DNA of 37,099 nt from Synergistaceae bacterium (GCA_018436785.1 JAHDKR010000045.1:1-37099), one strand, 5' to 3'; positions 1 through 37,099 are shown, numbered from the stretch's first letter. A program made the numbers and translations. The notes: generated by a model not told the origin, from the sequence alone.

Positions 1-644
1 ACCGCTATTTTATCCCGAGCGAAATGGTCCGGGAGGGGCTTCTTGAGTCCGGGGTTCCCAAGGAGAAGATCATCATGTCGGGAATACCGGTGCTCCCCAA
101 GTTTGCACGAATCGGCGAGGGGAAGCGGTCGTTCTCCGGAAGGCGTCTCCCGGTGCTCTTCATAGCGAGCAGCATTTACAACACGCTTGTCGTCGGTATA
201 CTTAAAGAACTGGAGCGCACAGGGCTCCCTCTAGACGTAACCGTGGTGACGGGTCGGAACCACGATCTCGCGGACGATCTCGAACGCTTTTCATTCAATT
301 CCAAGCTTTCACTGAATGTCCTGGGATTTGTCGATACGCTGGACAAGCTTATGACGAAGCACGACGTGCTGATCACCAAACCGGGGGGGCTCACCGTGAG
401 CGAAGCCCTCTGCGCTTCCATACCGATGATCCTTGTGAACCCCATTCCCAAGCAGGAGACGAACAACTCGGCGTACCTTCAATCGAAAGGAGCGGGGATC
501 CTCGCCCGAACTCCCGAGGATGTCGGCGGGCTTGTCCGTCGCTTCTACGACGATCGTTCAACCCTCTCCTCGATGCAGCGCGCCGCAGCCTCCATCGCCT
601 TCCCGAATGCCGCTTCCGCGGTCGTTTCGGGCGTGTTGAGGTGA
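1..644 (+). CDS. GT28-family glycosyltransferase (MGDG synthase / diacylglycerol glycosyltransferase-like), 5' truncated
   Basis: The reading frame is open from the window edge (codons from base 3), so only the C-terminal part of about 213 residues is present. It resembles the C-terminal nucleotide-sugar-binding half of GT28 enzymes such as MGDG synthase and processive diacylglycerol glucosyltransferases. The first residues read RYFIPSEMVREGLLESGVP, typical of the linker before that half. The sugar-nucleotide motif KPGGLTVSEAL lies near residue 126 of the fragment. Such enzymes transfer a hexose from a UDP-sugar to a membrane lipid at the cytoplasmic face. The exact acceptor cannot be told from the fragment; a MurG-like role is less likely because the linker fits the lipid enzymes better. 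The next gene starts 7 bases after its stop, so the two may be cotranscribed. Confidence 0.8.
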   Translation, partial: RYFIPSEMVREGLLESGVPKEKIIMSGIPVLPKFARIGEGKRSFSGRRLPVLFIASSIYNTLVVGILKELERTGLPLDVTVVTGRNHDLADDLERFSFNSKLSLNVLGFVDTLDKLMTKHDVLITKPGGLTVSEALCASIPMILVNPIPKQETNNSAYLQSKGAGILARTPEDVGGLVRRFYDDRSTLSSMQRAAASIAFPNAASAVVSGVLR

Positions 645-651
645 CCGGCCG

Positions 652-2448
652 ATGCCTTCCCGAGACGATGCCGCAAAAACGGAAGAAATGAAGCTGGAGT
701 GGGAGAAGATGTTCTTCTTCTGCGACGATCCTGCCCGGACGCGCCGCTATTTCCAGATTATCAAGGCTGTTTTCGACAATACCGTAGAGGGTATCGTCAT
801 CACGGACGCCAACGGGATAATCCGGATGGTCAACGCGGCCTTTTCGACGATTACCGGATACGCTCCGGAGGAGGCGCTTGGCAAGAACCCCCGGATTTTG
901 AAGTCCGACCGGCACCCCCCGGAGTTTTACGAAAACTTCTGGAAACGGCTCGTCAATGACGGGAAGTGGGAGGGGGAGATATGGAACCGAAGAAAGAACG
1001 GGGAGGTCTACCCCGAGTGGATGGTCTGCTCCGCCGTCTACGACGAGGAGGGGAATGCGGAGCACTATATCTCCGTATTCAACGACCTTTCCGAGGTGAA
1101 GTTCAAGGACGCCCAGATAGAGCTCCGCTCCAACTACGACTATCTCACCGGTCTGCCGAACAAGGAGATGTTCCAGAGCCGTCTCTCCGGCGAACTCGCC
1201 CACCGGGAGAGAAACAGCGAGAGACTCGCGTTGCTTGTCTTCGACATCAACCGTTTCAAGAATATCAACGATACGCTCGGTCATTTCGTCGGCGATTCGG
1301 TACTGCGAAAAGTCGGCAGTCTGCTCTCCGAGTGCATCGGTTCAGGCGGATTAGTCTCCCGTATCGGCGGGGACGATTTTCATATTCTGCTCCCGGATGT
1401 CCATACCCCGGATGAAATTGTCGGCCAGGTCAAACGGGTCTTCGAATGTCTCAGCGACCCCGTGGATGTTGAAGGGCATCGTCTCTTTTTAAGCGCGAGC
1501 GTCGGGATCAGCGTCTTTCCCGAGGACGGCAGGGATGTCGACGACCTGCTCAAACGGGCGGATATCGCGATGGGGAAGGCAAAGGAGAGCGGAATCAGCA
1601 GCTACCGATTCTTCACGGAAGAGCTTGGAAGACGGGCGTCGCTGAAGCTTACCCTGGAGAACGCGCTGCGCGAGGGGCTCGAAAGGAATGAGTTTCACCT
1701 TCACTATCAGCCCAAGTACTGCATTCGCCGGGGGGCTTTCTCCGGGGCGGAAGCGCTCCTGCGCTGGAACAGTCCGGAAGGCCCCGTGCCGCCCTCCGAC
1801 TTTATTCCGCTTGCGGAGGAGACGGGGCTCATCCTCTCTCTGGGAGAAGAGGTCTTCAGGAAGGTGTGCCGCCAGATAGCCGAATGGAGGAGTCGCGGCT
1901 ATTCTCCCGGCGAGATCGCCGTGAATCTTTCGGCCCGCCAGTTTCATCAGAAAGGGCTTCTCTCGAGGATGAAAGGTATTCTTGGCGAGTACGATGTGCC
2001 GCCCTCTCTGCTCGGGATCGAGATCACCGAGTCCGGCATCATGGAGAACCTCATGGATTCCATCGCTGTGCTTTCCGGGATGAAAGACTTGGGGATGACC
2101 GTGTACGTGGACGACTTCGGCACCGGGTATTCGTCGCTGAACTATCTTAAACGCCTTCCCATCGACGTACTGAAGATAGACAAGAGTTTTATCGACGGCG
2201 TTCTGGAGGATCCCAACGACGCCGCCATCACCAGGGCCGTCGTCGGCATAGCCCGTTCGCTGGGGCTGCGCGTTGTAGCGGAAGGGGTGGAGACTCCGGA
2301 GCAGCTTGATTTTTTGCGCCGCAACGGATGCGACGAGATCCAGGGGTACTTGCTGAGCCGGCTTCTTCCGCCGGATGCCTTTGAAAAATTCGGGGAGAGT
2401 GAAATTCCTCTTTGTTTCAACGGACTCTCAGGTTATAATCACTGTTGA
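652..2448 (+). CDS. PAS-GGDEF-EAL c-di-GMP signalling protein
   Basis: This 598-residue protein has no membrane segment. Its domains are a PAS domain (about 35-150), GGDEF (about 160-325) and EAL (about 335-585). The GGDEF signature is GGDDF (239-243), with Asp replacing the catalytic Glu, and no RxxD inhibitory site sits before it, so cyclase activity may be weak or lost. The EAL domain looks fully active: EALLRW (EAL at 367-369), NLSARQF, EITES, DDFGTGYSS, KIDKSF, AEGVET and QGY are all present. The likely role is a cytoplasmic phosphodiesterase that hydrolyses c-di-GMP to pGpG, tuned by PAS and perhaps by GTP binding to the GGDEF domain. A GAGGTGA ribosome site overlaps the stop of the upstream gene. 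The next operon has its own candidate promoter inside the end of this gene. Confidence 0.93.
   Translation: MPSRDDAAKTEEMKLEWEKMFFFCDDPARTRRYFQIIKAVFDNTVEGIVITDANGIIRMVNAAFSTITGYAPEEALGKNPRILKSDRHPPEFYENFWKRLVNDGKWEGEIWNRRKNGEVYPEWMVCSAVYDEEGNAEHYISVFNDLSEVKFKDAQIELRSNYDYLTGLPNKEMFQSRLSGELAHRERNSERLALLVFDINRFKNINDTLGHFVGDSVLRKVGSLLSECIGSGGLVSRIGGDDFHILLPDVHTPDEIVGQVKRVFECLSDPVDVEGHRLFLSASVGISVFPEDGRDVDDLLKRADIAMGKAKESGISSYRFFTEELGRRASLKLTLENALREGLERNEFHLHYQPKYCIRRGAFSGAEALLRWNSPEGPVPPSDFIPLAEETGLILSLGEEVFRKVCRQIAEWRSRGYSPGEIAVNLSARQFHQKGLLSRMKGILGEYDVPPSLLGIEITESGIMENLMDSIAVLSGMKDLGMTVYVDDFGTGYSSLNYLKRLPIDVLKIDKSFIDGVLEDPNDAAITRAVVGIARSLGLRVVAEGVETPEQLDFLRRNGCDEIQGYLLSRLLPPDAFEKFGESEIPLCFNGLSGYNHC
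2412..2439 (+). promoter_or_regulatory. Candidate promoter for the ODP operon
   Basis: A perfect -10 hexamer TATAAT (2434-2439) is preceded at 16 bases by TTGTTT (2412-2417). It lies inside the last codons of the GGDEF-EAL gene, about 85 bases before the di-iron protein start. The -35 match is weak (3 of 6). If used, the transcript would begin near 2446, directly at the leader dyad. Confidence 0.45.
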
Positions 2449-2524
2449 GACGGGGTGCTCCGTAGAATAGAATATACCCCGGAGAAACGTCCGTCTCCTC
2501 TGCATACGGAAGGAGTTGGTTGGA

Positions 2525-3298
2525 GTGCAGCACGTGAGTTCGCTTACCCTCTACGACCAGGGGGATCACAAGTTCATCATGCTCGGCTGGGAGGAGCAGG
2601 AAGAAGAGGTCGCCGTCCAGACGAACCAGTACGTCATCTCTTCCGGCGGCGAGGTGGTGCTGCTCGATCCGGGCGGAGCGCACGTCTTCCCGAGGGTGTT
2701 GGCGAATGTGGCCGAGATGTTCGAACTGAAGGATATCCGGCATATCTTCTACTCCCATCAGGATCCGGACGTCTCCTCGGGCATCACGCTCTGGCTGTCG
2801 ATGGCCGAGAAGGCGACGGTCTATATCTCCGGGCTGTGGGTGCGCTTCCTTCCGCACTTCGGCATCTACGACGTGAAACGCATCAAAGCCATTCCCGACA
2901 AGGGGGAAACGCTCTCCCTGTCCAACGGCAAGAAGATGACGGTCATCCCTTCTCATTTCCTCCACTCTACAGGATGTTTTTCCCTGTACGACCCGACGTC
3001 GAAGATTCTCTTCTCGGGCGATATCGGCGCGGCGATCTTCCCGCGCGGAACCCGCTACCCCGTGGCCGAGGATTTTGACGCGCACCTGAAGTACATGGAG
3101 GGGTTCCACAAACGCTATATGGCCTCGAACGCCTTCTGCCGCAGATGGGTGAAGATGGTCTCTTCGCTCGATGTGGAGCACATCGCCCCGCAGCACGGCG
3201 CCCTGATCAAGGGGAGGGAGAACGTGAAGAAGTTCCTCGCGTGGTTTGAAAACCTCTCCTGCGGCGTGGATGTCCTCGACGACATCTACGGTCGCTAG
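2525..3298 (+). CDS. ODP-type oxygen-binding di-iron protein (MBL fold)
   Basis: This 257-residue protein is a single metallo-beta-lactamase-fold domain like that of flavodiiron proteins but without a flavodoxin domain. The expected di-iron ligands are all present at nearly the spacing of flavodiiron proteins: H78, D80, D82 (in SHQDPD), H147, D166 (FSGDIG) and H224 (APQHGA). ODP proteins of Treponema denticola and Thermotoga maritima bind oxygen and iron and signal through a partner chemoreceptor that lacks a sensor domain. The gene directly downstream here is exactly such a receptor, which supports a sensor role over an enzymatic one. I chose the GTG at 2525 because AGGAG (2511-2515) sits 9 bases before it; the upstream TTG at 2516 would abut the ribosome site. 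An ordinary hydrolase or NO/O2 reductase is the alternative. Confidence 0.85.
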   Translation: MQHVSSLTLYDQGDHKFIMLGWEEQEEEVAVQTNQYVISSGGEVVLLDPGGAHVFPRVLANVAEMFELKDIRHIFYSHQDPDVSSGITLWLSMAEKATVYISGLWVRFLPHFGIYDVKRIKAIPDKGETLSLSNGKKMTVIPSHFLHSTGCFSLYDPTSKILFSGDIGAAIFPRGTRYPVAEDFDAHLKYMEGFHKRYMASNAFCRRWVKMVSSLDVEHIAPQHGALIKGRENVKKFLAWFENLSCGVDVLDDIYGR

Positions 3299-3315
3299 CC
3301 GGGGAGGGTCGGGGG

Positions 3316-4158
3316 ATGGAGCATAAATTTTCACAGGTAATCCATCAGCTTGGAGGGGCGTACTTCGCCAACACGCTTATGAACTCCTTCATGGCGCAGC
3401 TCGACGAAGTGCTGGTGAGCCGCGTCAGGGCAGTCGAGGAGGAGATCGACGCGACCTCGGAGCGCTTCGTCCAGTTGAGCGCCCTGCTCGGGGATCTGTT
3501 GAAAGAGTTCGAAAAGAGCGGGAAGGAGACCAGAGAGAGCGTCGGACGCATCACCCAGATGAACGAGGACCTGGGGGAGGAGCTGAAACGCTCCGGCACC
3601 GACCTCGACGGCATGAGCGAGAACGTCTCCCGGACGGTGGACGCCACGTTCGGCACTCTGGAGTCCTTCCTGGAAATAGAGAAGATGTCCAAGGAAATAC
3701 AGCGCATCGCCAAGCAGACGAATCTGTTGGCGCTCAACGCTTCCATAGAGGCCGCACGGGCCGGCGAGCACGGGCGGGGGTTCGCCATCGTGGCGAAGAA
3801 CGTCCAGGAGCTCGCCGCGGAGACCAAGGCGGCTTCGGAGTCCATCGGCTCCAAGGTGGGCGAGATCTCCGGCGCGGTGCAGAACGCCATGGAGGATATC
3901 CGGCGGGTGAGCGAGATGTTCGACGTCATCCGGCGTTCGCTTTCGACGTTCACCGACTTCCTGTCGACCAACAAATCGTTCATGGAGCGCATGGAGCATA
4001 CCATGGCCGACGCGGGGGACAAGGTCCGCCGCAGTTCCGAGGAGATGGACAACTCCGTCGAGGTGATGGGGAACGCGTCGAAGAAGTTCGGTTCGATGGC
4101 GGCGACCATATCCGCGATCGTCCTTGCCCAGAAGAACCTGAAGCAGATACGACTTTAG
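3316..4158 (+). CDS. Soluble methyl-accepting chemotaxis receptor, no sensor domain
   Basis: This 280-residue protein is almost entirely helical coiled coil, with no transmembrane segment and no recognisable ligand domain. The conserved hairpin tip that contacts CheA and CheW lies at about 129-163, with IAKQTNLLALNASIEAARAG nearly matching the consensus. The segment after it reads AIVAKNVQELA rather than the usual VVADEVRKLA, so some contact residues differ. The first 30 residues are the only part that could bind a partner. Starting 17 bases after the di-iron protein, it is very likely that protein's signalling partner, and it is followed by an HD-GYP gene. The GGGAGG ribosome site fits the ATG. 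No CheA, CheW, CheR or CheB gene is in the window, so it would have to use a core array encoded elsewhere. Confidence 0.9.
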   Translation: MEHKFSQVIHQLGGAYFANTLMNSFMAQLDEVLVSRVRAVEEEIDATSERFVQLSALLGDLLKEFEKSGKETRESVGRITQMNEDLGEELKRSGTDLDGMSENVSRTVDATFGTLESFLEIEKMSKEIQRIAKQTNLLALNASIEAARAGEHGRGFAIVAKNVQELAAETKAASESIGSKVGEISGAVQNAMEDIRRVSEMFDVIRRSLSTFTDFLSTNKSFMERMEHTMADAGDKVRRSSEEMDNSVEVMGNASKKFGSMAATISAIVLAQKNLKQIRL

Positions 4159-4193
4159 CCGGAAGTTTCGGCGGGAGGGAAGGCGGGGTTGCC

Positions 4194-5366
4194 GTGCGGG
4201 TGCTGAAAGATGTAGATGTCGACGAATTGCACCTGTTCCGCGGACGGGTCGTCGAAGATGTGGTGTCGTCGACCGGTTCGCTTCTTTTACCGAAGGGGAG
4301 CGAGATCCAGGCGGTTCTGGAGTCCGTTCCCGGGATTACAAAGACGCTCAAGCGCTGGGGCGTCTATAAGGTTATGCTCGACGTCTCCTTCAACATTTCG
4401 GAGGAGGACTTCAACAAGATAATCGAGAATATCGAGCCGAAGATCCGTGTATTGGAGGCCGCGCTCGCACAGAATACAATTACGCAGGTCGACGAAGTCT
4501 ATCGGCGGATCTCCGAGAACGGTTCCCTTGGGGAAGGCGCCTACATGCTGGCGAGGCAGGCCGCGTTGCTGACCGAAGAGGTTACTCGCGCTCCGCAGAT
4601 TTTGCTCTGTTTGGGGCGGGTGCGCGACAGCGACGAGTACACATTCGTCCACTCACTCAACGTGGGGCTGCTTTGCGGTTATCTTGCCGGACGTCTGAAA
4701 CCCGGCGACCGCGAGTTCGCCGCCTCGATGACGTACGGCGGACTCCTTCACGACCTCGGTAAAGCCAAGGTTCCGCAGCAGGTGCTCAACAAGCCGGGAA
4801 AACTGACGGAGAAGGAGTACGAGATGATGAAGGCGCACTCCATCTACGGAGATGAAATCGCCAGGTCATCTGGTATCAGCGACGTCCGCGTGCTTTCTGT
4901 CATCCGGAATCACCATGAGCGTTGGGGAGGGCATGGGTACCCCGACGGTCTGCAAAAGAACAGTATCCCGCTGTTTGCCCGCATCGCGGCGGTTGCCGAT
5001 GTCTTCGACGCGCTCACAGCAAAGAGAGTGTACAAAAATCCGCTGTCGAGCCGCGAAGCGGTATCGATGATTCTGGAATCCTCCGAAAACGACTTCGACA
5101 AGGGCGTCGTCCGGGAGTTGCTGCTCTCCGTGGGACTCTATCCGGCCGGCACGCTGGTCGAGCTTTCGGATTTCAGCGTGGGAGTGGTGGTCGGCGCCAG
5201 AAATACGGATCTCTTCCGCCCCCAGGTGAGTGTCACCATCGACGGGAAGGGGCGCCGCGCTCCGGAAGGAACCATCGTCGACCTGGGATTGCAGCAGGAC
5301 CTCTTTGTCCGCCGGGCGCTCGACGACGTAGGGAAGGGCGTTGCGTACAGCGAAAAAGCAGGGTAA
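4194..5366 (+). CDS. HD-GYP domain c-di-GMP phosphodiesterase
   Basis: This 390-residue protein has an N-terminal region of about 140 residues without a recognised domain, then an HD-GYP domain (about 145-330) and a C-terminal tail of about 70 residues rich in beta strand that resembles the tail of other stand-alone HD-GYP proteins. Catalytic features are intact: HDLGK (HD at 186-187), the following KAHS, NHHERW (240-242), HGYPDGL (247-252) and DVFDALT. It should hydrolyse c-di-GMP in the cytoplasm. It lies 35 bases after the chemoreceptor gene, so it is probably in the same operon as the oxygen sensor and could be a second output of it. The start is GTG at 4194; another in-frame GTG at 4200 is possible. 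It ends 19 bases from the convergent helicase gene, with no clear terminator between. Confidence 0.92.
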   Translation: MRVLKDVDVDELHLFRGRVVEDVVSSTGSLLLPKGSEIQAVLESVPGITKTLKRWGVYKVMLDVSFNISEEDFNKIIENIEPKIRVLEAALAQNTITQVDEVYRRISENGSLGEGAYMLARQAALLTEEVTRAPQILLCLGRVRDSDEYTFVHSLNVGLLCGYLAGRLKPGDREFAASMTYGGLLHDLGKAKVPQQVLNKPGKLTEKEYEMMKAHSIYGDEIARSSGISDVRVLSVIRNHHERWGGHGYPDGLQKNSIPLFARIAAVADVFDALTAKRVYKNPLSSREAVSMILESSENDFDKGVVRELLLSVGLYPAGTLVELSDFSVGVVVGARNTDLFRPQVSVTIDGKGRRAPEGTIVDLGLQQDLFVRRALDDVGKGVAYSEKAG

Positions 5367-5385
5367 AGACGCTTGCACTTAAAAT

Positions 5386-7029
5386 TCAGGAGAAGAGCGA
5401 TCGTTCGATCTCTCCTATCTTCTCCTCGAACCCGTAGATCGTCGGATCGATTTCGTCAACCGTATTGTTTAACTCTTTCATCGACCGGAAGGCAAACCCT
5501 TTCGGCATTCTGTTCGCGAATCGTTTCACCTTGAGCAGCGCCTGGAGGTAGTTCCTTTCAAAGGGAAGGATCACCTGCGCGGCCAGCAAAGCGCTGGGCG
5601 ACTGCTCCGTGTGAAAAAGAAACGCCATCTCCAGGTTCTCCTCAATGTCCATCTCATCGTACCAGAGCGAGGCAAGCGTCTTTCGAAACTTCTTCCGCTC
5701 GTGGTGGTGGACCATTTTCGACATTGCCCTGTCGATACGCTTCATTCCGGAGCGGATCGCGTTGCCGACGAGAAACTCGTCCTGCTGCGGCAGGGAGAAG
5801 CATGCGATGAACTCGGCTTCCACTTCAGGGAGGACCTCTTTGCGGAGCAGCCTGCCGAAAGATGGGCGCAGCGAGACGTTCGCCTTCTCCGGGGCCGCCT
5901 CAAGCAGCTCATTGAAGATCTCCTTCGTTGAAAACCCCCGCCGCTCGAACGGCGATTTTGCAAGCCACGTGACATACCCCGGGTCGAAGAGCCCCTTCCG
6001 TCCTGCCCGTCCCGCCATCTGAAGAAACTCGTTCTTTGAAATAGGCGCGTCCGAGTGGTAGTGGACAAGCTGAGCAAATACGGCGGTTTCGGCAGGGAGG
6101 TTGACGCCAAGCGCAAGCGCGTTCGTTCCGCAGACCACGTCGAGGATTCGCTCTCTGAAGGCCGCCTCCATCAAGATTTTTTCCTTGGGAAGCATTCCTC
6201 CGTGGTAGATGCCGACCCCGTTGAAGAGCGGCTGCTGAATCTTCGGCACGCCCAGAATCGCCGCAAGTTCAGCGAGGCGTTCGCGCTTGGAGGAATGAAT
6301 CCGCTTCCTCTGGCGGGCGATCAGGTAGGCGAGCTCCATCGCCCCCTTTTGTGAAAAGAGGAAGACCAGCGCGTCTTTGACGCTGTCGATGTACGCAGGG
6401 CGTTCCGGCGTGAAGAGGAGCTGCGTCTCGCGCTTCGCGTTTTCGAAGAGAAGAAACGACCGTTCAGTCACTCCTTCAAGGTATTGTACGACCGAGGAGG
6501 CGCCTCCGAGGGTTGCGGACATGACGAGGACGGACGTTGTGGCGTCGGTGTTCCGGATGCCGTCGATGTAGGTTCTCGCCCGGTCCGAATCGTCGAAGAT
6601 GTAGTGGAACTCGTCCACTATGAGTTTTTGTCCGGGGACGCGGGCGTACTTCAAGGAATAGATCTCCTGCGTGCAGCAGATTATGCCTGCGCCTTCGTTC
6701 TTCTTGAAGTCGCCGGTTTCGATTCCCACGTCGAGCCCGAGTTTCCTGAGATCGAGATAGCGTTCATTGCTCAGCGCCTTTATCGGGGCGGTGAAGATGA
6801 TGCGTCCGTCCCCGGGAGGAAGGACCGTTCCGGCCTCGTCAAGTATGCCCGCCCAAAGATAGGCCACCAGCGTTTTTCCGGATCCGGTAGGGGCCGAGAG
6901 CACAGCGCTTGTCTCTCGAATCGCCTGAAAGGCGTCCAGTTGCCACGGATAAAAAGTTATATGCGCCAGCGTTGAAACTCCTCTCGAAAGTGCGTAGGGT
7001 TGTTCTTCCAGAAAGATATGGTACCACAT
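5386..7029 (-). CDS. Ski2-like DEAD/DEAH-box superfamily 2 helicase
   Basis: This is an ATP-dependent nucleic-acid helicase of about 545 residues. Counted from the longest frame (start 7077), Walker A APTGSGKT lies at about 62-69. It is followed by the Walker B box DEFH, motif III MSATL and motif VI QMAGRAGRKG, so both RecA-like domains are complete. A helical C-terminal region of about 170 residues follows. DEFH and the layout place it near Ski2/RecQ-like RNA or DNA helicases; the substrate is unknown. The start is uncertain. ATG at 7077 overlaps the divergent gene. ATG at 7029 has a poor ribosome site. A CTG at 6969 has GAGAGGAG 8 bases upstream and gives the protein a natural start at AHITFYPWQLDAF. 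I give 7029 as a compromise. Confidence 0.85.
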   Translation of the reverse strand: MWYHIFLEEQPYALSRGVSTLAHITFYPWQLDAFQAIRETSAVLSAPTGSGKTLVAYLWAGILDEAGTVLPPGDGRIIFTAPIKALSNERYLDLRKLGLDVGIETGDFKKNEGAGIICCTQEIYSLKYARVPGQKLIVDEFHYIFDDSDRARTYIDGIRNTDATTSVLVMSATLGGASSVVQYLEGVTERSFLLFENAKRETQLLFTPERPAYIDSVKDALVFLFSQKGAMELAYLIARQRKRIHSSKRERLAELAAILGVPKIQQPLFNGVGIYHGGMLPKEKILMEAAFRERILDVVCGTNALALGVNLPAETAVFAQLVHYHSDAPISKNEFLQMAGRAGRKGLFDPGYVTWLAKSPFERRGFSTKEIFNELLEAAPEKANVSLRPSFGRLLRKEVLPEVEAEFIACFSLPQQDEFLVGNAIRSGMKRIDRAMSKMVHHHERKKFRKTLASLWYDEMDIEENLEMAFLFHTEQSPSALLAAQVILPFERNYLQALLKVKRFANRMPKGFAFRSMKELNNTVDEIDPTIYGFEEKIGEIERSLFS

Positions 7030-7045
7030 CTTTCGTGGTATTATA
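7022..7045. promoter_or_regulatory. Overlapping divergent -10 elements with adjacent dyad
   Basis: TATAAT reads on the minus strand at 7045-7040, and TATTAT on the plus strand at 7039-7044. Next to them is the dyad TACCAC-N7-GTGGTA (7022-7040). No good -35 is visible for either direction. The arrangement suggests shared control of the helicase and the plus-strand gene at 7076. Confidence 0.35.
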
Positions 7046-7075
7046 AAGTGAATCAATCCGGCGGAGGTGTTGCTC

Positions 7076-7540
7076 ATGGCAGAGTTTGTGATAGTGGTAC
7101 AAGAAGAGGACGATGAGGCGCGCCAAGCGTGCGTCTACGGACTTGAACCGCGTACGCCCTTTCTTTCAAAAAGAAGAGAAGCAGCTTTCTGGAAAACGAT
7201 AGGGGAAGAGGTCACAGAAGCAGTTGCATCCTCCGGCCTTCCCTTCGATGCGGCGATGCTCTTTATAAAAAAAGCCAGGCGCGCCTCCATGAAGAGAGTG
7301 TCCCTCTGCGCTCTTGCGCACGACGCCGGAGAAGACGGATGGCGTGTGCTCACATCACCCTCCAAGGCCGGAGAGCAGGCGTCTCCGATGACGGAGGACG
7401 AGAAGCTTCAGTTCGAAGAGGCGCGTCTCCTTGCCGAGGAGATCTCAAAACGCAACAGAGACGCTATTCCCGACACGGAGGACGAGATCATATCGGCAGA
7501 GGAGTTCGAGGATATGCTTCGGGGAGAGTCCGTCGATTAA
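7076..7540 (+). CDS. Uncharacterised acidic protein
   Basis: This 154-residue soluble protein belongs to no family I recognise. The N-terminal half contains basic stretches (SKRREA, KKARRASMKR) and the last 50 residues are strongly acidic, ending in EDEIISAEEFEDMLRGE. There is no signal peptide or membrane segment. The start is ATG 7076, with GGAGGT (7063-7068) 7 bases before it; a GTG at 7067 would overlap that site. The gene is divergent from the helicase, and their start regions overlap, so they may be controlled together. It ends 90 bases before the phosphate-type transporter. Ordinary codon use and a strong ribosome site make it a real gene. Confidence 0.75.
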   Translation: MAEFVIVVQEEDDEARQACVYGLEPRTPFLSKRREAAFWKTIGEEVTEAVASSGLPFDAAMLFIKKARRASMKRVSLCALAHDAGEDGWRVLTSPSKAGEQASPMTEDEKLQFEEARLLAEEISKRNRDAIPDTEDEIISAEEFEDMLRGESVD

Positions 7541-7630
7541 GTCTTTTTGTTGGCGCCGGACCGTCCTTTGTGGCGGGCCCGGTATGCTGTGTTTTTCAGG
7601 AGTGAAAACGAAGGAGCGGGGGATGTTTTC

Positions 7631-9241
7631 GTGACGTGGAGCAGTGCGTTTCAAATTCTCGGGGGCGTTGGACTTTTTCTTTTCGGTATAAAACTGATGA
7701 GCGAGGCGCTCCAGTACCTCGCCGGCGACAAGATGCGCCAGCTTATCGGTTCCCTGACCAGAACTCCCATCAGAGGCGTTTTTATCGGCGCGCTCGTCGC
7801 CATGCTTATCCAGAGCAGCAGCGGCACGACCGTTATGACGGTGAGTTTCGTCCACGCGGGGTTGATGACCTTGAAACAGGCCGTCGGCGTTATCATGGGT
7901 GCGAACATCGGCACCACGGTCATCGCGCAGATCGTTGCCTTCAAGGTAAAGGACTTCGCGCTCCCCATACTTGGTATCGGGGTTCTGCTGGTGCTTTTCG
8001 GAAGGACGAAACGGCAGAAGTACATCGGCAACGGTCTCGTCGGCTTCGGTCTGCTCTTCCTTGGTATGCAGACGATGGAGGGCTCCATGTCCTTCCTGCG
8101 CGACCGAAAGGACCTTTTTATTGCTTTCAGCTCCTCGCCGATGCTCGGTCTTTTCGTCGGTACGGCGGTCACAATGGTGGTGCAGGCGAGCTCCGCGACG
8201 ATAGGCCTCACGATGGCCATGGCGGCGCAGGGGCTTCTGCCGCTTGAAGCCGCCCTCCCCATTCTCCTCGGCGACAACATAGGCACCACGATCACCGCGG
8301 TGCTCGCCTCGCTCGGCTCCAACAGAGCCGCCAAGCAGGCCGCGACGGCGCACGTGCTCTTCAACGTCATCGGCGCCGCGATCTTCCTCGCGTTTTTGCC
8401 GTTCTACAAGGACGTGGTGGCCGCCACCTCTACGGACATCGGACGGCAGATAGCCAACGCGCACACCATCTTCAACGTGACGAATACGCTGCTCTTCCTT
8501 CCGTTCGTCCCCGTCCTGGTGTGGGTCATACGCCGGATCGTCCCCGACAAGGGAGGCGCTGTCGTCGCGGGGCCTATGTACCTGGACCTGAAGCTCATAT
8601 CGGCCTCTCCCGCAGCCGCAGTGGACGCGGTAAAGAAGGAGCTCCTCCACATGGGGGATCTTGCCCGTTCGATGCTGACAGATGTTCGCAGGGCCTTCAC
8701 GGAGAACAACCCGAAGATGATCGGCGAGGTGACGCAGACGGAGAAAGCCGTGAACGAGATCAACCGCGCCATCTCCTCCTACGCGTCGGAAGTCTGGCAG
8801 GGAGGGCTTTCGAGCGAACTTTCGACGGTACTCGGCTCGTACGTCAACGGCGTCGGCGACATCGAGCGCATCGGGGATCATGCGACCAACCTGATCGAAC
8901 TCTACGAGTACAAGCTTGATCACGGCGTCGAGTTCTCCACGCTCGCCCGAGGGGAGTTCGACGACATGTACGACCTCGTTGAACGGGCGGTTCGTCTGAG
9001 TTTCGAGTCGCTCAACGAGGAGGACGTCATTAAGGCCAAGGAGGTCGACGCCCTTGAGGACGAGGTGGACCGCAAGGAGAAGATTCTCCGGAAAAACCAT
9101 ATTCTCCGCCTCAACAAAGGGGAGTGCACTCCCGCTGGGGGCGTCATCTTCATCGACATCTTGAGCAATCTCGAACGGGTGTGCGATCACGCCCACAATA
9201 TCTCGCTCATCGCGTTCGATATATCAAAGCTGCACAGATGA
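7631..9241 (+). CDS. Na/Pi cotransporter family protein with C-terminal PhoU-like domain
   Basis: This 536-residue membrane protein of the NptA/PF02690 type has two inverted repeats of hydrophobic helices in about residues 5-310. They carry the paired signatures LIQSSSGTT and VVQASSATI, with MGANIGTT and LGDNIGTT after them. About residues 330-536 form a helical PhoU-like domain with the typical VCDHAHNI near the end. The family moves phosphate or a related anion with sodium, and the PhoU part is thought to regulate it. The longer open frame begins at 7547, but GTG 7631 is preferred: it has AAGGAG and GGGGGA upstream and begins just before the first helix. A strong terminator follows at 9289. 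No pst or pho genes are nearby, so the substrate is not confirmed. Confidence 0.9.
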   Translation: MTWSSAFQILGGVGLFLFGIKLMSEALQYLAGDKMRQLIGSLTRTPIRGVFIGALVAMLIQSSSGTTVMTVSFVHAGLMTLKQAVGVIMGANIGTTVIAQIVAFKVKDFALPILGIGVLLVLFGRTKRQKYIGNGLVGFGLLFLGMQTMEGSMSFLRDRKDLFIAFSSSPMLGLFVGTAVTMVVQASSATIGLTMAMAAQGLLPLEAALPILLGDNIGTTITAVLASLGSNRAAKQAATAHVLFNVIGAAIFLAFLPFYKDVVAATSTDIGRQIANAHTIFNVTNTLLFLPFVPVLVWVIRRIVPDKGGAVVAGPMYLDLKLISASPAAAVDAVKKELLHMGDLARSMLTDVRRAFTENNPKMIGEVTQTEKAVNEINRAISSYASEVWQGGLSSELSTVLGSYVNGVGDIERIGDHATNLIELYEYKLDHGVEFSTLARGEFDDMYDLVERAVRLSFESLNEEDVIKAKEVDALEDEVDRKEKILRKNHILRLNKGECTPAGGVIFIDILSNLERVCDHAHNISLIAFDISKLHR

Positions 9242-9288
9242 CGGACGACCGGGCTTCTTGAGGTGGACGAATATTGGTATGTCTTGAA

Positions 9289-9318
9289 ACCGGCGGGGAG
9301 GCTCCTCGCCGGTTTTTT
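9289..9318 (+). terminator. Intrinsic terminator after the Na/Pi transporter gene
   Basis: A 10-bp stem with one G-T wobble (9289-9298 with 9304-9313), core ACCGGCG/CGCCGGT and a 5-base loop, is followed by six T residues (9313-9318). It separates the transporter from the uxaA promoter. Confidence 0.9.
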
Positions 9319-9343
9319 GAACGAGTTTTTTCAGGCTCCCTCC

Positions 9344-9371
9344 TTGACATACCGGGTGCATTCGCTATTCT
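9344..9371 (+). promoter_or_regulatory. Sigma-70-type promoter for uxaA-uxaB
   Basis: A perfect -35 TTGACA (9344-9349), a 16-base spacer and the -10 TATTCT (9366-9371). Transcription should begin near 9378, directly ahead of the repeated motif at 9383-9423. Confidence 0.8.
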
Positions 9372-9382
9372 GTAGACGGTTC

Positions 9383-9423
9383 TTGTTTTACTCGGTAAAT
9401 TTTTGTTTTAATGGATAAAACAA
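9383..9423 (+). promoter_or_regulatory. Candidate repressor operator in the uxaA leader
   Basis: TTGTTTTA occurs twice, at 9383-9390 and 9403-9410, exactly 20 bases apart. The second copy is the left arm of a perfect dyad, TTGTTTTA-N5-TAAAACAA (9403-9423). A second dyad, TTTAC-TCG-GTAAA, lies at 9387-9399. The position just after the expected transcription start suits a repressor. The binding protein is not identified. Confidence 0.5.
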
Positions 9424-9435
9424 GGAGGAGAGGCT

Positions 9436-10926
9436 ATGGAATGCACACACGCCGGAGCGCGCTGTATCGTCCTCCTGGAGAACGACAGCGTCGCGGTTCT
9501 TCCCGAGGGAGGAGGCGCCGGATCGCGGCTTCTCTTTGCCGAGCAGGAGCTCGTTCTTAAAGAGGTTATCGCTCCCGGACACAAAATTGCTCTCCGGGAC
9601 ATCAAGCAGGGGGAGGGGGTGGTGAAGTACGGTTTCCCGATCGGCGTTGCGAGCCGTCCGATCGCCGCAGGCGAGCATGTGCATGTGCAGAACGTCCGTT
9701 CCGCTCTCGGACACGAATGGTCGCCGTCGTGGAGCCCTTCTCCTGCGCGTCTTCTCTCCCCGCTATCGCCCGTTCCTTCATTTCAAGGATACCGAAGAAC
9801 GGAGGGGCCTCCGGGCATACGGAACGAGCTCTGGATCATTCCGACGGTCGGGTGCGTCAACGAGTACCTGAAATTCCTCGCCGGAGCGTGGACGGCCCCT
9901 TCCTGGATCGAAAACGTCCGCGTGCTTTCCCACCCCTACGGCTGCTCCCAGCTCGGGGAGGATTTGGAACGGACGGCAGCAGTCCTCGCGGGACTTGCGC
10001 GCAATCCGTGCGCGGCCGGGGTGATTGTGGCGGGGCTCGGGTGTGAAAACCTCCAGCGCGTCTTTTTGGAGACCCGCCTTGCAGGAGTGGAGAAAGTCCG
10101 ATTCCTCTCGCTTCAGGAGGAGGACGACGATGCCGGAGCCTTGTACGCTCTCCTCGATGAGCTTGCGGCGGATGCTCCGAAAGAGAGAGAACCATTCCCC
10201 CTCTCCGGGGTGACGCTCGGTGTGAAGTGCGGCGGCAGCGACGGCTTCTCCGGTCTTTCAGCCAATCCTCTCGTCGGCGAAGTCGCCGACAGAATGAGCG
10301 CGTGGGGGGGGAAGATCCTCGCCACCGAAATACCTGAGATGTTCGGCGCCGAGGATGTTATCGCCTCTCGAATAGCCGACAGGCAGGTCTTCGATGCCTT
10401 TGCGGAGACCATTCGCTGGTTCCGGAACTACTATGTGGAACACAAGCAGCCGGTGTACGAGAACCCGTCTCCGGGGAACAAGGACGGCGGCATCACCACG
10501 TTGGAGGAGAAGTCGCTCGGCGCGGTGAACAAGTGCGGTTCCGGTGCGGTAACAGACGTCCTCGCCATGGGCGAACAGGCGAAGCGCCCCGGTGTGAGCG
10601 TCGTGTTCGGCCCGGGAAACGACCTTGTGTCGTCGACCGCTCTGGCCGCCGGGGGCGCACAGATCATCCTTTTTACTACGGGACGCGGGACGCCGTTCTC
10701 AACGGTAGTTCCGACGATAAAGATTTCCTCGAACACGCGCCTTTTCGGGCGGAAACCGCGCTGGATCGATTTCGACGCCGGGCCGCTGCTCTCCGGGACG
10801 CCGAGACACCGTCTCGCTGAAGACTTGACGGGTCTTGTGCTTGAAGTTGCGTCGGGGCGCCGTACCCGAAACGAGGAGAACCGCTCCGGGGAGATCGCCA
10901 TATTCAAAGACGGCGTGACGCTCTAA
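9436..10926 (+). CDS. uxaA: Altronate dehydratase
   Basis: UxaA (EC 4.2.1.7) dehydrates D-altronate to 2-keto-3-deoxy-D-gluconate in galacturonate breakdown. At 496 residues it is full length. It has an N-terminal SAF-type domain (about 10-95), then the UxaA core with RNELWIIPTVGCVN, HPYGCSQLGEDL, GLGCEN, GVKCGGSDGFSG, EIPEMFGAE and GNKDGGITTLEEK, which hold the conserved cysteines and acidic residues of the family. The enzyme is cytoplasmic. AAGGAGGAGAGG lies just before the ATG. Transcription is likely from the TTGACA/TATTCT promoter at 9344, with an apparent operator between. uxaB follows 75 bases downstream, so both steps after the isomerase are in one operon. Galactarate or other sugar-acid dehydratases of this family are the alternative, but the neighbours fit altronate. 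Confidence 0.93.
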   Translation: MECTHAGARCIVLLENDSVAVLPEGGGAGSRLLFAEQELVLKEVIAPGHKIALRDIKQGEGVVKYGFPIGVASRPIAAGEHVHVQNVRSALGHEWSPSWSPSPARLLSPLSPVPSFQGYRRTEGPPGIRNELWIIPTVGCVNEYLKFLAGAWTAPSWIENVRVLSHPYGCSQLGEDLERTAAVLAGLARNPCAAGVIVAGLGCENLQRVFLETRLAGVEKVRFLSLQEEDDDAGALYALLDELAADAPKEREPFPLSGVTLGVKCGGSDGFSGLSANPLVGEVADRMSAWGGKILATEIPEMFGAEDVIASRIADRQVFDAFAETIRWFRNYYVEHKQPVYENPSPGNKDGGITTLEEKSLGAVNKCGSGAVTDVLAMGEQAKRPGVSVVFGPGNDLVSSTALAAGGAQIILFTTGRGTPFSTVVPTIKISSNTRLFGRKPRWIDFDAGPLLSGTPRHRLAEDLTGLVLEVASGRRTRNEENRSGEIAIFKDGVTL

Positions 10927-11001
10927 GAGGCCCCGATTTCAACGAGGACGCCGTGCGAAACCAAGATGCACAGAAATGCTCGCGACGAAGGAGAGGATAC
11001 G

Positions 11002-12300
11002 ATGAACTATACAGTGATGCAGTTTGGCGAGGGGAACTTCATACGGTCGTTTTTCGACTGGATGCTCAAGCGCATTACCGACGCGACGGGCGAAGAGCAC
11101 AAGGTCTTTCTTGTGCAGCCTATTTCCAACGGAAGAGTGAAAGAGATCGTCGAGGCTGGAGAATACCACGTTCTTCTGAAAGGATTCGAGGCGGGGGAGT
11201 ATAAAGAGGTGCTTGAGTCCGTCCCGGTCATCGCGGGGGGCGTCAACCCCTTCGAACGCGGCGGAATGAAAGCGTTGCTCGACGCCGCGCTTTCTCCGGA
11301 GCTTCGGGTGGTGACGTCGAATACCACCGAGGCCGGGATCTTCTTTGAAGAGAAGATGGAGCCGCACAACTTTCCGTCGCTGCTGGCCGCAGTTCTGCGC
11401 GCCCGCGCAAAGGAGGGGGCGCCTCCGCTGCACATCCTTCCGTTGGAGCTTATCGAGAGTAACGGAACGGCTTTGAAAAAGTGCGTGGAGCAGTACGGAC
11501 GTCTCTGGGGGTGCGAACCGGTATTCTTCTCCTATCTCGACTCCTGTACCTTCTACGATACGCTGGTGGACCGTATCGTCCCGGGCTTCCCCGCCAAGGA
11601 CGCCCCCGAAATCTTTCGGCGTCTGGGGAAAGAGGATCACAACCTCGCCATGGGGGAGCTCTTCCATCTGTTCGTGATCCAGGGGGACAAGGCTATTCTC
11701 GATGTCCTGCCCTTCCACAAGGCGGGATTGAATGTGATCGTCACCGCCGACAAACTTCCGTTCTACAGAGATCGAAAGGTGCGGATTCTCAACGGGGTGC
11801 ACACGGCGTCCGTTCCGGTCGGTCTTCTCGCGGGTGTGGAACTCGTCAAAGACTTCGTGAAGGACGAACGCTTCGCGCCGATGCTGCGTCGGCTCGTCCA
11901 TGACGAGATCGTTCCCGCGTTCTCCGACGACCAGGAGGCGCACCGCTACGGCGACGACGTCCTTGAGCGCTTCAGCAACCCCGCGCTGGAACACGCCTTC
12001 CGCTCCATCGCGCTGAACTCTGTCGCGAAGAGCAACACCCGCCTCCGCCCTACGTTGGAGGGGTACTTCGAGAAGTTCGGCGAGCTGCCGCAGACGCTTG
12101 TGGAGTGTATTGCGGCGATGTTCTCATTCTACGATTGCGACGGCGTCAGAGAGTTGCCGAAAGGCCCCTTCGTCCTGGCGGATTTCCCCCGAATCAAGGG
12201 GAGAACCGTCTCGAAGATGGTCGACAGCTTCTTTCCCGGGCTGGACCTTCCGCTGCGGGAAGCGCTTATCCGGAAGCTGGAGTACGCGAGGAAACAATAA
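11002..12300 (+). CDS. uxaB: Tagaturonate reductase
   Basis: UxaB (EC 1.1.1.58) reduces D-tagaturonate to D-altronate with NADH. The 432-residue protein belongs to the mannitol dehydrogenase (polyol long-chain) family. It has an N-terminal Rossmann start QFGEGNFIRSFFDWML and a C-terminal domain with the catalytic pattern KLPFYRDRKVRILNGVHTAS, where Lys, Asn and His are expected to act. I chose ATG 11002 because AAGGAG (10988-10993) lies 8 bases before it; the frame is open further up to 10966 without a ribosome site. It forms an operon with uxaA and ends before a strong terminator at 12332. It converges on the TRAP-uxaC genes, whose product supplies its substrate. Fructuronate reductase (UxuB) is a close relative; pairing with uxaA favours uxaB. 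Confidence 0.92.
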   Translation: MNYTVMQFGEGNFIRSFFDWMLKRITDATGEEHKVFLVQPISNGRVKEIVEAGEYHVLLKGFEAGEYKEVLESVPVIAGGVNPFERGGMKALLDAALSPELRVVTSNTTEAGIFFEEKMEPHNFPSLLAAVLRARAKEGAPPLHILPLELIESNGTALKKCVEQYGRLWGCEPVFFSYLDSCTFYDTLVDRIVPGFPAKDAPEIFRRLGKEDHNLAMGELFHLFVIQGDKAILDVLPFHKAGLNVIVTADKLPFYRDRKVRILNGVHTASVPVGLLAGVELVKDFVKDERFAPMLRRLVHDEIVPAFSDDQEAHRYGDDVLERFSNPALEHAFRSIALNSVAKSNTRLRPTLEGYFEKFGELPQTLVECIAAMFSFYDCDGVRELPKGPFVLADFPRIKGRTVSKMVDSFFPGLDLPLREALIRKLEYARKQ

Positions 12301-12331
12301 CGGGTCGCAGCGTGCGTGAACGGAGCAGGAT

Positions 12332-12378
12332 ACACAGAGGACCGGAGAGAAACTCCCCGGTCCTCTGTGTTGTTTTTT
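12332..12378 (+). terminator. Terminator of the uxaA-uxaB operon
   Basis: A perfect 14-bp stem, ACACAGAGGACCGG (12332-12345) with CCGGTCCTCTGTGT (12357-12370), is followed by TGTTTTTT. The T run lies only on the plus-strand side, so it serves uxaB rather than the converging TRAP genes. Confidence 0.92.
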
Positions 12379-12403
12379 GTGTTTCCAGTGAGAAACAGAG
12401 CCG

Positions 12404-13705
12404 TCAGTTTCCCATCAGCATGTTCGGGATGAAGAGGACGAGCTGGGGGATAAAGGTGACGAGGAGCAAAACAACAATCATTGCAGCGTAGAAGGGGAGC
12501 ATCGCCTTTGTCGCTTTTTCGATGGAGATCTTTCCCACCGCGCACCCTACGAAGAGGGCGGAGCCCACAGGCGGCGTGCAGAGTCCGATGCCGAGGTTGA
12601 GCATCATCATGATGCCGAACTGGACCGGGTGCATCCCCAGCGTGCCCACGACTACCGGAAAGAGAATGGGAGTTGTAATGAGGATAAGCGGCGCCATGTC
12701 CATGATGCAGCCGAGCCCGAGAAGGAGCAAATTGACGAGGAGGAGCAAGAGGACGGGATTATCGGTGACGGAAAGAAGGAGACTTGTCGCCATGCCGGGG
12801 ATCTTCAGATAGGCGAGCAGCCAGCCGAAGGCCTTCGCCGCGGCGATCAGGCTCATCACCATCGCGAGGGTCTTCAGGGAGGAGTAGAGGATCTTGTTCA
12901 TTCTGCTCAGCGGGATCTCCCTGTAGATGAAGAAGGTGACGAAGAAGGCGTAGACGCATGCGACGGCTGCCGACTCCGTGGCCGTGAAGACGCCGGAGAT
13001 AACACCGCCAATGATGATGACTGCTGTGAAGATGCCGAGGATCGCCTCTTTGGAGATTCGAATCGCCTCCCGGAGCGTGTAGGGCTTTTCCTTCGGATAC
13101 CTACGTTTTACTGCGATGATATAGCTGGCGATCATCAGTACAACACCAAGCAGTACGCCTGGTACAAAGCCTCCGAGGAAAAGGCGGCCGACCGAGACGC
13201 CGCCCGCCGCCAGCGAGTAGATGATCATGTTGTGGCTCGGCGGGATGATAATACCCTGGCAGGCGCTTGTCACCGTCACCGCGACGGAGTAGTCTGCGTC
13301 GTACCCCTTTTCCTTCATCATCGGAATAAGGATGGTGCCGATAGAGGAGACGTCCGCCACTGCGGAACCGGAGATGCCGCCGAAGAACATACTCGCCAGC
13401 ACGTTGACCTGGGCGAGCCCGCCCCGAACGCGCCCTACGAGCAGGTTCGAGAAAGCGATGAGCCGACGTGAAATACCACCCTCGCCCATCATCTCGCCGG
13501 CGATGATGAAAAATGGAATCGCGAGCAGCGAGAAAGAGTTCACTCCCTGCACCATCTGCTGGACGATAGCCATGAGGGGAATCTTCAGGTACATCGCGGT
13601 AAGCACGGAGGAAACCGCCAGGGAAAAGGTGATCGGCACCTTGAGGACAAGGAAGAGGGCAAAGCTGCCGAGGAGGATCCACGTAGCGACGGTCGGATCA
13701 GACAT
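12404..13705 (-). CDS. TRAP transporter large permease subunit (DctM type)
   Basis: This 433-residue integral membrane protein of the DctM family forms the ion-coupled substrate path of a tripartite ATP-independent periplasmic transporter. About twelve hydrophobic segments run through it. Typical motifs are GEMMGEGGISRRL, FGGISGSAVADVSSIGTILIP, ACQGIIIPPSHNMIIY and, near the end, LGIGLCTPPVGSALFVGCAVG. The gene overlaps the small subunit gene by 8 bases, so the two are translationally coupled. It is last in the order dctP-dctQ-dctM on the minus strand and lies downstream of uxaC. Together with uxaABC this points to a hexuronate (galacturonate or glucuronate) as substrate. That assignment is from context, not from the permease itself. 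Confidence 0.93.
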   Translation of the reverse strand: MSDPTVATWILLGSFALFLVLKVPITFSLAVSSVLTAMYLKIPLMAIVQQMVQGVNSFSLLAIPFFIIAGEMMGEGGISRRLIAFSNLLVGRVRGGLAQVNVLASMFFGGISGSAVADVSSIGTILIPMMKEKGYDADYSVAVTVTSACQGIIIPPSHNMIIYSLAAGGVSVGRLFLGGFVPGVLLGVVLMIASYIIAVKRRYPKEKPYTLREAIRISKEAILGIFTAVIIIGGVISGVFTATESAAVACVYAFFVTFFIYREIPLSRMNKILYSSLKTLAMVMSLIAAAKAFGWLLAYLKIPGMATSLLLSVTDNPVLLLLLVNLLLLGLGCIMDMAPLILITTPILFPVVVGTLGMHPVQFGIMMMLNLGIGLCTPPVGSALFVGCAVGKISIEKATKAMLPFYAAMIVVLLLVTFIPQLVLFIPNMLMGN

Positions 13706-14219
13706 CGGAGGCGCACCTCCTGCCGGAGAATTTATCGTCCATGTTTGCGTCGCCCTTGTCGAGTCCGAGGAGATTCATTCCGCCTTCGTAGAGGACGAGC
13801 ACGCCCGAGAGTACGAGCGGAAAATAGAGTACGGAGGCGGGAACTCCTGTCGCCGGAAGGATAGAGCGGCTGGTGAACTGGACGAGGATCCATCCGTAGT
13901 GGATCATGATATACCCCATGAAGAGAATGACGATATCGGTCAGTTTGGAGAGGAGAAAGTCGATCTTCGGGGAGATCTTCTCCGGAAGAAGGCAGAGGCT
14001 GATATGAAGCCGTTGTTTGACGCCGAGCGCAAGAGCGATGAAGGTGAACCAGACGACGAAGACGAGCGCGACCTCCTCGGACCAGGTGATGCCGGAGTTG
14101 AGGACATAGCGCATGAAGACGTTGGCGGCGATGAGAAGCACCATTGCTGCAAGCAGCGTCTTCGCGAGAATGACGAGGAGCGTGTGCAGCAGCCGGAAGA
14201 ACGATGTGACAGCGTTCAC
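13698..14219 (-). CDS. TRAP transporter small permease subunit (DctQ type)
   Basis: This 173-residue membrane protein has four hydrophobic segments (about 15-37, 48-66, 89-108, 130-150), the usual size and topology for DctQ. The family signature NVFMRYVLNSGITWSEEVALVFVVW is largely present near residues 33-58, with the conserved Arg in FMRY and Trp-Ser-Glu-Glu. DctQ proteins assemble with DctM and help dock the binding protein. The gene sits between dctP and dctM. A strong terminator-like hairpin stands between dctP and this gene, so permease expression probably depends on partial read-through. The last residues, GRRCASDV, overlap the start of dctM. Confidence 0.92.
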   Translation of the reverse strand: MNAVTSFFRLLHTLLVILAKTLLAAMVLLIAANVFMRYVLNSGITWSEEVALVFVVWFTFIALALGVKQRLHISLCLLPEKISPKIDFLLSKLTDIVILFMGYIMIHYGWILVQFTSRSILPATGVPASVLYFPLVLSGVLVLYEGGMNLLGLDKGDANMDDKFSGRRCASDV

Positions 14220-14237
14220 GGGCAGACCTCCTTCCTG

Positions 14238-14274
14238 AAAAAAGGGAAGACTCCTGAAGGAGCCTTCCCTTTTT
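14238..14274 (-). terminator. Strong hairpin between dctP and dctQ (partial terminator)
   Basis: On the minus strand, an 11-bp stem pairs 14264-14274 with 14239-14249 (AAAAAGGGAAG against CTTCCCTTTTT) and contains an inner CTCC/GGAG stem. A T run of six follows. It begins 7 bases after the dctP stop and ends about 20 bases before dctQ. Inside an operon this should lower permease transcript relative to binding-protein transcript. Confidence 0.82.
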
Positions 14275-14280
14275 GAGCCG

Positions 14281-15258
14281 TTACTGTACGTCGCGAATTT
14301 TCTTGACTACTTCCTGCAGTTCGGGGCTGAGGGCGTCGTACATCGGCTGCATGGCGTTCTGGAACTCGACAACTGCCTCGGGTGTCAGCTCGGTGATGAT
14401 CGAACCCGCGGCGCGGACTTTTTCTTCGGAGACCTTCTCGAACTCTTTCCAAAGTTTGATCTGATAGGGCATGGAGTCCTTCGCGGCCTGTTTGATGATC
14501 TCCTGGTCTTCTTTGGAGAGCTTGTCCATGCTGATCTTGCTCGCGATCAGGATCTCGGGAACGCGGGTGTGCCCGTCGAGAGTGAAGTACTTCGCAACCT
14601 CGTAGTGGCTGGTGGAGAAGTAGCTGGGCCAGTTGTTCTCCGCGCCGTCGATGACGCCGGTCTGAAGCGCGCTGTACACTTCGCCGAAGGGCATGGGGGT
14701 GGGGACGGCGCCGAGAGCCGATACGAGACCCATCATGAGCTGGCTCTCCTGGACGCGGATCTTCATCCCTTTCAGATCGGCGACGGATTTGATCTCCTTC
14801 TTGGAATTATAGAAGTTTCGGGCGCCGGAGTCGTACCACGCGAGGCCGACGAAGTTCGCCGGCTCGAGGCTGGCCAGAAACTCCTCTCCGATCGAACCGT
14901 TGAGTACCTTCCACATGTGCTCTTCGCCGCGGTACAGATACGGCATCTGGAGGGCGTCGAAAGCGGGCGCAAAGGCGGAAAGCGGGGAGATGCTGACGCG
15001 GGTGAAATCGATCGCTCCGAACTGAACTCCTTCGATGACAGCCTTCTCCTGTCCGAGCTGACTGCTGTGGTAGACTTCGATCTTGATCCGTCCGCCGGTG
15101 CGTTCCTCGACGAGCCTGGCAAACTCGTAATTCCCTTTCGTGGTCGGATAGTCGGCCACGTGCGTCTCTCCCAAGCGGAGCACGACAGTGTCGGCCGCCG
15201 CCGGGAGTGCCGCGAAGACAAGAGCAAGCGCTGTCAGAACCAGAATCCACTTCTTCAT
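14281..15258 (-). CDS. TRAP transporter solute-binding protein (DctP type), probably hexuronate
   Basis: This 325-residue periplasmic binding protein has a signal peptide at about 1-22 (MKKWILVLTALALVFAALPA, then AAD). The mature protein starts VVLRLGETHVADYPTTKG, typical of the DctP family. The conserved carboxylate-binding arginine is R168 in KGMKIRVQES. The motif PMPFGEVYSALQTGVIDGAENN (189-209) carries the conserved Asn after DGAE. The role is to bind an organic or sugar acid and hand it to DctQM. With uxaC directly upstream, galacturonate or glucuronate is the likely ligand. An AAGGAGGAG ribosome site precedes the ATG, a good promoter lies just upstream, and a strong hairpin follows the stop, all consistent with high expression. 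Confidence 0.93.
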   Translation of the reverse strand: MKKWILVLTALALVFAALPAAADTVVLRLGETHVADYPTTKGNYEFARLVEERTGGRIKIEVYHSSQLGQEKAVIEGVQFGAIDFTRVSISPLSAFAPAFDALQMPYLYRGEEHMWKVLNGSIGEEFLASLEPANFVGLAWYDSGARNFYNSKKEIKSVADLKGMKIRVQESQLMMGLVSALGAVPTPMPFGEVYSALQTGVIDGAENNWPSYFSTSHYEVAKYFTLDGHTRVPEILIASKISMDKLSKEDQEIIKQAAKDSMPYQIKLWKEFEKVSEEKVRAAGSIITELTPEAVVEFQNAMQPMYDALSPELQEVVKKIRDVQ

Positions 15259-15308
15259 TTTTTCTCCTCCTTCATAGTGTGGTGATGAATAACCTGCGAT
15301 TCCTATTT

Positions 15309-15337
15309 ATTGTAAATGCCTCGCAGGGCAAAAGCAA
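15309..15337 (-). promoter_or_regulatory. Promoter for the dctP-dctQ-dctM operon
   Basis: On the minus strand, the -35 TTGCTT (15337-15332), a 17-base spacer and the -10 TACAAT (15314-15309). It lies in the 116-base gap between uxaC and dctP, so the transporter can be transcribed independently of uxaC. Confidence 0.65.
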
Positions 15338-15374
15338 GCGTTTTTACACAATACGCGCACTCTTCGACCTTGTT

Positions 15375-16790
15375 TCACCTATTGAAATTCAGCTGAAAGT
15401 ATTCCTTTGCATTGTTGAAGCAGACATCTTGAACTACAGAGCCGAGAAGCGCGTAGTCCTCCGGCAGTTCCCCTCGTTCCACGTCGGACCCGAGCAGATC
15501 GCAGAGGATGCGGCGGAAGTACTCGTGCCTCGGATAGGAGAGGAAGCTCCTCGAATCGGTCAGCATACCGACGAAGCGGGAGAGCAATCCGACAGAGGAA
15601 AGGGCGCGAAGCTGCCTCGTCATGCCGTCCTTCGTGTCGGCGAACCACCAGGCGGAGCCCATCTGCATCTTGCCGGGGATCTTTCCGTCCTGAAAGCTGC
15701 CGAGGATAGTCGGGATCATGTCGTTGTCCTTGGGGTTGAGCGAGTACACGATGGTCTTCGTCAGCTTGCCCGTCCGTTCGAGGCGGTCGAGAAGGCGTAC
15801 AAGCGCGCGCCCCTGTTCGAAGTCGCCCATGGAGTCGTACCCCGTGTTCGGGCCGAGACGGCTGAACGCGCGGGAATTGTTGTTGCGCATGGCTCCCAGG
15901 TGGAGCTGCTGCACCCACCCCTGGTTCGCGTCCATCGTGAGCATCTCGAAGAGAACGGCCGAACGGAAGCGCGCGAGCGCGTCCCCCGTGACAGTTTTCC
16001 CCCTTCGCAGCGCCGCAAAGGAGCCCTCTACATCCTCGGTGGTCCATTCGACTGAGTAGGGAGTCTCGATTCCGTAGTCCGAGAGTCGGCATCCCTTGCC
16101 GTGAAAGTACTGGTGCCTGCGCCAGATGCACTCGATGAAACGTCCGAAGGAGTCCACTTTTACGTCGGTGAGTTCGGCGAGCGAGTCGAGCCACGGATTG
16201 AACTGGTCCGGGAGGTGGGCGTCGAGGGCGCGGTCGGGGCGGAAGGCGGGCGCGACAAGCGTTTCGAAACCGCTCTTTTTGATGGCCTCGTGGTGTTCAA
16301 GCGAGTCGGCGGGGTCGTCCGTGGTGCACAGGGCGGCGACGTTGAATTTTCGGATCAGCCCGCGGATCGAGAACTCCTTCTTCCGGAGCATCTTCGAACA
16401 GTGGTCGTGAATTTCGGCGGCCGTGTCCGCGTTCAACAGCGTCTCGACGCCGAAGATTCGCTGCAGTTCGAGGTGCGTCCAGTGGTAGAGCGGGTTGCCG
16501 ATGGTCTGAGGAACTACCTTCGCCCACGCGGCAAACTTCTCCTCGGGGGAGGCGTCGCCGGTGACGAAGCGCTCGTCGACGCCGCACGCCCTCATAGCGC
16601 GCCACTTGTAGTGATCTCCTCCCAGCCACGCCTCGGCAAGGGAGGCGAACTGTGTATCGCCCGCTATTTCCTCCGCGGGAATATGGCAGTGGTAGTCGAA
16701 TATCGGCATCGGGGCGGCGTATTCGTGGTAGAGCTTTTGCGCCGCCTTGGAATGCAGAAGGAAATCCTTATCCAGAAACTTTTTCGCCAT
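15375..16790 (-). CDS. uxaC: Glucuronate/galacturonate isomerase
   Basis: UxaC (EC 5.3.1.12) interconverts D-glucuronate with D-fructuronate and D-galacturonate with D-tagaturonate, the first step of hexuronate breakdown. The 471-residue protein is full length and belongs to the amidohydrolase superfamily. The metal motif DYHCH lies at 32-36, followed by IPAEEIA. Other family segments are GGDHYKWRAMRACGVDE, GNPLYHWTHLELQR, FNVAALCTTDDP and, near the end, VGMLTDSRSFLSYPRHEYFRR. The ATG at 16790 is chosen because AAGGAGGAG stands just before it; the open frame continues to a TTG at 16808 inside that ribosome site. It is followed after 116 bases by the TRAP operon, so import and isomerisation are encoded together, with the next two enzymes (uxaA, uxaB) in the converging operon. 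Confidence 0.94.
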   Translation of the reverse strand: MAKKFLDKDFLLHSKAAQKLYHEYAAPMPIFDYHCHIPAEEIAGDTQFASLAEAWLGGDHYKWRAMRACGVDERFVTGDASPEEKFAAWAKVVPQTIGNPLYHWTHLELQRIFGVETLLNADTAAEIHDHCSKMLRKKEFSIRGLIRKFNVAALCTTDDPADSLEHHEAIKKSGFETLVAPAFRPDRALDAHLPDQFNPWLDSLAELTDVKVDSFGRFIECIWRRHQYFHGKGCRLSDYGIETPYSVEWTTEDVEGSFAALRRGKTVTGDALARFRSAVLFEMLTMDANQGWVQQLHLGAMRNNNSRAFSRLGPNTGYDSMGDFEQGRALVRLLDRLERTGKLTKTIVYSLNPKDNDMIPTILGSFQDGKIPGKMQMGSAWWFADTKDGMTRQLRALSSVGLLSRFVGMLTDSRSFLSYPRHEYFRRILCDLLGSDVERGELPEDYALLGSVVQDVCFNNAKEYFQLNFNR

Positions 16791-16940
16791 AGCGTCTCCT
16801 CCTTGCAAATGGTTTCATACTCTGAAAATGTATTTTACTCTATGATAAGAATTTTTGCACGGAGAAATCGTAGGAACTATTCGGCGGGAGGTCTTAAGAG
16901 GCGGGAAAAAGACTAATCGGAACGAGCGTCGTCGCCAAAG

Positions 16941-16960
16941 TTGAGTACTTGAACTCAAGT
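16941..16960. promoter_or_regulatory. Candidate operator dyad between uxaC and the regulator gene
   Basis: Two interleaved dyads share these bases: TTGAGT-N6-ACTCAA (16941-16958) and ACTTGA-AC-TCAAGT (16947-16960). The second resembles the short near-perfect palindromes bound by FCD-domain (FadR-type GntR) regulators. The site is upstream of the regulator promoter at 17007 and about 150 bases upstream of uxaC. The gap 16791-17120 otherwise shows only that promoter and a weak minus-strand TAAAAT box. Confidence 0.45.
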
Positions 16961-17006
16961 CTGTTATCGTTGAAAGAGCAGAATACGCATAAGAACAGAT
17001 TTCTCA

Positions 17007-17035
17007 TTGACAGTAATGGCGTTTTACGATACTCT
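17007..17035 (+). promoter_or_regulatory. Candidate promoter of the regulator / TAXI operon
   Basis: A perfect -35 TTGACA (17007-17012) is followed after 17 bases by TACTCT (17030-17035), or after 15 bases by the better GATACT (17028-17033). The dyad at 16941-16960 lies 47-66 bases upstream of it. Confidence 0.5.
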
Positions 17036-17120
17036 GGATAAAAATGCTACTCATCGTTGATGAGCTGCGTTCATGAGCAGAGTATCGGGAAGACAAATAT
17101 CAAGGTGTCAGGTGAATAAA

Positions 17121-17870
17121 ATGGGAAATAAAGGAAAATTAGAAGATGTTGAGTTCATGGTGCTGTCAATTCTTTATACGGACGTTGCTCCTTTAGGCGC
17201 GGGAACGATACGGGAACTTTTGGAAGAGCGCGGGATTGCGCTTGGAGAAGCGACTGTTGGGCGTATTCTGAAGCGACTTGACTCTCAAAGGTTTGTTGAG
17301 CGTGTCGGTTTTCAAGGGAGGCGTATTTCCGAAGAAGGCCGAAAGAGGTACGGAGAGCTCAGCCTCAGGAGCGTTCGAAACAAGTCTGCGGAAGCGTTTA
17401 TCGATGCGCTGAAAGGAGAAGGCGGGCAGCATTTGCATGATGTACTTGTTGCGAGGAGGGCGTTGGAATCGGAAACGGCGGCTCTTGCTGCGCGAAACGC
17501 CACTTTGACGCAGGTTGAAGAAATGAGGGCGATCCTTCAAGAGATGGATATTCTGCTTTCTTCCGGCAGAAGTATGGCGGCTACCGACAGAGAATTTCAT
17601 AAAAAAATTGCACGAGCTTCCGGAAACAAAGTGCTGGAATATGCTTTGGATGTAATTCGGCAAAACGGCGAGGATTCGAATTTGGTGGAGTTTATCAGGT
17701 GTAGTGCGGGAAGCGCTATCGGACGAGACCACAAAGAAATCTTCAAAGCTATTGAAAAGAAGGATGAAGATCGCTCGAGACTGCTTATGACGGCTCATCT
17801 GGACAATATTCTTGAGGATCTGAATCGTTTCGAGGAGGATCAGCGAGGAAGAACCGTGAATGCAGGGTAA
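17121..17870 (+). CDS. Transcriptional regulator: RNase R-type winged helix fused to FCD ligand domain
   Basis: This 249-residue DNA-binding protein has an unusual make-up. Residues about 8-75 read like the RNase R/NrpR-type winged helix (HTH_12), including AGTIRELLEERG, GRILKRLDSQRFVERVG and RRISEEGRKRYGEL, not the usual GntR winged helix. Residues about 95-240 resemble the all-helical FCD effector domain of FadR-type GntR regulators: RRALESETAALAARN, DREFHKKIARASGN and a later HKEIFKAIEKKDEDRSRLLMTAHL with the typical metal or ligand His positions. ATG 17121 is preferred because AGGTG lies 6 bases before it; ATG 17073 is an in-frame alternative. It starts 55 bases upstream of the TAXI operon and probably controls it, with an organic acid as effector. 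Control of the neighbouring hexuronate genes is possible. Confidence 0.8.
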   Translation: MGNKGKLEDVEFMVLSILYTDVAPLGAGTIRELLEERGIALGEATVGRILKRLDSQRFVERVGFQGRRISEEGRKRYGELSLRSVRNKSAEAFIDALKGEGGQHLHDVLVARRALESETAALAARNATLTQVEEMRAILQEMDILLSSGRSMAATDREFHKKIARASGNKVLEYALDVIRQNGEDSNLVEFIRCSAGSAIGRDHKEIFKAIEKKDEDRSRLLMTAHLDNILEDLNRFEEDQRGRTVNAG

Positions 17871-17924
17871 TCTCCATGGAAGCAAGCGTTCCAAAACAAT
17901 CTGTCTTGAGGAGGGGGTAACGAA

Positions 17925-18896
17925 ATGAACAAGGTTGTCGGACGTTGTGTGTGCGGTGTTGCGTTGCTTTTATCGGTAGTCGTGCCAGTGTGGGCGGCTC
18001 CACAGTTCCTCACTGTTGCGGGAGGTCCCGTGGGAGGAGAGTGGTATATTCTTGGTGGGATTCTCGCGGAAATTATCAAGCCGGTATTGCCTGAAACGAA
18101 GATCAATGCAACGACAGGGGGCGCCGTGGCCAATCTGACAAGCGTTCAGCGGGAGAAAGTCGATCTTGCAACAACCCAGGATCAGCTTCTTTTTGTCGCA
18201 AGGAAAGGCGAAGGAGGATTCGCCGAGGCAGGTCCTCACGAAGACGTGGTGGGCCTTGCATATCTCTCTGAAATATATATGGGGGTCTTTTTGGTGCGTG
18301 AGGACTACTCCGTCACCTCAATAGAAGAGATTGTGGAAAAGAAACTGCCGATCCGTATTCTCACAGCGCCAAAAGGCTCTTCTCCTTCCGCCGCGACCGA
18401 GCGCATGTTGGCGGAGTACGGAATAACTCCTGAGAAACTGAAAGAGTGGGGCGGCTCCATTAATTACGTATCGTACGCCGAGTCCAGCTCTCTTATCAGC
18501 GACGGACACGCCGACGCCTATTGCGGTCCGATAATGCCGGCGACCATAGAGCTCTCGGTGAATCGGAAGCTCAAAGTCCTGCCTGTGAATGAAGCGGTTC
18601 TTGCAGCTTTGAATGAAAAGTATAAATACGGTGTTTCTTTCATTCCGGGAGGATCCTATTCTTTTATTTCCGCCGATACCAAAGTCTTTACTGAATCACC
18701 AATCCTTGTCGTGAATAAAAAGATGGATGAAGATGTTGCGTACAGGATTGTAAAAGCAATTGCGGAGAAGCATGAACGTATTCGCGAAGCCGGCCCTACC
18801 TACAAAAACTTTTCTCCCGAAAAGATGTCCAATATAATCGGCGGTCCCGTGCACCCGGGCGCGGCGAAGTTCTATCACGACATTGGATTGAATTGA
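17925..18896 (+). CDS. TAXI-family TRAP solute-binding protein
   Basis: This 323-residue periplasmic binding protein has a signal peptide (about 1-24, cleavage near VWA/APQF). The mature start, FLTVAGGPVGGEWYILGG, and the following TTGGAVANLTSVQREKVDLATTQ are hallmarks of the TAXI family, where the glycines and NL segment line the ligand site. TAXI proteins deliver small carboxylates, such as glutamate or 2-oxoglutarate in known cases, to a fused DctQM permease. Such a permease is encoded 81 bases downstream. A ribosome site GAGGAGGG stands before the ATG. The regulator gene ends 54 bases upstream. Between this gene and the permease is a perfect 13-bp hairpin. The ligand is unknown; the lyase downstream suggests a 2-oxo acid or sugar acid. 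Confidence 0.93.
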   Translation: MNKVVGRCVCGVALLLSVVVPVWAAPQFLTVAGGPVGGEWYILGGILAEIIKPVLPETKINATTGGAVANLTSVQREKVDLATTQDQLLFVARKGEGGFAEAGPHEDVVGLAYLSEIYMGVFLVREDYSVTSIEEIVEKKLPIRILTAPKGSSPSAATERMLAEYGITPEKLKEWGGSINYVSYAESSSLISDGHADAYCGPIMPATIELSVNRKLKVLPVNEAVLAALNEKYKYGVSFIPGGSYSFISADTKVFTESPILVVNKKMDEDVAYRIVKAIAEKHERIREAGPTYKNFSPEKMSNIIGGPVHPGAAKFYHDIGLN

Positions 18897-18918
18897 ACAG
18901 AGTCCAGAGCAATGCGCT

Positions 18919-18949
18919 CGCTACCGGGGAAATGTCTTCCCCGGTAGCG
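18919..18949 (+). other. Strong intercistronic hairpin after the TAXI binding-protein gene
   Basis: A perfect 13-bp stem, CGCTACCGGGGAA (18919-18931) with TTCCCCGGTAGCG (18937-18949), has a 5-base loop. No T run follows, so it is more likely an mRNA stabiliser or processing barrier than a terminator. It sits 22 bases after the binding-protein stop and 28 before the permease gene. Confidence 0.75.
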
Positions 18950-18977
18950 CTTCCCGAAGACCTCCGGAGGGTAAATT

Positions 18978-20879
18978 ATGGTTTCTGAAAATAAACTTCT
19001 GTCGTTTGTGCTGACCGGGCTTTCGAGCATTTTTGTTGCGTTTCACCTGTTTACCGCAATGTACGGAACCGTTCCCGTACAGCTCCAGAGGAGTTTTCAT
19101 CTTTCTTTGGCGACGATGATCGGTTTTTTGTGTTACCCGTGTTGTAAAAAGCTTGGCATACGATGGTGGGATGCTCTTCTTGCATCCTTTGCAGCTGTCG
19201 CATTCGGCTACATCGCCTTCAATTTCGACAGAATCGCCCTGCGCCAGTCTTTAATTAGCCCTTTGTCATTGTTCGATCTTCTCATGGGGGGCGCGGTTCT
19301 CCTGCTTGTTCTTGAGATGACGCGGAGAGTAGCCGGGCTTGTTTTGAGTATTGTAGGTTGTGTTGCACTTGTGTATATGTTTTTTGGAAGATACTTCCCC
19401 AGAATGATATCTCACCCCGGTTTCTCTCTGCAGGATATCATCGATTATCAGATTTACGGCTTGGACGGCGTCTACTCTATGCCCTTGGGTATTTCCGCAA
19501 CGTATATAGTACTTTTCATTATTTTGGGGACGCTCATGGAGTACTCGAAGACCGGAGACCTCATAATGGATCTTGGAAAGATGGCTGCCGGTAAGTACAG
19601 AGGGGGGCCGGCGAAGGTCGCGTGCATCACTTCGGCGTTTTTCGGGTCGATTTCGGGAAGCGCCGCCGCCAACGTGTACGCGACTGGAACATTTACTATC
19701 CCGATGATGAAACAAATCGGGTATACGCCCTCCATCGCAGGGGCCGTTGAAGCCGTCGCCTCGACGGGGGGGCAGATTATGCCCCCGATAATGGGCGCCG
19801 CGGCTTTCTTAATGGCCGAACTTCTGGGTATCCCATACCTCCAGGTGTGTAAGGCGGCGCTTATTCCGGCTGTCCTCTACTATGTTTCCCTTATTCTTGT
19901 CCTTGATTTCGAGGCGGCAAAAGAAGGAATCAAGGGACTCTCCAAGGATCAGATACCTACTTTGCGTTCTGTTGTGTCCCGATTGTATCTCCTGCTCCCT
20001 CTCGTGCTTCTGGTAGCGGTGCTGATACGCGGCTACACTCCATTTCGGGCTGCCTTTCTGGCTATTCTTGCAAGCTTTTTCCTGAGCATGCTGCGTTCGG
20101 ATACGCGCTTTTCGCCGCGTTCTTTTTTTGAGGCGGTCTTTGTCTCCGCAAAGAGAACAGTGATGATCGCAGTGGCCTGCGCCGCAGCCGGCATTGTTAT
20201 CGGCGCGATTACCCTCACTGGAATCGGACTCTCTCTTTCGAGCATCATTATGACGCTTTCCGGCGGCAATCTCTTGCTCGGACTTATTCTCATCATGTTG
20301 TGCTGCATCGTGATGGGCATGGGCACGCCGACCACAGTCGCCTACGTCATTGTTGCGACCCTTGGCGTACCTGTCATGCGAAACTTCGGCTTCGACCCGA
20401 TTCCTTCGCATTTTTTCGTTTTCTATTTTGCCGTGCTCTCGATGATTACTCCCCCAGTAGCCATCGCCGCATACGCTGCTGCCGATATCGCCAAAGAGGA
20501 CGCGATGAAGATCGGTTTCCAGTCAATAAAGATCGCTGCGGTGATTTTTGTTATCCCGTTTGTGTTCGTTTTTGACCGAGGGTTGCTTTTCGATGCGCCC
20601 GCGCTCACCATTATTCTTAGAACTTTCGCCACGCTGGTGTCGATCGTCTTCTTCGCCGGCGCAGCCACCGGGTGGCTCTTCAGACGACTCAACATATTCT
20701 GGAGAGCTCTTCTTGTAGCGCTCTTTCTGGCGGTGAACGCACCGTTTGTTCCTTTGTCGTTAGCAGGTATCGGAGCTGGCGTGGCCGCCGGTTTGTGGCT
20801 TTTTTTCGCGCAAAGAGGTTCGCGTATTTCGGGGGAAAGCACTATTAAAAAGACTATTGGGAAGGATGATCTGGTATGA
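18978..20879 (+). CDS. TRAP transporter fused permease (DctQM, TAXI type)
   Basis: This 633-residue polytopic membrane protein is a single chain containing both small and large TRAP subunits, as usual for TAXI systems. The N-terminal part (about 1-180) supplies the DctQ-like helices. The C-terminal part carries DctM motifs such as FFGSISGSAAANVYATGTFTIP, EAVASTGGQIMPPIMGAAAFLMAE and, later, GMGTPTTVAYVIVATLGVP and AVLSMITPPVAIAAYAAADIA. It imports the ligand of the preceding binding protein, probably with sodium. A GGAGGG ribosome site precedes the ATG. The stop overlaps the start of the DapA-family gene by four bases (ATGA), so transporter and enzyme are translationally coupled. This makes it likely that the imported compound, or a near product, is the lyase substrate. 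Confidence 0.94.
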   Translation: MVSENKLLSFVLTGLSSIFVAFHLFTAMYGTVPVQLQRSFHLSLATMIGFLCYPCCKKLGIRWWDALLASFAAVAFGYIAFNFDRIALRQSLISPLSLFDLLMGGAVLLLVLEMTRRVAGLVLSIVGCVALVYMFFGRYFPRMISHPGFSLQDIIDYQIYGLDGVYSMPLGISATYIVLFIILGTLMEYSKTGDLIMDLGKMAAGKYRGGPAKVACITSAFFGSISGSAAANVYATGTFTIPMMKQIGYTPSIAGAVEAVASTGGQIMPPIMGAAAFLMAELLGIPYLQVCKAALIPAVLYYVSLILVLDFEAAKEGIKGLSKDQIPTLRSVVSRLYLLLPLVLLVAVLIRGYTPFRAAFLAILASFFLSMLRSDTRFSPRSFFEAVFVSAKRTVMIAVACAAAGIVIGAITLTGIGLSLSSIIMTLSGGNLLLGLILIMLCCIVMGMGTPTTVAYVIVATLGVPVMRNFGFDPIPSHFFVFYFAVLSMITPPVAIAAYAAADIAKEDAMKIGFQSIKIAAVIFVIPFVFVFDRGLLFDAPALTIILRTFATLVSIVFFAGAATGWLFRRLNIFWRALLVALFLAVNAPFVPLSLAGIGAGVAAGLWLFFAQRGSRISGESTIKKTIGKDDLV

Positions 20880-21796
20880 AGAAAGAATTGGTTCGCCCTT
20901 CGGGGTCGTGGGTTGCCTTGATAACGCCTTTTACATCGAACGACGAGGTCGATTTGAAAGGGTTCGAAAAACTGGTGGATTTTCACGCGGCGAACAAAAC
21001 GGACGGCGTTGTGTTTATGGGCTCCACCGGGGAAGCGCCCTCTCTCTCGTTTGACGAAAAGAGAGAAATCATTGCGAGTATGGCCCTTTACTGCAAGGGG
21101 AAAATTCCAGCCCTTTTCGGCGTAACGTGTTCGACAACGAAGGAGACAGTGCGTCTTGCGCAGTTTGCAGAAGCGCAGGGAGCGGACGGAATCCTCATGG
21201 TGGTTCCTCCGTATATCATTCCTCCGCAGGATGCGATCTACGACTTTTTTGCGACAGTTGCGAAATCTGTTTCCATCTCGGTGACGATTTACAACAATCC
21301 CGGCAGAGTCATTGCGAATATTGATCCGGCTACCGTTTCGATGCTTGCCGATATACCGAACATCGTTGCGGACAAAGAGGCAGTGCCGAACAACAACCAG
21401 CTTATCGGCGTCATGGGCGCCGTAGGCGGAAAGATGAATGTCCTCTGCTGCGATTCGCCCAAATTTGGAATCATCCTTCCGCTTCTGGCGATGGGAGGAC
21501 ACGGCACGGCGAATGTAACGGGCAATATTATCCCGAAAGAGTTCGCGGAGATGTCGAAACCATGGACTTGCTGGGAGGACGCTCAAAGAGCGAAGGAGCT
21601 TTTCTTCCAATACAAACCTCTGCTGGATTTGGCCTATGCCGCCGTCAATCCGGTTTCAATAAAAGCCGCGGTCGGATTAATAGGGCTTCCCGCCGGAAAC
21701 CCGCGCGCGCCCCTTCAGCCTTTGAAGGGACCGATTCTTGAAAACGCCAAAAGACTCGTCGAGCAGTTCAAATTACGGGAACGCTACGGCCTGTAG
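20876..21796 (+). CDS. DapA/NanA-family lyase or synthase of unknown substrate
   Basis: This 306-residue TIM-barrel protein belongs to the dihydrodipicolinate synthase / N-acetylneuraminate lyase superfamily. It uses a lysine Schiff base to form or cleave a pyruvate-containing C-C bond. Expected residues are present: GSTGE (49-53), Y139 in IYNNPGR, R144, and Schiff-base K167 in VADKEAV. One key difference is visible. True DHDPS has two adjacent tyrosines in TPYYN, but this protein has PPYIIPP (Y113, I114), so the second tyrosine of the catalytic relay is missing. Genuine lysine biosynthesis is therefore unlikely. The ATGA overlap with the TRAP permease indicates a catabolic aldolase or hydratase acting on the imported acid. 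2-Keto-3-deoxygluconate is an attractive but unproven alternative, given the uxa genes nearby. Confidence 0.85.
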   Translation: MKKELVRPSGSWVALITPFTSNDEVDLKGFEKLVDFHAANKTDGVVFMGSTGEAPSLSFDEKREIIASMALYCKGKIPALFGVTCSTTKETVRLAQFAEAQGADGILMVVPPYIIPPQDAIYDFFATVAKSVSISVTIYNNPGRVIANIDPATVSMLADIPNIVADKEAVPNNNQLIGVMGAVGGKMNVLCCDSPKFGIILPLLAMGGHGTANVTGNIIPKEFAEMSKPWTCWEDAQRAKELFFQYKPLLDLAYAAVNPVSIKAAVGLIGLPAGNPRAPLQPLKGPILENAKRLVEQFKLRERYGL

Positions 21797-21808
21797 GGAG
21801 AGAATCGG

Positions 21809-22201
21809 ATGGCGGAACTTAAAGTATTCGACGGAATGAAGCATTGTATGGCGGTATTAGGTCCCGGAGCGGACATCTACGAAGAGCTTCGCGATCTCTT
21901 CGAAAAGTCCGGCTGGGAAGAGGCGATTATTGTCAACGCGATAGGGTCTTTTGCAAGGGGAGTCGTTCGATACCCCAAAACACGCGAACTCCCTCCCGAG
22001 ATTGCCACCGTGGAGTACGAAGGACCTTTCGAGATTGCCTCCATGGTTGGAACAATAAGGAAAGAAGCGAAAGGAATCAATTTGCACCTCCATGCTTCGT
22101 TTGCCGATAAAGGAGATCATTTTTTTGGCGGAGCGCTTGGCGAAGGGAGTACCGTCTACAAAATGCTGGAGGTTTTTTTACTGGTCAAAGGCAGGGTGTG
22201 A
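21809..22201 (+). CDS. PPC/DUF296-domain protein
   Basis: This 130-residue single-domain cytoplasmic protein has the fold of the plant/prokaryote conserved (PPC, DUF296) domain. The signature region is HLHASFADKG, followed by HFFGGALGEGSTVYKMLEVFLL, where the histidines resemble the metal-binding set seen in bacterial members. Bacterial PPC proteins form trimers and are often next to small-molecule genes, but their function is not established; some in this family are annotated as DNA-binding without proof. It begins 12 bases after the DapA-family gene with a GGGAGAGAA-type ribosome site, so it is part of the TAXI operon. No catalytic role is evident from the sequence alone. Confidence 0.85.
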   Translation: MAELKVFDGMKHCMAVLGPGADIYEELRDLFEKSGWEEAIIVNAIGSFARGVVRYPKTRELPPEIATVEYEGPFEIASMVGTIRKEAKGINLHLHASFADKGDHFFGGALGEGSTVYKMLEVFLLVKGRV

Positions 22202-22205
22202 GGCG

Positions 22206-22565
22206 ATGAGTACTTTACGTATACGGTATTTCACGGACGAAGAGCGCAATGAGAACGACGGCGAGGTCATCGAGCTTCTGGAAAAAGTTATTTCATCCTT
22301 TTTTTCTCAGTACCTTGCTCGGGGGATCGAGCTTCAGCTCGAATTTCCGAAGCATGAAGGTGAAAACGTTTTTCCGGCGGGATCGCTGACGCTTTGCTTC
22401 CCGGAAGCGGGAATCACGGAAGAACGCTTGTTTTTCGAGGAGACAGGAGCGCGTGAAGTCAGCGCCGGCTCTGAGATGGAGTCTGACTTGAGGGCGGTTT
22501 TCCAGCGCTTTCTTTTATCGGTAGAAGCATCCGATGCTTCGGCGGGCTGTCGTCCTGAGGGGTGA
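22206..22565 (+). CDS. Unknown small acidic protein in the TAXI operon
   Basis: This 119-residue protein belongs to no family I recognise. It is acidic, with no signal peptide or membrane segment. It starts RIRYFTDEERNENDGEVIE and has a predicted helix VIELLEKVISSFFSQYL and a central hydrophobic strand region (GSLTLCFPEAGI). The ATG at 22206 is chosen because the PPC gene stops 5 bases earlier and a GTGAGG-like ribosome site lies between; the open frame extends further up inside the PPC gene. The tight spacing suggests translation coupled to the PPC gene and a role in the same pathway. The C-terminal 15 residues look poorly conserved and flexible. Confidence 0.65.
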   Translation: MSTLRIRYFTDEERNENDGEVIELLEKVISSFFSQYLARGIELQLEFPKHEGENVFPAGSLTLCFPEAGITEERLFFEETGAREVSAGSEMESDLRAVFQRFLLSVEASDASAGCRPEG

Positions 22566-22675
22566 ACGCTGTAAAACTTCCGTCGTTGGCGGAACAAGTA
22601 ACCGCTTTAAGAGAAGGCGTTAGCGCTATGCTGAGTAGAATTGTTTCCAGTATTAACCCCTAAAAGGAGGTGTTT

Positions 22676-22717
22676 GTGAAGACTGCTTTCCGCCTGTCTT
22701 TTCGCAGCTTTTTTTAA
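22676..22717 (+). CDS. Possible 13-residue leader peptide upstream of the AbgT gene
   Basis: A strong ribosome site, AAGGAGG (22664-22670), precedes a GTG (22676) that opens a 13-codon frame, MKTAFRLSFRSFF, ending in TAA within a T-rich run. Four of the 13 codons are Phe and three Arg. Such short, biased frames can act in attenuation. The weak pairings CTGC/GCAG (22683-22707), with seven T after them, and AAGAC/GTCTT (22679-22700) are mutually exclusive. It may equally be a chance frame. A TAGAAT -10-like box lies at 22636-22641 without a clear -35. Nothing else is seen in the gap 22566-22745. Confidence 0.3.
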   Translation: MKTAFRLSFRSFF

Positions 22718-22745
22718 CATAAAATAACTGAGGAGAGTGTGTCGT

Positions 22746-24296
22746 ATGGACGGCAAGGAATTGAAAAAGAGCTTTGGACTGAGGGCCCTGGACAAGGTGG
22801 AGAAGGTGGGGAATGCCCTGCCGAACCCCGCGATGATCTTCATCATCCTCGCGGCGGTCACGATTTTGGCTTCCGCTCTGTGTGCCTGGCTCGGTGTTTC
22901 CGTAACCTACGAGGTGTTCGACGCGGCCTCGAAGACCTTCGTGGAGAAGACCGTCGCGGCGGTTAATCTGCTTTCGCCCGACAGCCTCCGCTACATGGCC
23001 ACCTCGATCGTGAGCAACTTCACGGGCTTTTTCGCCCTCGGAACGGTCTTCACCATCATCATCGGCGTGAGCGTCGCGGAGGGAACGGGGTTCCTCTCCG
23101 CCCTCCTGCGCAAGCTGGTGGCGATTACGCCCCGCTACCTGGTTTCCGCGGTCGTGGTCTTCCTCGGTATCATGTCGAACGTCGCGTCTTCGACAGGGTA
23201 TGTCGTCCTCGTTCCGCTCGGCGCGGTGGTCTTCATGGCGTTCAAACGTCACCCCATCGCCGGGCTGGCGGCGGCCTTCGCCGGAGTGTCCGGAGGATGG
23301 AACGCGAACCTGCTGATCGGTACGAACGATCCGATGTTCGCGGGCATGTCCACGCAGGCTGCGCAGATCATCGACAGCGCGTACGTGGTCACTCCGGTGT
23401 GCAACTGGTATTTTATGATGGTCTCCACGCTGTTGATAACGCTGATCGGTACGTACGTCACGGACAGGATCGTCGAGCCGCGGCTTCCCGCGTTCGATTT
23501 CCATTCGATCGAGGAAGTGAAGGATGTCGGCCTGAACGAAAAACGTGGTATGAAGTGGGCGGGTATCTCCGTCGTCGTCTATGTTGCGATTATGTTCCTG
23601 CTGACGTTCCCTGAAAAAGCCCTGCTCCGCAATCCCGCCACGGGGTCGCTTCTCGGCTCTCCGTTCCTCGGCGGCATCATCTTCTTCATGATGCTGCTCT
23701 TCCTCATTCCGGGACTCTTCTACGGGATAGGCGCGGGCGTCGTCAAGAACGACAAGGACGTCATTGAGATGATGAACAAGGGAATCTCGGGGCTCTCCAG
23801 CTTCATGGTGCTCATCTTCTTCGCGGCGCAGTTTACGGCGTTCTTCAACTACTCCAACCTGGGGATCATCATCTCCGTCTCCGGGGCAAACTTCCTGAAA
23901 TCAGTCGGCTTCATCGGCCTGCCGTTGATCGTCTGCTTCATCCTGCTGACGGCCTTCATCAACATCTTCATCGCGGTGGATACGGCGAAGTGGGCGCTGA
24001 TGGCCCCCATCTTCGTTCCCATGTTCATGCGGCTGGGTCTCTCTCCGGAGCTCACTCAGGTATCGTACCGCATCGGCGACTCCGCGACGAACATCATCGC
24101 GCCGCTCATGCCCTTCTTCGTCCTCACCGTCGCCTTCTTCCAGAAGTACGACAAGAACGCCGGAATCGGCAGCGTGGTGGCGACGATGCTGCCGTACTCG
24201 CTCTTCTTCCTCGTCGGCTGGATCCTTCTGTTTGTGGCGTGGTACCTGCTGGGGCTCCCTCTCGGCCCCGGGGCGCCCCTCTTTTACGGCGTATAG
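22746..24296 (+). CDS. AbgT-family transporter
   Basis: This 516-residue polytopic membrane protein belongs to the AbgT family, which imports p-aminobenzoyl-glutamate in E. coli and in some relatives exports sulphonamides. Diagnostic segments are NALPNPAMIFIILA near the N-terminus, SNVASSTGYVVLVPLGA, HPIAGLAAAFAGVSGGWNANL, GTNDPMFAGMSTQAA and, near the end, RIGDSATNIIAPLMPFF. ATG 22746 has AGGAG (22731-22735) 10 bases before it; GTG 22737 is too close to that site. The M24 peptidase gene follows 12 bases downstream, an arrangement that suggests uptake of a peptide-like compound followed by hydrolysis. The exact substrate is not shown by the sequence. A possible leader peptide and hairpin precede the gene. 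Confidence 0.93.
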   Translation: MDGKELKKSFGLRALDKVEKVGNALPNPAMIFIILAAVTILASALCAWLGVSVTYEVFDAASKTFVEKTVAAVNLLSPDSLRYMATSIVSNFTGFFALGTVFTIIIGVSVAEGTGFLSALLRKLVAITPRYLVSAVVVFLGIMSNVASSTGYVVLVPLGAVVFMAFKRHPIAGLAAAFAGVSGGWNANLLIGTNDPMFAGMSTQAAQIIDSAYVVTPVCNWYFMMVSTLLITLIGTYVTDRIVEPRLPAFDFHSIEEVKDVGLNEKRGMKWAGISVVVYVAIMFLLTFPEKALLRNPATGSLLGSPFLGGIIFFMMLLFLIPGLFYGIGAGVVKNDKDVIEMMNKGISGLSSFMVLIFFAAQFTAFFNYSNLGIIISVSGANFLKSVGFIGLPLIVCFILLTAFINIFIAVDTAKWALMAPIFVPMFMRLGLSPELTQVSYRIGDSATNIIAPLMPFFVLTVAFFQKYDKNAGIGSVVATMLPYSLFFLVGWILLFVAWYLLGLPLGPGAPLFYGV

Positions 24297-24308
24297 CGGA
24301 GGCGCCCG

Positions 24309-25490
24309 ATGCAACCGAAGTGGCGGCGCATACGCGACGGACTGAAAGAGCGAGGACTCGACGGGGCCTTGATCTTTTCTCCGGAGAATCTGCACTACGC
24401 GGCCGGCTACGCCTGTCATCAGCACACGGTCTCCCGCAAGCCCGAGATGGCCTCCGTCGTAATTCCAACCGCGGAGGCGCTGGAGCCGCTGCTTATCTGC
24501 ATGGATTTCGAGCACCCAGCGGTTGTCGAGAAGACGGAAGGCATCCCGACGAGAGCGTACGACAGCTGGGTCGGGGTGAGGGAGTACGAGGATATCGCGG
24601 AACGACGCGAGGCCGGGCAGGAGAAGAAGCCGTTTTCCTCCTCGATGGACGTCCTGGTCCGCTCCGTGCGGGAGACGGGTCTCGCGTCGGGGAAGCTCGG
24701 CATCGAAGAGGACTTCGTCCCGCTGAAGTTTCATGCGCTCCTGAAGGAACGCCTGCCCGAAGTCTCTTTCGTCGATATCTCCGATATGCTCATCTTCGCC
24801 AGGAGCGTCAAGACTCCCGAGGAGATCGACATGTTCCGGAGGTTGACGGAGGTCGCCGACGAGGCGCTTCTTGAAGCGTCGCGGCATGTTCGCCCCGGCG
24901 CGACCGAAAAGGACGTGGCGCAGGTGTTCCGGCGCCGCGCGATCGAGTCGGGGATATGCGTTCCAAGCGCATGGAGCACCTTCAACACCGGCCCGAACAG
25001 CAGCATGCTGCGCCTTCCGGGGGACCGGACGATAGCGGATGGCGATCTTTTCAAGTTCGACGGGGGCGTGAACGCCGAATTCGATTTTTATACCACCGAC
25101 ACGTCAAGGACGTGGATCGTCGGAAACGGAGACCCTGCGCTCGAAGAGCTGAAGGACTGCCTGTGCACGGCGCAGCGGAAGATGATCGCGGCCGCCGTCC
25201 CGGGGCTCCCGATCAACGAACTCTTTTCTACGGGCTTCGAGGCCGTCAGGGAGAAATACCCGAGCTATCGCAGGGGGCACCTCGGACACAGTATCAGCCT
25301 TGGTCCGCAGACTGCGGAGGCGCCGTTCATCGCTCCCGGCGAAACGCGCCCGCTGGAGCCGGGAATGATTCTCTGCATCGAGGTTCCGTGCTACGTACGG
25401 GGTACGGGAGGGTTCAACATCGAGGATATGGTGTTGATCACGGAAAGCGGTTGCGAGGTGCTTACCTGGAGGACGCCGCATTATCTCTGA
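24309..25490 (+). CDS. M24-family metallopeptidase (Xaa-Pro peptidase-like)
   Basis: This 393-residue cytoplasmic protein has a creatinase-type N-terminal domain (about 1-140) and a pita-bread catalytic domain (about 155-390). The dinuclear metal ligands appear complete: D251 and D264 in DGG...TTDTSRTW, His in GHLGHSISL, Glu in CIEVPCY and Glu in FNIEDMVL. The two Asp are 13 apart instead of the usual 11, a two-residue insertion. The family cleaves peptides ending in Xaa-Pro or acts on related amides such as creatine. It is cotranscribed with the AbgT transporter 12 bases upstream, which suggests hydrolysis of an imported dipeptide or aminoacyl-amide. It ends about 180 bases before a terminator shared with the converging DUF4130 gene. 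Confidence 0.9.
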   Translation: MQPKWRRIRDGLKERGLDGALIFSPENLHYAAGYACHQHTVSRKPEMASVVIPTAEALEPLLICMDFEHPAVVEKTEGIPTRAYDSWVGVREYEDIAERREAGQEKKPFSSSMDVLVRSVRETGLASGKLGIEEDFVPLKFHALLKERLPEVSFVDISDMLIFARSVKTPEEIDMFRRLTEVADEALLEASRHVRPGATEKDVAQVFRRRAIESGICVPSAWSTFNTGPNSSMLRLPGDRTIADGDLFKFDGGVNAEFDFYTTDTSRTWIVGNGDPALEELKDCLCTAQRKMIAAAVPGLPINELFSTGFEAVREKYPSYRRGHLGHSISLGPQTAEAPFIAPGETRPLEPGMILCIEVPCYVRGTGGFNIEDMVLITESGCEVLTWRTPHYL

Positions 25491-25670
25491 GACTGCGGCG
25501 GTGAAGGCGAAAAAGAGCGGCGGGCGTCCGGAAGAACGACGGAAACACCATTCGGGTTATGCCGCAGAGACATTTTCTTCTCCACAAATTGATGTCATTT
25601 CTTTTTTTTCGAAACATGACGTTCGATTTGTTTATGACTCCCCGTTTCTGAAGAAAGATATGTTCGAACG

Positions 25671-25712
25671 AAAAAAGGAGCCTCCCCCTTCACTCGGCGG
25701 GAGGCTCCTTTT
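25671..25712 (-). terminator. Terminator overlapping the end of the DUF4130 gene
   Basis: AAAAGGAGCCTCCC (25673-25686) pairs perfectly over 14 bp with GGGAGGCTCCTTTT (25699-25712). On the minus strand six T follow, and on the plus strand four, so it may work in both directions between the converging M24 and DUF4130 genes. The DUF4130 stop codon lies at the loop. The rest of the gap 25491-25670 contains a T-rich tract and a loose TTCGAA repeat but no gene. Confidence 0.85.
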
Positions 25713-26433
25713 CCGGAAGGTGTTTCCAATATTTTTTCGGCATGAACTGTCTCTGGAGTCTCGGGTTCTCCCTCGACCGGACGGCGATGGAGTGGAAATA
25801 CTCTTTCCACAGGTCGCGGAATGCTTCCTCCCGGCGGGACGGGGCGATTCCTTCGGGGAGGCTGAAGTCGGCGATGCGCCAGAGGCGCGGAGCGTAGATC
25901 GCTGCTTTTCCCCTCCCGAGGTCGTGGATGATCCACTTCTCGTTTCCTAACCTCGTTGAGAAGTGCCCGGCGAGCAGCTGAAGGAGATCGGCCTCGGGCT
26001 CGAACGGAGCGTAGAGCACGCCGCCGATCTCGGTGAAGCGGAGAAGCCCCAGGAAACGGTGGCGCTCTCTCAGGACGGCACGGCTCGCTTCGTGGACCGG
26101 CAGGACGCGCGGATCGGTCAGCAGTCTGTCCACGCTCTTGCCGAGCGTCCACGCGAGATTGTAATAGGTATAGACCGACATTTCGCGTTCTTTGAGCGCG
26201 CTGAGAAAGGCGTAGTACCCCCGGGTGAATACAGGGGCCGAAAGACGACGGCGCAGGACGTCGCCGGTCTGCTTCGCAAGCAGCTCATCTGTCCGGGCTT
26301 CTTTGGGCGGCCAGAGAAACGGCTGTCCGCTTCCCGCGTGCCCGATCGCCTCGGGCGGTTCTCCTGCGCGCGCACTTTCGAAGAGCAGACAGAGGAATCC
26401 GTTGAAGCTGCCGTCGTAGACCCAGGTGGCCAC
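25690..26433 (-). CDS. DUF4130 protein (TIGR03915-type, putative DNA metabolism)
   Basis: This 247-residue protein has no signal peptide or membrane segment. It matches the family found next to, or fused with, uracil-DNA-glycosylase-like domains and always paired with a particular radical-SAM protein. Recognisable segments are WVYDGSFNGFLCLLFE at the N-terminus, ERHRFLGLLRFTEIGGVLYAPFEPEADLL in the middle, GNEKWIIHDLGRGKAAIY, and LWKEYFHSIAVRSRENPRLQRQFMPKKYW at the C-terminus, where the glycosylase domain is attached in fused homologues. This copy ends there and has no glycosylase. The biochemical function is unknown; DNA repair or modification is the published guess. It starts 3 bases after the stop of its partner, so the two are translationally coupled. 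Confidence 0.88.
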   Translation of the reverse strand: MATWVYDGSFNGFLCLLFESARAGEPPEAIGHAGSGQPFLWPPKEARTDELLAKQTGDVLRRRLSAPVFTRGYYAFLSALKEREMSVYTYYNLAWTLGKSVDRLLTDPRVLPVHEASRAVLRERHRFLGLLRFTEIGGVLYAPFEPEADLLQLLAGHFSTRLGNEKWIIHDLGRGKAAIYAPRLWRIADFSLPEGIAPSRREEAFRDLWKEYFHSIAVRSRENPRLQRQFMPKKYWKHLPEKEPPAE

Positions 26434-26436
26434 TCG

Positions 26437-27672
26437 TCAGAACTCCAGCGAGAGCTGGCGGGTCTTCCACGCGGGGGGCGGAGGAGGAGTGAGAAGACGG
26501 CGCAGCGCCCGCGCATCAAGGGAGGGGAGGGAGAATCCCTTGCAGGCGAGGAAGTAGCGCGCCCGCTTCATCACCACTCCGAGCTTCTTCAGGTCGTCCT
26601 CGTCGAGGCGCCGTCCTTTTCGAGCCGTCAGAATGCGTTTTGCCGAGAGGACGCCGATGCCCGGAGTTCGGAGCAGCTCCTCGTAGGAGGCGCGGTTTAT
26701 GTCCAGCGGAAAGAGGTCGAGATGGCGGAGCGCCCATGACGTCTTCGGGTCGAGCGACTCGTCAAGATTCGGCTGCTCCGGCGAGAGGACTTCGTCCGGA
26801 CGGAATCCGTAGAAGCGGAGCAGCCAGTCGGCCTGGTAGATTCTGTGTTCGCGCAGGAGCGGCGGCGTTGTGGTGATCGCGGGGAGGAGCGGGTTCGCCG
26901 AGACGGGAACGTACGCGGAGTAGTAGACGCGCTTGAGACCGAAACGGTGATAGAGTCCTCCCGCCAGGCTGAGGATGGAGAGGTCGGTCTCCGGAGAGGC
27001 GCCCACGATGAGCTGCGTGCTCTGTCCTGCAGGGACGAACGGCGCGAGCGAACGTGTGGAGACGAGGCGCTTCTCCTTCCGTTCGGCGATGGAGTCGCCG
27101 ATGAGGCTCATCGGACGAAAGATGGACTCCTTTGTCTTTTGGGGCGCGAGGGCCCGCAGACTGACCTCCGAAGGGAGTTCGATGTTGACGCTCATCCTGT
27201 CGGCAAGGAAACCGAGCGCGGTGACCAACCTGGGAGACGCACCCGGAATGGCCTTCGCGTGGATGTAGCCTCCGAACCGGTACTCATCGCGGAGGATCTT
27301 CGCCGTGCGGATGAGCTGAATCATGGTGTCGTCGGGGGAACCGACGACCGCAGAACTCAGGAAGAGCCCCTCGATGTAGTTCCTGCGGTAGAATCCGATG
27401 ACGAGGTCGGCGAGCTCACGCGGGGTGAATGATGCCCGAGGCACGTCGTTGCTTCTTCGGTTGACGCAGTAGGCGCAGTCGAAGGCGCAGTCGTTGGAGA
27501 AGAGGATCTTGAGCAGCGAGATGCACCGTCCGTCATCCGACCAGCTGTGGCAGATGCCGCCAAGCGATGTGTTGCCGACCGCTCCTCTTCGTCCTCCGTT
27601 TCCGCTGGAGGAGCAGGAAACGTCGTATTTTGCGGCTTCGGCAAGAATTGACAGCTTACCGGCGGCATCCAT
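26437..27672 (-). CDS. Radical SAM protein of the DNA repair/modification pair (TIGR03916-type)
   Basis: This 411-residue protein has a CX3CX2C cluster motif (C62, C66, C69 in DCAFDCAYC), which binds a 4Fe-4S cluster for S-adenosylmethionine cleavage. Further conserved cysteines stand just before it: C20 in AKYDVSCSSSG, C41 in GICHSW and C50 in DGRC. A helix-hairpin-helix DNA-binding motif near the end, LRTPGIGVLSAKRILTARKG, supports action on nucleic acid. The family always occurs with DUF4130, the next gene here. ATG 27672 is chosen because a GGAAGGGGG ribosome site lies before it; the frame is open to 27708. A dyad, GGTTA-TGC-TAACC (27694-27706), is upstream. The reaction is not known. No uracil-DNA glycosylase gene is adjacent. 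Confidence 0.9.
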   Translation of the reverse strand: MDAAGKLSILAEAAKYDVSCSSSGNGGRRGAVGNTSLGGICHSWSDDGRCISLLKILFSNDCAFDCAYCVNRRSNDVPRASFTPRELADLVIGFYRRNYIEGLFLSSAVVGSPDDTMIQLIRTAKILRDEYRFGGYIHAKAIPGASPRLVTALGFLADRMSVNIELPSEVSLRALAPQKTKESIFRPMSLIGDSIAERKEKRLVSTRSLAPFVPAGQSTQLIVGASPETDLSILSLAGGLYHRFGLKRVYYSAYVPVSANPLLPAITTTPPLLREHRIYQADWLLRFYGFRPDEVLSPEQPNLDESLDPKTSWALRHLDLFPLDINRASYEELLRTPGIGVLSAKRILTARKGRRLDEDDLKKLGVVMKRARYFLACKGFSLPSLDARALRRLLTPPPPPAWKTRQLSLEF

Positions 27673-27693
27673 TCTTTTCGCCCCCTTCCTCAA

Positions 27694-27706
27694 GGTTATG
27701 CTAACC
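27694..27706. promoter_or_regulatory. Short dyad ahead of the radical-SAM gene
   Basis: GGTTA-TGC-TAACC is perfect over 5-bp arms and lies 22 bases upstream of the ATG, next to a minus-strand TTTTCA/TAACAT promoter-like pair with 17-base spacing. It could be an operator. The short arms make chance possible. Confidence 0.3.
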
Positions 27707-27846
27707 AAATGTTATCATTATTTCGCGGAAATGAAAAGCCCTCCGGAAAACTGGGGAAGTGGGCAGATCGTTGAACAGCATTGCGTGTGTGCGTACGAAA
27801 AAATGGAGGATGTTTTGTATCCATGCCTCGTCTGCGCTGAAAAGTT

Positions 27847-27855
27847 TGCTATAAT
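27847..27855 (+). promoter_or_regulatory. Extended -10 promoter for the diguanylate cyclase gene
   Basis: TGC directly before a perfect TATAAT (27850-27855) forms an extended -10 element, which can act without a good -35; none is seen at 16-18 bases. Transcription would start near 27862, about 50 bases before the gene. Confidence 0.55.
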
Positions 27856-27908
27856 GGCTACCGGAGTCCGAGCTGAAGAAGTGCCGCACGTATCTGGTTG
27901 CTGGGAGG

Positions 27909-29774
27909 ATGAACGCTTTGAAGGCTTTTTCCTCGTTGAACGCCGATTCTCCGAAGCGTACCGGACGCATGGAATCTATTCACTGGTACGTGGTTTTCGT
28001 CTTGCTGCTTGTAGGGGCTGTATTTTTGGTCATGGAGCTGCTCCATGCCCGCGCAGTCCGCAAGCAGGAACAGTTTTTCAGCGACCGTCAGTACCTTCAA
28101 ACCACCATGTCGCGTCTCGCGTTAGAGGATCGGGTCTCCTCCGTTCTCATGCAAGAACGGTTTCTTTTGGAGCACCTTCTTCTAGAGCCTGCAAACGGGT
28201 CTTTCCCTCCTCTATCCGACATTCAACGCGCGCTTCAAAGCGCCATTTACAACACCGCCGACATCCTAGGATTCTATTTTGCTCCTCACCCGCTGTACCC
28301 CGGCGCGCAGCGGTTCAGTTCGTTCCGTTCGACCCCGACCGGAGACGCAGCCAGGGAATTTGCCGGTTCTCTGGAAGATTCTTTTGATTTTTCCACTCCT
28401 CGTCCCGACGATCTCTACCATTTTTCAGGAAGCGTCCGGGCGTCCTCGCGCGTCAGGATGATGGCGCTGGTTGAGGCGGCTGTATCGGAAAAAGGCTTTA
28501 TGGGGTACTTCATCACGATCATCGATCTTACCCCTTTCCTTGTCAGATATGTGCTCCCCATGGCCCAGGGGGCAGGGAGCGCGGTCTTCCTCATCGACAG
28601 GGAGGGAGTGGTTGTCGAACATCGGGATTCTTCTCTGGTGGGGGGCAACGCGGAAAAGCTCTCGGGAGGAGAGGGGGATGCCCTTCGGGTGGCGTGGTCG
28701 CGGGTCAGAGAGTCTTTTTCCGGAATGGAGGCTATCGAGCTTTTTGATGTCTCTTCCGAGATGCCGCAGAGGAAACGGCTGGCATGGAATTCCGCCAGGG
28801 TAGGGGAGAACAGGTTGTTTGTCGGCGTCTACGCTCCTGAGTCCGATATCAACCCGGTGGTTTCCGAACTGCGGGTGCAGCGCTTCATTCTCGGAGGGGT
28901 ACTCGCGCTCTTGCTGGTTATGATTGCTATTGCCTTTATTCGAAAGCGGTCCGACTTCGAAGTCCGGCGGAGCGAATCGACATTCAGGGCAATTTTCAAC
29001 AGCGCCGCGTCCGGGATAGCGATTCTCGATGCGAACGGGGTTATCCTTTCCTGTAATACGACGATGGAAAACATGACGGGGCGCCCCTCCGCGCAGTTGA
29101 GGATGCGCACGCTCTTCGACCTCGCGGCGCCGTCGTTGCAGGAGGAGAAGGAAAAAGTGCGGGAGGCTTTGCGATCCGGCGCGCTCTCGGCGAGGGCTGA
29201 ACTCCTTTTCTCAAGGAAGGGAGCCGAAGCTACAAGTCCCGAGAATGGATCCTTCTGGGGAGATGTTTCGCTGAACCGCCTGGAAAGAGACTCGTCAACC
29301 GTCCAAATGCTCGCGGTGGTGACTGATATTTCGGGATTGAAACGGGCGGAGGACTTGCTCCGGCAAAACGCGGAAACGCTGGAAGCGCGGAAGAAGGAGC
29401 TTGAGCATGTTGCGGCCAGTCAAAGCGCCCTGCTGGAGATGTTTACGTTCTTTTCCGAGTGCGTGACGATAGAAGAACTTTTCCAGGTGCTCTCCGAACA
29501 TCTTTTCCCGGTGATTCCGTTCCGCTGCCAGACGCTCTTCATTAAGCGCTCGCGTGAAGCCGCTTCGTTCGAGGTGCTTGACTCCGGAGGGGATGTGCTG
29601 CGGTCGATGCAGACGGATTTCCTCGAAAAGAAGAAGGGAATTCTCGGCTACGTCGCCAACACGGGCAAAGCCTACCTCATGGGCGATGTGTCCATCGATC
29701 CCTATTTCATACCCCATTCGCCCGAGGTGCGGTCGGCCGTCGTCGCCCCTGTGATGTACAAGGGATTCCTCTAG
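27909..29774 (+). CDS. Membrane sensor half of an interrupted diguanylate cyclase (PAS, partial GAF)
   Basis: This 621-residue product has a first membrane helix (about 26-44), an extracytoplasmic sensor region (about 45-324) with a CACHE-like pattern, a second helix (about 326-346), a PAS domain (about 356-475), a coiled coil and most of a GAF domain (from about 505). It ends at a TAG (29772-29774) in the middle of the GAF fold, directly after PVMYKGFL. The same frame continues with GAIVLDSD, the normal next strand of GAF, so the gene is split by one stop codon. The start is uncertain: GGGAGG (27903-27908) abuts ATG 27909, whereas TTG 27918 has correct 9-base spacing. As it stands this half has a sensor but no output domain. 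Confidence 0.8.
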   Translation: MNALKAFSSLNADSPKRTGRMESIHWYVVFVLLLVGAVFLVMELLHARAVRKQEQFFSDRQYLQTTMSRLALEDRVSSVLMQERFLLEHLLLEPANGSFPPLSDIQRALQSAIYNTADILGFYFAPHPLYPGAQRFSSFRSTPTGDAAREFAGSLEDSFDFSTPRPDDLYHFSGSVRASSRVRMMALVEAAVSEKGFMGYFITIIDLTPFLVRYVLPMAQGAGSAVFLIDREGVVVEHRDSSLVGGNAEKLSGGEGDALRVAWSRVRESFSGMEAIELFDVSSEMPQRKRLAWNSARVGENRLFVGVYAPESDINPVVSELRVQRFILGGVLALLLVMIAIAFIRKRSDFEVRRSESTFRAIFNSAASGIAILDANGVILSCNTTMENMTGRPSAQLRMRTLFDLAAPSLQEEKEKVREALRSGALSARAELLFSRKGAEATSPENGSFWGDVSLNRLERDSSTVQMLAVVTDISGLKRAEDLLRQNAETLEARKKELEHVAASQSALLEMFTFFSECVTIEELFQVLSEHLFPVIPFRCQTLFIKRSREAASFEVLDSGGDVLRSMQTDFLEKKKGILGYVANTGKAYLMGDVSIDPYFIPHSPEVRSAVVAPVMYKGFL

Positions 29775-29783
29775 GGAGCTATT

Positions 29784-30833
29784 GTGCTGGACAGCGACAG
29801 GAAGTTTGCTTTCGGCATACGGGAGAGGGATATGCTGAGCATCGTGGGTTCCTACGTCGCGCTCCACCTCGAGGAGTTTTTTGCCAGACAGGAACTGGAT
29901 AAGAAGGCGACGCAGCTGCGCTTTCTCCACAGGGTGATCCAGCAGATCGCTGCAGAGCGAAACAACGAGGCGCTCGCACGCAAGATTGTCGATGTGCTCT
30001 TCGACGAGCTCGGTTTCCCCGGAGCCGGATTCTACACTCCTCCTCCGAAGGGAGAGAACGCTCCGGTTCTGGTTGCCGGAAGATCTAGGGCGGAGCGAGA
30101 AACCTGTTCCCCGGAGTGCGAACTTGAGGCGGGAGCTGCTATGAGAAGCCGCACCCCCGTCGAGCGGGAAGTGAACGGCAGAGCGCTCGTTCTCTCCATT
30201 CCGGTCACTTTTGAAGGAGAGGTCTTCGGCGCTCTCGCCGCCCGGCACGACGCCGGTTTTTCCGCAGCGGACCGGGAGCTGCTCGAGATCACGGCAGAGC
30301 ACATGACGACCTTCTGGGCGCTGAACAATCTGCTTGCGCAACGCCGCCACGAGTCGCTTGTCGATCCTTTGACGCAGGTATGGAACAGGCGGTACATCAT
30401 GCACCGGCTTGACGAAGAGAGTTCCCGCATCAACAGGACGAACGGCAGAGGCTCCGTGATTCTCGTCGACCTCGGCGACTTCAAGCAGATCAACGACCGT
30501 TACGGGCACGTTACGGGGGACGAGGTCCTTCGTGTGACATCCGCCACAATGAGTGAAAACCTCAGGAATTACGATATGATAGGGCGCTACGGCGGAGATG
30601 AGTTCCTTCTCTACCTGCCGGACGTCTCACGAGAGGAAGCCGGGGCGATCATGGTACGGATGGAGCTGAAGGTCGCCGAGCAAAAAATCGAAGGCTTTGA
30701 GGGAGCGGTCATCCTTGATTACGGCATAGCCGGCTGCCCTGAGGATGGAATAAACCTCTCGGAAGTCATCAGGATTGCGGATGAAAGGATGTACAGATAC
30801 AAGGCGGAGAGAAAGGCGGTGAAGAGTGAATGA
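29784..30833 (+). CDS. GGDEF output half of the interrupted diguanylate cyclase (GAF-GAF-GGDEF)
   Basis: This 349-residue frame is the direct continuation, after the TAG at 29772, of the preceding sensor frame. It starts with the last strands of the broken GAF domain (LDSDRKFAFGIRERDML), then a coiled coil, a complete GAF domain (about 55-185) and a GGDEF domain (about 195-345). The cyclase site is intact: GGDEF at 270-274, and RNYD (261-264) five residues before it fits the allosteric inhibitory site that binds c-di-GMP. If translated separately it could start at GTG 29784, with AGGGAG (29773-29778), which overlaps the stop codon, 5 bases upstream. That would give a soluble cyclase freed from the membrane sensor. 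A one-base sequencing error or a recent nonsense mutation would also explain the split. Confidence 0.82.
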   Translation: MLDSDRKFAFGIRERDMLSIVGSYVALHLEEFFARQELDKKATQLRFLHRVIQQIAAERNNEALARKIVDVLFDELGFPGAGFYTPPPKGENAPVLVAGRSRAERETCSPECELEAGAAMRSRTPVEREVNGRALVLSIPVTFEGEVFGALAARHDAGFSAADRELLEITAEHMTTFWALNNLLAQRRHESLVDPLTQVWNRRYIMHRLDEESSRINRTNGRGSVILVDLGDFKQINDRYGHVTGDEVLRVTSATMSENLRNYDMIGRYGGDEFLLYLPDVSREEAGAIMVRMELKVAEQKIEGFEGAVILDYGIAGCPEDGINLSEVIRIADERMYRYKAERKAVKSE

Positions 30834-31273
30834 TCGTATCGCTGCATCATGCCAGTTTTACGGTGGAGAATCTCGAAAGGTCGGTCGCGTTTTATCAAGA
30901 AACGCTGGGGCTGAAACTCGAAGGAGTGTGGGAGCGGGATCAGGAATACTCCGAGGGCGTCACCGGCATACGCGGGGCATGGCTCAAAGTGGCCTATTTT
31001 TCTCTTCCGAACGCTTCTTTTGAACTTGTGGAGTACCTGGGGGCGAAGGGGAAGAAGATCGACACGTCGACAAATAATGTCGGAAGCGCTCATGTGTGCC
31101 TTATTGTTGCAAATTTCGACGCCTTCGTTGAGGCGCTTGCGGAACGCGGCGTCGTTTTTGCAGGGAAAACCTGCACTATCCCTGCCGGTTCGAACAAGGG
31201 AAAGAAAATCGCCTATATCGAGGACCCCGACGGAAATACCCTTGAGCTGGTGTCATCGAGAGCTCTTTCGTAA
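30830..31273 (+). CDS. VOC-superfamily protein (glyoxalase/epimerase-like)
   Basis: This 147-residue protein contains two beta-alpha-beta-beta-beta modules of the vicinal oxygen chelate fold. Metal ligands at the expected places are H7 (LHHASFTVENLERS), E65 or E68 (FELVEY), H88 (GSAHVCLIV) and E139 (NTLELVSS), and it ends with the usual YIEDPDGNTLEL. Related enzymes include glyoxalase I, methylmalonyl-CoA epimerase and dioxygenases; the sequence does not decide between them. The start overlaps the stop of the diguanylate cyclase gene (ATGA at 30830), so its translation depends on that gene. The pairing of a small-molecule enzyme with a cyclase is unusual and its meaning is not clear. Confidence 0.88.
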   Translation: MIVSLHHASFTVENLERSVAFYQETLGLKLEGVWERDQEYSEGVTGIRGAWLKVAYFSLPNASFELVEYLGAKGKKIDTSTNNVGSAHVCLIVANFDAFVEALAERGVVFAGKTCTIPAGSNKGKKIAYIEDPDGNTLELVSSRALS

Positions 31274-31324
31274 CACGCCGGATGCGAAAACCGGAAAGAA
31301 CCAGCAAAGGAGGATGAAAACGTC

Positions 31325-31519
31325 ATGCTTGGTCAGTATTATTTGATTACCGGGATAGGTGCTTTTGCTCTGATTCTCCTCGCCGTGATCACCGGGTTGT
31401 TCGGCAGAAACCTCAGGAAGATCGTCCCCGGGCCCCTTGTGCTGAAAATCCACAAGTTCTCGGCCCTTACAGGCGCTCTTTGCGCTCTTCTGCACGTGCT
31501 CGGCGTTCACGGGTATTAG
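31325..31519 (+). CDS. Small two-helix membrane protein with paired histidines
   Basis: This 64-residue protein has two hydrophobic helices (about 5-26 and 45-62) joined by a basic loop with FGRNLRKIVPG. The second helix is flanked by H43 (KIHKF) and contains H57 (LLHVLG) and H62. H43 and H57 are 14 apart, the spacing with which ferric-reductase-type and b-type cytochromes hold haem across a membrane. A haem- or metal-binding role is therefore possible, but the protein is too short for a full family assignment. The ribosome site AAAGGAGG (31306-31313) is excellent and sits 11 bases before the ATG. It lies 51 bases after the VOC gene and 77 before the HD-GYP response regulator. Confidence 0.7.
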   Translation: MLGQYYLITGIGAFALILLAVITGLFGRNLRKIVPGPLVLKIHKFSALTGALCALLHVLGVHGY

Positions 31520-31596
31520 CAGCGTCCGCCTGCCGGCTTCACAACGCGTCTTTATTCTCCGGCGTCACAGTTTACCATAAAGAAAGGTGATTTTCA

Positions 31597-32610
31597 GTGC
31601 TTCCTATGCCAAGTCAGAAGATCCTCGTCGTCGAGGACTCGCTCAGTCAGCGAATGATGATCTCCCGCCACCTCCGTAACTGGGAGTACGAGGTGCTGGA
31701 GGCCGCCGACGGCGTAGAGGCGTTCACCGCGTTTCGGCAGCAGAGCCCCGCGATCATCATAACGGACCTCGATATGCCGGAAATGAACGGCTTTCAGCTT
31801 ATTGAGGAGATTCGCAGGAAGGAGATAGCCCGTACGTACATCATCGTCCTCAGCGCCTCCGACGACAAGTCGAGCGTCGTTTCAGCCCTGGCGCTGGGCG
31901 CGGACGACTATCTCGTGAAGCCGTATCACCCCGATGAACTGCGCGTGCGCCTGACAGGAGCCGAGCGCGTGCTGCGCCTCCAGAACCAGGAGCTGCTCAT
32001 CTTCGCCATGGCACAGATGGTGGACACCCGAAGTCCCGAGACAGGAGCCCACCTCGACAGAGTGCAGTATTTCAGCAGGCGCATAGCGGAAGAGCTTGCC
32101 GCGGAAGGAGATCCGCTTGTTACGGCTTCGTGGATAGCGCAGCTTTTTTCCCTTTCTCCGCTTCATGATATCGGCAAGATCGGCATCCCCGACGCCATCC
32201 TGAACAAACCGGGCAGACTGACTCCCGAAGAGTTTGTCATTATGAAAGAGCATGTTACCATCGGCGCCTCGATCTTCTCGCGGATCTACGAACGTACTCA
32301 CTATGCGCCGTTCGGATTCGCCATCGATATTATCCGCTGTCATCACGAGAAGTGGGACGGCAGCGGATACCCCGACGGGCTCGCGGGAGAGAGCATTCCG
32401 CTCTGCGGAAGGATTGTCGCTCTCGCCGACGTGTACGACGCCATCAGCAGCAAGCGTGTCTACAAACCATCCTTCCCGCGGGAGCAGTGCTGGGATATTA
32501 TCAACAGGGGCAGGGGAAGCCATTTCGATCCGCGGCTTGTCGACATATTCAACCGCAACGAGGATTACTTCTGGAATATCGTCGAAGAGCTACGGGATAT
32601 CGACGATTGA
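31597..32610 (+). CDS. Response regulator with HD-GYP output (c-di-GMP phosphodiesterase)
   Basis: This 337-residue protein has a receiver domain (about 7-122) and an HD-GYP domain (about 135-325). In the receiver, acidic residues VVEDS, the phosphoryl acceptor D57 (TDLDMPEMNG) and the lysine in LVKPYHP are present. The output domain has HDIGK (HD at 190-191), HHEKWDGSGYPDGL (GYP at 257-259) and ADVYDAI, all intact. Phosphorylation should switch c-di-GMP hydrolysis. The hybrid kinase gene begins 33 bases downstream and ends in an Hpt domain that can phosphorylate a separate receiver, so the two form a likely phosphorelay pair. GTG 31597 is preferred because AGGTGA lies 6 bases before it; ATG 31606 is the alternative. 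Confidence 0.94.
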   Translation: MLPMPSQKILVVEDSLSQRMMISRHLRNWEYEVLEAADGVEAFTAFRQQSPAIIITDLDMPEMNGFQLIEEIRRKEIARTYIIVLSASDDKSSVVSALALGADDYLVKPYHPDELRVRLTGAERVLRLQNQELLIFAMAQMVDTRSPETGAHLDRVQYFSRRIAEELAAEGDPLVTASWIAQLFSLSPLHDIGKIGIPDAILNKPGRLTPEEFVIMKEHVTIGASIFSRIYERTHYAPFGFAIDIIRCHHEKWDGSGYPDGLAGESIPLCGRIVALADVYDAISSKRVYKPSFPREQCWDIINRGRGSHFDPRLVDIFNRNEDYFWNIVEELRDIDD

Positions 32611-32643
32611 GTTCGCCGTAGGTGACGGGAGGGGGATCTTTTT

Positions 32644-35532
32644 ATGTACGGACAGTTCTCCCGTTTTGTCGGGCGTATTTCGCTCCGGAGGATCATTCGC
32701 ATCGCTTTTGTCTTTCAGATACTCATTCCTGTCTCTTTCTTGGGGTGGATGTTCTTCAGAACGTCCCGGGAATCGGTCGAAGCGCTCTCTATGCGCCTGG
32801 GGAGCGAAGTGGCGGCGCGGATCGCGGAGCATCTCCAGTCGTATATGGCTGTCCCTCTTCTCGTGAACTCTCTCAATGCGGACGCGCTGGAGTCGGGGAG
32901 GGTCGACATCGCCTCTCCCCGGATCTGGCAGCCCTTTTTCACCGAACGCATCAGGGCCTTTCCGTCAATAGCGTATACCTTCATCGGCACGCCCCGCGGA
33001 GAGTTCTTCGGGGCGCGCCGCTTCAAGGAGAATGTCGAACTCTTCGTAGCAAGTCCCGAGACAACGGGAGGCGCTTCCGTCTATTACTCCGTCGATCCCC
33101 GGGGGATGACGGGAGACGAAATCATCTCCTACCCCGGCTTCGACCCCCGCACCCGTCCGTGGTATACAGCGGGCGAACACGCCGACACTCCCGTCTGGAG
33201 CGAAATCTACCGCCATTTTGCACTCGATGACCTGGCGATTACCGCCGTCCAGGCTCTTCGCGGGGAGGACGGCTCTCTGGTCGGAGTGCTCGGCGTCGAT
33301 CTCCCCCTCTCCGCTATCAACAGCTTTCTCAGGGAGCTGAAGGTGGGCGCCGAAGGACAGATTTTCATCCTCGACAATGACGGAAACATTGTGGCGGATT
33401 CGACTGTCGATAAGCCGTTTCACATCCGCAACGGCGCCTTTTCCCGGATTGCGGGCGTGGCTTCTCCCAATCCGGCAATAAGGGCGGCCGCTGAAAGGAT
33501 GGCGCGCGAAGAGCAGGGAGAGCGCACAGGCCGAATGTTCTCCGTCGAAAACTCCGCAGGTATTTCCGAGTACGTCCGGACACGCCCGTTCCGATCTCTC
33601 GGTCTCGACTGGAAGATCGCCGTCGTCATTCCGGAGAAGGAGTTCATAGGGTCTGTGCAGCGTATGGCCCGCTCGGCGTTTCTGATCACCCTGGCTGCGC
33701 TTGGTCTTTCTTTGCTGACGGCGTTCTGGGTTTCCCGCTGGATATGCCGTCCCCTTTCGGATCTTGTGGAATCGGCGAAGGCTATCACCCGCGGCGAGTG
33801 GCGCGCTCCGTTCGTCCTGAAGCGGGACGACGAGGTGGGAGAGCTCTCCCGCTCCTTCGCCCTGATGTCGAAACAGCTTTCGGAGGCGTTCTCCGGCCTT
33901 GAAGAGAAGGTCCGCTTACGGACGGTCGAACTCGAACAGAAAAACCGGGAGCTGACCGAGGCCAAGGCGGTTTCGGAGTCTCTCGCTGAGGAGGCGAAAG
34001 CGGCGAGCCGCGCGAAGAGCTCGTTTCTGGCCTCCATGAGCCATGAAATCCGCACGCCGATGAACGCAGTGCTCGGGTTAAGCGACCTCGTGCTCTCAAC
34101 GCCGCTCTCAGAGGAGCAGCGAGAACATCTTTCTCTTGTGCAGACATCTGCCGAGTCGCTGCTTGGTATTCTTGACGATATTCTCGATCTAGCGAAGATA
34201 GAGGCGGGAAAGATGTCGCTGGAGAACCGGCCGTTCCGTCTGCGTCCTCTCGTGGAGCAGGTGGGAGCGCTCATGCGCCCTCGCGCGGAGAAAAACGGAG
34301 TGGCGCTTGGAGTGTCGGTAGCGCCGGAGCTCTCCGACGCCTTCGAGGGAGATCCGCTCCGCGTGCGGCAAATTCTGATGAATCTTGTCGGCAATGCCGT
34401 AAAATTCACCTCCGAGGGCTCTGTGGAGATCGTCGTGACGCTCGCGGGTGGGGATGAGGAGCAGGCGCAGGTTGCGTTTGCGGTCAGCGACACCGGCCCG
34501 GGGATTCCGCAAAGCAAAGTGCATCTTCTGTTTGACGATTTTACCCAGTTGGATGGTTCTTCGACCCGAAAACACGGAGGGACCGGGCTCGGCCTTGCGA
34601 TATCGCGCAGCCTCGCCCGCCTGATGGGCGGCGATATCACTGTGGAGAGCGAAGTCGGCAGGGGGAGCGTCTTCCGCTTTTCTCTTCCCCTTCTTCGCTG
34701 CTCCGGAGAGATTGTTGAGGAACATGAGGGTACGGAAACGGATTTCTCATCGATGAAGGGTAACGTTCTTCTTGCCGAGGATAACGCCGTCAATACGAAG
34801 ATGACTGTCGCGATGCTCAAAAAAACAGGACTCACGGTACGGCACGCTCAAAACGGCCGGGAGGCGGTCGAGATGTGGCGCAGCGAACCGTTCGATCTGA
34901 TCCTCATGGATTGCGAGATGCCGGTGATGGATGGATTGGAGGCGACGAGGAAGATTCGCTCCGAAGAACAGGACGGAAAGAGTATTCCTATTGTAGCGCT
35001 CACCGCGTATGCGATGAAAGGGGACCGGGAGCGCTGTCTGGAGGCGGGCATGACGGAGTATATCTCCAAGCCCATTCGGTCCCGCAAGCTGTACTCGTTG
35101 CTCGCCAGATTTCTCGGGACACCCTCTCCCTCTCTGCACACCGACAGCGAAGAAACGCCCGCGCGGTTTTCTGCCGAAAATGGAGAGCGGGAGCGCTGGG
35201 AGAGCGGGTTCGCCGAACTGCTCCTCTCTCTCGACGGAGACCGGGAAGCGTTGGCGGAGATGGTGGAGGCCTTCTTTTCCGAAGTCCCGGAGCTGCGCGG
35301 CTCGCTTCGGAGCTCCCTGGAAAAGGGCGATTCCTCCGCAGCAGCGCGCGCGTTGCATAAACTCAAGGGAGTACTTGGCTATCTCATGGGAGGAGAGGAC
35401 ATCTCATTATTCCGCGTTCTTGAGATTGATGCCAGGACGGAGGGTTTGAAAAAGGACGATCCGCGCCTTCGTGAACTGCACGACCTGCTCGACCGGTACG
35501 AACTCTTTCTTCGTGAAGCGGCTTCCCGCTGA
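32644..35532 (+). CDS. Hybrid sensor histidine kinase with CACHE sensor, REC and Hpt domains
   Basis: This 962-residue protein has a first membrane helix (about 18-38), an extracytoplasmic double-CACHE sensor (about 40-335), a second helix (about 344-362), HAMP, a coiled coil, HisKA with H467 (MSHEIRTPMN), and a HATPase domain with NLVGNAVKF, DTGPGIP and GGTGLGLAIS. A receiver domain follows with phosphoryl acceptor D756 (LMDCEMPVMDG) and lysine in ISKPIR, then a C-terminal Hpt domain with H905 (LHKLKG). All parts of a phosphorelay, His467 to Asp756 to His905, are intact. The natural final acceptor is D57 of the REC-HD-GYP protein encoded just upstream. The CACHE ligand is unknown; such domains often bind amino acids or carboxylates. 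GGGAGG precedes the ATG. Confidence 0.94.
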   Translation: MYGQFSRFVGRISLRRIIRIAFVFQILIPVSFLGWMFFRTSRESVEALSMRLGSEVAARIAEHLQSYMAVPLLVNSLNADALESGRVDIASPRIWQPFFTERIRAFPSIAYTFIGTPRGEFFGARRFKENVELFVASPETTGGASVYYSVDPRGMTGDEIISYPGFDPRTRPWYTAGEHADTPVWSEIYRHFALDDLAITAVQALRGEDGSLVGVLGVDLPLSAINSFLRELKVGAEGQIFILDNDGNIVADSTVDKPFHIRNGAFSRIAGVASPNPAIRAAAERMAREEQGERTGRMFSVENSAGISEYVRTRPFRSLGLDWKIAVVIPEKEFIGSVQRMARSAFLITLAALGLSLLTAFWVSRWICRPLSDLVESAKAITRGEWRAPFVLKRDDEVGELSRSFALMSKQLSEAFSGLEEKVRLRTVELEQKNRELTEAKAVSESLAEEAKAASRAKSSFLASMSHEIRTPMNAVLGLSDLVLSTPLSEEQREHLSLVQTSAESLLGILDDILDLAKIEAGKMSLENRPFRLRPLVEQVGALMRPRAEKNGVALGVSVAPELSDAFEGDPLRVRQILMNLVGNAVKFTSEGSVEIVVTLAGGDEEQAQVAFAVSDTGPGIPQSKVHLLFDDFTQLDGSSTRKHGGTGLGLAISRSLARLMGGDITVESEVGRGSVFRFSLPLLRCSGEIVEEHEGTETDFSSMKGNVLLAEDNAVNTKMTVAMLKKTGLTVRHAQNGREAVEMWRSEPFDLILMDCEMPVMDGLEATRKIRSEEQDGKSIPIVALTAYAMKGDRERCLEAGMTEYISKPIRSRKLYSLLARFLGTPSPSLHTDSEETPARFSAENGERERWESGFAELLLSLDGDREALAEMVEAFFSEVPELRGSLRSSLEKGDSSAAARALHKLKGVLGYLMGGEDISLFRVLEIDARTEGLKKDDPRLRELHDLLDRYELFLREAASR

Positions 35533-35621
35533 GCATCCGTTGTGCGCTTATTCCGGGGAATTTTCTCAGCTTCCTCACTTTCGATTGAAAAGGCCATCTT
35601 TTCGGACGAAACGCTTCGGGG

Positions 35622-35627
35622 TATAAT
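35622..35627 (+). promoter_or_regulatory. -10 element ahead of the aminotransferase gene
   Basis: A perfect TATAAT lies 32 bases before the ATG of the aminotransferase gene. At 15-17 bases upstream only weak boxes (TTTTCG, TTCGGA) are seen, so the -35 is poor. Confidence 0.5.
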
Positions 35628-35659
35628 CCTCTCCAATCTTTCGTCCAGGAGGCATTGCT

Positions 35660-36844
35660 ATGAATCCACAGTTTGCACGAAGAATGACGCGCTTTCAAGA
35701 GTCCGATCTGACGCCCATCCTGCGTCTTGCAGCAAATCCTGAAGTGATCTCGTTCGCCGGAGGCCTTCCGGCGCCGGAGCTCTTCCCGGTCGAGGATTTG
35801 AAGAAGGTGGCCGTGAAGGTGCTCGACGCCAACGGCAGACGGGCGCTTCAGTACTCCGCCACGGAAGGGCATCCTCCCCTCCGCGAGAAGATCGCCGCGC
35901 GCACCAACAGAAACCTGAAGACGTCGCTGACGGCCGGGAACGTCGTGATCACAACCGGGTCCCAGCAGTCGCTGGATATTCTGGCGAAGATGTACATCGA
36001 CGAGGGGGACTGCATTCTGTGCGAGAGTCCCACCTACCTCGGCGCTCTTTCGGCCTTCAACTCGTGCCTACCGGCGTACCGGGAAGTGGCGACGGACGGC
36101 GAGGGAATGATCATCGCCGATCTTGAGAAGGCGCTCGCCTCGGAGAAGCGCGCGAAGATGATCTACGTCATTCCGGACTTCCAGAACCCCTCCGGCAAGA
36201 CGTGGTCGCTTGAACGGCGCAAGGCGTTTCTGGATACCGTCTCGAAGTACGATATCCTGGTGGTGGAGGACAACCCGTACGGCGAGCTCCGCTTCGAAGG
36301 GACGACGCCCCCCTCCTTGAAGTCGATGGATACCCGCGGCCAGGTCGTGATGCTGGGCACCTTCTCGAAGATCTTCTGCCCCGGCGTCCGCGTGGCATGG
36401 GTCTGCGGGGAGCCCGCGTTCCTTGAGAGCTTCTGCAATCTGAAACAGGCTGCCGACCTCCACACGTCGACGATCAGCCAGTACGAGATCGACGCCTACC
36501 TTTCCGACTACGATATAGAGGAACACATCAAGAAACTGATTTCTGTATACCGTGAGCGGCGCGACCTGATGATCCGCACGATGGACGCATCATTCCCGAA
36601 GGAGGTTGTGTTCACGCGTCCCGAGGGAGGGCTCTTCACATGGGCCGAGATGCCGGAGCATGTGAACGCGCGGGACCTCTTCCTCAAGGCGCTCGAGAAG
36701 AAGGTTGCCTTCGTCCCCGGAGGAGCGTTCTTCCCCAACGGGGGGCACGAGAACACAATGCGGCTCAACTACTCCAACATGCCGCCGGAGCGCATCGTCG
36801 AAGGGATCGAACGCCTGGGAGCGGCGATCCGCGAGTATCTCTAA
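35660..36844 (+). CDS. PLP-dependent class I/II aminotransferase (2-aminoadipate aminotransferase LysN-like)
   Basis: This 394-residue cytoplasmic aminotransferase of fold type I starts ISFAGGLPAPELFPVEDL, like LysN, kynurenine and broad-range branched or aromatic aminotransferases. Cofactor contacts are QYSATEGHPPLRE, TTGSQQSLDIL, VIPDFQNPSG (Asn and the following segment), VVEDNPYGELRFEG and the Schiff-base K237 in GTFSKIFCPGVRVAW. The C-terminal Arg that binds the substrate carboxylate is in NTMRLNYSN. It probably transfers amino groups between an amino acid and 2-oxoglutarate in amino-acid breakdown. It is transcribed alone, from TATAAT at 35622 to the terminator at 36856. Its exact amino acid cannot be told from sequence alone. 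Confidence 0.92.
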   Translation: MNPQFARRMTRFQESDLTPILRLAANPEVISFAGGLPAPELFPVEDLKKVAVKVLDANGRRALQYSATEGHPPLREKIAARTNRNLKTSLTAGNVVITTGSQQSLDILAKMYIDEGDCILCESPTYLGALSAFNSCLPAYREVATDGEGMIIADLEKALASEKRAKMIYVIPDFQNPSGKTWSLERRKAFLDTVSKYDILVVEDNPYGELRFEGTTPPSLKSMDTRGQVVMLGTFSKIFCPGVRVAWVCGEPAFLESFCNLKQAADLHTSTISQYEIDAYLSDYDIEEHIKKLISVYRERRDLMIRTMDASFPKEVVFTRPEGGLFTWAEMPEHVNARDLFLKALEKKVAFVPGGAFFPNGGHENTMRLNYSNMPPERIVEGIERLGAAIREYL

Positions 36845-36855
36845 AAAAACGAATG

Positions 36856-36896
36856 AGAGAGGCAGGGCTGAAACAAGGGGTCCTGCCTCTCTTTTT
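36856..36896 (+). terminator. Terminator of the aminotransferase gene
   Basis: An 11-bp perfect stem, AGAGAGGCAGG (36856-36866) with CCTGCCTCTCT (36882-36892), has a 15-base loop and is followed by a run of T to 36896. It begins 12 bases after the stop codon. Confidence 0.92.
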
Positions 36897-36906
36897 ACTT
36901 TCGCGC

Positions 36907-36940
36907 TTTACGTTGTACATGTTTCAATGTTATCATGTAC
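36907..36940 (+). promoter_or_regulatory. Candidate promoter and operator dyad for ftcD
   Basis: The dyad GTACATG (36915-36921), 12 bases, CATGTAC (36934-36940) is perfect over 7-bp arms. It overlaps a promoter-like pair, TTTACG (36907-36912) and TATCAT (36931-36936), with 18-base spacing. The right arm covers the end of the -10, so a bound regulator would block transcription. Confidence 0.45.
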
Positions 36941-36976
36941 CGTGCAGCATACTAATACCCGCAGGAGGTTGTTCCC

Positions 36977-37099
36977 ATGGCAGGCAAGCTCATCGAGTGT
37001 GTTCCGAATTTCAGCGAAGGACGGCGTCAGGATGTGATCGAGGCGATCGTCGCTCCGTTCAGGGCGACGAAGGGGTGCGGTCTTCTCGATTATCGGGCG
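36977..37099 (+). CDS. ftcD: Glutamate formimidoyltransferase, N-terminal fragment
   Basis: The window holds only the first 41 codons. They read MAGKLIECVPNFSEGRR and then continue with VIEAIV and LLDY, the diagnostic start of glutamate formimidoyltransferase (formiminotransferase N-terminal subdomain). The enzyme moves the formimino group of N-formimino-glutamate, a product of histidine breakdown, to tetrahydrofolate. AGGAGG (36963-36968) lies 8 bases before the ATG. A dyad and promoter are just upstream. Whether the cyclodeaminase domain is fused cannot be seen. The gene fits an organism that ferments amino acids. Confidence 0.9.
   Translation, partial: MAGKLIECVPNFSEGRRQDVIEAIVAPFRATKGCGLLDYRA

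Follow-up and report, generated by a model that had tools for sequence, protein, structure and literature searches.

Does an anaerobe's oxygen sensor that is encoded in one apparent operon with a chemoreceptor and an HD-GYP protein control both chemotaxis and the breakdown of c-di-GMP? Such a dual output was proposed in the first-pass annotation of a 37,099-nucleotide stretch of DNA from a Synergistaceae bacterium (the window), for a di-iron sensor of the ODP family. The relation between oxygen avoidance and the motile/sessile decision in strict anaerobes is little studied. The reading we favor, with a probability of roughly 55%, is that ODP and its receptor drive the flagellar CheA, that the HD-GYP protein is co-expressed with them and works independently, and that the coupling consists of co-expression and a shared motility target.

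Genes and proteins of the locus

The window corresponds to contig C109; the draft genome to which it belongs has a size of 3.33 Mb and is 82.6% complete. The genes for a predicted ODP (257 aa; 2525..3298), a soluble sensorless chemoreceptor (280 aa; 3316..4158) and a predicted HD-GYP phosphodiesterase (390 aa; 4194..5366) are all located on the plus strand, with intergenic gaps of 17 and 35 bases, in the order and at the spacing originally reported. This three-gene core was correctly recognized, but HD-GYP is not the sole c-di-GMP enzyme of the cluster: a gene for a PAS-GGDEF-EAL protein (598 aa; 652..2448, plus strand), identified by its motifs and Pfam matches, had been overlooked. Its stop codon is separated from the ODP start by 76 bases, and it is also the upstream neighbor of ODP in genera g1 (the source genus), g2, g3 and g7. 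Thus, the ODP-receptor pair is flanked by two c-di-GMP genes. The cluster ends at a convergent DEAD-box helicase gene (5386..7077, minus strand), which adjoins the HD-GYP gene in g1, g2, g3, g7 and g18, whether ODP is present or not.

The ODP gene starts with GTG at 2525, from which residues are numbered here, 9 bases downstream of the Shine-Dalgarno sequence AGGAG (2511..2515, plus strand). The protein matches the Pfam family PF19583 ('ODP family') with an E-value of 5.9e-77 and 258.4 bits, against a curated cut-off of 27.2. The six metal ligands listed in the first-pass annotation (H78, D80, D82, H147, D166 and H224) are present exactly as given and, together with Gln223, are invariant in comparison with the PDB ODP sequences 6qrq and 6qnm (65 and 53% identical, respectively). 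Gln223, next to H224, corresponds to the glutamine that has been described as an unusual ligand in the metal site of Thermotoga maritima ODP (PMC7785958). The set H78, D80, D82, H144, H147, D166, Q223 and H224 is complete in 183 of the 188 aligned ODPs; four of the remaining five differ at H144 only, and one is truncated. As had been claimed, no flavodoxin domain was detected in the 257-aa protein, ODP/Lactamase_B being the sole Pfam domain match, and a flavodiiron reductase identity was rejected for this reason.

The receptor was likewise correctly described as soluble and devoid of a ligand domain: MCPsignal is its only domain (Pfam, E-value 3e-25), with an intact hairpin tip near residue 145, and no hydrophobic or transmembrane segment was found (highest 19-residue hydropathy, 0.84). 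Its closest solved relatives are 3g67 and 3g6b (E-value 2.5e-32; the 3g67 match spans residues 44-251), which correspond to Tm14 of T. maritima. In that bacterium, ODP pairs with Tm14. The genome encodes 18 receptors with the MCPsignal domain and a single CheA (G000:C165), which contains P2, dimerisation, HATPase and CheW domains and belongs to an operon of the order PilZ-CheB-CheA-CheC-CheD-(402 aa)-sigma28; flagellar rod genes are present as well. Among the 188 searchable genomes of Synergistota, 40 encode ODP. CheA was found in 38 of these and in 92 of the 148 without ODP (Fisher p 3e-5, without correction for kinship), and flagella, CheA and ODP are jointly missing in three genomes of the same family (G028, G030 and G037). 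Adjacency of ODP and receptor genes is close to universal in Synergistota: 37 of the 38 distinct loci show it, and the last locus is interrupted by the end of its contig. The flagellar genes, the complete CheA operon and the co-occurrence of CheA with ODP across the phylum support the role of the ODP-receptor pair as a chemotaxis input. By analogy with characterized homologs, ODP would bind Fe(II) and oxygen, and the receptor would relay the signal to the single flagellar CheA.

The HD-GYP gene is intact, in agreement with the original description. The protein consists of an N-terminal domain, an HD-GYP domain (residues 146-303; HD_5, E-value 1.9e-30, 106.3 bits against a cut-off of 27.2) and a C-terminal beta domain. 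The residues H153, H186 D187, K190, H215, H240 H241 E242, GYP 248-250 and D269, which include the HD, HHE and GYP motifs, are invariant among 24 sequences. The N-terminal domain matched no family at the 0.001 threshold, and the domain searches detected no receiver, CheW or other recognized coupling domain in the protein. Tyr149, conserved in all 24 aligned sequences, aligns with the metal-bridging glutamate that characterizes the tri-nuclear subtype, as in PmGH (4mcw); a binuclear metal site is therefore expected. Structures matched by the AlphaFold model (mean pLDDT 85) are those of Bd1817, of PA4781, whose site is bimetallic, and of DvhD in complex with c-di-GMP.

It is very improbable that the HD-GYP protein acts on 3'3'-cGAMP or some similar cyclic dinucleotide instead of c-di-GMP, or only binds its ligand, such that the cluster would not serve c-di-GMP breakdown. 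The closest sequence relative among solved structures is indeed the cGAMP phosphodiesterase V-cGAP3 (5z7c), and the substitution of Tyr149 for the PmGH glutamate is compatible with such a departure; the close structural matches, however, include PA4781 and the c-di-GMP-bound DvhD, the HD-GYP motifs are all intact, and the neighbors are GGDEF and EAL genes. In the PAS-GGDEF-EAL protein (Pfam E-values 1.9e-73 for EAL and 7.2e-44 for GGDEF), the EAL motifs are canonical (EALLRW, NLS, EITE, DDFGTGYSS, KID, EGVET) and the GGDEF signature reads GGDDF.

A promoter-like pair, TTGTTT (2412-2417) and TATAAT (2434-2439) with a 16-base spacer (2412..2439, plus strand), falls within the terminal part of the GGDEF-EAL coding sequence; its first base, 2412, is also the first base of the interval given in the first-pass annotation. 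The pair is common to six genomes from two genera, g1 and g2. Across these six, the -10 region (TATAATCA) and the Shine-Dalgarno region (GGAAGGAGTTG) are identical and the intervening sequence diverges. This pattern suggests that ODP-receptor-HD-GYP has its own putative start, partly separate from that of GGDEF-EAL. A second site from the sigma-70 scan (TTGAGA-17-TAGAAT, 2445-2473) is not conserved in the relatives and was rejected.

In the reading we favor, the known ODP-sensorless receptor module for aerotaxis or iron-taxis would be embedded in a cluster for c-di-GMP turnover, and HD-GYP would be transcribed from the same promoter region as ODP; given this shared region, we propose that the phosphodiesterase dosage rises with that of the sensor. 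Both outputs, CheA and the predicted phosphodiesterase activity of HD-GYP, would bear on swimming, and the coupling would not involve ODP acting on the HD-GYP enzyme. HD-GYP may, however, have a promoter of its own, which would count against this co-expression reading.

Retention and loss of the cluster in Synergistota

A search for the ODP-receptor-HD-GYP order yielded a mixed answer. Within one family it is conserved across four genera, with HD-GYP directly following the receptor in nine of the 40 ODP-positive Synergistota genomes (three in g1, four in g2, one in g7, and one of the two in g3). In the other 31 neighborhoods, including those of g5, g8, g9 and other families, HD-GYP is absent downstream of the receptor, and elsewhere the order is sporadic. 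Four ODP-positive genomes beyond the nine have a GGDEF-HD-GYP gene upstream of ODP, and in family f5, the gene directly upstream of ODP is of the type CHASE4-PAS-GGDEF-HD-GYP.

Two genomes of the source genus, G041 and G042, lack ODP and the receptor and show the order GGDEF-EAL, HD-GYP, helicase. In G041, the 117-base gap between GGDEF-EAL and HD-GYP contains a 33-base stretch that is identical to the last codons of the receptor gene at 25 of 33 positions and encodes AARKNLKDLRV-stop, compared to LAQKNLKQIRL-stop at the receptor end; this score was reached by none of 20,000 shuffles and none of 70,334 other real positions. This remnant implies that the ODP-receptor pair was deleted in G041 and shows that, within the genus, the arrangement ODP-receptor-HD-GYP came first. 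HD-GYP was not lost together with ODP: all its motifs are intact in both genomes. A search of G041, which is 94% complete, revealed no CheA. Thus, HD-GYP is separable from both ODP and CheA and does not need ODP, and its role as an obligatory ODP partner is rejected.

These observations bear on two alternatives. Under one, which we consider rather unlikely, HD-GYP is paired with the upstream GGDEF-EAL gene, the ODP-receptor module being interposed or lost as a unit, with no link between ODP and c-di-GMP at this locus. The gene order in G041 and G042, with GGDEF-EAL directly before HD-GYP and the same convergent helicase, fits this scheme, as does the location of HD-GYP relatives elsewhere in the genomes of other genera of the family, some of them ODP-positive. 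Moreover, this genome carries 22 HD_5 genes, which makes chance adjacency plausible; the same abundance may explain the sporadic HD-GYP neighbors and could likewise count against the co-expression reading. Against this alternative, the synteny is maintained across g1, g2, g3 and g7 although HD-GYP identity drops to 44%, and the receptor remnant in G041 dates the order with ODP as the older one.

The other alternative, also unlikely, is direct dual output, whereby an iron-peroxo form of ODP would regulate HD-GYP and possibly GGDEF-EAL, either by itself or by way of the array of receptor and CheA. The persistence of HD-GYP after deletion of the ODP-receptor pair and the apparent absence of CheA in G041 argue against it, as does the lack of a recognized coupling domain in HD-GYP. 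For these reasons, and given its absence from 31 of the 40 neighborhoods, the initial view of HD-GYP as an output of ODP is unsupported. The evidence in favor of direct output is given below.

In the HD-GYP tree, the copies from g1, g2 and g18 group together. By our reading of the sequences, the HD-GYP relatives that lie elsewhere in other genera often occur near genes resembling 2-oxoacid:ferredoxin oxidoreductases.

ODP and c-di-GMP genes in other phyla

HD-GYP genes adjoin ODP-receptor pairs in other phyla as well: in a Thermotogota metagenome-assembled genome (L119); in Nitrospirota, either directly (L130), after a second receptor (L132 and L136) or upstream (L308); and in a Treponema (L164), after an apparent MCP-CheR-CheB. 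In about eleven Nitrospirota loci, the ODP-receptor pair is followed, directly or past one small ORF, by a gene for a large PAS-GGDEF-EAL protein, and six further genomes of this phylum have no receptor gene at the locus, the ODP gene being in overlap with, or immediately next to, a GGDEF-EAL gene. The HD-GYP proteins near ODP are of different types, namely, the 390-aa protein described here, which has an N-terminal domain of its own, a two-HD type in L119, L130 and L136, and the CHASE4-PAS-GGDEF-HD-GYP protein of f5. We therefore reject the possibility of one conserved HD-GYP family traveling with ODP; this variation by lineage also leaves no conserved ODP interface evident, which speaks against direct output.

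Among 187 distinct ODP loci, with ORFs called mechanically, the immediate flanks contain 39 c-di-GMP genes on the same strand and two on the opposite strand, compared to 251 and 107, respectively, for all flank genes (Fisher p 5e-5, kinship uncorrected). On a quick ODP tree, the presence of a c-di-GMP neighbor changes 12 times. A c-di-GMP gene was found within 1.5 kb at 17 of 90 ODP loci and at two of 60 control receptor loci from the same groups analyzed by the same method, again with mechanical ORF calls and kinship ignored. This control counts against the pairing of HD-GYP with GGDEF-EAL irrespective of ODP and, together with the 39:2 orientation, weakens the explanation by chance neighbors without disproving it. 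In Thermotogota, the ODP-receptor pair is common but almost never has a c-di-GMP neighbor, so the link is not ancestral to the module.

The same-strand recurrence in the Synergistota families f1 and f5, in Thermotogota, Nitrospirota and Treponema, the orientation bias (uncorrected for kinship) and the repeated changes on the tree favor direct output, whereas the absence of a same-strand c-di-GMP gene from the immediate flanks of 155 of the 187 loci speaks against it. The six receptor-less Nitrospirota pairs are the best support for direct control and suggest that ODP may have a more immediate effect on enzymes of c-di-GMP metabolism than co-expression with a shared motility target allows. A broader reading, which we consider less likely than not, is that ODP-type di-iron sensors have repeatedly come to feed directly into c-di-GMP turnover in addition to CheA; lineages of at least four phyla would have joined ODP independently to HD-GYP, GGDEF-EAL or GGDEF-HD-GYP enzymes in operons, and in some Nitrospirota ODP would work on GGDEF-EAL without a chemoreceptor. 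The recurrence of ODP beside c-di-GMP enzymes would provide a testable route by which oxygen and iron could set the direction of swimming as well as the level of c-di-GMP. For direct control, the Nitrospirota ODP/GGDEF-EAL pairs would reduce the test to two purified proteins.

Relation to known systems

The ODP-receptor module itself is already known, and the ODP-HD-GYP link is not general. The module of Treponema denticola (TDE2498-TDE2496) was reportedly described by Muok et al. in 2019 (PNAS 116:14955), as cited in PMC7666581, PMC7319448 and PMC6978683. In T. denticola, ODP senses oxygen for chemotaxis, and the receptor TDE2496 is able to modulate CheA (PMC7666581). Similarly to the T. denticola and T. 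maritima modules, ODP in the window adjoins a receptor without ligand or membrane domains, shares the di-iron ligands and the glutamine next to the last histidine, and occurs in a genome that encodes CheA; unlike these modules, it is flanked by PAS-GGDEF-EAL and HD-GYP, and its oxygen binding and control of CheA are predicted. The occurrence of ODPs in operons with other signaling genes, or fused to signaling domains, has been noted before (in a TREND case study of the 2019 work, PMC7319448), so part of the general idea was already in print. A literature search on Synergistota combined with c-di-GMP chemotaxis or HD-GYP returned nothing. What is new is a cluster of four genes, conserved within a single family of Synergistota, and the survey result that ODP has become associated with c-di-GMP enzymes several times independently.

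Two characterized systems resemble this arrangement in part. In Bhr-HD-GYP (PMC8846402), a non-heme iron redox/oxygen site is linked to an HD-GYP phosphodiesterase, but there a hemerythrin is fused to the enzyme within a single protein, whereas here the genes are separate, the fold is that of metallo-beta-lactamases, and a receptor gene lies between. In Pseudomonas aeruginosa, CheA localizes and activates the phosphodiesterase Pch (PMC3861689), a precedent for direct output in that the chemotaxis machinery is tied to c-di-GMP breakdown; Pch, however, has a PAS/GAF-GGDEF-EAL architecture and relies on recruitment by CheA, and the system includes no ODP and no operon shared with a sensor.

Finally, the PAS-GGDEF-EAL protein of the window matches the model of DosP-type phosphodiesterases, which link oxygen to c-di-GMP breakdown, with an E-value of 4.5e-112, although far below the curated cut-off of that model. 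DosP senses oxygen by a heme-PAS domain within the same polypeptide.

Loss of the ODP-receptor pair within the genus

In a genome of the same genus as the window (G041, locus L079), the last codons of the chemoreceptor gene persist as a remnant between the GGDEF-EAL and HD-GYP genes, indicating that the ODP-receptor pair was deleted; CheA was not found in this genome.

Chemotaxis genes and additional c-di-GMP components

In Desulfurella acetivorans (L144), a full CheA gene is located directly upstream of the ODP-receptor genes, which places ODP within a chemotaxis operon in this bacterium. In the window's own genome, cheB-cheA is directly preceded by a gene encoding a PilZ-domain protein (contig C165, L337:3-566), possibly a c-di-GMP receptor acting on the flagellum.

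This genome encompasses 22 HD_5 genes. Within the window, positions 31597-35532 hold a receiver-HD-GYP gene and, after it, a gene for a hybrid histidine kinase that combines Cache, HAMP, receiver and Hpt domains; this gene pair likely represents a second c-di-GMP phosphodiesterase system.

ODP gene neighborhoods in other phyla

In Nitrospirota loci L312, L315-L318 and L334, a GGDEF-EAL gene is overlapped or abutted by the ODP gene (3 to 21 bases). The ODPs retain intact ligands, no chemoreceptor gene adjoins these pairs, and ODP might be coupled directly to c-di-GMP. In Nitrospirota loci L320-L325, ODP is immediately flanked by neither a receptor nor a c-di-GMP gene, and is followed by a 270 aa gene, in L320 a UbiE-type methyltransferase. 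In Thermotogota (L284, L288), two tandem ODP genes precede the receptor gene.
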